Under the pieces are notes generated by a model. It was not told the origin of the DNA. It was given only the letters and a program-made list of their open reading frames with translations, and did no database searches. Of a stretch of 45,720 nt of DNA, positions 1-45,720 are shown one piece after another; position 1 is the stretch's first letter; every line of letters starts with the position of its first letter. Position numbers and translations under genes: made by a program. The DNA is from a virus. Location: positions 1-45,720 of the IMG/VR virus record IMGVR_UViG_3300027759_000141, one strand, 5' to 3'.

Positions 1-1
1 T

Positions 2-3000
2 ATTGGAGTTTATGCAAACTTTAATATTAACATAACTCCAAACTTTGGAGGCGGCACAATTGGTACCATTGCAGGATCAGGAACTTCTGGTGCACCATGG
101 ACTGCTACTATTACAGGTATGACTTCTACTTCTGGTATGTTGGTAGGTAACACATTAAGTGCTACTGCCGGTACCGGTACGTTATACGGAGGTACTCCAA
201 CTACTATTGTTATTACAAGTATTGTATCAAGCACAAGCATTACCTATGCTGTAGTTGGAGGTACAACTCCTACTGCTGGTACAGTTACATCTATTATATC
301 TGCCAGTGCGTTTACTAGTGCAACAATTGGCGGACAAAACGTTCTGTTACTAACACTAAGTACCAGTGGTTCAGGTGGTGTAAGTAGTACAGGTCTTGCG
401 TCTCCGTTATATGATGGCCAACTTGTACAACTACGTGTTTTACAAAACTTTAAGTTTTACGAAATTGATAACGTTAACCCAACTCGTCCAAGTACTGCGG
501 TACAATTTACTGACAACTTAGGTAGCATCTATCGTGTTTTAACATATAACTTAACAGAAGCTACAAATGAAATATTGCCGGCTAATCAGGCTATTCTAAG
601 TACTGACCAGTCTTTTGCATATTATCTATTCCAAGCAGATACTGCTAACGTTACTAAGACCGATCCAATTGATGGCGGTGCAAAGACCATGGGTGCTACA
701 CCAGGGGATACACGAATTGCGGTTACCGTATTTGGACCACAGGCAAGTATTGACCAAGTTAATAAAGGAACTTATGCATTTGCGTTTGGCGGTAAAGTAC
801 ATCAAATTGTAAATTACACACCGCCAGTAACAACAACTATTATTACAGGTTATAACCCAACAGGTAGTTCTGGAACTACACTTGTAGTTGGAGGAACATT
901 TACAGGCACAATAACTAGCGGTTCTGCATCAATAACTAGCGTGGCTAGTTTTACTGGGCTAGTAGTTGGTGAAAGTATTAGAGGATTTGGTATTCCAGCT
1001 GGTACTACTATTATTAGTATTAATACTGGAACAAGTAGCATTAGTTTAAGTTCAGCAGGTGTTGCTAGTAGTTCTGCTACATTCTTATACGGTGGTGCCG
1101 GCAACCTTGTTACTGGTATGACTGTCAGTGGTAATGGATTTATTAATGCACAACAGATATTAACTATTAATCCTAATACTATTGCATCTTTTGCTATTGC
1201 TGATTCCGTGGGTACTATTACTGTTACTAGCGGAACTTACATAGTAGGTGAGGCAATTACAATTAGCGGAACATTTGGTGGTGCTGGTACACTAGTAGTT
1301 GGTGGTACAACATATGGTGCATCCAACACTGCTAATATGACTGCGGGAGTTATTTTCTACATTGGTAAAGTAAACAGTGGAACAAGTATTCAATTGTCTA
1401 GCACATACGCTAACGCAATTGCTGGTACTCCAACATTTATTACAAGTACTACTGGAACCCCAACTGGATTAACTTATTCAAGAATCAGCAATAACGTTGT
1501 GTTAAGTATAGCTCCAACCAGTACACCAAGTGGTAGTTTAACATTTACCAAAGCAACAATTCCTTATATTACATTAGGTGATATCAAATATAGCATTACA
1601 AGTACAAGTGCAACACCTATTACAGTTACTAGACCAATAAGCAGAGGTCAAGTGGCGGTTACATATCAACCAACAGGTAGCGTTACAGGTAACACTGTAA
1701 GTGGAAGTCCTAATATTCTTGGCGTATCTAGCTTAACTAATATTGTTGCTGGTTCAAGTATTCAGGGTGCAGGTATACCTAGTCAGTATGTTGTAACTGC
1801 TGTTAGTACAACAAGTCCAAGCACTATTAATCTAGTTGATGGAAGCGATGTAGTAGTTGGTAATACAATTACGTTTGATCCAAGTCAACCAAGTTTTGGT
1901 GGAATTCCAGTTAAAGGTGGATTAAACAGTTCAACAACTTATACAACTGTCACTGGTACCAGTGTTACTAGTGCGGCAACATATACGGCTGTAGTAACCA
2001 AATCTAGTAGCGGTAAAGGTACTGGTGCAAAATTTACTGTTGTAAAAACTGGCTCTGGCACTTCATACAACGGTGCAGTTACAATTACACTAGTTTCGCA
2101 AGGTGCGAACTATGCATTAACCGATACTATTACAATTAGTGGAGCAGTGTTAGGTGGTGGTGATAGTACTAACGACATGACATTTACGTTGGCTACTGCT
2201 GTTAACCAAGCGGCTTATTATGTTGTCAGTAAATCAACTAACGCAATAACTATTGCAACAACATTAGGCGGCTCTGCATTAACAAACATTACTACTGTAG
2301 CGGCAACAAGCACCATTGCTAGTTTTGCATTTGCTGATACTGTTGGTACTGCTACTGTTACAAGTGGAACATACACAATAGGTCAAGCTATTACTTTAAC
2401 AGGAACTCCAACTGCTGGCGGCATTACTACTCCAGCGTATGTTACTGGAACAACTTATTATGTTGGTAAAGTAACTAGTGGAACTAGTATTCAACTTACT
2501 AGCTCATGGGTTAAAGCAACTCTTGCTATTCCAGTATTTGATTTATCAACTACTATTGGCACATTAACTCCAGGTGTAACTGCTACATTAACACAACCGT
2601 CTATTAATGGACGTACAGATAATTTGGTTATAAGCACAAGTAGTACAACAACATTTACAGCTACTCCTGATAATTCCAGTACTACTTTGACATCGGTTAG
2701 TAGTTTTGCTAACTTAGTAGTAGGTGCTACCATTACTGGAACTAATATTGTTGCTGGTACAATCATTACAGCATTGAATGTTGCTGGAAGTACTATTACA
2801 ATGAGTTCTGCCGCTAGCGGTGCGCCCGGCCCAGTTCTTATTACATGTTCAACAAACACTATTGTAACTAGTGCAAATTCAACAGCTACCGCAACAGATC
2901 AATTTATCACTTATAACAATTTAAGTACAACAATTAAAATTTTTACAAACGAAAGAAGTCAGTTTATTGTTGCAGGAATGACTATATTTGGTAGCGGATT

Positions 3001-6000
3001 TACTAGCGGACAAACTGTTACTTCAGCAACAGTAAGTACAGCCGGCGATAATGCTACTGTTCTTGTTATTAGTGCGCAACCTGATAGTACACCATTTGGA
3101 ACATTAGGATTTACAACTTTAACTAGTAACAGCGGCCCTTGGTACACAACATTACAAATACCAACTCAAAGTGTTGCTCCTGTAGTTGATACATTCTATT
3201 CTGTAACAGGCAACGGTAATAGTGGTTATAATCAATTTGTACAATGCGTAGGTAGTTCAACTACTAGCATTACTTTAGCATACAGTACTGATCCAGAAAC
3301 TGTAACTATAACTACATATAACCCAACTGGTTCTAGCGGCACAACAATGAAAGTTGCAAGTACTACTGGTATCAACATTGGAGATTTAATACGTGGTGGT
3401 GGCACTGGTGGTTTCTTCTTAGGCCAAACTGTTACTGCAATTGTTGACGGTGTTACATTAACTATTAGTGCTCCTCCAAGTGGAACACCTAATGGTAACT
3501 TGACATTTAATGATCCGTTCTTAGTGGCCGCACCAACTACTATTACTCCAATTATTACTGGTATTAGTCGTGCAATGAGTACTGTAACATCAACTCCGTT
3601 ACGTGCTGGTTACTTGCAAGGAACAGCCGCACAGATTACTACACGTATTAGTACTTGCCGTTGTTCAGCACATGACTTGTTGGACATTGGTACTGGTGGT
3701 TACAATACTACTAACTACCCATATCAAATTTATGGTAACCCTTATCAAAAGGCAGATCAAACTAAAGAAGTGTTAGAAGAAACAGTTGGTCGTGTGTTCT
3801 ATGTGACCACTGACCAAAACGGTATCTTCCGTGTAGGTCGATTCTTTACAGTTGACCAAGGTACTGGTACAGTTACATTCTCCGCATCCATTGCGTTGAG
3901 TAACTTGGACGGTTTAGGATTCAAGCGTGGTGTTACAGTTAGTGAATTCTCAACAGACAGTTCAATGACAAACAATGCATCAGATACTGTGCCAACACAA
4001 TCTGCGGTACGTGGATACATTGACAACAGACTAGGTGTACAACACTCAGGTGCTACAACTCCAGCTACATCGTTGATTGGTTCAGGATATATGAACCTAA
4101 GCGGACAGTTACCAATGAAAGGTAACCTGTCAATGGGCGGATTTACTATTGGTAGTGTAGGAACTCCAATCTTAAATACCGATGCAACAACTAAAATTTA
4201 TGTTGACAACGTTGTTAACTCTCGAGATAGTTTGTACAAGTTAAAAGATACTGCGGCAAATATGCAGTTAAATTTTGCCAATGCACAACTCCCCGTATGG
4301 AGTTTTGCAACTACAAATAACAATTCAACAGCTGGTGCATGGACTAATGCAGGATTTGATATTTCCAGTGATGTTACTATTTCCTATGACGGTGCTATAC
4401 TATTAAGTACTATTCAAGGTGCAGTGACAGCCGCCACTTACGCTAGCGGTGGTACAGCAACTAGTGGTTCATTTACTGGGGTAATCAGTGGCAATGTATT
4501 AACTGTTTCTGGAAGTCCAGGCGTTACAATAGTTAAAGGAATGGTGTTAACTGGTGGATCGGTAGTTGCTGGTACTTATATTGTTGACACTGGTTTAACT
4601 ACTACATCAGTTAATGGTACAGGTAACGTTGGTACATATCTAGTTAATATTAATCAAACAGCCACTTGTACTGGTGGTACTGTTAATCTATTAACATTAA
4701 ACAGTTCAACAGGTATTGTTACTGGAATGGTTATTAGCGGAACTGGTTATACATCTAGTCAATATGTAACTGGTATTACCAATACAACTGTTGTTACTAC
4801 AAGCTCTGCTTACGACACAACACCGAGTGGTACACTAACATTCACACGTAATGGCGCAGTTAATAACGGCAAGGTAAGTTCAACGGCCGCTATTGCTCAA
4901 AGCAAATTAGCAATGACGTTGGCAACTGCTACAATTTCAGCTGTTCCAACACTAGTCAATGTTAACGCAGGAAGTTTTGTTGTAGGCAAACGTTATAGAA
5001 TCTTAAGTCCAGGTAATACTAACTGGGCAACTCCAGGAACAGCTAACTGGGTAGGTGCTAATGCGGCTACTGCTGGAACAATATTCCAAGCAGTATCGGC
5101 TGGCGCAGGCACTGGCACTGCTACAGATATGGATGCGTTGCAAGCCGCAACTGGTGTAAGTCAATACGATAGTAGTCAATTTACTATAACTGACGGTTGG
5201 GTAACATTAAAAACATCAACTAGCACAAGTGACGGTATTCCTAATACCAAGTTGCAATGGGTTGCGGCAAATAGTTTGTTGGCAAATACTTCTGGGGTAA
5301 ACGGTGCATTAGCGGTTACAACTTCTACAGCGTTGGTGTACAACGGTGACGGTGTTCGTAATGCCGATATTGCAAGTAACGGAAATACCACAACTATTCC
5401 AACATCCAGTGTAAACGCACAAGCTACTACAACAGGCGCTGTTATTAGAACAGCGGCTAAAACATATGGTTGTATTGGTATTACTGCAACTGGAGCAATA
5501 TATAGTTTAGTTCAAACTGATGTTGGTGGTAACATTGATGTTAAGGGTATTAAAATAAATTCACTACCAAGCAGTGGAAATATTATACAAGTTCCAAGTA
5601 CAACTTTAGAATTTTACACACCGGGTAATATTAAGTTTTTAACTTCAGCAGGAAACTCAACTGCTACTAATACATTCTTTGGTACCAGTGATTTCAGTAG
5701 TAGCGGAGCAGTGCTTAAGAGTGTATCACTAAGTGCAGGCGCGGCAGGCACTGATGGTTACATAACCGGAGCATGGCATTTAAATGCTAGTAGTTCGTTT
5801 GACACTTCATTAGGAGTGTTAAAATCAACTGTGATAACAACTGGTGCTGACAATTCTAACGGAACAATACAAGGTATTTGGACACTGGTGGGTGCAAGTA
5901 AGTTACAAGCTACATACGCCGACTTAGCAGAATATTACGAAGGTGATCAAGAATACGAACCAGGAACTGTTCTAGTATTTGGTGGCGAGAAAGAAGTTAC

Positions 6001-6292
6001 TACTACTGATGCAATGAACGATACACGTTCAGCAGGTGTTGTAACAACTAATCCAGCATACGTAATGAACGATGGACAAACTGGCATACGTGTTTGTTTA
6101 GCACTTGCAGGTCGTGTTCCATGTAAGGTAGTAGGTCGTGTTAAAAAAGGCGACATGCTAACAACATCAAGTACACCGGGATATGCTGTTAAAGCTACTG
6201 ATCCAAAATTAGGTAGCATTATTGGTAAAGCCCTAGAAGATAAAGACAACGGCGAAGCTGGAATTATCCAAGTTGCTGTAGGGAGAGTATAA
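2..6292 (+). CDS. Giant modular tail fibre protein, 5' end outside window
   Basis: The frame is open from the first bases, so the start lies upstream; 2096 residues are visible. The protein is very rich in Thr, Ser, Gly and Val and is built from repeated beta-type modules (about nt 905-1095, 1687-1875, 2656-2850; another pair at 1178-1470 and 2311-2590). Around nt 3650-4030 is a conserved fibre segment with DQNGIFRVGRFFTVDQGTG and SALSNLDG-like residues, as in fibres of aquatic T4-like phages. The C-terminus (about nt 5913-6289, starting ADLAEYYEGD) resembles the terminal chaperone or autoprocessing type domains of such fibres. Likely role is host recognition on the virion surface. It overlaps the next gene by one base (TAATG). 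Family assignment is by pattern recognition; exact fibre class is inferred. Confidence 0.85.
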   Translation: MGVYANFNINITPNFGGGTIGTIAGSGTSGAPWTATITGMTSTSGMLVGNTLSATAGTGTLYGGTPTTIVITSIVSSTSITYAVVGGTTPTAGTVTSIISASAFTSATIGGQNVLLLTLSTSGSGGVSSTGLASPLYDGQLVQLRVLQNFKFYEIDNVNPTRPSTAVQFTDNLGSIYRVLTYNLTEATNEILPANQAILSTDQSFAYYLFQADTANVTKTDPIDGGAKTMGATPGDTRIAVTVFGPQASIDQVNKGTYAFAFGGKVHQIVNYTPPVTTTIITGYNPTGSSGTTLVVGGTFTGTITSGSASITSVASFTGLVVGESIRGFGIPAGTTIISINTGTSSISLSSAGVASSSATFLYGGAGNLVTGMTVSGNGFINAQQILTINPNTIASFAIADSVGTITVTSGTYIVGEAITISGTFGGAGTLVVGGTTYGASNTANMTAGVIFYIGKVNSGTSIQLSSTYANAIAGTPTFITSTTGTPTGLTYSRISNNVVLSIAPTSTPSGSLTFTKATIPYITLGDIKYSITSTSATPITVTRPISRGQVAVTYQPTGSVTGNTVSGSPNILGVSSLTNIVAGSSIQGAGIPSQYVVTAVSTTSPSTINLVDGSDVVVGNTITFDPSQPSFGGIPVKGGLNSSTTYTTVTGTSVTSAATYTAVVTKSSSGKGTGAKFTVVKTGSGTSYNGAVTITLVSQGANYALTDTITISGAVLGGGDSTNDMTFTLATAVNQAAYYVVSKSTNAITIATTLGGSALTNITTVAATSTIASFAFADTVGTATVTSGTYTIGQAITLTGTPTAGGITTPAYVTGTTYYVGKVTSGTSIQLTSSWVKATLAIPVFDLSTTIGTLTPGVTATLTQPSINGRTDNLVISTSSTTTFTATPDNSSTTLTSVSSFANLVVGATITGTNIVAGTIITALNVAGSTITMSSAASGAPGPVLITCSTNTIVTSANSTATATDQFITYNNLSTTIKIFTNERSQFIVAGMTIFGSGFTSGQTVTSATVSTAGDNATVLVISAQPDSTPFGTLGFTTLTSNSGPWYTTLQIPTQSVAPVVDTFYSVTGNGNSGYNQFVQCVGSSTTSITLAYSTDPETVTITTYNPTGSSGTTMKVASTTGINIGDLIRGGGTGGFFLGQTVTAIVDGVTLTISAPPSGTPNGNLTFNDPFLVAAPTTITPIITGISRAMSTVTSTPLRAGYLQGTAAQITTRISTCRCSAHDLLDIGTGGYNTTNYPYQIYGNPYQKADQTKEVLEETVGRVFYVTTDQNGIFRVGRFFTVDQGTGTVTFSASIALSNLDGLGFKRGVTVSEFSTDSSMTNNASDTVPTQSAVRGYIDNRLGVQHSGATTPATSLIGSGYMNLSGQLPMKGNLSMGGFTIGSVGTPILNTDATTKIYVDNVVNSRDSLYKLKDTAANMQLNFANAQLPVWSFATTNNNSTAGAWTNAGFDISSDVTISYDGAILLSTIQGAVTAATYASGGTATSGSFTGVISGNVLTVSGSPGVTIVKGMVLTGGSVVAGTYIVDTGLTTTSVNGTGNVGTYLVNINQTATCTGGTVNLLTLNSSTGIVTGMVISGTGYTSSQYVTGITNTTVVTTSSAYDTTPSGTLTFTRNGAVNNGKVSSTAAIAQSKLAMTLATATISAVPTLVNVNAGSFVVGKRYRILSPGNTNWATPGTANWVGANAATAGTIFQAVSAGAGTGTATDMDALQAATGVSQYDSSQFTITDGWVTLKTSTSTSDGIPNTKLQWVAANSLLANTSGVNGALAVTTSTALVYNGDGVRNADIASNGNTTTIPTSSVNAQATTTGAVIRTAAKTYGCIGITATGAIYSLVQTDVGGNIDVKGIKINSLPSSGNIIQVPSTTLEFYTPGNIKFLTSAGNSTATNTFFGTSDFSSSGAVLKSVSLSAGAAGTDGYITGAWHLNASSSFDTSLGVLKSTVITTGADNSNGTIQGIWTLVGASKLQATYADLAEYYEGDQEYEPGTVLVFGGEKEVTTTDAMNDTRSAGVVTTNPAYVMNDGQTGIRVCLALAGRVPCKVVGRVKKGDMLTTSSTPGYAVKATDPKLGSIIGKALEDKDNGEAGIIQVAVGRV
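905..2850 (+). repeat. Diverged beta-module repeat A inside fibre gene (3 copies)
   Basis: Three related protein modules of about 60 residues occur at about 905-1095, 1687-1875 and 2656-2850. Each follows the pattern: Gly/Ser/Thr run, then I-x-S/G-V-x-S-F/L, then V-x-G-x-x-I-x-G-x-G/N-I, then a Thr-rich strand and Ser/Ala-rich end. A fourth copy lies in a different gene at about 11098-11300. The copies are diverged at DNA level, so this is old protein-domain duplication, not a recent DNA repeat. Confidence 0.7.
1178..2590 (+). repeat. Diverged beta-module repeat B inside fibre gene (2 copies)
   Basis: Two modules of about 90 residues, at about 1178-1470 and 2311-2590, share IASFA-x-AD-x-VGT, then VTSGTY, then a YxGKVxSGTSIQL strand. 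The matching order of motifs indicates internal duplication. A shorter shared motif, YNPTGSSGTT, occurs near 848-880 and again near 3316-3350. Confidence 0.7.
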
Positions 6293-6819
6293 TGGCTAAA
6301 CAAGTAATTAACACTGGCACTGCGGCAAATGCCAAAAACGGTGATCCGTTGCGCACGGCTTTTACAAAAGTAAATGCAAACTTCGATGAACTGTACACAG
6401 CTATGAATGCCGATGTGCAAATCCCAACACAGACTGGCAATGGTGGAAAGTTTTTAACTACTAGTGGTACTGTACTAAGTTGGTCAGACCCTTCCTTACA
6501 ATCAAAAGCTGTTAGAAATGTTGGCTCAGTGGCCGCGGCTGGAACTGTTACTTTAGATTACAGTACAGATTCCGTTGTACGTGCTACAGCAACAGGGTCT
6601 ACTATAACGATTGCCCACTCTAATATAACGTCAGGTAAGGTAGTAGAATTAATACTATCAAATACTAGTGGTGCGGCTTGTACAGTGACAGTAGGAGTTG
6701 CAGGAACAAATACTATTAATAACAGTACAACCTATGCCATTGGTAATAATACTACACATATTTTTACAGGTAGAAGCTTTGGAACAACAACCACTGACGT
6801 TTACGTTACAGTAGTCTAA
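6292..6819 (+). CDS. Tail-associated structural protein with LRTAFxKVNxNF N-terminus
   Basis: 175 residues. The N-terminal segment (INTGTAANAKNGDPLRTAFTKVNANFDEL, given here only by its ends) is a recurrent tail protein N-terminus in T4-like phages, often on fibre or fibre-attachment proteins. The remainder is a Thr/Ser/Val-rich beta region ending in a repeated T-T-T-D-V-Y-V-T-V-V strand. It starts on the A of the upstream stop codon, with GGGAGAG at 6281-6287 as ribosome site. The next gene has the same N-terminal signature, so the two are likely paralogues that attach to the same tail site. The specific role is not known. Confidence 0.65.
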   Translation: MAKQVINTGTAANAKNGDPLRTAFTKVNANFDELYTAMNADVQIPTQTGNGGKFLTTSGTVLSWSDPSLQSKAVRNVGSVAAAGTVTLDYSTDSVVRATATGSTITIAHSNITSGKVVELILSNTSGAACTVTVGVAGTNTINNSTTYAIGNNTTHIFTGRSFGTTTTDVYVTVV

Positions 6820-6822
6820 TAC

Positions 6823-6830
6823 GGTAAATA
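6823..6830 (+). promoter_or_regulatory. Candidate T4-type late promoter box GGTAAATA
   Basis: GGTAAATA lies 20 nt before the next start codon, directly after the stop of the upstream gene. It matches the TAAATA core of the T4 late consensus TATAAATA at 6 of 8 positions. The stronger boxes at 10297 and 25166 share the same core, which supports a phage-wide motif. Confidence 0.45.
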
Positions 6831-6849
6831 TACTAAAGAGAGCGCAAAC

Positions 6850-7638
6850 ATGCCAATTCAAACGATTAATATAGGAAATTACGCAAACGACGGGTCGGGT
6901 GATGACTTGCGTACAGCATTTAGAAAAGTTAACGAAAACTTTAGTTTGCTTGGAACTGATATTCCAATCTCCCAAGCATCGAACTTAGGTATTAATACTA
7001 TTGTTGTTAATCGTTTTTTAACTAAAACAGGCACAGGCCCGTTTTTAGTTACACTAATTATTAGCCAACAAAGTGTTATACCAACAGCGAATCAGTACTT
7101 CTATCTAACTGGCAACACTAATACATTATATAACGGACACTGGTTCTGCACTGCTAGTTCTTCAACGCAAATTACATTGCGTTATCCTACCGATCCTGGT
7201 GTTTATGGAACTGCTGACGGTACAACTATTAGTGCTACTGTTGGTATTTTTAAAGATAAAAACGACACCACAGCAGAATTCAAAAGTATAACCAGTAGTG
7301 ACAACAGTATTAACATTGTTCCTGGCACAAACATCATTGACTTAAAAAGCGGTGCCGGAGTTATAAATGATCCAGCTCCTGTATTAGGTGGCGATTTAAA
7401 CATCAACGGTCACAGATTAATTGATGCAGTTGGCACAGGTGATGTGCAAACAACAGTGTATGGTATTAATGTCAAAGTGTTAGATGCAATGTTTGCCATG
7501 TTAATGCAAACAAACAGTTTTAATGTTGATATGGGTATTATTGTAGGAAATTATAATACTATAGATTTAGACATGGGATATACTTCAGCCGGGTTAGGGC
7601 CAATAGTTAATAATAATTTAGACTTTGGCACTTTTTAA
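6850..7638 (+). CDS. Tail-associated structural protein, paralogue of upstream gene N-terminus
   Basis: 262 residues. Residues 1-35 repeat the signature of the previous gene (TINIGNYANDGSGDDLRTAF followed by RKVNENF). The middle contains FYLTGNTNTLYNGHW, a motif resembling segments of the giant fibre (FYSVTGNGNSGYNQF), suggesting shared fibre modules. The C-terminal part includes AMFAMLMQTNSFNVDMG. No enzymatic motif is visible. Ribosome site AAGAGAG lies just before the ATG. Likely a fibre-attachment or baseplate-distal protein, inferred from family resemblance and position. Confidence 0.6.
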   Translation: MPIQTINIGNYANDGSGDDLRTAFRKVNENFSLLGTDIPISQASNLGINTIVVNRFLTKTGTGPFLVTLIISQQSVIPTANQYFYLTGNTNTLYNGHWFCTASSSTQITLRYPTDPGVYGTADGTTISATVGIFKDKNDTTAEFKSITSSDNSINIVPGTNIIDLKSGAGVINDPAPVLGGDLNINGHRLIDAVGTGDVQTTVYGINVKVLDAMFAMLMQTNSFNVDMGIIVGNYNTIDLDMGYTSAGLGPIVNNNLDFGTF

Positions 7639-7663
7639 TTGTCTGGTAGACAGGAAATAAAAG

Positions 7664-10291
7664 ATGCTTAATATTTGGACACAATCTTCCGGATACACAT
7701 TCCCTGGGGTCTCTGGACTCACTGGTAACCTTGCCCTTGACGTTGCAAAAACTACATTTGACGGTAGATCAACAACGTTTGACGCTGGGACTTTCCAAGA
7801 ACGAGTGATTGTTAACATACCATTACCTACCACAGGTAGTTTAACAGGAATTACTTTTAAAATAATTTCAGGTAGTTTGCCGCCAGGTTTACGAATTGAA
7901 GGTGCATTTATTGTTGGCAATCCTTATAATGTTGCTAGAACTACAACTTATACATTCTGTATACGTGCCCAACAAAACAACACAGTTGCTGACAGAACAT
8001 TTAATATAATTGTTAACGGCGGACAACTACCTGCTTTTGTTACTCCCAGCGGATTACTGCCTGTTGGGTTGCACGGACAAAAATATACGCTAGGTAAATC
8101 TCCTGTTGATTATCAACTAAGTGCAGTTGATCCCGATGGTTTAGAAATTACATATTTTATAAATTCCGAGGATGGCAAACTACCGCCAGGTGTAACGCTG
8201 TCTCCTTCTGGAAAACTCTCAGGCATTGTTAATCCTGTAGAAACACTGGACGTGAGAAAAACAGGTGACGGTACTTTTGATAACACATTTTATGATACAT
8301 CATTTTATGACTTTGGCCTAAGAAGCACTAGCGGGTATGACAGTTTTATTTTTGATACTGTAAATTTTGATTACAGTATACCAACTAAAACACCAAAAAG
8401 TTTAAATCAAACTTATGAATTTCTTGTTAGTGCATCGACAGGAAGTGTAACTGTTAAACGTAAATTTTCTATTTTTGTTATTGGGGAAGAAAGTTTTAAG
8501 GCAGACTACACACAGATTACCGATGACAGCGAATTATTTACAGCAGACGTAACTTTCTTAAAAGAACCTATATGGTTAACCAACGGAAATCTTGGTGTAT
8601 GCAGGGCGGATAACTATGTAACATTTGCGTTAGAATGTATAAACATTGTTGACGATTTTCCTATTGTGTTTACTATCGATAATACAAATAACTTGCCGCC
8701 AGGCATGACTTTTAATCCAGTTAACTCAACTGTATATCTTGCTGGTCGTATTCCTTTCCAACCGTCTATTGCAAAAACATATACATTTACTGTTACTGCA
8801 AGTAGAGTAGGCGAAGATGTACAACCCTCAGTTTCAATAAAAACATTTACATTGCGTGTTCTTGGAAATATCGATAACGATATTTTCTGGGACAGTGCTT
8901 ATAACATTGGAAACATTCCTGCAAATTTTATTTCTGATTTGCAAGTAGTAGCTCGTTGTAGTTCAGATTCTAATTTAATTTATACTAAAACTTCAGGTAC
9001 TTTGCCGCCTGGGTTATTATTAGCAAGTGATGGGGAAATAACTGGTAAAGTTAATCAATTTGGTACTGCAAACATTATTAGAATTACAACAATAGATAAC
9101 GGTGATTTTACATTGGATCAAAAAGGAACATCCTTGTGGCCAAAGCCCACAGTTCCTGCATGGTGGCAACTTCCTGGAAACGTTGGTTATACGTGGCAAG
9201 CGGTAGCTGGATTAACTGGCGATATCCCAATTAAAGTAAACACCACTATAGATAGCTCGCACCAGTATGATATAATTGGCATACGCGGATTAATACTGTT
9301 TGATTCTCAGAATACTAATTTTAGTATCGACGGCGGAACTACAACTTTTGATAGAAATTATAAATTTACAGTATCAGTCAAAGATCAGTTTGGACTAACT
9401 GCTAGTACTAAAGATTTCTTAATAACAGTTACAACTCCAAATCAAAAGTTATACAGTAACATTAGAACACAACCATTACTAGAGCAAAGTAGAAGAGCAA
9501 TTTGGACAAAGTTTATTACAAATACGGATATATTTACAACATCGAGTATATTCCGTCCAAGCGATCCAAACTTTGGAGTTAGTAAAGATTTATCCATGCT
9601 AGTATATGCTGGCATAGAAACAAGCAGTGCGGCCGAGTTTTTAGGAGCAATGGGTTTAAATAATAAACGCAAACGTTTTAAATTTGGAAATCTGCAAAAA
9701 GCAAGTGCCATTAAAAACGGTGAAGTAATGTACGAAGTAATTTACTTGGAAATTATTGACCCGTCAGAATCAAATGGTGTTGCTCCGGGTAAATTTATAA
9801 CAAATAATGTCCGAGATCAATTTAAATTAACCGGAGACATAAGCGGAGAAATTTGGGCAAGCCCTGCAACCGCAGAAGGTATTACTAAAATGCAACTTGC
9901 AGAAGCTTGGTTAGATCGTCCTATAAATGATGTAACAATTGACAGCACTGGATACAACATTTCTGACAGCTCAACAAATAAACACTATATAAACAGTATT
10001 TCAAATTGGCGCAAAAACTTATCAGAAGTTGGTGATACTGAACAAAACTATTTGCCCTTATGGATGCGTAGTGTTCAACCCGGACAAAAACAACAATTAG
10101 GTTTTAAACTAGCAGTTCCGCTATGTTATTGCAAACCCGGAACTGCTGATGATATTATGATTAATATCAAATATAGCAATTTTGACTTTAAATTGCTGGA
10201 TTATACCTCAGATCGCTACATCATAGATGCGATTACCGGATATTCTAGCGATAAATATCTAGTGTTTAAAAATCACAGTAGCATAGTGTAA
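7664..10291 (+). CDS. Large tail protein with putative Ig-type (LPPG) repeats
   Basis: 875 residues. At least four copies of a LPPG(L/V/M) turn followed by a short beta strand and GN/G-x-I/V mark putative-Ig (He_PIG-type) folds: near SGSLPPGLRIEG, GKLPPGVTLSPSGKLSG, NNLPPGMTFNPVN and SGTLPPGLLLASDGEITG. Such domains are common adhesive modules on phage tails. The last 280 residues are different, with a mixed alpha/beta composition (LLEQSRRAIWTKFITNTDIF, then a Lys/Arg-rich KRKRFKFG stretch). They probably form the attachment or trimerisation end. AGGA at 7652 precedes the ATG. It sits between fibre genes, consistent with a structural role. Confidence 0.65.
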   Translation: MLNIWTQSSGYTFPGVSGLTGNLALDVAKTTFDGRSTTFDAGTFQERVIVNIPLPTTGSLTGITFKIISGSLPPGLRIEGAFIVGNPYNVARTTTYTFCIRAQQNNTVADRTFNIIVNGGQLPAFVTPSGLLPVGLHGQKYTLGKSPVDYQLSAVDPDGLEITYFINSEDGKLPPGVTLSPSGKLSGIVNPVETLDVRKTGDGTFDNTFYDTSFYDFGLRSTSGYDSFIFDTVNFDYSIPTKTPKSLNQTYEFLVSASTGSVTVKRKFSIFVIGEESFKADYTQITDDSELFTADVTFLKEPIWLTNGNLGVCRADNYVTFALECINIVDDFPIVFTIDNTNNLPPGMTFNPVNSTVYLAGRIPFQPSIAKTYTFTVTASRVGEDVQPSVSIKTFTLRVLGNIDNDIFWDSAYNIGNIPANFISDLQVVARCSSDSNLIYTKTSGTLPPGLLLASDGEITGKVNQFGTANIIRITTIDNGDFTLDQKGTSLWPKPTVPAWWQLPGNVGYTWQAVAGLTGDIPIKVNTTIDSSHQYDIIGIRGLILFDSQNTNFSIDGGTTTFDRNYKFTVSVKDQFGLTASTKDFLITVTTPNQKLYSNIRTQPLLEQSRRAIWTKFITNTDIFTTSSIFRPSDPNFGVSKDLSMLVYAGIETSSAAEFLGAMGLNNKRKRFKFGNLQKASAIKNGEVMYEVIYLEIIDPSESNGVAPGKFITNNVRDQFKLTGDISGEIWASPATAEGITKMQLAEAWLDRPINDVTIDSTGYNISDSSTNKHYINSISNWRKNLSEVGDTEQNYLPLWMRSVQPGQKQQLGFKLAVPLCYCKPGTADDIMINIKYSNFDFKLLDYTSDRYIIDAITGYSSDKYLVFKNHSSIV

Positions 10292-10296
10292 CGAAC

Positions 10297-10304
10297 GATA
10301 AATA
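10297..10304 (+). promoter_or_regulatory. T4-type late promoter GATAAATA
   Basis: GATAAATA matches the T4 late box at 7 of 8 positions and lies 26 nt before the ATG at 10331. The surrounding 12-mer CGATAAATACAC is repeated exactly upstream of the gene at 25220 (25165-25176), which is strong internal support for a shared promoter element. Confidence 0.65.
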
Positions 10305-10330
10305 CACAGTAAAATATATAGGATGATAGT

Positions 10331-11629
10331 ATGCCAAACCCAACCGCAAGTTTAATCAACTTTGGCTCAGTAGATGCCACATACCCTGTTGCAGGGCAGG
10401 ACAATAATAGCCAAGGTTTTAGAGATAACTTTGGTGTTATTAAAACAGGACTAGGTCAAGCTAGTACTGAACTTACCGCACTTCAAAATAATGCGGCTTT
10501 TAAGAACTCAGCTAATGATTTCGGCCAAAACGTTCTTTCAAACGCTGTTTATAAAACTTTTTACGGTGTTGCAAAAAGTTTAGGAACTGCCGTTACTAAT
10601 ACAGATATTAGTTTAACTGACGGACCTTTGCAATATATTACGCTAGGTGCGAATAATACATTAACATTTAAAAATTGGCCTACAACAGGCAAATATGCGG
10701 CTGTGCGTTTGATGATTCAAGGCGACCAGACTGCTGTTCGCGTTCCTACTTTTTCAACAGAAAATGCAGGTACCATTCGTTACGACACGGCATTTCCAAC
10801 ATTACCTGGAACTACTACTAAAGGAATTACAGTTGGTGGTGAAAGTTTAGCAACTGCTACTGTTAGTAATCCGGGCTCAGGTTATACGCAGGCCGCTACC
10901 GTTGTATTTTCACAAGGCGGACTACAAAATGGTGGTACACAAGCAACTGGTACTGTTACCTACACTTGTATAACTGCGCTAATTACTGGCGCTGGATATT
11001 CAGGTAACGGATACAAATTAAACGATCAAATTGTTGTCAATGCAAGTTCTGGTATTATTTTAACAGTTAGTTCATTAAATCAAACATTTAAGGCTAACAC
11101 AACTAATACTGGTACAACCTTAAACGGTATAACTGATTTTAGAAACATTGCGGCTGGTGTAAGTATTACTGGTGCAGGTATCCAGGTTGGAACTACTATT
11201 AATTCATTTAGTGTATCGTTAGGCACTATTGAAATTTCATTGCCTGCTCAAGCAACTGCATCAGACGTTACTATTACTTACAGTGATGGCACGTTAACTG
11301 GCCCAATTGGTGGTTTAACAGTTGCAAGTGGCGGAACTTTACCGTTGCCATTAGGAACAGGATCTTATTCAACAAGTCCATTATTTGGTATAGGTAACGG
11401 TGCCCGTGTTGTTATGACGTTTGGTGTTGGTGCTATCAATATTACTAGTTTTGGTGACGGTTACACAACATCTCCTACAGTATCATTCAATCCAACTGGC
11501 GGCGGATCAAACACAGTTATTGCTACTGCTATTACAGCACTAACAGCTGACAATCCAAAAGTAGTTGAAGCATGGACTATAGACGGCGGTTCTAACGTAT
11601 ATCTTCGTTACATTGGCGAATATAATTAA
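10331..11629 (+). CDS. Tail fibre-type structural protein
   Basis: 432 residues. The N-terminus contains GQDNNSQGFRDNFGVIKTGL, a variant of the FRDNF N-terminal segment typical of T4-like fibre-associated proteins. Around nt 11098-11300 it carries a copy of the same beta module found three times in the giant fibre at the left edge (ITDFRNIAAGVSITGAGIQ). Gly-rich turns such as GGGSNTVIATAI follow. The C-terminus contains VEAWTIDGGSNVYLRYIGEY. It has its own late promoter and ends by overlapping the next ATG by one base. A structural role is well supported; the exact virion position is unknown. Confidence 0.6.
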   Translation: MPNPTASLINFGSVDATYPVAGQDNNSQGFRDNFGVIKTGLGQASTELTALQNNAAFKNSANDFGQNVLSNAVYKTFYGVAKSLGTAVTNTDISLTDGPLQYITLGANNTLTFKNWPTTGKYAAVRLMIQGDQTAVRVPTFSTENAGTIRYDTAFPTLPGTTTKGITVGGESLATATVSNPGSGYTQAATVVFSQGGLQNGGTQATGTVTYTCITALITGAGYSGNGYKLNDQIVVNASSGIILTVSSLNQTFKANTTNTGTTLNGITDFRNIAAGVSITGAGIQVGTTINSFSVSLGTIEISLPAQATASDVTITYSDGTLTGPIGGLTVASGGTLPLPLGTGSYSTSPLFGIGNGARVVMTFGVGAINITSFGDGYTTSPTVSFNPTGGGSNTVIATAITALTADNPKVVEAWTIDGGSNVYLRYIGEYN

Positions 11630-11853
11630 TGCATCCACTTGTTAGTGATTTATCTGGATTAAAAGATCAAGAGATACACAGTAAGATTAATGATCTTACT
11701 AAAAAGTATTTCATGACTCGTAATCCAGATCTTCAAAGACAAATGGCGGCTGTATTAGACGATTTACGTATTGAGTTAAGCGAACGTAATCGTAAGTTAA
11801 TTGAGCAACAAATGAAAGATAAAAACCTTGACAATTTAATCAAGCTCAGTTAA
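11629..11853 (+). CDS. Small conserved phage protein, unknown function
   Basis: 74 residues, starting on the last base of the upstream stop codon (TAATG). The composition is charged and almost entirely helical: LKDQEIHSKINDLTKKYF, then ERNRKLIEQQMKDKNLDNLIKL. Small helical proteins of this type with a NLDxLIxLS ending occur in T4-like phages of aquatic bacteria, but no function is known to me. No signal peptide or membrane segment. Confidence 0.55.
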   Translation: MHPLVSDLSGLKDQEIHSKINDLTKKYFMTRNPDLQRQMAAVLDDLRIELSERNRKLIEQQMKDKNLDNLIKLS

Positions 11854-11863
11854 AATATAGGCT

Positions 11864-12373
11864 ATGCGCCTAGACAAATATTCAAATCCAGTTTTTAATG
11901 AAATAGACATTTTTGATGCCTTATATCAAGGTTATCAATTTGATGTGCATGATACCATGCTTATCGAACGTACTGATGCTATCAAACAACTAGAAACTGA
12001 AATTGGTTTCAAATTCCTTGAACCTTACGAAACTCATTTTGAAATAAGAGATTACGATGCGGCTTGCCAAAGTAATTGGAATATGCCCGAGGAGTATAAA
12101 ACCTTGGATATCGAAGAGTGGATTTGGACGCAAACACCGCCATGGGATCCACAACATACTAGAGTAACAGAAGAACTGGCGGCTTTTAAAGAACGTAATA
12201 TGCTCAATTTGTTACGTTGGTTAAAATACTTCGTAGATACCATGAGAACAAATAATGTAGTATGGGGAGTAGGCCGAGGGTCTAGCGTTGCTAGTTACAT
12301 ATTGTATTTGATAGGTGTCCATAAAATTGACAGCATTAAATATAATTTAGACTGGCAGGAATTCTTAAGATAA
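11864..12373 (+). CDS. Truncated homologue of bacterial DNA polymerase III alpha (C-family) palm-entry region
   Basis: 169 residues. Residues about 110-169 match the region just before the catalytic centre of bacterial PolIII alpha. RVTEELAAFKERNM corresponds to the RV-x-EL helix, and VWGVGRGSSVASYILYLIGV to the family's GPGRGSAAGSLVAYALGI, followed by IDSIKYNLDWQEFL in place of ID-P-L-x-YDLLFERFL. The protein stops there, before the catalytic D-x-D would occur, so it cannot be a polymerase. It lacks the PHP, fingers and beta-binding regions, while a complete family B polymerase is present at 33786. It could be an adaptor or a decoy interacting with host replisome components; this is inference. 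The start has only a weak ribosome site. Confidence 0.7.
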   Translation: MRLDKYSNPVFNEIDIFDALYQGYQFDVHDTMLIERTDAIKQLETEIGFKFLEPYETHFEIRDYDAACQSNWNMPEEYKTLDIEEWIWTQTPPWDPQHTRVTEELAAFKERNMLNLLRWLKYFVDTMRTNNVVWGVGRGSSVASYILYLIGVHKIDSIKYNLDWQEFLR

Positions 12374-12399
12374 GTAATAACATAATCCAGGAGATTAAA

Positions 12400-12621
12400 A
12401 TGGGAATGAAAGAACAACCAAAAAAAATTTATCGCACTATGCAAGGTAAAGAAGTTGACATGGGTAAATTAGTTAACCAAAATGAAATGACTATTGCTGT
12501 GGGCAATATGCGTGTTAATGCCCGCGGTGATAAAATTGGAGCAGGCGGCAAAATTGTTAAAACTCGCGAAGAACTATTAGCAGAGCGCCAGCAATCTAAC
12601 GATCCATCGGGCGGTGTATGA
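12400..12621 (+). CDS. Small conserved phage protein upstream of co-chaperonin
   Basis: 73 residues with a good ribosome site (CAGGAG before the ATG). Basic and polar, containing YRTMQGKEVDMGKLVNQNE, then VNARGDKIGAGGKIVKTREE. I recall similar small proteins in T4-like phages of aquatic bacteria, but none with a known function. It overlaps the GroES-like gene by four bases (ATGA), so the two are probably translated together. Confidence 0.5.
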   Translation: MGMKEQPKKIYRTMQGKEVDMGKLVNQNEMTIAVGNMRVNARGDKIGAGGKIVKTREELLAERQQSNDPSGGV

Positions 12622-13046
12622 GTTTAGCAATTAAATCAGGTTTATCTACTAGAATAAAAGGCAAACTTATTCCAATCCGTGATAATGTATTAATCACAGA
12701 TATGAACTTTGATGCTAGAATATCCAAAGGCGGCATTGTATTACCAAGCGATGACGGCAAAAGTGAAGGTGTCAGACACCGCTGGGGTCGTGTTTGGGCA
12801 ATTGGGCCAGAACAAAAAGACGTAGCAGTAGGTGAATGGATTCTTCTTGAACACGGAAGATGGACACGTGGTGTTATCATCGAAGAAGAAGATGGTACTG
12901 AAATCACTATTAGACGTGCGGATATCAAAGCCATTTTAGCGGTAAGTGACGCAATGCCTTCCGAAGATACATTTGGTGTGCATGGACAAGTTACACATCA
13001 AACATTTGATCCAAGCACATTTAGTCGTCCTAGCTTCGAACAATAA
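12618..13046 (+). CDS. GroES/gp31-like co-chaperonin
   Basis: 142 residues, close to T4 gp31 (111) and GroES (about 97) plus extensions. Residues 16-110 follow the Cpn10 fold: KLIPIRDNVLITDM (the P-x-R/D-x-V first strand), SKGGIVLP at the start of the mobile loop region, GRVWAIGPEQ, then VAVGEWILLEHGRW and the last strand RRADIKAIL. T4 gp31 replaces GroES on GroEL so that the major capsid protein folds. The same role with the host GroEL is expected. The gene is followed immediately by a strong terminator hairpin. The C-terminal 30 residues (SDAMPSEDTFG onward) extend beyond the family core. Confidence 0.85.
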   Translation: MSLAIKSGLSTRIKGKLIPIRDNVLITDMNFDARISKGGIVLPSDDGKSEGVRHRWGRVWAIGPEQKDVAVGEWILLEHGRWTRGVIIEEEDGTEITIRRADIKAILAVSDAMPSEDTFGVHGQVTHQTFDPSTFSRPSFEQ

Positions 13047-13062
13047 AATATTTCTTTTGAGC

Positions 13063-13090
13063 AACAGGGCTATTGACTAGCCCTGTTTTC
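13063..13090 (+). terminator. Intrinsic terminator after co-chaperonin gene
   Basis: A perfect 10 bp stem (AACAGGGCTA at 13063-13072 with TAGCCCTGTT at 13078-13087) encloses a 5 nt loop TTGAC and ends in TTTTC. The loop is also the start of a sigma70-like -35 element for the next gene. Confidence 0.85.
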
Positions 13091-13101
13091 ACCTGTATAC
13101 T
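13073..13101 (+). promoter_or_regulatory. Sigma70-type promoter nested in terminator
   Basis: TTGACT (13073-13078) and TATACT (13096-13101) are separated by exactly 17 nt; each hexamer matches consensus at 5 of 6 positions. The -35 box sits in the loop and 3' arm of the preceding terminator. The predicted start, near 13108, is just upstream of the GGAGAAG ribosome site of the small gene at 13123. Confidence 0.75.
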
Positions 13102-13122
13102 TGATATAAATGGAGAAGTCTT

Positions 13123-13263
13123 ATGTTTATATTTAATATACTACTAACAGCAATCGCTGTATATTTCGCCATACAAGAATACAATAATGCTAGAATTGGC
13201 TGGGCTATGTTCTGGGCGGCATTAGTAGGCTGGGACATTCACACATTAATTTATACTCTATAA
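13123..13263 (+). CDS. Small membrane protein, 46 aa
   Basis: 46 residues, read directly from the sequence with a strong ribosome site (GGAGAAG at 13112-13118). It has two short hydrophobic stretches: MFIFNILLTAIAVYFAI at the N-terminus, and WAMFWAALVGW followed by IHTLIYTL. It is the first gene after a clear promoter, so it is likely expressed early from host RNA polymerase. No family recognised. Its position heading an operon that leads into clamp loader and dCMP deaminase suggests an early host-modifying or membrane role, but that is speculation. Confidence 0.65.
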   Translation: MFIFNILLTAIAVYFAIQEYNNARIGWAMFWAALVGWDIHTLIYTL

Positions 13264-13272
13264 GGAAATAAT

Positions 13273-13509
13273 ATGAGCACACATCAGGAAGCTGTAAACG
13301 ATATTAAAAAGGCAAAAAATGTAATTGACCACATTCCAGAAACATCTACACAACACTATCCAGATGCAAAAAAGCATCTTTATATTAGTCTTGTAAAAAG
13401 CATTATCCGCATTGGAGCAGGTGGTTGTTTAATTCAAGGCAATTTGTTGTTTGCCGGCGGCTTGTTAATTTTTGCTGAAATACTTGGCATTGTCGAGGAA
13501 CTGGTATGA
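13273..13509 (+). CDS. Small predicted membrane protein, unknown
   Basis: 78 residues. The first 40 residues are polar and helical with two His-Tyr/His-Leu clusters. Residues about 44-75 form a hydrophobic hairpin (SIIRIGAGGCLIQGNLLFAG then GLLIFAEILGIVEEL), suggesting one or two membrane segments. The ribosome site AAGGAAA precedes the ATG. It overlaps the next gene by four bases. No known family recognised. Confidence 0.55.
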   Translation: MSTHQEAVNDIKKAKNVIDHIPETSTQHYPDAKKHLYISLVKSIIRIGAGGCLIQGNLLFAGGLLIFAEILGIVEELV

Positions 13510-13730
13510 TAACAGACGACCAACTTGGCGAATTATATTCCAAAAACTTAGCATTTGTAGATTCACTATGCGGCGAGTATGGTGCTATGGAAGTGGCCGC
13601 TATTATGATGACCCAAGCATTGACCATTTATAAATCAGCAATGTCTGAGCAAGACTATAATAATATGGTTGATAGTATCTCAGCAAGTAGAGACAAAGTT
13701 AAAACATTTGAAAGGCCGGTAATACAATGA
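13506..13730 (+). CDS. Small conserved phage protein, unknown
   Basis: 74 residues, helical and acidic, containing YSKNLAFVDSLCGEYGAM then AAIMMTQALTIYKSAMSEQD. No membrane segment is convincing and no motif is recognised. It is locked in a chain of four-base overlaps with the genes on both sides (13506-13509 and 13727-13730), so it is co-translated with the clamp loader subunit gp44. In T4 the neighbour of gene 44 is gene 62, but this protein is far too short to be gp62. Confidence 0.5.
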   Translation: MITDDQLGELYSKNLAFVDSLCGEYGAMEVAAIMMTQALTIYKSAMSEQDYNNMVDSISASRDKVKTFERPVIQ

Positions 13731-14641
13731 TTGAATTATGGGTAGAAAAATATCGGCCAAGTACTATAGACGGATACGTCTGGCGTGATGGCGGGCAAAA
13801 ACGCCAAGTAGAAAGTTGGATTAAAGACAAGTCAATTCCACACTTGTTGTTAAGCGGACCGCCAGGTATTGGCAAAACAACAATGGCTAAGATGTTGGTT
13901 AACGAAATTGGCATTGAAGATGCTGATGTACTAGAAGTTAACGCAAGTCGTGAAACTGGCATTGATTTTATTCGTAACAAAATTGTTCCGTTTATCAGTA
14001 GTATTGCATGGGGTCCATTTAAGGTTGTGTTACTAGACGAAGCAGATCGTCTAAGTCCACAAGCACAGGACTCGCTTAAAGGTATTGTTGAAGAGTACAG
14101 TAGCTTTGCTCGTTTTATTCTTACTTGTAATAATCCTAACATGGTTGTGCCAGCATTGCACAGTCGTTGCCAACAATTTCACTTTACTAAATTAGATCAA
14201 ACAGAATTTACAGCTCGTTCAGCAACAATATTAGTAGAAGAAAATGTAGAGTTTGATCTTGAAACTTTGGATTTGTATGTGAGTGCTACCTATCCAGATT
14301 TGCGTAAATGCATTAATATGCTACAGCAAAATACAAGCGAAGGTGCATTACACGCTCCTCACAAGGAAGATGCAAACAGTTTAGATTACAAGTTTGAAAT
14401 GGTCGAATTGTTTAAAGCAGGCAAAATTGATGTAGCACGTAAACTATTATGCGGCAAAGTAAGACCTGAAGAAATGAGTGATATTTTCCGTTGGTTGTAT
14501 GATAACGTGGAATTATTTGGCGACGAACAAAAACAATTTAAAGCAGTTCATATTATCAAACAAGGTATGATTGATCACACACTTGTAATGGATCCGGAAA
14601 TTAACCTTGCATCGGTGCTGGTTAGACTTACTAACATATGA
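13727..14641 (+). CDS. 44: Sliding clamp loader large subunit, gp44-like AAA+ ATPase
   Basis: 304 residues (T4 gp44 is 319). Starts with WVEKYRP, the classic N-terminal box of RFC/gp44 subunits. Walker A GPPGIGKT is at residues 44-51, Walker B LLDEAD at 102-107, and the SRC arginine-finger motif at 145-147; CNNPN sensor 1 lies at about 133-137. In T4 the gp44/gp62 complex loads the gp45 clamp onto primed DNA for gp43. The clamp gene is in this window (37274) but far away, and no gp62 candidate adjoins. The gene overlaps both neighbours by four bases. Confidence 0.95.
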   Translation: MIELWVEKYRPSTIDGYVWRDGGQKRQVESWIKDKSIPHLLLSGPPGIGKTTMAKMLVNEIGIEDADVLEVNASRETGIDFIRNKIVPFISSIAWGPFKVVLLDEADRLSPQAQDSLKGIVEEYSSFARFILTCNNPNMVVPALHSRCQQFHFTKLDQTEFTARSATILVEENVEFDLETLDLYVSATYPDLRKCINMLQQNTSEGALHAPHKEDANSLDYKFEMVELFKAGKIDVARKLLCGKVRPEEMSDIFRWLYDNVELFGDEQKQFKAVHIIKQGMIDHTLVMDPEINLASVLVRLTNI

Positions 14642-15147
14642 AAGAAAAGTTTGTAAATGCCTATATGGATGTGGCCGAACGCTTTGCTGAATTAAGCTCG
14701 GCACGTAGACTTCATGTAGGTGCTATTGTGGTTAAGGATGATAGAATAATATCTATCGGCTACAATGGTATGCCAGCAGGTTGGGACAACAATTGCGAGA
14801 ATACCGAATACGTTGGCAGTGACGAACAAATCCCTTCTCCAGATGAGATGAAACGATTGGGATTCACTGGTACTGACCAGGGGTGGTATCGTTTAAAAAC
14901 AAAACCGGAGGTCTTACATGCAGAAACAAATGCAATCGCCAAATTGGCTAAGAGTACTGAATCTGGGCTCGATGCTGATATGTTTATCACTCACGCTCCT
15001 TGTTTGGATTGTGCCAAACTTATATACCAGTCTGGCATTCGGAGTGTCTTTTATCGTGACGCTTATCGTAGCGAAGATGGAATACAATTCCTCAAATCAT
15101 CAGGAATAACTGTAGAACAACTTGGAGAAGACAATGTGGCCATTTAA
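14638..15147 (+). CDS. cd: dCMP deaminase
   Basis: 169 residues. The zinc-dependent deaminase signature is complete: His94-Ala-Glu96 (HAETNA) with the catalytic Glu, and Pro121-Cys122-x-x-Cys125 (PCLDC). The N-terminal HVGAIVVKDDRIISIGYNGMP and the insert between residues 50 and 90 follow the T4 dCMP deaminase pattern. The enzyme converts dCMP to dUMP, feeding thymidylate synthesis for phage DNA. It overlaps gp44 by four bases, tying nucleotide supply to the replication operon. Confidence 0.93.
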   Translation: MKEKFVNAYMDVAERFAELSSARRLHVGAIVVKDDRIISIGYNGMPAGWDNNCENTEYVGSDEQIPSPDEMKRLGFTGTDQGWYRLKTKPEVLHAETNAIAKLAKSTESGLDADMFITHAPCLDCAKLIYQSGIRSVFYRDAYRSEDGIQFLKSSGITVEQLGEDNVAI

Positions 15148-15901
15148 AAAGAAAGAAAAATATCAAGTATATTTTACATGCGACGAATGGGCTATTAGAA
15201 AGTATTCGCCAATCCAGCCTGCAAAAAACTTTTTGCCGACCGGGTTTAAAGATATGGATACTATTTTACATAAGAAACCACATCCGTTAGATACTCATAA
15301 AACTATAAAATCCTGTCCAGGAATAATAGATTTTTCAAGTGCTGGATTTGTAATCCCTGCATGGTGCGACATAGAAATTATGCCGTCGCCTGACGGGAAA
15401 CAAGTAAGTGTTCGATATAGTCATCCAAAATTTCAACATGCTGGGCATCCACCCGAAGCATTACAAAATTTCATGTCAACTAAATTTAGTGTCAGGGCAA
15501 CTGTAAAATTAGACAATCCCTGGGCCATGTGGTCGGCTCCGGGATATAGTTTATTATATTTGCCATTATATTATTATGACGACAATCGAAATTGGGAATC
15601 AATTGCTGGATGGATGGATAACGATCAGGGTAATCTTATTAATCCTATTAATATAATGTTAAAGGAACCTAAATACACTTTAATTAAGCAAGGTGAGCCT
15701 ATTGTGCAAGTCATCCCTATTAAACGCGAGGAAATTACAGCATACACTGGTAATCGAGAAAAAACAGGTGCGGCACGATTTGCAGGAATTTCATATTTGC
15801 AAATGATGTCATTTGCAGGATGGATGAAATATGTAAAGGCTAAAAAATCTTATACCGTCGATGCTCATCACACTGAATTACCTACAGAAATAGAAAATTA
15901 A
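15134..15901 (+). CDS. Conserved phage protein, DUF6065-like
   Basis: 255 residues from the ATG at 15134, chosen over an in-frame TTG at 15122 because GGAGAAG (15124-15130) is then correctly spaced. The start overlaps dCMP deaminase by 14 nt. The order of motifs (KYSPIQPAKNFLPTGFKDM, then TIKSCPGIIDF, SAGFVIPAWCDIEI, and a Trp/Tyr-rich LPLYYYDDNRNWESI) resembles the DUF6065 family of phage and bacterial proteins, whose function is unknown. No signal peptide. It ends in a terminator facing phoH. The family assignment is from memory of the motif order and is moderate. Confidence 0.6.
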   Translation: MWPFKKKEKYQVYFTCDEWAIRKYSPIQPAKNFLPTGFKDMDTILHKKPHPLDTHKTIKSCPGIIDFSSAGFVIPAWCDIEIMPSPDGKQVSVRYSHPKFQHAGHPPEALQNFMSTKFSVRATVKLDNPWAMWSAPGYSLLYLPLYYYDDNRNWESIAGWMDNDQGNLINPINIMLKEPKYTLIKQGEPIVQVIPIKREEITAYTGNREKTGAARFAGISYLQMMSFAGWMKYVKAKKSYTVDAHHTELPTEIEN

Positions 15902-15927
15902 AAAGGGCCGCAATGGCCCTTTTTTTA
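15901..15927. terminator. Bidirectional terminator between convergent genes
   Basis: AAAAGGGCC (15901-15909) and GGCCCTTTT (15915-15923) form a 9 bp stem with loop GCAAT. A run of T follows on the + strand, and the A-rich left flank gives a T run on the minus strand. It sits in the 23 nt gap between the + strand gene ending at 15901 and phoH ending at 15925, so it serves both. Confidence 0.9.
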
Positions 15928-16644
15928 CGAGTCACCGTATAATGCTAATACCTCCTTAACTGCATTATGACGTTCAATATCTTTGTGGTCAAACTGCACA
16001 ATATTAATATGTTTTAAATTGGCTTTTGACTCTAGTAGGTTGCAAAAATTAATCAAGCCATTATCGTTTAATCTATCAGCTTGTGCAAGGTCTCCTGTAA
16101 CAACCATTTTAGAGTTTTCGCCCAGACGGGTTAATAACATCTTCATTTGGTTTACTGTTGCGTTTTGCATTTCATCTGCAATAATATAAGAATTTTTGAA
16201 AGTTCGACCGCGCATATAGGCTAACGGACTAATTTCAATCACTCCTTCATCTAACATTTTTGCAATGTCTTGCGTTTTGTAATACTCTCCTAAGACATCA
16301 AATATAGGTCTCGTCCAGGGTGCCATCTTTTCATTTAGCGTACCTGGTAAAAATCCTAAATCTTCGTCTACGGAGACGGCGGGTCTTGTAACGACTATTT
16401 TATCAACTAACCCTTCCTGGAACTGTTTAATGCCATGCATAACAGCTAACATAGTTTTTCCCGTACCGGCTGGGCCGATAGCAAGTACAATACTAGTTGC
16501 GTCATTGTCTAACATTTGCAAGTACGTTTTTTGATTTTGCGAACGAGCAGACATTGCTACACGTTGCTTCTTTTGTGGAAGGTATGGTTGAAAATCAATT
16601 ACTTTAACGTCTGATGTAAAGCGTTTTTTCACTCTTTTTGTCAT
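15925..16644 (-). CDS. phoH: PhoH-like ATPase
   Basis: 239 residues, the only gene on the minus strand. Walker A GPAGTGKT is at residues 57-64 and Walker B IIADEMQN at 154-161. The segment TRPAVSVDEDLGFLPG (about 86-101) and the MRGRTF motif are diagnostic of PhoH. TAGGAG precedes the start on its strand. Phage PhoH is widespread in aquatic T4-like viruses; proposed roles include RNA-related ATPase and phosphate-starvation functions, none settled. Its separate orientation suggests independent regulation; an inverted repeat lies in its leader. Confidence 0.93.
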   Translation of the reverse strand: MTKRVKKRFTSDVKVIDFQPYLPQKKQRVAMSARSQNQKTYLQMLDNDATSIVLAIGPAGTGKTMLAVMHGIKQFQEGLVDKIVVTRPAVSVDEDLGFLPGTLNEKMAPWTRPIFDVLGEYYKTQDIAKMLDEGVIEISPLAYMRGRTFKNSYIIADEMQNATVNQMKMLLTRLGENSKMVVTGDLAQADRLNDNGLINFCNLLESKANLKHINIVQFDHKDIERHNAVKEVLALYGDS

Positions 16645-16676
16645 CTAAGTTAGCTCCTACTCTTTATAGAAAAAGC

Positions 16677-16715
16677 AGGACTTGTAGCGACCGCCTCGAT
16701 AACTACAGAGGTCCT
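16677..16715. repeat. Imperfect inverted repeat in phoH leader
   Basis: AGGAC (16677-16681) pairs with GTCCT (16711-16715), and TGTAG (16683-16687) pairs with CTACA (16703-16707). The inner loop is 15 nt with small asymmetric bulges between the two helices. It could be an RNA hairpin in the 5' leader of phoH or a protein-binding palindrome. Confidence 0.5.
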
Positions 16716-16773
16716 ACACTATTATTTAACGAATACAACAAAAAGTAAACTGTTATGTTATGATTTCGAACCA

Positions 16774-16781
16774 GCTAAATA
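16774..16781 (+). promoter_or_regulatory. Candidate late promoter box GCTAAATA
   Basis: GCTAAATA shares the TAAATA core of the late boxes at 10297 and 25166 and lies 26 nt before the ATG at 16807, the same distance as at 10331. It matches the T4 late consensus at 6 of 8 positions. Confidence 0.45.
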
Positions 16782-16806
16782 AGTATAGTGAATTCTAGGA
16801 AATAAC

Positions 16807-17373
16807 ATGTACGATATATTAGACGTTATACGCAACATAGACGATTTGTACGAAAACAATACTAGTTTAAGCGTCTTAAAGGACTTTGAACGTGTGTTAG
16901 ACGAGATGGATCTCTATGTTTACGAAAACTGGGAAGATGGTGAATTAGCCTACGGGCCGCAAGTAGATCGTCATTGGATTACTGCCGCGTTTATGTGGCC
17001 TAAAGATAAAATGCCCAATCCCGTAGGTGCTCAAAGATTATTAGATCTAGGATGCCGTGTTAAGTATGAACGGTCGCATTTACTTGAGCCACGCAAAATT
17101 CGTACACCTGACGACATTCGTCCAGGGACAAAGAAGGGCAAATTGGATCGTAAGCCTATTTGGATTGTTGAAATTCAAATGCCAAAGAAAGTAGCTTTTG
17201 ACATGTATAAAGGTTATATGGACAAGATGAAGGGCGAAATTACTACAGATGAAGGTGCTCCTACTGCTGGTACACCTGCTCCGGGTGGGGCTCCTGCTCC
17301 GGCAGCGCCTCCTGCTCCGGCAGCACCGGCTGGGGCTCCACCAGCAGGGGCGGCTCCTACTGCACCAGTATAA
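16807..17373 (+). CDS. Conserved T4-like phage protein with Pro/Ala tail
   Basis: 188 residues. The first 140 are well structured: YDILDVIRNIDDLYENNTSL, LKDFERVLDEMDLYVYENWE, HWITAAFMWPKDKMP and RKPIWIVEIQMPKKV. This block strongly resembles a conserved protein of T4-like phages of aquatic bacteria whose function I cannot name. The last 40 residues (from about nt 17247) are a low-complexity Pro/Ala/Gly tail with repeated PAP, APA and GAP units, probably disordered. AGGA precedes the ATG. It is paired with the next gene 9 nt downstream, and both are expected to be late, virion-related genes. Confidence 0.55.
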   Translation: MYDILDVIRNIDDLYENNTSLSVLKDFERVLDEMDLYVYENWEDGELAYGPQVDRHWITAAFMWPKDKMPNPVGAQRLLDLGCRVKYERSHLLEPRKIRTPDDIRPGTKKGKLDRKPIWIVEIQMPKKVAFDMYKGYMDKMKGEITTDEGAPTAGTPAPGGAPAPAAPPAPAAPAGAPPAGAAPTAPV

Positions 17374-17382
17374 GGATCAAGA

Positions 17383-18111
17383 ATGATTAATGAAAGTTTA
17401 CGTTCTGGAGATTTAAGACACTTTGTTAAAAAAGTGTTCGAAATTGATGGATTCAAAAGCAAAATTGGTGACGACCAAGATGTAGTTACACTAAGTTTTA
17501 CAGTGGATTATGAAGATCCTGCTAAAGATTTAGAAAACTTTATTGAGATGGGTTACGACTTTGTATTAGATGCAGATTGTAGCCCTGGCGAAACCGACGA
17601 TGGTAATTACAAAGTATTTGTTGAATTAGAACGTGGCAAACACGTTGCTAAACAAATTATAGAATTAGTTGACGGCATTTCAAAGTTAGCTGGTTTAGAA
17701 TCTATGCGATTTAGGTATTTTAAGAATTTTAGAAGCCAAGAGGCTACTGAAGAAAACCTTGCGGCTTCTATTCCTGCAGACAAAGAATCTTATAAAATTG
17801 CAACAGAAAGAAACAAGTTAGATAATTTTCAAGAGTTTTTTATCAATAGCTATGCCGACGAGATTAAACTATTAGATGAATCAATTAGTTTTAAACGAAT
17901 ATATGGTGATAAAATAAAATTTGATATCATTACTAGTGGAACTCGTCAAGAAGTATATAACGCAGTAAAAGGCCCTATCATGTTAGAAAGCAAGGACATG
18001 GGCGAAGTTATGTTTTTGACTAAGTACATTGGTAACTACAATATTACTAAAATAGGTAATACATTCATATTTGAAAACTGCGGTTGGGCCGTGGCAATGG
18101 AGAGAAAATAA
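17383..18111 (+). CDS. Conserved T4-like phage protein, unknown
   Basis: 242 residues. The first 110 residues are acidic alpha/beta (VTLSFTVDYEDPAKDLENFI, YDFVLDADCSPGETDDGNYK, VFVELERGKHVAKQIIELVD). The second half contains FQEFFINSYADEIKLLDESI and VMFLTKYIGNYNITKIG. It has no signal peptide or catalytic motif I recognise. The ribosome site AAGGA lies before the ATG. The stop codon shares one base with the endolysin start. It forms a pair with the previous gene, as in related phages; function unknown. Confidence 0.5.
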   Translation: MINESLRSGDLRHFVKKVFEIDGFKSKIGDDQDVVTLSFTVDYEDPAKDLENFIEMGYDFVLDADCSPGETDDGNYKVFVELERGKHVAKQIIELVDGISKLAGLESMRFRYFKNFRSQEATEENLAASIPADKESYKIATERNKLDNFQEFFINSYADEIKLLDESISFKRIYGDKIKFDIITSGTRQEVYNAVKGPIMLESKDMGEVMFLTKYIGNYNITKIGNTFIFENCGWAVAMERK

Positions 18112-18740
18112 TGAGCGGATTTGATTTCAATTTTACAATGGCAAAGTTTAAAGAATGTGTTGGCAATCCACCAAATGCTGAACATTGGTTTGAAGCACTA
18201 TGCGAAGTATTGCCAGACTACGATATTAACTCAGTGCCACGTGTTGCGGCTTTCTTAGCACAAACAGCACACGAAAGTGGTGGTTACAGAGCAATTAAAG
18301 AAAACTTAAATTACAAAGCAGAAAGCCTAATGCGTGTATGGCCTCGGTATTTTCCTAATATGGAAATTGCTCGCGCATACGCACAGCAACCTGAAAAGAT
18401 TGCTAATCGCGCATATGGCGGACGTATGGGCAATGGCCCAGAAGAGTCAGGCGATGGCTGGAAGTTCTGTGGACGTGGGCTTATTCAATTGACTGGCAAA
18501 GATAACTATTCACGCTATGCTGAAAGTTTAGAAATTAGTGTAGATGAAGCAAGCGAGAATCTAACAACATTTGAAGGTTGTGTACAAAGTGCCGCATGGT
18601 TCTGGGAAGCTAACAACTTAAATCAATGGGCAGACTCGGGCGATATGCTTACATTGACTAAACGTATTAACGGTGGTACATTAGGACTAGAAGATCGCGT
18701 TAAGCATTATAATCACGCTATCCAAGTTCTGCAAGGATAA
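18111..18740 (+). CDS. Endolysin, GH19 chitinase-like muramidase
   Basis: 209 residues from the ATG at 18111, which overlaps the upstream stop; upstream in-frame starts lie inside the previous gene. The family core is clear: FLAQTAHESGGYR with catalytic Glu55, then KENLNY with Glu64, YGGRMGN, CGRGLIQLTGKDNY and the closing RVKHYNHAIQVL. GH19 phage endolysins cleave the glycan strands of peptidoglycan. There is no signal peptide, so export needs the holin. It heads a lysis cassette with the two spanin genes that follow. Confidence 0.92.
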   Translation: MSGFDFNFTMAKFKECVGNPPNAEHWFEALCEVLPDYDINSVPRVAAFLAQTAHESGGYRAIKENLNYKAESLMRVWPRYFPNMEIARAYAQQPEKIANRAYGGRMGNGPEESGDGWKFCGRGLIQLTGKDNYSRYAESLEISVDEASENLTTFEGCVQSAAWFWEANNLNQWADSGDMLTLTKRINGGTLGLEDRVKHYNHAIQVLQG

Positions 18741-18745
18741 TTGTT

Positions 18746-19240
18746 ATGGATCAGATTGCTTGGATGTTTAGTCTTTTGCCGGACGTAATTCTTAAAGCAT
18801 TAATACACATTACTCTAGTAGCAGGTATTGTACTAAGTATTCTTGGAACATTTTCAAGCAAATTTCCGTTTGTTGGCGAATACGGAAGACTAGCTAAGTT
18901 AGTTGGTATTCCGTTGTTCCTAGTAGGTATATTCTTAGAAGGCGGACTTATCACAGAAATGAAGTGGCGGGCAAAAGCAGATGAGCTTCATGCTAAAGTA
19001 GCAGTTGCCGAGGCCAAGTCTAAAGAAACTAACATCGAAATACAAAAAGTGTATGTTGATCGTGTTAAAACAGTCACAGAAGTACAAGTTGTAATACAAG
19101 AACGTATTAAAGAAGTTGAAAAGAAAATAGATGTAGAATGTAAAGTTGCTCCAGAAGCAATTAGCATTCTTAACGATGCCGCTAAATTACGCAAAGGCCC
19201 TGTTAAAACTAGCCCTGTAACTGAGGAGGCTAAGAAATGA
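18746..19240 (+). CDS. Inner-membrane spanin (Rz-like) with two membrane segments
   Basis: 164 residues. Two hydrophobic segments lie at about residues 14-35 and 47-66, followed by a long charged helix predicted to be coiled coil (residues 70-130: DELHAKVAVAEAKSKETN, VDRVKTVTEVQVVIQERIKE). This matches an i-spanin, which spans the periplasm and pairs with an outer-membrane lipoprotein to fuse membranes at the end of lysis. The second membrane segment is unusual for classic Rz and could add a holin-like function. The next gene, a lipoprotein, overlaps by four bases, as expected for an Rz/Rz1 pair. Confidence 0.7.
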   Translation: MDQIAWMFSLLPDVILKALIHITLVAGIVLSILGTFSSKFPFVGEYGRLAKLVGIPLFLVGIFLEGGLITEMKWRAKADELHAKVAVAEAKSKETNIEIQKVYVDRVKTVTEVQVVIQERIKEVEKKIDVECKVAPEAISILNDAAKLRKGPVKTSPVTEEAKK

Positions 19241-19500
19241 AACATTTAGTAGCGTTATTAGCAGTTTTATCTTTAATAGGATGTAGTGCTGTTCCAGTAG
19301 TTAGACATTTTCCAGACGTACCGTCTGAATTACAAGTTGCTTGTCCGGACTTAAAGGAAATCCAAGAAACTAATAAACTCAGCGAAGTTATTACTGTGGT
19401 TACAGTTAACTATAGTCAATATCACGAGTGTCGTATTAAAGTTGAAACTTGGATCGAGTGGTACAAAAGCCAAAAAGAGATATTTGACAGCGTGAAATAA
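19237..19500 (+). CDS. Outer-membrane spanin lipoprotein (Rz1-like)
   Basis: 87 residues. A lipoprotein signal is evident: MKHLVALLAVLSLIGC with the lipobox Leu-Ile-Gly-Cys16. The mature protein has a short helical body with Cys residues at about 35 and 68 (ACPDLKEIQETN, HECRIKVETW). It overlaps the i-spanin gene by four bases. The pair would bridge inner and outer membranes and complete lysis of a Gram-negative host, so the host is very probably diderm. Confidence 0.75.
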   Translation: MKHLVALLAVLSLIGCSAVPVVRHFPDVPSELQVACPDLKEIQETNKLSEVITVVTVNYSQYHECRIKVETWIEWYKSQKEIFDSVK

Positions 19501-19503
19501 ATA
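19496..19503 (+). promoter_or_regulatory. Candidate late promoter box AATAAATA
   Basis: AATAAATA matches the T4 late box at 7 of 8 positions. It spans the end of the o-spanin gene and lies 27 nt before the ATG at 19531. Confidence 0.55.
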
Positions 19504-19530
19504 CTACTATATTGCTAGAAGGAGCGAACA

Positions 19531-20094
19531 ATGGCATTAATAGATTCAGTATTAAATTTAGTAACTAAACAACCAAAAGATTTGGATGCGCCTAAGCCTC
19601 CAGTGGGATCACGTTCAGAGCGTGAAGCCAAACTAAAAGACAAAGCAGGTATGGTTATTAGCGTATTTGCCCTGTTACTAGCAGTCAACGCATGGTACGG
19701 CGGCAAATTAGGTAGCACAGTATTAAACAATACACTAGGTGCTAACAATACATGGGCACAGTATCAAGCCAAAGCAGGTCGTGGCGTTAGCTACGAGATT
19801 GCCGCAAAGACAACCGCCGATCCAAAAGTTAAAGCAGAGTTCTTGGCTGAAAAAGAACGTATGGATGCTGACAAGAAAGAAATTGCTGTTGCGGCAAAAA
19901 CAATGGAACACGAGCGCGAGCTAGCTAAAAAATCTAGCCCATGGATCGGTTATGCTAGTACAGCATATCAGTTAGCTATCGTTGTTCTATCAGCAAGTAT
20001 TCTAGCAGTTAGCATGGCCATGTTCTGGGGTAGTTTTGCTGTAGCAGGATTTGGTATACTATTAAGTTTAAACGGATTATTCCTTTGGATTTAA
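19531..20094 (+). CDS. DUF4337-like membrane protein
   Basis: 187 residues. The order of elements fits DUF4337: a first membrane helix (MVISVFALLLAVNAWYGG), then NNTLGANNTWAQYQAKAGRG, a charged helical middle region (residues about 85-140, KAEFLAEKERMDADKKEI), and two closely spaced C-terminal membrane helices from about residue 143. DUF4337 proteins are bacterial membrane proteins of unknown function. A ribosome site GAAGGAG precedes the ATG. Its place between spanins and a holin candidate suggests a role at the inner membrane during lysis or in modulating membrane potential, which is inference. Confidence 0.7.
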   Translation: MALIDSVLNLVTKQPKDLDAPKPPVGSRSEREAKLKDKAGMVISVFALLLAVNAWYGGKLGSTVLNNTLGANNTWAQYQAKAGRGVSYEIAAKTTADPKVKAEFLAEKERMDADKKEIAVAAKTMEHERELAKKSSPWIGYASTAYQLAIVVLSASILAVSMAMFWGSFAVAGFGILLSLNGLFLWI

Positions 20095-20120
20095 ACAAAT
20101 AAGACATTCAGGAGCGAACC

Positions 20121-20675
20121 ATGTCAGAAGAAGTTAAAGCGTTAAGCGCAAGCGAACAAAAGAAAGAAGATTGGATGAACAGTAAGTGGCGTCCAATGAT
20201 GGGTTGGATGTACATGGTTGTATGTACCTGCGACTTTGTTTTATTCCCAGTACTATGGGCATCATTACATGCAGTATTACATACAGCAAATATGGTACAA
20301 TGGAATCCATTAACCCTACAAGGTGCAGGATTATTCCATATCGCAATGGGTGCAGTTCTTGGTATTGCGGCATTTGGTCGCACACAAGAAAAATTAAGCG
20401 GAGCAAATAATGGCGGAGCACAATTACCATCAAGCAACTTTACAGCACCTAGCGCACCTTCAGCAGGATTTGGTGCCGCACCTGGGGGCTTCGGTGCTAC
20501 AGCACCAGCCTTTGGGGCACAACCCTTGGCAAGCGGAAGCGGCTTTGGAAGCACACCTTCAACGTCAGCACCAAGTACAAGTTTTGCACCAGCCCCGAGT
20601 TGGGGGACAACACCGGTAGCAACAACAGCAAGTGGTAAAAAAATTGTGCCGGACGAGTCACAGCCGGTTTTATAA
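20121..20675 (+). CDS. Holin candidate with Gly/Phe-rich tail
   Basis: 184 residues. Residues 20-100 contain KWRPMMGWMYMVVCTCDFVL, a second hydrophobic segment (PVLWASLHAVLHTA) and a third (AGLFHIAMGAVLGIAAFG) ending in RTQEK. This follows the GTA/3TM phage holin pattern, where a W-R-P motif opens the first helix. Residues 105-170 are low complexity, with repeated FGA, FGS, GGFG and APA units, and are probably disordered in the cytoplasm. CAGGAG precedes the ATG. Holins time lysis by opening the inner membrane for the endolysin; the adjacent endolysin and spanins support this. Confidence 0.65.
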   Translation: MSEEVKALSASEQKKEDWMNSKWRPMMGWMYMVVCTCDFVLFPVLWASLHAVLHTANMVQWNPLTLQGAGLFHIAMGAVLGIAAFGRTQEKLSGANNGGAQLPSSNFTAPSAPSAGFGAAPGGFGATAPAFGAQPLASGSGFGSTPSTSAPSTSFAPAPSWGTTPVATTASGKKIVPDESQPVL

Positions 20676-20685
20676 GGAAAACAAA

Positions 20686-20898
20686 ATGAAATTATTATTA
20701 TCATTAATCGCAAGTTTAGCACTAGTTGGTACAGCATACGCCGGTGGTGAAACTAAAGAAGTTTGTAAAGATAAATTGGACAAAGCCGGAAAGGTTGTAA
20801 ACGATAAAGCCGGTAAGCCAGTTCAAGTTTGCAAAAAAATCAAAGTTCACAAGAAAGTAGAAGGCGAAAAGGTTCCTGAACCAGCTAAGAAGAAATAA
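20686..20898 (+). CDS. Small exported Lys-rich protein
   Basis: 70 residues from the ATG at 20686, chosen because TAAGGAA precedes it and the peptide then begins with a textbook signal sequence (MKLLLSLIASLALVGTAYA, cleavage after AYA). The mature part is about 51 residues, with two Cys (EVCKDKLD and VQVCKKIK) that could form a disulphide in the periplasm, and a basic tail ending KKK. No family recognised. It is the last gene before the terminator/promoter element at 20910. Its role may be in the periplasm at lysis or superinfection control; this is speculative. Confidence 0.65.
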   Translation: MKLLLSLIASLALVGTAYAGGETKEVCKDKLDKAGKVVNDKAGKPVQVCKKIKVHKKVEGEKVPEPAKKK

Positions 20899-20909
20899 AT
20901 TTTTTGAGC

Positions 20910-20938
20910 TTGACAGGTCCAATTAAATAGTGTAGTAT
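20910..20938 (+). promoter_or_regulatory. Sigma70-type promoter nested in terminator, for proteostasis operon
   Basis: TTGACA (20910-20915) is a perfect -35, and TAGTAT (20933-20938) follows after 17 nt. The -10 lies exactly in the loop of the terminator hairpin at 20913-20962. The predicted start, near 20945, serves the DnaJ gene at 20969. Confidence 0.75.
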
Positions 20939-20962
20939 ACATTATTAATAGGACCTGTTTTT
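20913..20962 (+). terminator. Long intrinsic terminator hairpin
   Basis: The arms ACAGGTCC (20913-20920) and GGACCTGT (20951-20958) are perfect complements. Pairing continues inward as ATTA with TAAT and ATAGTG with CATTAT (one G-U pair and one bulged A), leaving a 7 nt loop TAGTATA (20933-20939). A run of T at 20958-20962 follows. Confidence 0.75.
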
Positions 20963-20968
20963 ACGACC

Positions 20969-21814
20969 ATGCAAGATTACTATCAAACACTAGGAGTTGG
21001 GCCAAATGCCAACTCAGAAGAAATTAAAAAAGCCTATCGACGATTGGCTAATCAGCACCATCCCGATAAAGGCGGAGATCAAGCTAAGTTTAAAGATATC
21101 AGTGTTGCATACGATACTTTAAGCAATGATCAAAAAAAACAAGAATACGATATGATGCGCCAGGGCGGTGGGCCGCAAGTAAGATTTACATCTGGAGATC
21201 CGTTTGGAGATATTTTTGGAGGTGGCAATCCGTTTGGAGGTGGGCATCCGTTTCATGATATTTTTGGAAGACGTATGCAACGAAATCGAGACTTGAACAT
21301 CCAGTGTTCAATTAGCTTACTTGATAGCTATATTGGTAAACAATTAGAAGCAAATTATAGATTACCAAGCGGGGGGAATCAAACAGTAGTAATTAATGTG
21401 CCGCCCGGAATACAACACGGTGAAACTATAAGATACGGTGGATTAGGTGATGACAGTATTCCTAATGCACCTCGAGGACATTTAAATGTAACCATTATAG
21501 TTGAACCACATCCTAATTTCCGTAGAGAAGGAGATGATCTTGTTACATCAGTATCTATCTCACCGATCGAAGCTATGATAGGATGTAAGCGAACTGTACA
21601 TTCAATAACAGGTAAAGAACTGCCTATAGACATTAGACCAGGTGTTATGCATGATACAGAATTTGCTAGTACCGGACAGGGATTTTCTAATCCACATAGC
21701 GGACAAAAAGGAAGGTTTGTTACTCAAATTAAAATTGCAACTCCGGTTATAACAGACCCAACATTAATAGAAAAATTGAAACAACTTAATGATGAAATTA
21801 ATTTACGAGCATGA
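20969..21814 (+). CDS. DnaJ-like (type II) co-chaperone
   Basis: 281 residues. J domain at residues 1-65, with the His-Pro-Asp triad at 31-33 (QHHPDKGG). A Gly/Phe-rich linker follows (FGDIFGGGNPFGGGHPFHDI, residues about 78-98). There is no CxxCxGxG zinc region, so it is the CbpA/DnaJB type. C-terminal substrate domains contain NVPPGIQHGETIRYGGLGDD and GVMHDTEFASTGQGF. It would stimulate host DnaK ATPase on chosen substrates. It is first in an operon with peptide deformylase and ClpA, whose genes overlap in series, suggesting coordinated use of host folding and proteolysis. Confidence 0.9.
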   Translation: MQDYYQTLGVGPNANSEEIKKAYRRLANQHHPDKGGDQAKFKDISVAYDTLSNDQKKQEYDMMRQGGGPQVRFTSGDPFGDIFGGGNPFGGGHPFHDIFGRRMQRNRDLNIQCSISLLDSYIGKQLEANYRLPSGGNQTVVINVPPGIQHGETIRYGGLGDDSIPNAPRGHLNVTIIVEPHPNFRREGDDLVTSVSISPIEAMIGCKRTVHSITGKELPIDIRPGVMHDTEFASTGQGFSNPHSGQKGRFVTQIKIATPVITDPTLIEKLKQLNDEINLRA

Positions 21815-22277
21815 TCCGGTACTTAAAGAAAAAGCTGAGTCTTGGGATTTCAAAAATCATGTTAATGCCGCAGTAATAGAAAGTGAGATGCTAGAAACAA
21901 TGAGATCATCTAACGGCATTGGGCTTGCGGCTAATCAAGTCGGTTTACTACGCAGAGTATTTGTTATGAAATTGCAAGACGGCCGTGAGATAGGATGTTT
22001 TAATCCGTGGATTATGTTCGGGAATAATGATAAAATAACAGGCGAAGAGGGCTGTTTGAGTTTTCCAAATCTTTGGCTTAAAGTTAAAAGAGATAATAAA
22101 ATTACTGCCAGCTATCTTGACAATACAGGTAAACAGTGTATAATAGAACTTGAAGGCATTGATGCAAGATGCTTCCAACATGAACTAGATCATTTGGATG
22201 GCGTGACATTTACAGAATATGTAAGTGATTTAAAATTACAACTAGCACGGAAAAAACAAAGGAAATTAAATGGTTGA
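21789..22277 (+). CDS. def: Peptide deformylase
   Basis: 162 residues. All three metal-site motifs are present: GIGLAANQVG (residues 43-52), EGCLS (87-91) with the Cys metal ligand, and QHELDHLDG (130-138) with HEXXH. The enzyme removes the formyl group from new polypeptides. It begins 26 nt inside the DnaJ gene, and two adjacent ATG codons (21789, 21792) are possible starts. It overlaps ClpA by 8 nt. Phage deformylases are known in aquatic phages; here the link to ClpA suggests N-terminal processing coupled to protein turnover, an inference. Confidence 0.93.
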   Translation: MMKLIYEHDPVLKEKAESWDFKNHVNAAVIESEMLETMRSSNGIGLAANQVGLLRRVFVMKLQDGREIGCFNPWIMFGNNDKITGEEGCLSFPNLWLKVKRDNKITASYLDNTGKQCIIELEGIDARCFQHELDHLDGVTFTEYVSDLKLQLARKKQRKLNG

Positions 22278-24540
22278 ACCAAGTGATAACTTACAAGCAG
22301 TATTTGAAAAAGCAATTGAAACTGCAAAAAAACTTCATCACGAATATCTTACAATAGAACATTTATTGTTTGCTATGCTATTAGAAGATACATTTACAAA
22401 TACTGTGCAAGGCTACGGATCTGATGTTATTGGTCTTAGAAAAAGCCTTGTAGATTATTTAGAAAATAAATGTGCCGAAATTACAATCACAGATGTTGTT
22501 GTAAAACCTAAAAAGACACAATCAGTAGAACGTGTACTTAATCGGGCATTTACACAAGTATTATTCAATGGGCGACAACGCATCGAACCTACAGATGTGT
22601 TTATTGCTATGATGGGTGAAAAGCGTTCGTGGGCACATTTTTATATTGCCCAAGCAAACATCGACAAAGATAAATTTGCTGACTACATTAACAATTCTGT
22701 TGAGCAAGAAGAAGATGTTGAGCAAGACCAAGGCAGTAACAAAGCGTTGGCACAATTTACTACTAATTTAAATGATTCAGTTAAGAAAAATAAAATCGAT
22801 CCAGTTATCGGTCGCATTGACGAATTAGAAAACATTGCACTTGCAATGGGACGTAGAAGTAAAAACAACGTAATTCTAGTTGGAGATCCAGGTGTAGGTA
22901 AGACTGCTATAGCAGAAGGACTTGCTTATAATATTGTTAAGGGTGCTGTACCAGACTTTCTAAAAGACTATACAGTTTTTAACTTGGACATTAGTGCCAT
23001 GCTTGCTGGTAGTAAGTATCGTGGAGACTTTGAAGAACGATTTAAAGCTGTCCTCAAGGGACTGGCTAAAAAAGGTAAGACTGTGCTGTTCATCGATGAG
23101 GCACACATGATCTCTGGCGCAGGATCTGCTAGCAACTCTGCTAACGATCTCGCTAACATGATGAAACCGGCTCTAAGCAAAGGCAACATTAAAGTTGTGG
23201 CCAGTACTACCTGGGAAGAATATCGCAAGCACTTTGAAAAGGATCGCGCATTGATGCGTCGATTCCAACGCATTACTGTTGACGAACCAACACAAGAAGT
23301 AACACTACAGATCCTTAAAGGTATTAAAAAATACTACGAAGAATTCCATAAAGTTAAAATTAAAGACGATGCACTGCAAGCGGCTATTAAATTGTCGGTG
23401 AAGTATCAAGCAGATAAGAAATTACCAGATAAGGCAATTGATTTAATTGATTTAGCTTGCTCACGGTTTAATCTAAAATTATCAGATGACCGCATTGTTA
23501 CTGAAGCAGAAATCACACACGAACTTAGTCGGGTAGTACAAATGCCTGAGGAAGTTGTTGCTGAAACAGAAAGTGATAATCTTGCTACATTGCAGTCCAA
23601 ACTACAAGAGGAAGTGTACGGACAAGACTTTGCTCTTACAGAAGTTGTTGATAAGATTATGATAGCGCAAGCTGGCCTTAAATCAGAAAACAAACCTGTT
23701 GGTAGTTTTGTATTCATGGGGCCTACAGGTACAGGTAAAACTGAAACAGCTAAGGCACTAGCTAAACATTTGGGTACTAAGTTACTGCGTTTTGATATGA
23801 GTGAATATCAAGAAAAGCATAGCATTAGCAAGTTAATTGGTAGCCCGCCAGGTTATGTTGGCTTCGAAGAAGATGCTGGCCAATTGATTACACAAATTCA
23901 AGAAGCACCTAATGCTGTATTATTACTAGACGAAATTGAAAAGTCGCATCCTGATGTCATAACAGTGTTGCTACAGATAATGGATAACGGTTTTATTACT
24001 GGTAGTAATGGTAAACGTGCAGACTGTCGTAATTTAATTCTTATCTTAACTACTAATGCCGGAGCACAATCAGCAGAAAAGAATAATATTGGGTTTGGTA
24101 ATCAAGAAAAAGACTATAGTGATATTGATTTAAAGAAATTTTTAACACCCGAGTTCCGTAATCGTTTAGACGGTATCATTACATTCAAGAAACTTGCTAA
24201 AGAAACAATGGTTAAAATTGTTAACAAGTTTCTTGATCAATTACGAGATCAAATCAAAGACAAAGCTATCCGTATTAAAATTGACAAAGAAGCTACTAAC
24301 TGGCTTGTTGATAACGGGTTTGATAGTAAAATGGGTGCTCGTCCATTACAACGAATCATCGATAAAGAAATTAAACAAGACCTTGCTAAGATGATGTTAT
24401 TTGGTGATTTAAAAGGTGGTGGTTGGCTTACTATTACAGTTTCTAACAGCAAGATACACCTCGTAGCTAAATCAAAGTTACAAAAAGTTCCGTTGTTAAC
24501 TTCGGAACTACTACTAGACAATGTTAATCAAAACAACTAA
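22270..24540 (+). CDS. clpA: ClpA-like AAA+ unfoldase with ClpP-docking loop
   Basis: 756 residues, nearly the same as E. coli ClpA (758). The Clp N domain (residues 1-140) is followed by D1 with Walker A GDPGVGKT (205-212), Walker B LFIDEA (273-278) and pore segment KYRGDFEER. D2 has Walker A GPTGTGKT (484-491), LLLDEIEK (551-558), pore loop GYVGF (528-532) and arginine-finger segment PEFRNRLD. There is no ClpB-type middle domain. The tripeptide IGF at 607-609 occupies the ClpP-docking position of ClpA (IGL). The protein should therefore unfold substrates and feed them to a ClpP, presumably the host's because none is encoded here. Confidence 0.93.
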   Translation: MVEPSDNLQAVFEKAIETAKKLHHEYLTIEHLLFAMLLEDTFTNTVQGYGSDVIGLRKSLVDYLENKCAEITITDVVVKPKKTQSVERVLNRAFTQVLFNGRQRIEPTDVFIAMMGEKRSWAHFYIAQANIDKDKFADYINNSVEQEEDVEQDQGSNKALAQFTTNLNDSVKKNKIDPVIGRIDELENIALAMGRRSKNNVILVGDPGVGKTAIAEGLAYNIVKGAVPDFLKDYTVFNLDISAMLAGSKYRGDFEERFKAVLKGLAKKGKTVLFIDEAHMISGAGSASNSANDLANMMKPALSKGNIKVVASTTWEEYRKHFEKDRALMRRFQRITVDEPTQEVTLQILKGIKKYYEEFHKVKIKDDALQAAIKLSVKYQADKKLPDKAIDLIDLACSRFNLKLSDDRIVTEAEITHELSRVVQMPEEVVAETESDNLATLQSKLQEEVYGQDFALTEVVDKIMIAQAGLKSENKPVGSFVFMGPTGTGKTETAKALAKHLGTKLLRFDMSEYQEKHSISKLIGSPPGYVGFEEDAGQLITQIQEAPNAVLLLDEIEKSHPDVITVLLQIMDNGFITGSNGKRADCRNLILILTTNAGAQSAEKNNIGFGNQEKDYSDIDLKKFLTPEFRNRLDGIITFKKLAKETMVKIVNKFLDQLRDQIKDKAIRIKIDKEATNWLVDNGFDSKMGARPLQRIIDKEIKQDLAKMMLFGDLKGGGWLTITVSNSKIHLVAKSKLQKVPLLTSELLLDNVNQNN

Positions 24541-25147
24541 AAGTCTTTTTAGAGGAGCATATCAGTACAAGGCAGTGCTGGTATGCTCGGGTGCCCACTG
24601 GTTTAGAAGTGGGGACATGGATTCTACAATTGAAAACTTAAAGAAAGTTGATTTATCTATAAATGACTCTCGAAGTTCGTGGGGGCCTCTTATTAAAAAC
24701 AAAGAAGAGTTGGACTATGCTATTAAACTAGCAAAACAGATAAAAAAAATAATAAGTGATATAAGAGTAGAAAGTCCATATATTTCAATTTATAGTAATA
24801 GCAAATCTGACATTGATTCGCTAATTAAATTAGATATTAATAGGGTAAAATATATCAGTGTTCCCCCAACTAATAAGGTATTAGTTGAAAATACTATACT
24901 AATGCCTAAAATTAACTTTGATTACAGAGTAACATTAGGTAAAACTACCTATAAACATGATGCATTTATCAGTTGGGCCGATGGAAATAGTAAATTAAAG
25001 CTCACTAAAAGTTGCAAACGAGACCTTAATAAAGATCGCAGTTGGGGCGGTACGTACTTCTATATTACCGGCAATAACATGTTACTCATGGCAAAAATGC
25101 ACTTAGGCGGCTCTATTAACAAGGTAGAACGCATAATCAAAGCGTAA
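24521..25147 (+). CDS. Conserved phage protein, unknown, in ClpA operon
   Basis: 208 residues, starting 20 nt inside the ClpA gene, so translation is probably coupled. The N-terminal half has an HWFRSGDMDSTIENLKKVDL segment and several Ser-rich strands. The C-terminal part, with FISWADGNSKLKLTKSCKRD and TYFYITGNNMLLMAKMHLGG, looks like the conserved portion and ends KVERIIKA. No catalytic motif or signal peptide is recognised. It might be an adaptor or substrate-related factor for the unfoldase, but only its position suggests this. It is the last gene before the late promoter at 25166. Confidence 0.5.
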   Translation: MLIKTTKSLFRGAYQYKAVLVCSGAHWFRSGDMDSTIENLKKVDLSINDSRSSWGPLIKNKEELDYAIKLAKQIKKIISDIRVESPYISIYSNSKSDIDSLIKLDINRVKYISVPPTNKVLVENTILMPKINFDYRVTLGKTTYKHDAFISWADGNSKLKLTKSCKRDLNKDRSWGGTYFYITGNNMLLMAKMHLGGSINKVERIIKA

Positions 25148-25165
25148 TCTTAAAATACCGTTTGC

Positions 25166-25173
25166 GATAAATA
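25166..25173 (+). promoter_or_regulatory. T4-type late promoter GATAAATA for internal-protein block
   Basis: GATAAATA matches the T4 late box at 7 of 8 positions. It lies within the 12-mer CGATAAATACAC that also occurs at 10296-10307 upstream of a tail gene. Transcription would begin near 25180, directly at a small hairpin. Confidence 0.7.
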
Positions 25174-25180
25174 CACTATC

Positions 25181-25196
25181 CGCACAGCTTAGTGCG
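25181..25196 (+). promoter_or_regulatory. 5'-terminal mRNA hairpin after late promoter
   Basis: CGCAC (25181-25185) pairs with GTGCG (25192-25196) around the loop AGCTTA. Its first base falls at the expected late transcription start, so the mRNA would begin with a hairpin. Such 5' stem-loops can protect against RNA decay. Confidence 0.55.
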
Positions 25197-25219
25197 ATTA
25201 TACAGAACGGGATTAAAAA

Positions 25220-25591
25220 ATGCGTATCAGAGAACTGCTAGAAGGCACAAAGTTTAAACACGATGACTTCGTTGAACATGACGGAGACGATACTAAGTTA
25301 GCCTACGATTTAGTTGAAGATCTTACATTTTTTATGCACAACAATGATAATGTATATCGTCGTCATTTATATCCAAAAATTGCCAAATGTATTGAAGTTG
25401 CTAAATCTAAGGGTAATATTAATCCAATGATGTTTAAAGATGCGGCCACAGAAGGATACAAAGAATATATTAAAGAATATCCAGTTAGCTTGCTACCAGA
25501 AGAGTTAGACGATAAAACTTGTAAAAAAGTATGCGAAAAAATATATGATGAATTTAAAAATCATCATAAAGAAGGCAAGTACAAGGATTAA
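25220..25591 (+). CDS. Small protein with prohead-targeting-like N-terminus
   Basis: 123 residues. The N-terminus MRIRELLEGTKF resembles those of the next genes (MLLRELF and MRLRELF). LLE-G at residues 6-9 fits the T4 gp21 prohead protease rule (hydrophobic-x-Glu before Ala/Gly/Ser). The remainder is acidic and helical (DDTKLAYDLVEDLTFFMHNN, DKTCKKVCEKIYDEFKNHHK) with no recognised domain. It is the first gene after a late promoter. Likely an internal virion or prohead core component; this is inferred from the shared N-terminal pattern and neighbours. Confidence 0.55.
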   Translation: MRIRELLEGTKFKHDDFVEHDGDDTKLAYDLVEDLTFFMHNNDNVYRRHLYPKIAKCIEVAKSKGNINPMMFKDAATEGYKEYIKEYPVSLLPEELDDKTCKKVCEKIYDEFKNHHKEGKYKD

Positions 25592-25593
25592 TT

Positions 25594-26814
25594 GTGCTAC
25601 TAAGAGAATTATTTTATGCTGAATCAAAAGATTCTTCCAACGACGATAGTATGGAGAAATACGGACGGGCGTTTAATCACCCTGAACACTTGGTATTTTT
25701 TAAAGGTAGTGCAGGTACTTTAGAAGCGTTAAGCCATTTTAAAGAAATGGCAGAAGAAAAAGAAGGTGGAACTACTGTACGTAGAAAATGGGATGGCAAT
25801 CCTCAAGTCTATTGGGGCCGTGAACAGAAAAACGGCCCGCTAATTTTAGCAGGACACAATCAATGGAGCAGGGGTGTTAAGGGTAATAGTCCCCAAGAAG
25901 TCTATGACTTTATTGCTAACCAAAGCGGCAAGGCATCTACTCCAGAGCAAATAAAAGAACGTCAAGCATTTGCTACAAATTTTGCAAATCTATACCCACT
26001 GTTTGATGCCGCAACTCCAAAAGACTTTGTTGGATTTGTATACGCTGATAATTTATTTGGTGTTGATCCAGGAAACCCTAAACAGTTAGAAAAACCAACA
26101 AAAGATTATCCGGCAGGTATCTGGACATTTGCCCCTAATCCCAAAAGTAAAACAGCATATCACGTAGATGCCGCCAGTGAGTTAGGTAAACGCATTGGGC
26201 AAGCACAAGTTATGGTTGTTGGCCACGCAACGTTTCCGACCTTTGGTGCAGGAGATAGAGAACAGCAACCAATGGATGACTTTAGTACATTTAACCAAAC
26301 ATCTGGATTAATTGTCCAGGGCCCTATATACACAGATACTGCTCCAGACTTTGATTCGTCGGCAATTGACGGAATGATCGAATATGTTGAGCAACATGGT
26401 GCTGTTATTGACGGGTTCATAGAAAGTTTACCAGATCCTGATAAAAACGGAATACTATATCCATTCTTTAATCAAATGAGTAATTTACATGCAGGTGGAA
26501 AGCAGGACTTTGGAAGTATTTCTGGGGCAACATTTACCAACTGGATGACACAAAAAGGTGTTAGTCAAAAGAAACAACAACATATTATTGAAATGATACA
26601 AGCGCACCCTGGCGGATTAGATGGTATATTACATTTAATTAAAGGTATACGCAACATGAAAGATGATGTAGATGCCGCAATCAAACAACAACCTAAAAAA
26701 GAAATATGGGACAGCAACGGTGAAGGACACGTTCGCTATGCTCAAAAACAACATAAATACGGGAACATTAAAATTGTTCCAACAAGTTGGGCACCAGGGG
26801 CATTAACAGTATGA
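25594..26814 (+). CDS. KxDG ligase/nucleotidyltransferase-like protein with packaging-type N-terminus
   Basis: 406 residues, with a GTG start supported by AAGGA at 25583-25587 and by the MLLRELFYAE-S N-terminus shared with its neighbours. At residues 65-70, KWDGNP inside VRRKWDGNPQVYWGRE resembles motif I (KxDG) of the covalent nucleotidyltransferase fold of DNA and RNA ligases. FVGFVYADNLF (about 143-153) may be motif III, and GIWTFAPNP a later strand. I recall phage proteins of the DUF6267 type with this arrangement. An RNA or DNA ligase-like activity is possible but unproven. The GTG start, SD and four-base overlap with the next gene fix its limits. Confidence 0.6.
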   Translation: MLLRELFYAESKDSSNDDSMEKYGRAFNHPEHLVFFKGSAGTLEALSHFKEMAEEKEGGTTVRRKWDGNPQVYWGREQKNGPLILAGHNQWSRGVKGNSPQEVYDFIANQSGKASTPEQIKERQAFATNFANLYPLFDAATPKDFVGFVYADNLFGVDPGNPKQLEKPTKDYPAGIWTFAPNPKSKTAYHVDAASELGKRIGQAQVMVVGHATFPTFGAGDREQQPMDDFSTFNQTSGLIVQGPIYTDTAPDFDSSAIDGMIEYVEQHGAVIDGFIESLPDPDKNGILYPFFNQMSNLHAGGKQDFGSISGATFTNWMTQKGVSQKKQQHIIEMIQAHPGGLDGILHLIKGIRNMKDDVDAAIKQQPKKEIWDSNGEGHVRYAQKQHKYGNIKIVPTSWAPGALTV

Positions 26815-27797
26815 GATTAAGAGAACTATTTGAAAATATTTACGAAGCTGATGATGCTCCCGCAGAATTTGACGGTAATTTAAAAGTAATCGGCGTATGT
26901 TTTGGTCGCTTTAATCCACCGCATAAAGGCCATAAAGCAGTATGGCAGTCGGCTGCTAGCAATCCTATCTGGTATGTTGGTACAAATAAAAGTACAAGCG
27001 GGCCTAAAGATCCACTACCATACGATGTCAAATTACAATGCATGGCCGCCGTGTGGCCAAAAGTTGCAGGACATGTGATTGCCGAACAAAGTTTATTAAC
27101 ACTTGCATCAAAAATCTATCAAGAACATGGCGGCAACGTACATTTAAAAGTATATACAGACGAGCAGTGGTTATACAAAACACTAGAACAGTATAATGGT
27201 GCTAGTGATAAGCCGCATGGTATGTACAAATTTAATCAAATTGATTGGGTTAAGACAGAACGATTAGCAAGTGCTACAAATTTACGGGCCGCAGTAAGAG
27301 CAGGTGACCAAGATGCGTTTTACAAAGACGCTGGTGTTTCTCCTAATGCATTAATTACAGTTGGAAAGAAAGACTATCCTATGTTTGAAGTAGTTGCACA
27401 TTTCCTTAATAAGTATCCAGAGAAAGCGGCAGTTGCAGAAGCTCGCACTGGTGGTATGAAAAATATTGATAAAACTCAAAAAGTAGCAATGAAAAATGCT
27501 ACAACAATTCCAGCTATGAATCAAAGTACAGGTAGTGCTTACATGGGTTGGCGTATGGGCATTGCATTAGCAGGTGCGCCAGACTACCCTACTAAAATGG
27601 AAGCCGACAACTGGATTGGTGGAGATCCGTTGCTTTCGCCATACACCGACGAAGAAATGGAAATGGTTAAGGCTGCTAGCCTAGCAGTTGGAGGTGGTAA
27701 GATTCAAAACTGGTCAGGTAAACGTAGTCAAGAACTTCCCGATACTAATAAGGCCAGTACAGTAGCAAAGCCTAAAAAGAACAAATACGGTGTATAA
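26811..27797 (+). CDS. Nucleotidyltransferase (NMN adenylyltransferase-like) with virion-type ends
   Basis: 328 residues from the ATG at 26811. The first residues MRLRELFENIYE-A carry an IYE-A prohead-protease-like site. Residues 26-44 hold FGRFNPPHKGHKAVW, the HxGH signature (38-41) of cytidylyl/adenylyltransferases, and SATNLRAAV (about 155) fits the ISSTxxR motif. A VAE-A site then precedes a C-terminal domain (MNQSTGSAYMGWRMGIALAG, then a DTNKAS-x-VAK end) that recurs on internal proteins of T4-like aquatic phages. Likely substrate NMN or a related nucleotide, with a role in NAD metabolism; exact substrate is not visible. Overlaps the previous gene by four bases. Confidence 0.72.
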   Translation: MRLRELFENIYEADDAPAEFDGNLKVIGVCFGRFNPPHKGHKAVWQSAASNPIWYVGTNKSTSGPKDPLPYDVKLQCMAAVWPKVAGHVIAEQSLLTLASKIYQEHGGNVHLKVYTDEQWLYKTLEQYNGASDKPHGMYKFNQIDWVKTERLASATNLRAAVRAGDQDAFYKDAGVSPNALITVGKKDYPMFEVVAHFLNKYPEKAAVAEARTGGMKNIDKTQKVAMKNATTIPAMNQSTGSAYMGWRMGIALAGAPDYPTKMEADNWIGGDPLLSPYTDEEMEMVKAASLAVGGGKIQNWSGKRSQELPDTNKASTVAKPKKNKYGV

Positions 27798-27799
27798 GA

Positions 27800-28240
27800 A
27801 TGGAAAATAACAAATATCATTTAGCATTAAAAACAGCGTTTGCAAGCGAATACGCATTTGCTATCAAAGCTCAAAACTTTCATTGGAATGTGGAAGGCGC
27901 TAGTTTTCCACAACTACATGAATTGTTTGATAAAATTTATACCGAAGTGTACGGAAGCATTGATACATTTGCTGAACAATTACGTGCATTAGAATTGTAC
28001 ACACCTGCTAGTTTACAAAAATTTAGTATGCTATCTGTTGTTGAAGATGAAAACGATATCCTTCAAGAGCGTACTATGGTTGAAGAGCTATATCAAGATA
28101 GTGAAAAAATGGCTAACATTTTCCGTATTACGTTTGATATGGCGGAAGATGCAGGTGATCATGGACTAAGTAACTTCTTAGCTGATCGTCAAGATGCACA
28201 CAAAAAACACAGTTGGATGTTAAGGTCTACATTAAAATGA
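27800..28240 (+). CDS. dps: Dps-like ferritin
   Basis: 146 residues. The Dps ferroxidase set is complete with exact family spacing: His28 (FHWNVEG), His40 and Asp44 (LHELFDKIY), Asp55 and Glu59 (GSIDTFAEQ), corresponding to E. coli His51, His63, Asp67, Asp78 and Glu82. Dps dodecamers oxidise and store iron and can protect DNA from peroxide damage. This copy lacks the Lys-rich N-terminal DNA-binding tail of E. coli Dps. It sits 2 nt after the nucleotidyltransferase, within a block of putative internal virion proteins, but lacks their N-terminal pattern. It may act in the infected cell or be packaged. Confidence 0.88.
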   Translation: MENNKYHLALKTAFASEYAFAIKAQNFHWNVEGASFPQLHELFDKIYTEVYGSIDTFAEQLRALELYTPASLQKFSMLSVVEDENDILQERTMVEELYQDSEKMANIFRITFDMAEDAGDHGLSNFLADRQDAHKKHSWMLRSTLK

Positions 28241-28539
28241 AACAATACAGGATTACTAGCAATGACTTAAATCAAACTTCTGATGAAGATTGTTATCTTG
28301 CACCTGATGATCCTATACACGAATTAAAAGCATTAGCTGGGCTAGGCGGATTGGGCGGAGAGGCTAGACTGCACGAGTACAAAGCAAGTCAATTAAGTTA
28401 CGGTGAAACATTTGGCCAAGCTGGAATGGAAAAAAGCCAAATAATGAAAGAAAAAAACATACGCCCAGGCGATGCAGAATGGTTTAAATTATGGTTCAGT
28501 AGACCTTACTGGACTGGCGAAAAACAAACGGGAAAATAA
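28237..28539 (+). CDS. Small protein following dps, unknown
   Basis: 100 residues from the ATG at 28237, overlapping dps by four bases. Contains ITSNDLNQTSDEDCYLAPDD, a short Gly-rich turn (LAGLGGLGGEARL) and a Trp-rich C-terminal part (GDAEWFKLWFSRPYWTGEK). No signal peptide, membrane helix or known motif. Co-translation with Dps suggests a shared context only. Confidence 0.5.
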   Translation: MKQYRITSNDLNQTSDEDCYLAPDDPIHELKALAGLGGLGGEARLHEYKASQLSYGETFGQAGMEKSQIMKEKNIRPGDAEWFKLWFSRPYWTGEKQTGK

Positions 28540-28540
28540 G

Positions 28541-29068
28541 ATGAAAGTTACAGAAATTTTATCGGAAATGCGAGGTCGTAGAGATTCATACCAACGTGAT
28601 TATGATTCAAGTATAAGCGGCTTTGGACGTAAAGATAGTTTAGCATATCAGCAAGACGGTGGTGCTAACGATGAAGGTTGGGATCGTGAAGAACCTAGCA
28701 GAGATACTCCGCACGATGTACACATCGACGGCCGCAAGTGGAAAACATTTGGTTCGCATAGCCATGCCAGCAATGTTGCCCGCAAGTTAGCATCCAATGG
28801 TAAGAACGCTACAGTACATAGATCGCTAGAAGAAACAGCTACAGCCGGTGCTACAAGCGCCGCTAATATTGGAACAGTAGATGCTCCGCATATTAGCCCG
28901 GGTAAAGCACGTGGTAAAAAGAGTTACATTGGAAGTCCAGGACATAGCGGTACAAAAGCACCGCCACAACCTAAAGTTGTACAACGTAAAACAAAATCAG
29001 GAACCGCAGTCAACGGTTTAGACATCAAGGGCGCAAGTTTGTTTGGCGGTCCGCCGCAAAAACGCTAA
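28541..29068 (+). CDS. Basic, disordered putative internal virion protein
   Basis: 175 residues from the ATG at 28541; longer in-frame extension lies inside the previous gene. The N-terminus MKVTEILSEMRG resembles the prohead-targeting ends of neighbours. The body is very polar, rich in Gly, Ser, Lys and Arg, and likely disordered. It includes a short structured segment (DVHIDGRKWKTFGSHSHASN then VARKLASNGKNATVHR) reminiscent of a small DNA-associated fold. The C-terminus is Lys-rich (KVVQRKTKSGTAVNGLDIKG). The basic character would suit contact with packaged DNA. Function is inferred from context. Confidence 0.5.
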   Translation: MKVTEILSEMRGRRDSYQRDYDSSISGFGRKDSLAYQQDGGANDEGWDREEPSRDTPHDVHIDGRKWKTFGSHSHASNVARKLASNGKNATVHRSLEETATAGATSAANIGTVDAPHISPGKARGKKSYIGSPGHSGTKAPPQPKVVQRKTKSGTAVNGLDIKGASLFGGPPQKR

Positions 29069-29096
29069 ATATATAAAGATAACGGAGTTACATACC

Positions 29097-30476
29097 ATGC
29101 CAGAATTAGACGCAATGAATCCAGAAATGCCACAAGGTGGCAACAATTTACCACCTGTAGACCACGAACAAGAAGGTGCGATGGCTAAAGCTGACTTGCA
29201 TAAGTTAGCAAATTATAGTTTTAAACTATTCAAGAAACTAGGTGATGATGATCAATTAGAAGCTTGGGTACAGGCTAAGATTACTAAAGCCGCTGACTAT
29301 ATTGCCAGTGTGTATCACTATTTAGAATATGAAATGGAATTTAGTGAATACGGTCACCATTTAGATAATAGTGATACACTAAGCGAAGGACAAAAGCGAG
29401 TTCTAAAGAATAAGCTAATGGAAGCTAAAGAAAAGATCAAAGCCTTAAAAGTTAAGCAGGCTGAAAAAGCCAAAGATAAAGTTGAAGAAGGTATCCTAAG
29501 TGGTGGCGAAGAAACTTGTACTGAGTGTGGCGGATCTGGCAAGATTTATAGAGAAGCAACCCCAGTTCCTGATCACGTTAAAACTAAAGTTGAAAAATAC
29601 AAGCGTTTAACTAAAGCTACCCACGCGGCCCACAAGCGTTTAGACAGAAATGGTAATGGTATTCCTGATCATTTAGAAGGCGACAAAGAAATTGACGAAG
29701 AATTTACAGACAAGTCAAAGACTGGCGACACATTTAAAACTCGTACAGGTGTAGCAACCAAAACTGACACTGGTATGAAACATACAAATACAAGTTATGC
29801 AGACGACGGAGAAGCTGAACAAAAATCTGGTAAAGGTGTTAGAAGCCATGCTAAATCACAGTCAGCCGCTGAGAAGAAAGAAAAAGCTCCGGCACAAAAG
29901 CAAAGTCCAAAGAGTGCCAAGACATGGGGCATGAAAGACAGCGAGAAGTTTGACAATCGTGATAAAGAAGTTGACGAAACTGTAGGTTCAGGTGGAATTT
30001 ATGGCCAAGGCGTTTATGAAGGTAAGGGCAAGAAGCCGGACTTCTTAGACATGGACAAAGACGGCGACAAGAAAGAGCCAATGAAGAAAGCTGTTGCTGA
30101 TAAAAAAGCAGGTCCAAAGAAAGGTGTAAATCCTTTTGCTAAGAAAGTTGACGAAGCTCTTAAAGGTAAACAAAAGAATTTAGATGTCGATGATGATGGC
30201 GATATCGAAGCTGATGACCTAGCAGACCTACGTGCTGGCAAAAAAGAAAAGAAAGTTAGCGAAGCCGCAAAGCAGACTATGAGTCGTGCGGCCAAAGGTC
30301 ATGAAAAGTATGGCAAGGAAGGCATGGCGGCATTGGCCAAAGCTGGTAAAGAAGGTAAAGACTTAGACAAGGTACGCGACAAGTATGACAAATACAATGA
30401 GTCAGTTGAAGTAGTTGCACCGCAATTAAACGAATCAGTTGAACTAACACGTATTAAGTTTTTAAGCGGTCTCTAA
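29097..30476 (+). CDS. Putative prohead core/internal protein with many protease-type sites and EF-hand-like loops
   Basis: 459 residues from the ATG at 29097 (GGAG at 29084). Highly charged, Lys/Glu/Asp-rich. Sites of the form hydrophobic-x-Glu followed by Ala/Gly occur at LSE-G (95-98), LME-A (107-110), VEE-G (129-132), VYE-G (306-309), VDE-A (351-354) and VSE-A (387-390). A CTECGGSG knuckle starts at Cys141 and Cys144. Calcium-loop-like segments occur at 183-194 (DRNGNGIPDHLE), 318-329 (DMDKDGDKKEPM) and 363-374 (DVDDDGDIEADD). Such proteins are typical of prohead core or internal proteins cut during head maturation. The assignment rests on composition, motif density and neighbours. Confidence 0.6.
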   Translation: MPELDAMNPEMPQGGNNLPPVDHEQEGAMAKADLHKLANYSFKLFKKLGDDDQLEAWVQAKITKAADYIASVYHYLEYEMEFSEYGHHLDNSDTLSEGQKRVLKNKLMEAKEKIKALKVKQAEKAKDKVEEGILSGGEETCTECGGSGKIYREATPVPDHVKTKVEKYKRLTKATHAAHKRLDRNGNGIPDHLEGDKEIDEEFTDKSKTGDTFKTRTGVATKTDTGMKHTNTSYADDGEAEQKSGKGVRSHAKSQSAAEKKEKAPAQKQSPKSAKTWGMKDSEKFDNRDKEVDETVGSGGIYGQGVYEGKGKKPDFLDMDKDGDKKEPMKKAVADKKAGPKKGVNPFAKKVDEALKGKQKNLDVDDDGDIEADDLADLRAGKKEKKVSEAAKQTMSRAAKGHEKYGKEGMAALAKAGKEGKDLDKVRDKYDKYNESVEVVAPQLNESVELTRIKFLSGL

Positions 30477-30477
30477 T

Positions 30478-31410
30478 ATGGACATGAAGCGTATACTACA
30501 GGCGATGGATGGAGTTGCTACTAAACCTGTAGTAGGCGTTAATGACATGGCCAAATTTATTCGTGTTGTAAGCGAATCTAATAATACGCCAGCTATTCTT
30601 GAAGAAGGCACAAATCACCATAAAGTTGCATTGCCGGTACAAATGGCCATGCAACATTACCAACAACCTACTCCCAATATTGAATTAAAGCCATCTTTGT
30701 TAAAACAATATTTTGCAGAAGCTGAAGAAGAGATATCTACACAACTTGCAGAAGAAGAGGCAGACCGTAAATTACGCATTAACATGTATGCACACAAAAT
30801 TGCAAACCGTGTTTTAATGAAAGAATCAAAAAATCGTTGCTCACAGTGTGGTATGACTAATTGCACTTGTCCAGCTGGCAAATGTAAATGCAAGCCTATT
30901 GCAGGATGGGTGCCTGGTAAAGGTTTTAAAAAGGCTATATCTGAATCTCCTATAGAGATGACCAACGATCCTAATGACCCACATATATACGGACACGAAA
31001 AAGCTAACCCTATGAGCCTTAAAGGCCGAATCATGTCGGCTAGAGCACAGTTAAAAGAACTAGCACAACTAGCAGAACGTGATGATTTGCTAGCATGGGA
31101 AGAAATTTGTAAGAAATCCAAAGGCGGCATGTTCATGGGTCTAGAGCAAAACTTAGAACAGATTCGTCACGGTATTAACGAGCTTGCTGCCAAACGTAGG
31201 CAAGGCGGCATTGCCAGTCGTGGCATTGATAAGAATATCGGTGAAGCAGTTAATGCCGCGCAACAGGCCGCCATTGCCATTGCCAAGAAGAAAGAACAAA
31301 AAGCAGACGAAAGTCTTAAAACAGATAACCCATGCTGGACAGGTTATAAGCCAGTAGGTACAAAAAAGAAAGGTGGCAAGACAGTTCCTAACTGTGTGCC
31401 TAAAGAATAA
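30478..31410 (+). CDS. Putative internal protein with Cys cluster and protease-type sites
   Basis: 310 residues. N-terminus MDMKRILQAMDGVATKP is helical and similar in style to the next gene (MDLKSLIAKMDQ). Protease-type sites: VSE-S (31-34), LEE-G (41-44), ISE-S (154-157) and IGE-A (254-257). A compact Cys set at residues 121, 124, 129, 131, 136 and 138 (CSQCGMTNCTCPAGKCKC) could bind zinc or a metal cluster. The C-terminal module (DNPCWTGYKPVGTKKKGGKT then VPNCVP) recurs in internal proteins of T4-like aquatic phages. It starts 1 nt after the upstream stop. Predicted packaged protein; function unknown. Confidence 0.55.
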   Translation: MDMKRILQAMDGVATKPVVGVNDMAKFIRVVSESNNTPAILEEGTNHHKVALPVQMAMQHYQQPTPNIELKPSLLKQYFAEAEEEISTQLAEEEADRKLRINMYAHKIANRVLMKESKNRCSQCGMTNCTCPAGKCKCKPIAGWVPGKGFKKAISESPIEMTNDPNDPHIYGHEKANPMSLKGRIMSARAQLKELAQLAERDDLLAWEEICKKSKGGMFMGLEQNLEQIRHGINELAAKRRQGGIASRGIDKNIGEAVNAAQQAAIAIAKKKEQKADESLKTDNPCWTGYKPVGTKKKGGKTVPNCVPKE

Positions 31411-31421
31411 TAGGAAAAAAA

Positions 31422-33338
31422 ATGGACTTAAAATCACTTATTGCAAAAATGGATCAAATTGAAGCTAGTGCATATATTAGCGAAGCAACTGCTCCTACCG
31501 AATTTACACCAACACACTTTCATAAAGGCAACTTAGGTAATAAGATGCCATTAATGCAAACACCAGACGGAACATTTTGGTGGGAAGGCGGTAATCAAGG
31601 TGGTGAGGGTCCAATGACTGGTTCTCGTATTACTTTATGGAACGGTGATACACTAAATCGCTCAGGATGGAATCCTGCTAGTGTTGACGGCGTTATTAAA
31701 GACGGCAAGTATATTGATTTTCCAGAAGGTGTTAATTGGAAAGATTATAAACAAAAAGCAGACGACGAATCTGCTGTACTAGCAAAATTAAAGAAATTAC
31801 TTGAACTAGTTGACAAATATATGGCACTAAAAGCAAAACGCGGTCAAGGTGCAAGACCAGCAACTCCAACTACACAAGACATGGGAGATGGCAGTAAATT
31901 AACTGTAGATCCTAAGACCGGAGTGGCAGCTGCCACAAACAATGATGGTACTCCATATGTGCCCGGAAGCAATCCAAATCTACCAAAGAACAGGGTAGGA
32001 GAAAATATTACATTTAAAGGATCCATTGCTAATAGTCTTGTTGAATCGTTTGGTTATGAAAATAAAACTGACGAAGGTGTAATGGGTGTATTAGGAAAGG
32101 CTGCTCCAGGCGTTGGCGCAGTATTAGGCGCACAAGGTGCTTATGATAGTTACAAGAAAGGCGACTATCTTGGGGCCGCACTAAACGGATTATCTGGTGC
32201 ATTTTCATTAGTTCCAGGTCTAGGTTGGATTCCAGCACTAGGATTTGGTGCATGGCAAGCTGGTCGTGAATTAAGTGGTGCTACTGACAAGTATGATACT
32301 CCACAACCCGGAGCTCCACAGCAAGGTGGCGCTAACCCAACTCCGGGCAATGTTGATCCTAAACTACAAGCACTACAAAAGAAATTAATTGCAGCCGGGG
32401 CCGATTTAGGACCAACAGGCGCTGACGGTGTTATGGGCAAGTTTACTCAAGCCGCTATGCAGAAGTTTCCAAATATTAAAGAAGGTGTAATGATGACACA
32501 ACCAAAATCAGTAGCAGAGTCTATTAGAGAATTACAACAAAGACTAGAATTAATTGAAAATGACGGAGCACCAGTTCCTCCAGAGGCTATGGTGCCACCA
32601 GTTCCTCCAGAGGCTATGGTGCAAGAAGAACCAACACCAACTCCAGCATCAGCCGAAGATGAAAAATTAGCGGCGATGGCTAAAGAAGTTGATGGCACTA
32701 TTATCCTGCAAAACGGTAATAAATTTTTAGCATTACCAGATGGACAAATTGTTGATCCAGTAACTATGGAATTGCAAACAAAGCAAGGTGGTGAGTTAGT
32801 TGATAGCGGTAAGAACTTAGCTGAAACACTTGATGAAGATATGAATGAAGGGTTATTTGATATTGTTAAAGGCATTGGTTCTGCAATTAAAATGGGTGCA
32901 AATCCAGCCGCAAGAGCAACTACTGGTGCATTAACTGCTGGTGGAAGGGCCGCAACTGTTGGACAAGGTACTCAAAGGTTTAACAAAGCGTTGGCGGCAA
33001 GACCAGGATTAGAGCGTGGGGCATATAACACAGCTCGTGCAGTTGCAACAAATCCAGGTAAGGCGGCACTTGCAGCCGCGGGTGCAGGATTAGGGGCTGG
33101 ATATATAGGTGGAAAACTTGGACAAAATCCAACTGCTCCAGTTAATCCTAACACTCCCCCTAACCGTCCACCCAATCAACAAGGTGGTACTAATCCATCA
33201 CCAGATGCACAAACCGGCGATGATGAAGAAATGAAAGCCTTACGTGCTCAAATTGAAGCATTAATGAAAGATTTAAGCACATCTAAAAATCCAGAAGTAC
33301 AAAAAGGATTGGCAGATATCCAAGCAAAATTAAAATAA
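31422..33338 (+). CDS. Large putative internal/ejected protein with peptidoglycan-binding-like domain
   Basis: 638 residues. Protease-type sites are ISE-A (19-22), LVE-S (206-209), IKE-G (352-355) and VAE-S (364-367). Residues about 217-280 are Gly/Ala-rich and hydrophobic (GVMGVLGKAAPGVGAVLGA, LSGAFSLVPGLGWIPALGFG) like membrane-inserting segments. Residues 315-350 (LQALQKKLIAAGADLG, GADGVMGKFTQAAMQKF) match the PG_binding_1 fold, which binds cell wall. A second Gly-zipper helix lies near residue 550 (AALAAAGAGLGAGYIGG). The combination suits an ejected protein that helps DNA cross the envelope. It ends before a strong terminator. Confidence 0.55.
   Translation: MDLKSLIAKMDQIEASAYISEATAPTEFTPTHFHKGNLGNKMPLMQTPDGTFWWEGGNQGGEGPMTGSRITLWNGDTLNRSGWNPASVDGVIKDGKYIDFPEGVNWKDYKQKADDESAVLAKLKKLLELVDKYMALKAKRGQGARPATPTTQDMGDGSKLTVDPKTGVAAATNNDGTPYVPGSNPNLPKNRVGENITFKGSIANSLVESFGYENKTDEGVMGVLGKAAPGVGAVLGAQGAYDSYKKGDYLGAALNGLSGAFSLVPGLGWIPALGFGAWQAGRELSGATDKYDTPQPGAPQQGGANPTPGNVDPKLQALQKKLIAAGADLGPTGADGVMGKFTQAAMQKFPNIKEGVMMTQPKSVAESIRELQQRLELIENDGAPVPPEAMVPPVPPEAMVQEEPTPTPASAEDEKLAAMAKEVDGTIILQNGNKFLALPDGQIVDPVTMELQTKQGGELVDSGKNLAETLDEDMNEGLFDIVKGIGSAIKMGANPAARATTGALTAGGRAATVGQGTQRFNKALAARPGLERGAYNTARAVATNPGKAALAAAGAGLGAGYIGGKLGQNPTAPVNPNTPPNRPPNQQGGTNPSPDAQTGDDEEMKALRAQIEALMKDLSTSKNPEVQKGLADIQAKLK
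32571..32621 (+). repeat. 27 nt tandem duplication in internal-protein gene
   Basis: Two identical 24-mers, CCAGTTCC...CTATGGTG, lie at 32571-32594 and 32598-32621, giving a 27 nt period that encodes PVPPEAMV twice. Perfect identity over 24 bases indicates a recent slippage event in a Pro-rich linker. Confidence 0.85.
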
Positions 33339-33356
33339 TATTTTAATTACAATGAG

Positions 33357-33383
33357 AATGGCAGATTTATTCTGCCATTTTTT
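33357..33383 (+). terminator. Intrinsic terminator at end of internal-protein block
   Basis: AATGGCAGA (33357-33365) pairs with TCTGCCATT (33371-33379) around loop TTTAT, followed by a T run to 33383. It closes the late block and is followed within 15 nt by a promoter. Confidence 0.9.
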
Positions 33384-33393
33384 ACCTTTGAGC

Positions 33394-33422
33394 TTGTAGT
33401 TTAAAGATAAGTAGTATATAAT
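33394..33422 (+). promoter_or_regulatory. Sigma70-type promoter for dsbA-like gene
   Basis: TTGTAG (33394-33399) and a perfect TATAAT (33417-33422) are separated by 17 nt. The flanks (TTTGAGCTTG and GTAGTATA) are shared with the promoter at 20910, suggesting a common ancestor. The ribosome site AGGAG lies at 33437-33441. Confidence 0.75.
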
Positions 33423-33446
33423 AGGCATATACATTAGGAGATTTAC

Positions 33447-33704
33447 ATGTCAGGTCGTTCATACGGTGCAGAAGAAAAGGCAAAACTAGAAAGATTGATT
33501 ACAGAAGGTAGTACAGTACTACGCGAAGTTGAAGACCTACAAGAAGGCTTAAAAGAAACTGTTAAAGCAGTTGCAGAAGAATTACAAATTAAACCTAGCG
33601 TTATTAACAAAGCCATTAAGATTGCACATAAAGGTGATTGGGCGGCTTATAACGAAGATTGGGAAGAGATTGAAGCAATTTTAGATATTACAAAACGTAT
33701 CTAA
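33447..33704 (+). CDS. dsbA: DsbA-like double-stranded DNA-binding protein
   Basis: 85 residues, close to T4 DsbA (89). The layout matches: a first helix of charged residues (EEKAKLERLITEGSTVLREV), then KETVKAVAEELQIKPSVINK and the strand-turn IAHKGDWAAYNEDWEEIEAI before the end. In T4, DsbA binds double-stranded DNA and can affect late transcription. It has its own host-type promoter, so early expression is likely, and it precedes the polymerase gene. Assignment is by size and motif order, not by identical residues. Confidence 0.6.
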   Translation: MSGRSYGAEEKAKLERLITEGSTVLREVEDLQEGLKETVKAVAEELQIKPSVINKAIKIAHKGDWAAYNEDWEEIEAILDITKRI

Positions 33705-33710
33705 AGATAG

Positions 33711-33716
33711 TATAAT
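33711..33716 (+). promoter_or_regulatory. Candidate -10 for gene 43
   Basis: A perfect TATAAT at 33711-33716 lies 70 nt before the polymerase start. The -35 region (33688-33693, TTACAA) is weak, so activity may need an activator. Transcription would start near 33722, at the base of a 6 bp hairpin. Confidence 0.5.
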
Positions 33717-33720
33717 ATAG

Positions 33721-33780
33721 ATGGTCGGCGGGCCATAATCCGCAAAGTAGGTGTTTGTCAGCCCTAAATGACATATGGAG
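33721..33780 (+). promoter_or_regulatory. Structured leader of gene 43 with gp43-type operator hairpin
   Basis: Two hairpins are visible. The first, ATGGTC-GGCG-GGCCAT (33721-33736), is a 6 bp stem (one G-U) with a tetraloop at the expected mRNA 5' end. The second, TGTCA (33756-33760) and TGACA (33769-33773) around the 8 nt loop GCCCTAAA, ends three bases before the ribosome site GGAG (33777-33780). The T4 and RB69 gp43 translational operator also has a 5 bp stem and 8 nt loop at this place, which the polymerase binds to repress its own synthesis. The loop sequence here differs. Confidence 0.65.
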
Positions 33781-33785
33781 ATTAA

Positions 33786-36455
33786 ATGAGCTATGTAGAC
33801 GCATGGTTTGACCGCGAGAATGATATCATTAAAGTGGTTGAACGCAATAAGAAAGGCGAACGAGAGTTTCGCGACATTCCTGTAAAACACACGTTTTACG
33901 TTAAAGATGGAAAAGGTAAATTTCAATCCATCTACGGTGATCCTGTTTCGAGGATCATTTGTAAAAATACAAAAGAACTACGCAAAGAACAAGCTATCAA
34001 TTCAGGTAAGCAATTATTTGAAAGCGACATCAATCCAATTTTTGTTTGCCTAAGCGAACACTATCTAAATCAAGATGCACCAAAGTTAAATGTAGCCTTT
34101 TTTGATATTGAGGTTGACTTTGACCCAGAACGCGGCTATGCTAGCCCGGATGATGCGTTTATGCCTATTACTGCTATCGCAGTTAAGCTACAATGGATGG
34201 ATACAATGATCTGTTTGGCAATTCCTCCTAAGACGCTTACTATGGAAGAAGCTAAAGTACAAGTTGAAGAATTCCCTAATACATATTTGTTTGATAACGA
34301 AGCAGATATGTTAGACATGTTTTTAGACTTAATTCAAGACGCAGATATTTTAACTGGTTGGAATAGCGAGGGCTTTGATATTCCATATACAGTAAACAGA
34401 GTGACTAAAGTATTAAGCAAAGAAGATACACGCCGTTTCTGTTTGTTTAATCAATTTCCTAAACGTCGTGAATACGAAAAGTTCGGGCGTCAAAGTGTAA
34501 CCTATGACTTTATTGGTCGGGTACACTTAGACAGTCTTGAACTGTATCGTAAGTACACATATGAAGAACGTCACACATATCGATTGGACGCTATTGCCGA
34601 ATATGAATTAGGTCAGCGTAAAACACAATATGAAGGCACATTGGATCAGTTATACAACAATGACTTCCGCACATTCGTAGAATATAACATTAATGACTGT
34701 CAACTGTTAGACGATCTTGATAAGAAACTCAAGTTTATGGATCTTGCTAATACACTAGCACACGAATGTACTGTATTGCTACAAACTACAATGGGTGCTG
34801 TAGCTGTTACTGAACAGGCTATTATTAACGAGTGTCATCGCAGAGGCTTCCAAGTTCCTAATCGTACTAAAATGGAAGAGCGTGAAGACAACGAAGGTGC
34901 CGCTGGTGCGTATGTTGCCTATCCCAAAGAAGGTATTCAAGACTGGGTTGGATCGTTAGACATTAACTCATTGTACCCAAGTGCCATTAGAGCACTTAAC
35001 ATGGGTCCAGAAACTATTATCGGGCAGTTACGACAAACTAAAACACAAGAATACATTGACAATCAAACTGCCAAAGGTAAATCATTTGCCGCGGCATGGG
35101 AAGGAATGTTTGGTAGTGTAGAATATACAGCAGTAATGGGGCAGGAAATTGGCACTGATATTACTATCGACTGGGAAAACGGTGATAGCGATGTATTAAG
35201 TGCCGCGGAAACATACAGATTAATTTATGAAAGCAATCAGCCCTGGATGCTTTCGGCAAATGGCACTATTTTCACCTATGAGAAAGAAGGTATTATTCCA
35301 GGGCTACTAAAACGTTGGTATGCAGAACGTAAAGAGATGCAGGCCAAACTAAAGGAGGCTATTAATGCTGGTAACAAAATTGAAGAAGAGTATTGGGACA
35401 AGAGACAGTTGGTTAAGAAGATTAACCTTAACTCGCTCTATGGCGCCATTCTTAATCCTGGCTGTCGCTTTTTTGATAAGCGTATCGGCCAATCTACTAC
35501 CCTTACTGGACGTGCAATTGCCAAACACATGGCTGGAAAAGTCAATGAAATCATTGCAGGAGAATATAACCATGTGGGTAAAGCAATCATCTACGGAGAC
35601 ACAGACTCCTGTTACTTCTCCGCGTACAAAACCCTAAAGAAAGACATTGAAGCTGGTCTTATACCGTGGACTAAAGAAAGCGTTGTTCAATTGTACGATC
35701 AAATCGGCGAAGCAGTAAACGAAACATTTCCACAGTTTATGTTAGATGCTTTCCACTGTCCAAAGTCACGGGGCGAAGTGATTAAGGCCGGTCGTGAGAT
35801 TGTTGCTAGCAAAGGCTTGTTTATTACTAAGAAACGGTATGCGGTTCTTTACTATGATAAAGAAGGCAAGCGTAGTGACGTAGACGGCAAGCCGGGAAAG
35901 ATTAAGGCCATGGGCTTAGATTTGAAACGCAGTGACACTCCTGAATTTATTCAAAACTTTCTAAGCGACATTCTTGAAAAGGTATTAACTGGTGCTACTG
36001 AGCAAGAAGTGCTAGATCACATCAGTGAATTTAGATTAAAGTTTAAGAGTCGGCCGGGTTGGGAGAAAGGTAGTCCTAAACGTGCTAACAAGATTACCGA
36101 GTATCAGGCTAAAGAAGTTAAAGCAGGTAAAGCTAATATGCCTGGACACGTTCGTGCTAGTATTAACTGGAATACATTAAAACGTATGTTTGACGACAAG
36201 TATTCGATGCATGTCACTGACGGTGCTAAGGTTATTGTTTGTAAACTTAAACAAAACCCAATGGGCTTTACCAGTGTTGCATATCCTGTAGACGAATTGC
36301 GGTTGCCACAATGGTTTAAAGACTTGCCATTTGATGATGCCGAAATGGAGCAAACAATTATCGATAATAAACTTGATAATTTAATTGGTGTTCTTAACTG
36401 GGATATTACCAGTACAGAAGAAAAGAATACATTCAATTCACTATTTGAGTTCTAA
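33786..36455 (+). CDS. 43: Family B DNA polymerase, gp43
   Basis: 889 residues (T4 gp43 is 898). Exonuclease residues are intact: Asp107 and Glu109 in FFDIEVDFD, Asp199 in GWNSEGFDIP and Asp304 in YNINDCQLLDD. Polymerase motif A is DINSLYPSAI (from Asp392), motif B KKINLNSLYG (544-553), and motif C YGDTDS (603-608). The C-terminus NTFNSLFEF resembles the RB69 clamp-binding peptide. It replicates the phage genome with proofreading, held on DNA by the gp45 clamp encoded downstream. GGAG lies 5 nt before the ATG, behind a putative autoregulatory hairpin. Confidence 0.97.
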   Translation: MSYVDAWFDRENDIIKVVERNKKGEREFRDIPVKHTFYVKDGKGKFQSIYGDPVSRIICKNTKELRKEQAINSGKQLFESDINPIFVCLSEHYLNQDAPKLNVAFFDIEVDFDPERGYASPDDAFMPITAIAVKLQWMDTMICLAIPPKTLTMEEAKVQVEEFPNTYLFDNEADMLDMFLDLIQDADILTGWNSEGFDIPYTVNRVTKVLSKEDTRRFCLFNQFPKRREYEKFGRQSVTYDFIGRVHLDSLELYRKYTYEERHTYRLDAIAEYELGQRKTQYEGTLDQLYNNDFRTFVEYNINDCQLLDDLDKKLKFMDLANTLAHECTVLLQTTMGAVAVTEQAIINECHRRGFQVPNRTKMEEREDNEGAAGAYVAYPKEGIQDWVGSLDINSLYPSAIRALNMGPETIIGQLRQTKTQEYIDNQTAKGKSFAAAWEGMFGSVEYTAVMGQEIGTDITIDWENGDSDVLSAAETYRLIYESNQPWMLSANGTIFTYEKEGIIPGLLKRWYAERKEMQAKLKEAINAGNKIEEEYWDKRQLVKKINLNSLYGAILNPGCRFFDKRIGQSTTLTGRAIAKHMAGKVNEIIAGEYNHVGKAIIYGDTDSCYFSAYKTLKKDIEAGLIPWTKESVVQLYDQIGEAVNETFPQFMLDAFHCPKSRGEVIKAGREIVASKGLFITKKRYAVLYYDKEGKRSDVDGKPGKIKAMGLDLKRSDTPEFIQNFLSDILEKVLTGATEQEVLDHISEFRLKFKSRPGWEKGSPKRANKITEYQAKEVKAGKANMPGHVRASINWNTLKRMFDDKYSMHVTDGAKVIVCKLKQNPMGFTSVAYPVDELRLPQWFKDLPFDDAEMEQTIIDNKLDNLIGVLNWDITSTEEKNTFNSLFEF

Positions 36456-36456
36456 T

Positions 36457-37224
36457 ATGAAAATTATAATTGCCGGATACGGATTTGTTGGCAAGGCTGT
36501 TGCTAATGCATTACAATTGCAACATGAAATCATTGTACAAGATCCTAAATATACTGATTATAAAATGATCGACCATTATGATGCCGACGGTATCATAATC
36601 TGTGTTGGCACTCCCGAATTACCAAGTGGAGGCTGTGACTGTAAAGACATTGCTAGCGTATTAGATGATGTACCTGTTTTTATGCCAGTGTTGATTAAAA
36701 GTTCTGTCACCCCAGAAGTAATTAATGCGTTAGCTGAAATTTATCCGGATCACTGTATAACATACAGCCCAGAGTTTTTAAGAGCAAACACAGCAAATGC
36801 AGATTTTATCAATCAAAAGTATATAATTTTAGGTGGTGAAGATCCTGATTGTTTTTGGCAAGATCTGTTTACCACAGTATTAAAAAACTGTAAAATATAT
36901 TTTAATTGTACTGCTTTAGAATCAGCAATGGTCAAATACAGTATAAATGCATTTCTAGCAACCAAAGTTTCATTTTTTAACAACATATACGACTTGTGCG
37001 AGAAAAATGGAGCCGATTATGATGTTGTTAGACAACTTATTACACAAGATACTAGGATTGGTAACAGCCATACACTGGTACCAGGTGCAGATGGAGAGCG
37101 TGGATTTGGCGGCCACTGCTTTCCAAAAGATACTGCGGCCCTTATTCATTATGCCGAAAGCATTGGAATTGGGTTTGACATAGTCAATAGCGCCGTAAAA
37201 TACAACAAAAAGGCAAGAAAATAA
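36457..37224 (+). CDS. Short UDP-glucose/GDP-mannose dehydrogenase-like protein
   Basis: 255 residues from the ATG at 36457, 1 nt after the polymerase stop. Rossmann motif GYGFVG (7-12), ICVGTPELP (48-56), YSPEFLRANTANAD (103-116), helix MVKYSINAFLATKVSFFNN (158-176) and catalytic segment GFGGHCFPKD with Cys221 are all present. Full enzymes are about 390-440 residues; this one ends shortly after the catalytic Cys and lacks the C-terminal substrate-binding domain. UDP-glucose dehydrogenase makes UDP-glucuronate for surface polysaccharide or glycosylation. The short form may be a truncated, specialised or two-domain variant; activity is uncertain. Confidence 0.8.
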   Translation: MKIIIAGYGFVGKAVANALQLQHEIIVQDPKYTDYKMIDHYDADGIIICVGTPELPSGGCDCKDIASVLDDVPVFMPVLIKSSVTPEVINALAEIYPDHCITYSPEFLRANTANADFINQKYIILGGEDPDCFWQDLFTTVLKNCKIYFNCTALESAMVKYSINAFLATKVSFFNNIYDLCEKNGADYDVVRQLITQDTRIGNSHTLVPGADGERGFGGHCFPKDTAALIHYAESIGIGFDIVNSAVKYNKKARK

Positions 37225-37225
37225 C

Positions 37226-37253
37226 TTGACCTTTAGTAAAAAACCTATATAAT
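37226..37253 (+). promoter_or_regulatory. Sigma70-type promoter for gene 45
   Basis: TTGACC (37226-37231) and a perfect TATAAT (37248-37253) are separated by 16 nt. The predicted start near 37260 leaves a leader just long enough to hold the GGAG ribosome site at 37264-37267 before the ATG at 37274. Confidence 0.78.
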
Positions 37254-37273
37254 ATACAAACATGGAGAACTAT

Positions 37274-38005
37274 ATGAAAGACATTTTACAAGACCTCGTA
37301 GCACATACACATAGCTTAGGATTTATTCCTCTAGTTAAAGTAAGTGCAGACACAACTAAAACAGAAATCGAAGCAATGGCTGAAGACCGTTCAGTAATTG
37401 TTAATGCAAAAACTAAAACTGTTGTCGACTCGTTTGACGGAGTATTTGGTATGCCTAATCTAAATAAATTGGATATTCACCTTAAGTGTCCAGAATATAA
37501 AGAGAATGCAAAAATTAATGTTGTTACCACAGTTCGTAACAACGAAACAATCCCCACAGGCTTGCATTTTGAAAATGCCGCTAAGGATTTTGAAAACGAC
37601 TATCGTTTTATGAATACCGAAATTATTAATGAAAAATTAAAATCGGTAAAGATGAGACCAGTTAACTGGGACATTGAATTTGAACCTAGCGTTACTAGCA
37701 TTCAAAGATTGAAAATGCAGGCAAACGCACACAGTGAAGAAAGTGTATTCCAAGTTCAAACAACTAACGGCAATCTAGTGTTTAGCTTTGGTGATGCAAG
37801 CACACATGCTGGTAGTTTTATTTTCCAAGCAAATATTGCTGGTAAACTAAAGCAGACATGGTCATGGCCAGTGAATCAAGTTATGAGTATCTTAGCATTA
37901 GCAGGCGATAAGACTATGCGTATTGCAGATGTCGGTGCTATGCAGATTACTGTAGATAGCGGAATGGCTGAATACAATTATATTTTACCAGCACAAAGCA
38001 AGTAA
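37274..38005 (+). CDS. 45: Sliding clamp, gp45
   Basis: 243 residues (T4 gp45 is 228). ATG at 37274 is preferred over 37262 because GGAG at 37264 is well spaced to it, whereas the upstream ATG would be almost leaderless. The protein has the clamp-type alternation of strands and helices (LVKVSADTTKTEIEAMAEDR, FGMPNLNKLDIHL, then VTSIQRLKMQA and GDASTHAGSFIF). The C-terminal domain ends DVGAMQITVDSGMAEYNYIL. The trimeric clamp tethers gp43 to DNA and, in T4, activates late transcription. Its clamp loader gp44 is at 13727. Its stop overlaps the following ATG by one base. Confidence 0.88.
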   Translation: MKDILQDLVAHTHSLGFIPLVKVSADTTKTEIEAMAEDRSVIVNAKTKTVVDSFDGVFGMPNLNKLDIHLKCPEYKENAKINVVTTVRNNETIPTGLHFENAAKDFENDYRFMNTEIINEKLKSVKMRPVNWDIEFEPSVTSIQRLKMQANAHSEESVFQVQTTNGNLVFSFGDASTHAGSFIFQANIAGKLKQTWSWPVNQVMSILALAGDKTMRIADVGAMQITVDSGMAEYNYILPAQSK

Positions 38006-39684
38006 TGAATCGTAACTTAACGGCAACACAAAACGACTATGCGTACTTCTTGCCGGCAACGTCGGGATTTTATAGTACGTTTATAGGAAAACAACGCTAC
38101 GGCAATTATGTAGACCCTGCACGGTTGCCTGCTAGTTTTATCAACGGCGTAGAAGGATTGAATTACTTAGAACCTGACAAGGGTATGTTTTATTTTGATC
38201 ATTGTTTATATTCAGCAGGCCATGCTAATTTAGATCTAAACAAAAAAGACGAAAGCGAAGACATGTTTCGTAACAGAGATCGCACAACCAGTTGGGTATT
38301 AGGCGACTCTGGAGGTTTTCAGATTGGTAAAGGTGTATGGGCAGGTGAATGGAAAGATCCTGACGGTCCAGAAGTACTGGCTAAACTACAAGAGTGTATT
38401 GCTAAAGGTGTTGAACTTATCCCAGTACTTGATGCCAGCGGCACACAAAAAGTTGATAAAAATGGAAATCCAAAGTTTATTAAGTTTGATCATGTTAAAG
38501 ATTATACTGTTAAATTAGAAGCCGCACAAAAGAAGCGTGAACAAGTGCTAGCATGGATGGATGCACTTATGGATTATGGTATGGTGCTTGATATTCCAGC
38601 ATGGGTAGAACGCAGTGAAGTTGGTAAGGCAGCTACCGGTATTGAAAGTTATGATCAAGCGGTTAATGCAACAAAATATAATAATGAATATTTTATCAAA
38701 CATCGAACAGGTGCATGTAAGTTCTTAAATGTATTACAAGGCGAAACACACTCACAAGCTGATGATTGGTATAGTAAAATGAAAGATTTTTGCGACCCCA
38801 AAATATACGGCGATAAAGCATTTAATGGTTGGGCTATGGGTGGCCAGAATATGTGCGACGTAGAATTAGTTTTAAAAAGATTAGTAGCATTGCGATTTGA
38901 CGGGCTCCTTGAAAAGGGTCAACATGATTGGATGCACTTCCTGGGCACCTCTAAGTTAGAGTGGGCAACTTTATTAACTGATATCCAACGATCTGTAAGG
39001 AAATACCATAATGAAAACTTTACCATCTCTTTTGATTGCGCATCGCCGTTCCTTGCCACAGCAAACGGACAAATTTATATTAACACCGAAACAGAACATG
39101 GCGAAAAATGGGTCTACCGTATGCAGGCTTCTGCAGACAACAAAAAATATTCAACAGACACCCGATTGTTTAAAGACGCAGTAATACAAGACAAGATTTT
39201 TGATAAATTCGAATCTAGTCCTATTATTGATCAAGTACAAATAAAAGATATTTGTATCTATGCACCCGGAGACCTAAATAAAAACAGTAAAGAAGGTAAA
39301 ACTTCTTGGGATAGTTTTAGCTATGCTATCATGATGGGTCATAATGTGTGGATGCATATTAATGCTGTACAAGAAGCCAATCGCCAATACGACAACAATG
39401 TTGCTCCCGATATGTTAATACAGAATTTAACAGGAAAATTATTTAAACATGCAGTAGACGAAATCTTTGCAATTAATGACAGAGATCAAGCACTAGCTAA
39501 GATTGAAGAATATAAAAGCTTCTGGATTACTATTATCGGAACACGTGGCGCAACAGGAAAGAAATTAATTAACGCACATACAATGGCAGACGAGTTGGAT
39601 ATTCCCCGAGTTGACTATAGCGACTTGAAACCTGTAAAAAACGAAGAGCCTAAAGAAAATAACTTTATGGACTTATTTGAGTAA
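38005..39684 (+). CDS. TGT-superfamily transglycosylase, DpdA-like, with clamp-binding-type C-terminus
   Basis: 559 residues. TGT hallmarks in order: LGDSGGFQIG with Asp101; LNVLQGETHS (241-250); GWAMGGQN (275-282); MHFLGTSKLEW (310-320); and FDCASPFLATANGQIY with Asp344 at the TGT nucleophile position (family FDCV-PTRxARNG). The CxCxxC zinc site of tRNA enzymes is not visible. TGTs swap guanine for a 7-deazaguanine in RNA; the DpdA branch does so in DNA and occurs in phages. The C-terminus NNFMDLFE resembles clamp-binding peptides such as the polymerase's SLFEF. It follows gp45 directly, with a one-base overlap. Family is firm; DNA as substrate is inferred. Confidence 0.8.
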   Translation: MNRNLTATQNDYAYFLPATSGFYSTFIGKQRYGNYVDPARLPASFINGVEGLNYLEPDKGMFYFDHCLYSAGHANLDLNKKDESEDMFRNRDRTTSWVLGDSGGFQIGKGVWAGEWKDPDGPEVLAKLQECIAKGVELIPVLDASGTQKVDKNGNPKFIKFDHVKDYTVKLEAAQKKREQVLAWMDALMDYGMVLDIPAWVERSEVGKAATGIESYDQAVNATKYNNEYFIKHRTGACKFLNVLQGETHSQADDWYSKMKDFCDPKIYGDKAFNGWAMGGQNMCDVELVLKRLVALRFDGLLEKGQHDWMHFLGTSKLEWATLLTDIQRSVRKYHNENFTISFDCASPFLATANGQIYINTETEHGEKWVYRMQASADNKKYSTDTRLFKDAVIQDKIFDKFESSPIIDQVQIKDICIYAPGDLNKNSKEGKTSWDSFSYAIMMGHNVWMHINAVQEANRQYDNNVAPDMLIQNLTGKLFKHAVDEIFAINDRDQALAKIEEYKSFWITIIGTRGATGKKLINAHTMADELDIPRVDYSDLKPVKNEEPKENNFMDLFE

Positions 39685-39721
39685 TATAACACGTGAAAAC
39701 TTTCATGAAAAGAGTTATAAT

Positions 39722-39973
39722 ATGACACTACCCGACGAACGCTATCGAGCAGTATTACAAACAGAAAGATTTTTAAAATTAATACTTTCTACTCCTCGAG
39801 TTCCAAAAGCAATTAAAGACGGTGCTAGACATTGTCTTAGACATTACCCTAGCGAATATGATATGAGTAAGGCCGCACAAACGAGTCCAGATATATTTGC
39901 TGAACGTATGGAAGATGTAACTCGAATGTTTAAAAAATATGAACAAACACAGGCAGAAAAAAATGAAACGTGA
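39722..39973 (+). CDS. Small conserved protein, BPSL0761-like
   Basis: 83 residues from the ATG at 39722; a TTG start at 39677 would overlap the TGT gene. Features MTLPDERYRAVLQTERFLKL, STPRVPKAIKDGARHCLRHY and PSEYDM. The P-x-ER-x-RAL, TPRVP and LRHYPS pattern resembles a family of small bacterial and phage proteins (BPSL0761 type) of unknown role. It is placed between the TGT-like gene and another conserved unknown, both with overlaps, so it likely belongs to the same transcription unit. Confidence 0.55.
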   Translation: MTLPDERYRAVLQTERFLKLILSTPRVPKAIKDGARHCLRHYPSEYDMSKAAQTSPDIFAERMEDVTRMFKKYEQTQAEKNET

Positions 39974-40490
39974 TTATACTAGTGGTGTAAGCGAAGATGT
40001 AACGTTCTTTGTAGGTACAGAAATTGAACGCACTCCTGCATTTGGTATGCGTACACTCTTTGTTGTAGGTACTCATGATGAACAAATCATTATCGGCCTA
40101 GCAAAGAATAATAACTGTACGCACATCTATTTTGGTGCTAATCAAAGTTTTCCCAGCCTAACTGTTAACAATAGTGCCGGTTGGAAACCTTGGGAAGACA
40201 TGATTAAAGGCTGTATTGATGCTGATTTTTGGTGTACATTAGACTTTGATGTGGCTCAACACGAGGGGCTTCTTGAAAGCGGTTTAACCGAATATCGTAG
40301 ATTTATTCCACAAATTAGTGTAAAATTACCTTATCTAAGTCAATTAGGCTATAATGCTACTATTAAGATAGATGATAAAGATTTTGAAGCAACTAATCCA
40401 GGTGTATGGTGTGTCCCAATTGGTGCCATTACACAACGCAAGTACTTTACCAATTGGGATGAATATACTAACGATGAAATTATCAAATGA
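39963..40490 (+). CDS. Conserved T4-like aquatic phage protein, unknown
   Basis: 175 residues from the ATG at 39963, overlapping the upstream gene by 11 nt. The conserved-looking block is VSEDVTFFVGTEIERTPAFG, MRTLFVVGTHDEQIIIGLAK and THIYFGANQSFP, then DADFWCTLDFDVAQHEGLLE. The alternating strands and helices suggest an alpha/beta barrel or Rossmann-like fold, but no cofactor or metal motif is clear. It overlaps the nuclease gene by four bases. Position between a TGT-like enzyme and a MutH-like nuclease suggests a part in the same DNA-related module, without direct proof. Confidence 0.5.
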   Translation: MKRDYTSGVSEDVTFFVGTEIERTPAFGMRTLFVVGTHDEQIIIGLAKNNNCTHIYFGANQSFPSLTVNNSAGWKPWEDMIKGCIDADFWCTLDFDVAQHEGLLESGLTEYRRFIPQISVKLPYLSQLGYNATIKIDDKDFEATNPGVWCVPIGAITQRKYFTNWDEYTNDEIIK

Positions 40491-41068
40491 TTACCAGCAC
40501 CGAAACACTTATCCTTAACATTATCAGGCACCAATTACTTGGCAAACAACTGCCAAGTAACATTCATGGAGACGCAGGACGAGCTTGTGAATCTCTATTG
40601 GAGAATATTGGCATTCATATTAATCGAGGAGCAGGATGCGACATTCCTGAAATTGGTTGGGAAGTTAAATGCCGTAAAGGAACTGCCACCAGTGCCCAAA
40701 CCGTGGCAACAATGCATCCAAATAATGTCATTATAACTCCTTGGGTATTTTCTCCAGTTTACGAAAAAATCCGTAAACAATTAAGGTTTACAACTGACGA
40801 TTTAGATGTTATAGTTGATATTGATTTATGTGACTTTGATCAACCACAAATACAAGAATTATTACAGACTGCATATGAACATGCAAGATCTTTAATTACA
40901 GCAAACCCTAGTATTACCTATACGCCATATGAAGGTTATTGGGGTTATTTTGAAAAAACAAAGAAAGATCGCCCAGAGCTTGATTTTAGACTAGCAGATG
41001 GCGATATGGAAAAACTACTAGCAATGACTAACTCGACTTTTCAGGATATATTTTCATATGGTAATTAA
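40487..41068 (+). CDS. MutH/Sau3AI-like PD-(D/E)XK endonuclease
   Basis: 193 residues. GAGCDIPEIGWEVKCRKG contains Asp52, Glu59 and Lys61; the spacing Asp+7 Glu+2 Lys is the same as the MutH active site (Asp70, Glu77, Lys79), and the intervening P-E-I-G also matches. Upstream, GDAGRACESLLENIG supplies the helix with Glu35 expected in this fold. MutH nicks and Sau3AI cleaves at GATC. The specificity here is unknown, and no partner methylase is seen in the window. It follows a base-modification candidate, so phage DNA may be protected by modification. Overlaps both neighbours. Confidence 0.7.
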   Translation: MITSTETLILNIIRHQLLGKQLPSNIHGDAGRACESLLENIGIHINRGAGCDIPEIGWEVKCRKGTATSAQTVATMHPNNVIITPWVFSPVYEKIRKQLRFTTDDLDVIVDIDLCDFDQPQIQELLQTAYEHARSLITANPSITYTPYEGYWGYFEKTKKDRPELDFRLADGDMEKLLAMTNSTFQDIFSYGN

Positions 41069-41453
41069 ACAAGACATCAGACCACTTAAAATGATATGGG
41101 TTACCTTTCGCAAAGAAGGCATACATAAATACCCTGCGGCGCTGACAGATCCAGCATTGGCTACAGGAGATGAATATGACGTATCGTTTTTGGGTTACCC
41201 TCATCGCCACATCTTTCATTTCAGGGTGTGGATCAATGTGCTCCACAATGATAGGGACATCGAGTTCATCCAGTTCAAACGCTGGCTCGAGTCACTGTAT
41301 AATGGTCAAGGTGCCGTTCTAAGCCTTGACTACAAGAGTTGTGAAATGATGTCAGACGATCTGTTTGATGTTATTTCCAATAAGTATCCGGGTCGTGAGA
41401 TCTGGATTGAGATCTCCGAAGACGGAGAAAATGGTTCATTTATCAAATATTAA
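41058..41453 (+). CDS. Conserved phage protein, possible T-fold (QueD/PTPS-like)
   Basis: 131 residues (a second start at 41091 would give MIWVTFRKEG). A His-rich strand, GYPHRHIFHFRVWINV with His49, His51 and His54, is followed by IEFIQFKRWLESLYNG, then MMSDDLFDVISNKYPG and REIWIEISEDGENGSF. This order (His-rich strand, D/E-F-x-x-K/F-K helix, then V-x-V-x-E strand) is like the 6-carboxytetrahydropterin synthase QueD/PTPS family. That family is in the 7-deazaguanine pathway and would fit the TGT-like neighbour. Residue identity is low, so the link is tentative. It overlaps the nuclease gene by 11 nt. Confidence 0.45.
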   Translation: MVIKQDIRPLKMIWVTFRKEGIHKYPAALTDPALATGDEYDVSFLGYPHRHIFHFRVWINVLHNDRDIEFIQFKRWLESLYNGQGAVLSLDYKSCEMMSDDLFDVISNKYPGREIWIEISEDGENGSFIKY

Positions 41454-41467
41454 AATAAGAGGCTATT

Positions 41468-41725
41468 ATGGCTAAGAATTACAAAGACTACGCATATTTT
41501 GAAAACCGTCCTGACGTTGTAAGGATCTTTGATGATCTTGAGAAACTGTTAGATTTTTGCCGTATCGAAATGCTACCTTTTAACGAGGCAGACTTGTATA
41601 ACCGTCAATCAAGAGTTTGGCAACAATACGAGCGTAGCACACGCCCACGCAAACCATGGAACGGAGAGCGCAAACCTTACTTAGGTAAGAATCCCCGCCC
41701 ACAAACTACTAGGCAATACAATTAA
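41468..41725 (+). CDS. Small basic conserved phage protein, unknown
   Basis: 85 residues. Starts AKNYKDYAYFENRPDVVRIF, then a helical segment LEKLLDFCRIEMLPFNEADL, and ends in a basic Pro/Arg-rich tail (STRPRKPWNGERKPYLGKNP). Proteins with this layout occur in T4-like phages of aquatic bacteria, with no known role. The basic tail could contact nucleic acid. It is preceded by AAGAGG and shares one base with the next ATG. Confidence 0.5.
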   Translation: MAKNYKDYAYFENRPDVVRIFDDLEKLLDFCRIEMLPFNEADLYNRQSRVWQQYERSTRPRKPWNGERKPYLGKNPRPQTTRQYN

Positions 41726-42822
41726 TGACTATATTTCTAGTTGATCTAGAAGCAGTTGAAACCAGGTACACGGGTCAATGGAAGACTCATGTACCTGATC
41801 TCTTACGAAAGGCAGGACACAATGTTCAAGTTATATCTGGGCCTGAAGATATTCCTTCAGCCACTACTCCTGGTGCTTTTCTTAATTTTGGTGGCACCAA
41901 TATATACAAGTCTGCTCAAGTTGAACAGATGGGCCGTTTATTTTGCTCCGGATCAGTGGCTCCTGGCGATCACTTCATCTTTACTGATGCTTGGCACCCT
42001 GGCATCATAAACTTAAAGTATATGAGTGAATTACTGGGCATACCAGTAACTACACACGGACTGTGGCATGCCGGCAGTTATGATCCTCAAGACTTTCTTG
42101 GACGTATTGTAGGAAATAAGCCCTGGGTACGTAATGCAGAGAAAAGTTTCTTCCACGCATTTGACCACAACTACTTTGCCACCGACTTTCATATCAAAAT
42201 GTTCTATACAAATTTACTAAATGATTATCCTACAGAGAATCCTTGGTATAGCGAACATTTAGAAGAAATTCTAAACGGTGAAGAACCAAAGATTGTACGC
42301 ACAGGCTGGCCAATGGAATATTTTCAAGATACTCTTGCACCTTATAAAGGTATAAAGAAACGAGATATGATTTTGTTCCCGCATCGTATTGCTCCAGAAA
42401 AACAAGTTGAGATTTTTAGAAACTTAGCAGAACACTTACCGCAATATGAGTTTGTTGTGTGTCAAGACAAACAACTTACTAAGCATGAATATCACACCCT
42501 ACTAGGCCAAGCTAAAATGGTGTTCTCTGCTAACCTGCAAGAAACACTTGGTATTAGTTGGTACGAGGGTGCAGTAGTAGATGCTATACCTATGGTGCCA
42601 GACAGATTAAGCTACAGTGAAATGGCATTTGATACATTCAAATATGATAGTGCCTGGACTGAAAGCTATGATGCATACGACTCTGCAAGACCAGCTGTAT
42701 GTAATAAGATCATTCAATATATGAATCATTACGAACAGTTCTTGCCACAAGTTCGTAAACAAACGGAGGCGTTACATGAGTTTTACTTCTCAGCAACCAA
42801 CTTGCTTAACAACATTAAATGA
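41725..42822 (+). CDS. GT-B type glycosyltransferase
   Basis: 365 residues. The N-terminal domain has Rossmann-like strands (TIFLVDLEAVETRYTGQWK, HVPDLLRKAGHNVQVISGPE). The C-terminal domain shows the GT4-type nucleotide-sugar region: MILFPHRIAPEKQVEIFRNL, QYEFVVCQDKQL, LGQAKMVFSANLQETLGISW, then YEGAVVDAIPMVP, with the E-x-x-G-x-x-x-x-E spacing seen in retaining glycosyltransferases. It may glycosylate phage DNA, a virion protein or host surface; the UDP-sugar dehydrogenase at 36457 hints at UDP-sugar use. It lies after the DNA-modification block. The substrate cannot be told from sequence. Confidence 0.68.
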   Translation: MTIFLVDLEAVETRYTGQWKTHVPDLLRKAGHNVQVISGPEDIPSATTPGAFLNFGGTNIYKSAQVEQMGRLFCSGSVAPGDHFIFTDAWHPGIINLKYMSELLGIPVTTHGLWHAGSYDPQDFLGRIVGNKPWVRNAEKSFFHAFDHNYFATDFHIKMFYTNLLNDYPTENPWYSEHLEEILNGEEPKIVRTGWPMEYFQDTLAPYKGIKKRDMILFPHRIAPEKQVEIFRNLAEHLPQYEFVVCQDKQLTKHEYHTLLGQAKMVFSANLQETLGISWYEGAVVDAIPMVPDRLSYSEMAFDTFKYDSAWTESYDAYDSARPAVCNKIIQYMNHYEQFLPQVRKQTEALHEFYFSATNLLNNIK

Positions 42823-43174
42823 TATTTACACCATTGATGTAAGTAATATGTCAATCTGTTCAACAGATACTATTACATTAACTGGGTTCAATGATAACTG
42901 TTGGAATACTGGAAATATTACATTAACTGGGCCCAGTACATGTTATACGTATTCAACTGGTACCTCAGCATGTACAACTGGATTTTCAAACATAGACATG
43001 TCTAGCATATGGAATCGACAGGAGTTTGTTGATTGCATGCCAGAGATATCAAGAATCGAAGCGATGTGTAAAGAATATCCAGGATTAGCAATTGCATTTG
43101 AAAAATTTAAAACTGTCTATGCATTAGTAAAGGATGACTATGATACTCCAAAAGATCAAAGAGCAAAGCCTTAA
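42776..43174 (+). CDS. Cys/Thr-rich phage protein, unknown
   Basis: 132 residues, beginning 47 nt inside the glycosyltransferase gene; a strong GGAGG at 42765-42769 supports this start. The first 75 residues are Thr/Ser/Asn-rich with repeated strands (DTITLTGFNDNCWNTGN then ITLTGPSTC), suggesting a beta-structured segment with several Cys. The C-terminal part is helical and conserved in style (MPEISRIEAMCKEYPGLAIA then FEKFKTVYALVKDDYD), as in T4-like phage structural or assembly proteins. Function is unknown. Confidence 0.5.
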   Translation: MSFTSQQPTCLTTLNDIYTIDVSNMSICSTDTITLTGFNDNCWNTGNITLTGPSTCYTYSTGTSACTTGFSNIDMSSIWNRQEFVDCMPEISRIEAMCKEYPGLAIAFEKFKTVYALVKDDYDTPKDQRAKP

Positions 43175-43601
43175 TTGGTTAGAACGCTTAGATCGTAAAC
43201 GTATTATTATGGATCGGCAATGTAACGAGCCATTGTTAACTCGTTACTATTTGTTTTTAAAGGATCGCAAACGTTTTCCGTTTAATGTATTTCTACACAA
43301 GTTTCACAAAGGTGATCCCGGTGATGTGCATGATCATCCGTGGCCATATTTTACTTTGATTTTAGCTGGCGGCTATTATGAGTGGGTACTTAGTGGCAAT
43401 TGTGAAGTGCGTAAATGGCGCGGCCCCGGACATTTTAGATTTTGTAGTGCTAATAGCTATCACCGAATTGAATTAAAAGAAGGTGTAACACCCTGGACCT
43501 TGTTTATGCCTGGACCACAAACAAGAGAATGGGGATTCCTTGTTAATAAAAAATGGATACATAATGACCTCTATCTCGAAGATCACAAGCAACACAGTTA
43601 G
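43140..43601 (+). CDS. Cupin-fold phage protein
   Basis: 153 residues from the ATG at 43140, with AAAGGA at 43129-43134; an ATG at 43134 is too close to this site. Cupin-type metal-binding features: FLHKFHKGDPGDVHDHPWPY contains His-x-His-like ligands, then FTLILAGGYYEW and PGHFRFCSANSYHRIEL with a later His, and TPWTLFMPGPQTREWGF. Small phage cupins of this type have no known reaction; they may bind a sugar or be a dioxygenase-like enzyme. The glycosyltransferase upstream makes a sugar role plausible. It overlaps the gene before it by 35 nt. Confidence 0.6.
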   Translation: MILQKIKEQSLNWLERLDRKRIIMDRQCNEPLLTRYYLFLKDRKRFPFNVFLHKFHKGDPGDVHDHPWPYFTLILAGGYYEWVLSGNCEVRKWRGPGHFRFCSANSYHRIELKEGVTPWTLFMPGPQTREWGFLVNKKWIHNDLYLEDHKQHS

Positions 43602-44010
43602 TCCCGGGGTTGGGTATTTAACATCAACCCAACTTCATTCTACTTACGGTGCTATTCCTCCCGGTGCAACCGTTGGTGGTACAGTTACTCTTAATACTAC
43701 TGGACAGATTTACACAACTAATGGCACTAACGGAACAAATTGGTCTACGTCTACTCCGACTACCGAAGTATTACGTATTAATCAAAAAAATCCTCCAGAA
43801 CTAGAAGTTAAAGGTCGAATGGTTATTAACGGACGAGACTTAGAAGAACGGTTAGATACGATTGAAAAAGTATTGCAAATTCCCGAGCGTGATGTTAAAC
43901 TAGAGAAGAAGCATCCAAAGCTAAAGAAACTGTATGATGAATACATTCATGCTTTGGGTAAGTATAGAACATTTGAAGCAATTAAAGGAGATGATAATGG
44001 AACTACATGA
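43564..44010 (+). CDS. Structural-type phage protein with LEVKGRMVINGRDLEERL motif
   Basis: 148 residues from the ATG at 43564, overlapping the cupin gene by 38 nt. N-terminal half is Thr/Gly/Ser-rich, fibre-like (TLNTTGQIYTTNGTNGTNWS). The C-terminal half (ELEVKGRMVINGRDLEERLD, then TIEKVLQIPERDVKLEKKHP and KLKKLYDEYIHAL) is a helical module that recurs at the ends of structural proteins in T4-like aquatic phages. It may be a small fibre or virion decoration protein. The overlap with a non-structural gene is unusual for such proteins. Confidence 0.55.
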   Translation: MTSISKITSNTVSPGVGYLTSTQLHSTYGAIPPGATVGGTVTLNTTGQIYTTNGTNGTNWSTSTPTTEVLRINQKNPPELEVKGRMVINGRDLEERLDTIEKVLQIPERDVKLEKKHPKLKKLYDEYIHALGKYRTFEAIKGDDNGTT

Positions 44011-44227
44011 ATCAGTTAGAGATAGCTACAAAGAAATGGTTATCAAAGAACACGAAGGCTTTAGACTTACTCTAAAGAAACACGAAGTACTAAGCCCTAA
44101 AGGCTTGTTTAGTATTGACATGATTCAAGAAAGTTTAGAAGACGGTAAAGTTACCGACAGCCAAACATACAATTTCTTTATGACTAAAGAAGAGTGTCAA
44201 ACATTAGCATACGGATTGACACAGTGA
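43997..44227 (+). CDS. Small unknown protein upstream of phosphoribosyltransferase
   Basis: 76 residues from the ATG at 43997, chosen because AGGAG (43986-43990) is correctly spaced; an ATG at 43991 is too close to it. Charged, with SYKEMVIKEHEGFRLTLKKH and TYNFFMTKEECQTLAYGLTQ. It overlaps the preceding gene by 14 nt and the next by four bases. No family recognised. Confidence 0.5.
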   Translation: MELHESVRDSYKEMVIKEHEGFRLTLKKHEVLSPKGLFSIDMIQESLEDGKVTDSQTYNFFMTKEECQTLAYGLTQ

Positions 44228-44715
44228 AAAAAGTATATTATACTTGGCAACAAGTAGAAGGTGCTTGTTTAGATATTGCTAGACAGATGCATAATCACAA
44301 CTGGCGGCCAGATTATATTGTTGGTATTACGCGAGGCGGACTTGTTCCTGCTAATTTGCTTAGTCAATATACTGGCATTAAAATGAACAGCTTGGACATT
44401 AGTCTACGTGATGGTGGAGATTGCGTCAGTAATTGCGGCATGGCAGAAGATGCATTTGAAGGCAAAAAGATTCTTGTAGTAGACGATATTAACGATCAAG
44501 GATCAACTGTTAATTGGATTAAAAAAGATTGGGAGTCAAGTGCATTACCTGGTCACCCTAATTGGGAATCTATTTGGGGAGATTCAGTTCGCTTTGCAGT
44601 ACTAACACACAACCAATCAAGTACATTTAAAGATCCAGACTACTATGTGTGGACTGTAAACAAAGCAGAAGAAGACTGTTGGTTGGTTTATCCCTGGGAG
44701 GAGTTTTGGTTATGA
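44224..44715 (+). CDS. Phosphoribosyltransferase
   Basis: 163 residues with a GTG start at 44224 in a GTGA overlap with the previous stop. The PRPP-binding loop ILVVDDINDQGST is at residues 83-95, and the first loop GITRGGLVPANLLSQ at 34-48, as in type I phosphoribosyltransferases of the xanthine/hypoxanthine-guanine group. It would salvage a purine base by joining it to PRPP. The hood (SLDISLRDGG) and the C-terminal Trp-rich end (EDCWLVYPWEEFWL) define base choice but do not allow a firm assignment. Salvage of guanine or a deazaguanine precursor is possible and would suit the TGT-like gene. Confidence 0.82.
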   Translation: MKKVYYTWQQVEGACLDIARQMHNHNWRPDYIVGITRGGLVPANLLSQYTGIKMNSLDISLRDGGDCVSNCGMAEDAFEGKKILVVDDINDQGSTVNWIKKDWESSALPGHPNWESIWGDSVRFAVLTHNQSSTFKDPDYYVWTVNKAEEDCWLVYPWEEFWL

Positions 44716-44909
44716 TTAGTAGTTTATTTAAATTAATACTTGGCATATTGCTGATTATTGTTGCAATTGTATTTGGTCCAATTGTCGGTATTTGGAGTTT
44801 GAATACATTGTTTCCGGTACTGCATATTCCGTATACGTTAGAAACATGGTGTGCGTATTTTCTGTTGTTAGGAAGCATTACCGGACTTAGATTTGGATTT
44901 AAAAAATGA
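44712..44909 (+). CDS. Small membrane protein, two predicted helices
   Basis: 65 residues from the ATG at 44712, overlapping the previous stop by four bases. Residues 4-28 (LFKLILGILLIIVAIVFG) and 45-60 (WCAYFLLLGSITGLRF) are hydrophobic and likely membrane spanning, with a basic C-terminus (RFGFKK). No signal peptidase site. Unknown role at the inner membrane. It also overlaps the next gene by four bases. Confidence 0.6.
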   Translation: MISSLFKLILGILLIIVAIVFGPIVGIWSLNTLFPVLHIPYTLETWCAYFLLLGSITGLRFGFKK

Positions 44910-45088
44910 GTGATTTAACTATTGCAGAACTTAAAGAAAAAATAGATAAAGTTACTAAGGACATTGCAGGTTTAAGAGACACCGGTGAAAGCAGTAGGAA
45001 GTTAGAAGTCCTAAGTGAATATAAATTATATCTTGAAGATGAATTAAAATTCTTACAAAATGAGAACAGATCTAGAACAAGCACTTGA
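44906..45088 (+). CDS. Small coiled-coil protein
   Basis: 60 residues: SDLTIAELKEKIDKVTKDIA, then GLRDTGESSRKLEVLSEYKL and YLEDELKFLQNENR. Heptad-like Leu/Ile/Val spacing indicates one or two coiled-coil helices around a loop. It overlaps both neighbours (4 nt upstream, 29 nt into the HIT gene). Unknown function. Confidence 0.5.
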   Translation: MSDLTIAELKEKIDKVTKDIAGLRDTGESSRKLEVLSEYKLYLEDELKFLQNENRSRTST

Positions 45089-45434
45089 CGAGCAGAGAGC
45101 TCCGTGGACTGAAATAGAGTATAGAACGACCGATTTCTGGGTCTTTAGAGATGCATATCCAGTTACCGAAGGGCATTTATTGTTTGTACCTACATTTGAA
45201 AAATCTAATAACTTGTATGAGTGTTTTAAAGCCGCATATAAATTTGGATTTGACGGTGTAGTCTCTGAGAGATGGGATGCATTTAACATTGGACAAAACG
45301 TTGGTGAAGACGCAGGACAAACTGTAATGTATCCACATGTACATATGATTCCAAGACGTAAAGGTGATATGCCAGATCCACGTGGGGGTGTTCGTCATGT
45401 AATTCCAGAAAAGGGAAACTATGCAAGGAAGTAA
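45060..45434 (+). CDS. HIT-family protein
   Basis: 124 residues. HIT fold elements are WVFRDAYPVTEGHLLFVPTF, DAFNIGQNVGEDAGQTV and YPHVHMIPRRKGDM. His93 and His95 match the last two His of the HxHxH triad, while the first position is Tyr91. HIT enzymes cleave nucleoside phosphoramidates or dinucleoside polyphosphates such as Ap4A. The catalytic (middle) His is kept, so activity is plausible. It overlaps the coiled-coil gene by 29 nt. Confidence 0.8.
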   Translation: MRTDLEQALDEQRAPWTEIEYRTTDFWVFRDAYPVTEGHLLFVPTFEKSNNLYECFKAAYKFGFDGVVSERWDAFNIGQNVGEDAGQTVMYPHVHMIPRRKGDMPDPRGGVRHVIPEKGNYARK

Positions 45435-45684
45435 AAAACATCATGCAGTTGATAGCCGCATTCCTAAATGGGATGAGGGATTTTTACATTTAGTTGAAGT
45501 ACCTTGGTCCAAAAAACTAAACACAATTAATAAATGGGACGAAGCCTGTGCAGACGTTATGGATGTGTTTGGTTTACCAGGAAATAAATTTGTAAGCCAT
45601 CCAAAGCCAGATTCGATGGAATTTTATTTTAAATCAAAAAAGGATGCTGAATTATGCAAGATTCTACTTTCCGAGAGAATATAA
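45421..45684 (+). CDS. Small unknown protein
   Basis: 87 residues, overlapping the HIT gene by 14 nt. It is Trp- and Lys-rich with WDEGFLHLVEVPWSKKLNTI, a likely helix NKWDEACADVMDVFGLPG, and a C-terminal strand-helix (SMEFYFKSKKDAELCKILLS). The beta-alpha-beta layout is reminiscent of a small ferredoxin-like fold, but no function can be named. Confidence 0.5.
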   Translation: MQGSKKHHAVDSRIPKWDEGFLHLVEVPWSKKLNTINKWDEACADVMDVFGLPGNKFVSHPKPDSMEFYFKSKKDAELCKILLSERI

Positions 45685-45720
45685 AACTAGCAGTATTAGT
45701 TATTGTATTTTTAATAGCAA
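45654..45720 (+). CDS. Partial gene for a probable membrane protein, cut by window edge
   Basis: An ATG at 45654, inside the end of the previous gene, opens a frame that stays open to the edge: 22 codons reading MQDSTFRENIKLAVLVIVFL followed by IA. The strongly hydrophobic run from residue 11 suggests an N-terminal membrane anchor. Overlapping starts are the rule in this part of the window, which supports the call. Confidence 0.45.
   Translation, partial: MQDSTFRENIKLAVLVIVFLIA

Follow-up and report, generated by a model that had tools for sequence, protein, structure and literature searches.

A putative clamp-tethered DNA transglycosylase of the TGT superfamily encoded beside the sliding clamp gene of a virus with a T4-type replisome

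The window, by which we mean the whole stretch of DNA analyzed here, is a virus contig of 45,720 bases with a family B DNA polymerase, a clamp loader subunit, a predicted sliding clamp and a protein of the tRNA-guanine transglycosylase (TGT) type (Table 1). The polymerase lies two genes upstream of this last enzyme, the ORF of which begins 1 nt inside the stop of the clamp gene (TAATG), so that the clamp gene is indeed directly upstream, as the earlier note on this DNA had placed it. Synteny was followed over 171 compared sequences, where the clamp was found in 166, the enzyme in 164 and the polymerase in 156.

Table 1. Features of the window discussed in the text
Feature	Position	Strand	Basis or remark
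Clamp-loader large subunit (AAA+)	13727..14641	+	AAA 3.8e-15, DNA_pol3_delta2 1.9e-12, Gp44_lid 0.001
Family B DNA polymerase, T4/RB69 type	33786..36455	+	phrog_262 E 1.2e-200; T4-type polymerase structures E 1.8e-61
NTFNSLFEF, predicted clamp peptide at polymerase C-terminus	36426..36452	+	
Predicted PCNA/gp45-type sliding clamp, 247 aa	37262..38005	+	AF2 model, Foldseek
TGT/DpdA-like transglycosylase, 559 aa	38005..39684	+	Fold search; closest profile DpdA2 of nt-1
DSGGFQ motif, D101	38305..38322	+	Counterpart of TGT active-site Asp; same motif at E. coli Tgt D89
FDCASPFLATANGQIY, D344, predicted nucleophile	39031..39078	+	Alignment to E. coli FDCVMPTRNARNGHLF
NNFMDLFE, predicted clamp-binding peptide, C-terminal tip of disordered tail	39658..39681	+	
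Glycosyltransferase-like gene, conserved	41725..42822	+	Downstream of enzyme in 112 loci including PA5oct

Several neighboring genes recur in related loci. Between the polymerase and the clamp there is a UDP-glucose dehydrogenase-like gene (36385-37224; phrog_9148, E 4e-40; 70 loci), and two conserved genes of unknown function (39939-40490 and 41058-41453; 127 and 125 loci) separate the enzyme from the glycosyltransferase-like gene. Farther downstream is a phosphoribosyltransferase (44194-44715; PF00156, E 7e-14; 44 loci). Apparently, only one gene of the window is on the minus strand (15925-16644), PhoH-like as judged by eye from its P-loop sequence.

No Pfam family was accepted for the clamp gene, and its PHROG is labeled as of unknown function. 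Since its profile gave only chance-level ribosomal matches against PDB sequences, a fold search was required. An AlphaFold2 model built from an alignment of 58 relatives (pLDDT 94.5) was compared with the PDB by Foldseek, and only PCNA-type clamps appeared among the 50 matches listed (E from 2.2e-11, prob 1.00); on the basis of this modeled fold, the product is a PCNA-type clamp. The position of NTFNSLFEF in the polymerase is one that we take to be equivalent to the clamp peptide of the RB69 and T4 polymerases.

The enzyme proved similarly difficult to classify by sequence. Searches of Pfam, NCBIfam and PDB sequences with phmmer and hmmsearch returned nothing usable, no Pfam or NCBIfam sequence match placed it among the core tRNA TGTs (PF01702), and the PHROG search gave only a weak match to an unnamed family. 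The earlier note had assigned the protein to the TGT superfamily from two active-site signatures; with these searches empty, the signatures alone are insufficient, and the family call, which stands, rests on fold and profile-profile evidence because the sequence libraries name no match. All 50 listed PDB matches of the AlphaFold2 model (31 relatives, pLDDT 77, with a disordered tail of pLDDT <50) were TGTs, with E values from 3.8e-7 and prob 1.00, and the model has the TGT-type TIM barrel, with a modest TM score to TGT of about 0.47 by target length. Matches in a library of viral structures (BFVD) included a Motura TGT (2.2e-9) and the DpdA2 of nt-1 (1.6e-7). In profile-profile comparisons with hhalign, DpdA2 of nt-1 and pf16 aligned over the region spanning D101 to D344 (prob 93, E 2.6e-7), while E. 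coli Tgt matched only weakly (prob 52, E 1.4e-4). The HMM search against TGT and DpdA families suggested earlier came back empty from Pfam and NCBIfam and pointed to DpdA2 only at the level of profiles. The nt-1 DpdA2 has no BLAST-level similarity to the window enzyme and forms a separate branch, and a unification with DpdA1 (9g) at the profile level was rejected (hhalign prob 0.3-2.3). The intermediate confidence of the model, its modest TM score, the weak E. coli Tgt match and the lack of a DpdA1 match all count against the explanation that we favor below.

The TGT motifs are collinear in the enzyme (DSGGFQ, LDxP, NVLQG, GWAMGG, HFLGT, FDCASP, NGQ and HN), providing the set expected of the superfamily, namely, Asp in the DSGG[FY]Q and FD contexts, then QG, G-x-A-x-GG and LG, in order. 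Both aspartates singled out before, D101 and D344, are present and did not change in an alignment of 20 diverse homologues, D344 within a conserved FDCASP..NGQ context. However, the zinc site of tRNA TGTs (CxCxxC..H) is missing, and only HN(V) and C417, the single invariant cysteine of the family in the alignment with homologues, are kept. Also missing are the arginines that tRNA TGTs have after the nucleophile (FDCASPFLATANG versus FDCVMPTRNARNG, with FLATA instead of TRNAR). In the Z. mobilis TGT these arginines face the anticodon. The fold, the DpdA2 profile and the missing zinc cysteines and arginines therefore support membership in a DpdA2-like DNA transglycosylase branch of the superfamily rather than among the tRNA TGTs, DNA as the substrate being inferred. 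An enzyme that alters host or phage tRNAs during infection, with a clamp-like tail that is merely incidental, would have the same fold, and queuosine is also served by the deazaguanine pathway. We nevertheless regard this possibility as very improbable, given the losses just described, the overlap of the enzyme and clamp genes, the absence of any tRNA gene found in the window and the closeness to DpdA2, a family whose source phage has had its DNA modification measured (PMC6884629).

At least 343 stretches of viral contigs carry a close homologue of the enzyme, and more distant homologues are those of PA5oct-like Pseudomonas phages, Vibrio phage 2.275.O and Sinorhizobium phage Phosso. Scanning viral sequences directly with the enzyme of PA5oct or of the Vibrio phage gave nothing; a query made from an alignment was needed, and it confirmed at least 597 stretches, a set that may overlap with the 343. 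The gene adjoining the Phosso TGT is not a recognizable clamp. In PA5oct (L082 5608-10834), the DNA polymerase gene is annotated as split, a Hef-like homing endonuclease separating its two parts. Three enzyme-bearing phage loci (L085, L086 and L088) belong to contigs whose labels name Pacearchaeota, Neomarinimicrobiota and Phycisphaerae MAGs; mis-binning of phage DNA is the probable cause.

Genes of the 7-deazaguanine pathway were sought in 32 longer enzyme-bearing records. FolE and QueE were each present in 28 of them, which supports 7-deazaguanine DNA modification, and PTPS/QueD in 16; QueD was not found in the other half, which counts against the favored explanation, though many of the records are fragments. 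Neither FolE nor QueE is in the window, which can be explained by its end 6 kb downstream of the enzyme: in a relative whose enzyme is 91% identical (G001/L007), they are found 8.6 and 9.7 kb downstream, respectively. The DNA-modifying role proposed in the earlier note is therefore supported by this FolE, QueE and QueD context together with the lost zinc site and arginines, with DNA as the inferred target. Modification as such is not new, since a system for deazaguanine synthesis and incorporation was already noted in PA5oct by Iyer et al. (PMC7824862). Because a full-length QueC match appeared in only 1 of the 32 records, the inserted base is most likely 7-carboxy-7-deazaguanine or a derivative, an identity that remains inferred. 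PA5oct has FolE, two PTPS and QueE without any QueC match, and we infer the same base or one derived from it, provided that QueC is not supplied by the host. Vibrio phage 2.275.O encodes QueF-like, YhhQ, QueC, FolE and QueE proteins shortly after the enzyme. It is possible, by inference only, that the product of the glycosyltransferase-like gene further decorates the inserted base; its PA5oct homologue has a weak Glycos_transf_1 match (E 0.0011).

The loss of the zinc site and the low similarity to any enzyme studied so far would also fit a TGT relative with altered catalysis, which might remove or sense modified bases or serve a structural purpose. In PA5oct, the homologue of the clamp is even annotated as structural on the basis of mass spectrometry, hinting that replication proteins enter particles. 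Yet both catalytic aspartates are invariant, the substrate-pocket motifs are largely kept, and FolE and QueE co-occur with the enzyme, so that we give this option hardly more than token weight, and a base-inserting DNA transglycosylase remains our preferred reading.

The C-terminal tail of the enzyme varies in its linker, past which homologues retain F-x-x-LF-[DE] or near variants. Among 90 sequences below 90% identity, the pattern [FYM]..[LFIM]F[DEGT] was found in 62 tails, while 1,000 shuffles of each tail gave 2.1 on average and never more than 7. Within the window, only the polymerase and the enzyme end with the motif. The resemblance that the earlier note had seen between NNFMDLFE and the polymerase end NTFNSLFEF holds in other phages as well, since the tails of enzyme and polymerase resemble each other within a phage. 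Thus, Vibrio phage 2.275.O has NNTDLFDW at the end of the polymerase and NNNDLFGW at that of the enzyme, and FF replaces LF in the enzyme tail of 6/6 non-redundant phages with an FF(E) polymerase versus 2/76 with an LF polymerase (Fisher 8e-8). The tips compared are related, and parsimony indicates two independent polymerase switches, the enzyme matching both. The 349-kb genome of Vibrio phage 2.275.O has just three genes with a terminal LFxW, those of the polymerase, the enzyme and a 74-aa protein. This third protein (NVP2275O_204, MG592671.1; L171 1214-1438) is zinc-finger-like, ends in SSLFEW and is a candidate new clamp client. In eight contigs similar to the window, the polymerase was the only real gene seen with an LF[DE]F end; where two related contigs gave further LF[DE]F-stop matches, these were dismissed as tiny chance frames. 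Motifs of this kind mediate the binding of gp45 to T4-type polymerase, ligase, gp33 and gp55 (PMC7892883). Conservation, matching with the polymerase and synteny therefore support the suggestion that the tail is of the clamp-binding type used by the polymerase, the binding itself being inferred from sequence without binding data. Some tails, which we count against it, have a degenerate motif or carry the motif 30 to 40 residues before the end. A second tail type (L043, L048, L054, L070, L078 and many of L091-L170) has LF at this distance followed by an acidic segment, often ending in D..KL..LE, possibly a second docking motif.

A comparable motif was found in the already characterized DpdA1 family. 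Phage 9g has, in this order, the genes for polymerase, clamp, DpdA, FolE and QueD, and its DpdA ends in ERLQDLFDE; the ends of eight other annotated DpdA1 proteins are IQELF, VMELF, IQGLF, QMELF, QPELF, EQRLF, QPGLF and RQRRLF. We compared 66 non-redundant DpdA1 proteins from viral contigs with 657 other ORFs of the same loci as controls. [LFMI]F within 3 residues of the end was present in 65/66 versus 10/657, and a Q..[LFM]F (QxxLF) tail in 46/66 versus none of the 657. A beta-clamp gene follows within 1.5 kb downstream in 64/66 (median, 166 nt). Both the bacterial consensus for the clamp motif, QL[SD]LF, and the QLGLF end of E. coli Pol II have been described (PMC3716654), and several DpdA1 tails end in exactly QLGLF. 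The tail is missing from two mycobacteriophage DpdA proteins and from the DpdA2 of nt-1, KVP40-like phages and pf16. A clamp tail in every DpdA2 was accordingly rejected. Insertion into DNA as such can thus do without the tail, a point against the explanation favored below. In one marine pair of DpdA2 proteins, the end is LEELF.

Taken together, we consider it quite probable that the window encodes a TGT-superfamily DNA transglycosylase docked by its tail on a PCNA-type clamp, so that modification follows replication; binding, DNA substrate, timing and base are inferred. The phage would have a T4-type replisome and be a relative of PA5oct and other jumbo phages. The TIM-barrel core would swap guanine in DNA for a free 7-deazaguanine made by the phage, and the flexible C-terminal peptide would hold the enzyme on the clamp pocket shared with the DNA polymerase, in which case guanine in newly replicated DNA would be exchanged. 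In the DpdA1 family, an equivalent arrangement may exist with a QxxLF motif matched to the phage beta-clamp. The tail of a DNA transglycosylase could instead contact another replisome or phage protein, such as the clamp loader, SSB or a dimer partner, because there are no binding data and the extra acidic segment past the motif in many homologues suggests a second partner. We find this unlikely, as the enzyme and the polymerase end in peptides of one type that change together, and DpdA1 has a textbook beta-clamp motif. Returning to docking on the clamp, gp45 binding by T4 alpha-glucosyltransferase barely affected the level of modification in T4 (PMC13216743), which weighs against it in that tethering may tune rather than determine it.

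The enzyme tail and the QxxLF tails of DpdA1 together indicate that clamp tethering, with binding inferred, is probably widespread among phage DNA transglycosylases. We also think it likely, with somewhat less assurance than for the window enzyme itself, that it is a general strategy that arose at least twice, on PCNA/gp45-type clamps in the jumbo-phage branch (FxxLF[DE]) and on beta-clamps in DpdA1 (terminal QxxLF), coupling guanine exchange to the passing fork. Phages would then probably disguise their own DNA during copying. The claim that no clamp-tethered DNA transglycosylase had been described holds in the literature searched, qualified by the gp45-bound T4 enzyme and by the DpdA1 motif, for which no report was found there either. 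No title or abstract joining DpdA or 7-deazaguanine with a clamp was found, and the word "clamp" is absent from Hutinet 2019 (PMC6884629); a prior mention cannot be excluded, with the subscription literature mostly uncovered. The motif links base modification with replication and offers a sequence-only way to tell DNA-acting from tRNA-acting TGT relatives. It bears on how DpdA finds its target, on about 30% versus about 0.1% modified guanines and on cover ahead of restriction enzymes, questions that the terminal motif of DpdA makes testable in a laboratory coliphage, by deleting or replacing one to five residues.

Among known systems, bacterial and archaeal tRNA TGTs have the fold and the collinear active-site motifs in common with the enzyme, which differs in lacking the zinc ligands and arginines and in its DNA replication context. 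The DNA-modifying DpdA2 of nt-1 and pf16 (Hutinet 2019, PMC6884629) is likewise of the TGT superfamily, with the profile match given above, and is accompanied by FolE, QueD and QueE, here known from relatives of the window. Unlike the window enzyme, it lacks the C-terminal clamp motif, as does that of KVP40-like phages, and the nt-1 gene does not adjoin a clamp gene; its system has the full preQ0 pathway including QueC, and only about 0.1% of G is modified in nt-1. A direct homologue is PA5oct gp168 (Wroclawvirus; 33% identity), annotated in GenBank as hypothetical, in which the motif FNSLFD is internal and for which no mention of clamp tethering was found in the literature searched. DpdA1 (9g, CAjan, Queuovirinae) shares with the enzyme DNA transglycosylation, a clamp-type C-terminal motif and a gene beside the phage clamp and polymerase, but is only about 300 aa long, without detectable similarity between the profiles, and has QxxLF for a beta-clamp instead of FxxLF[DE] for a PCNA-type clamp. 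Finally, T4 alpha-glucosyltransferase (Sommer 2004; PMC13216743) belongs to another enzyme class and glucosylates hydroxymethylcytosine without base exchange; as a phage DNA-modifying enzyme bound to the gp45 sliding clamp, it is a precedent in kind.
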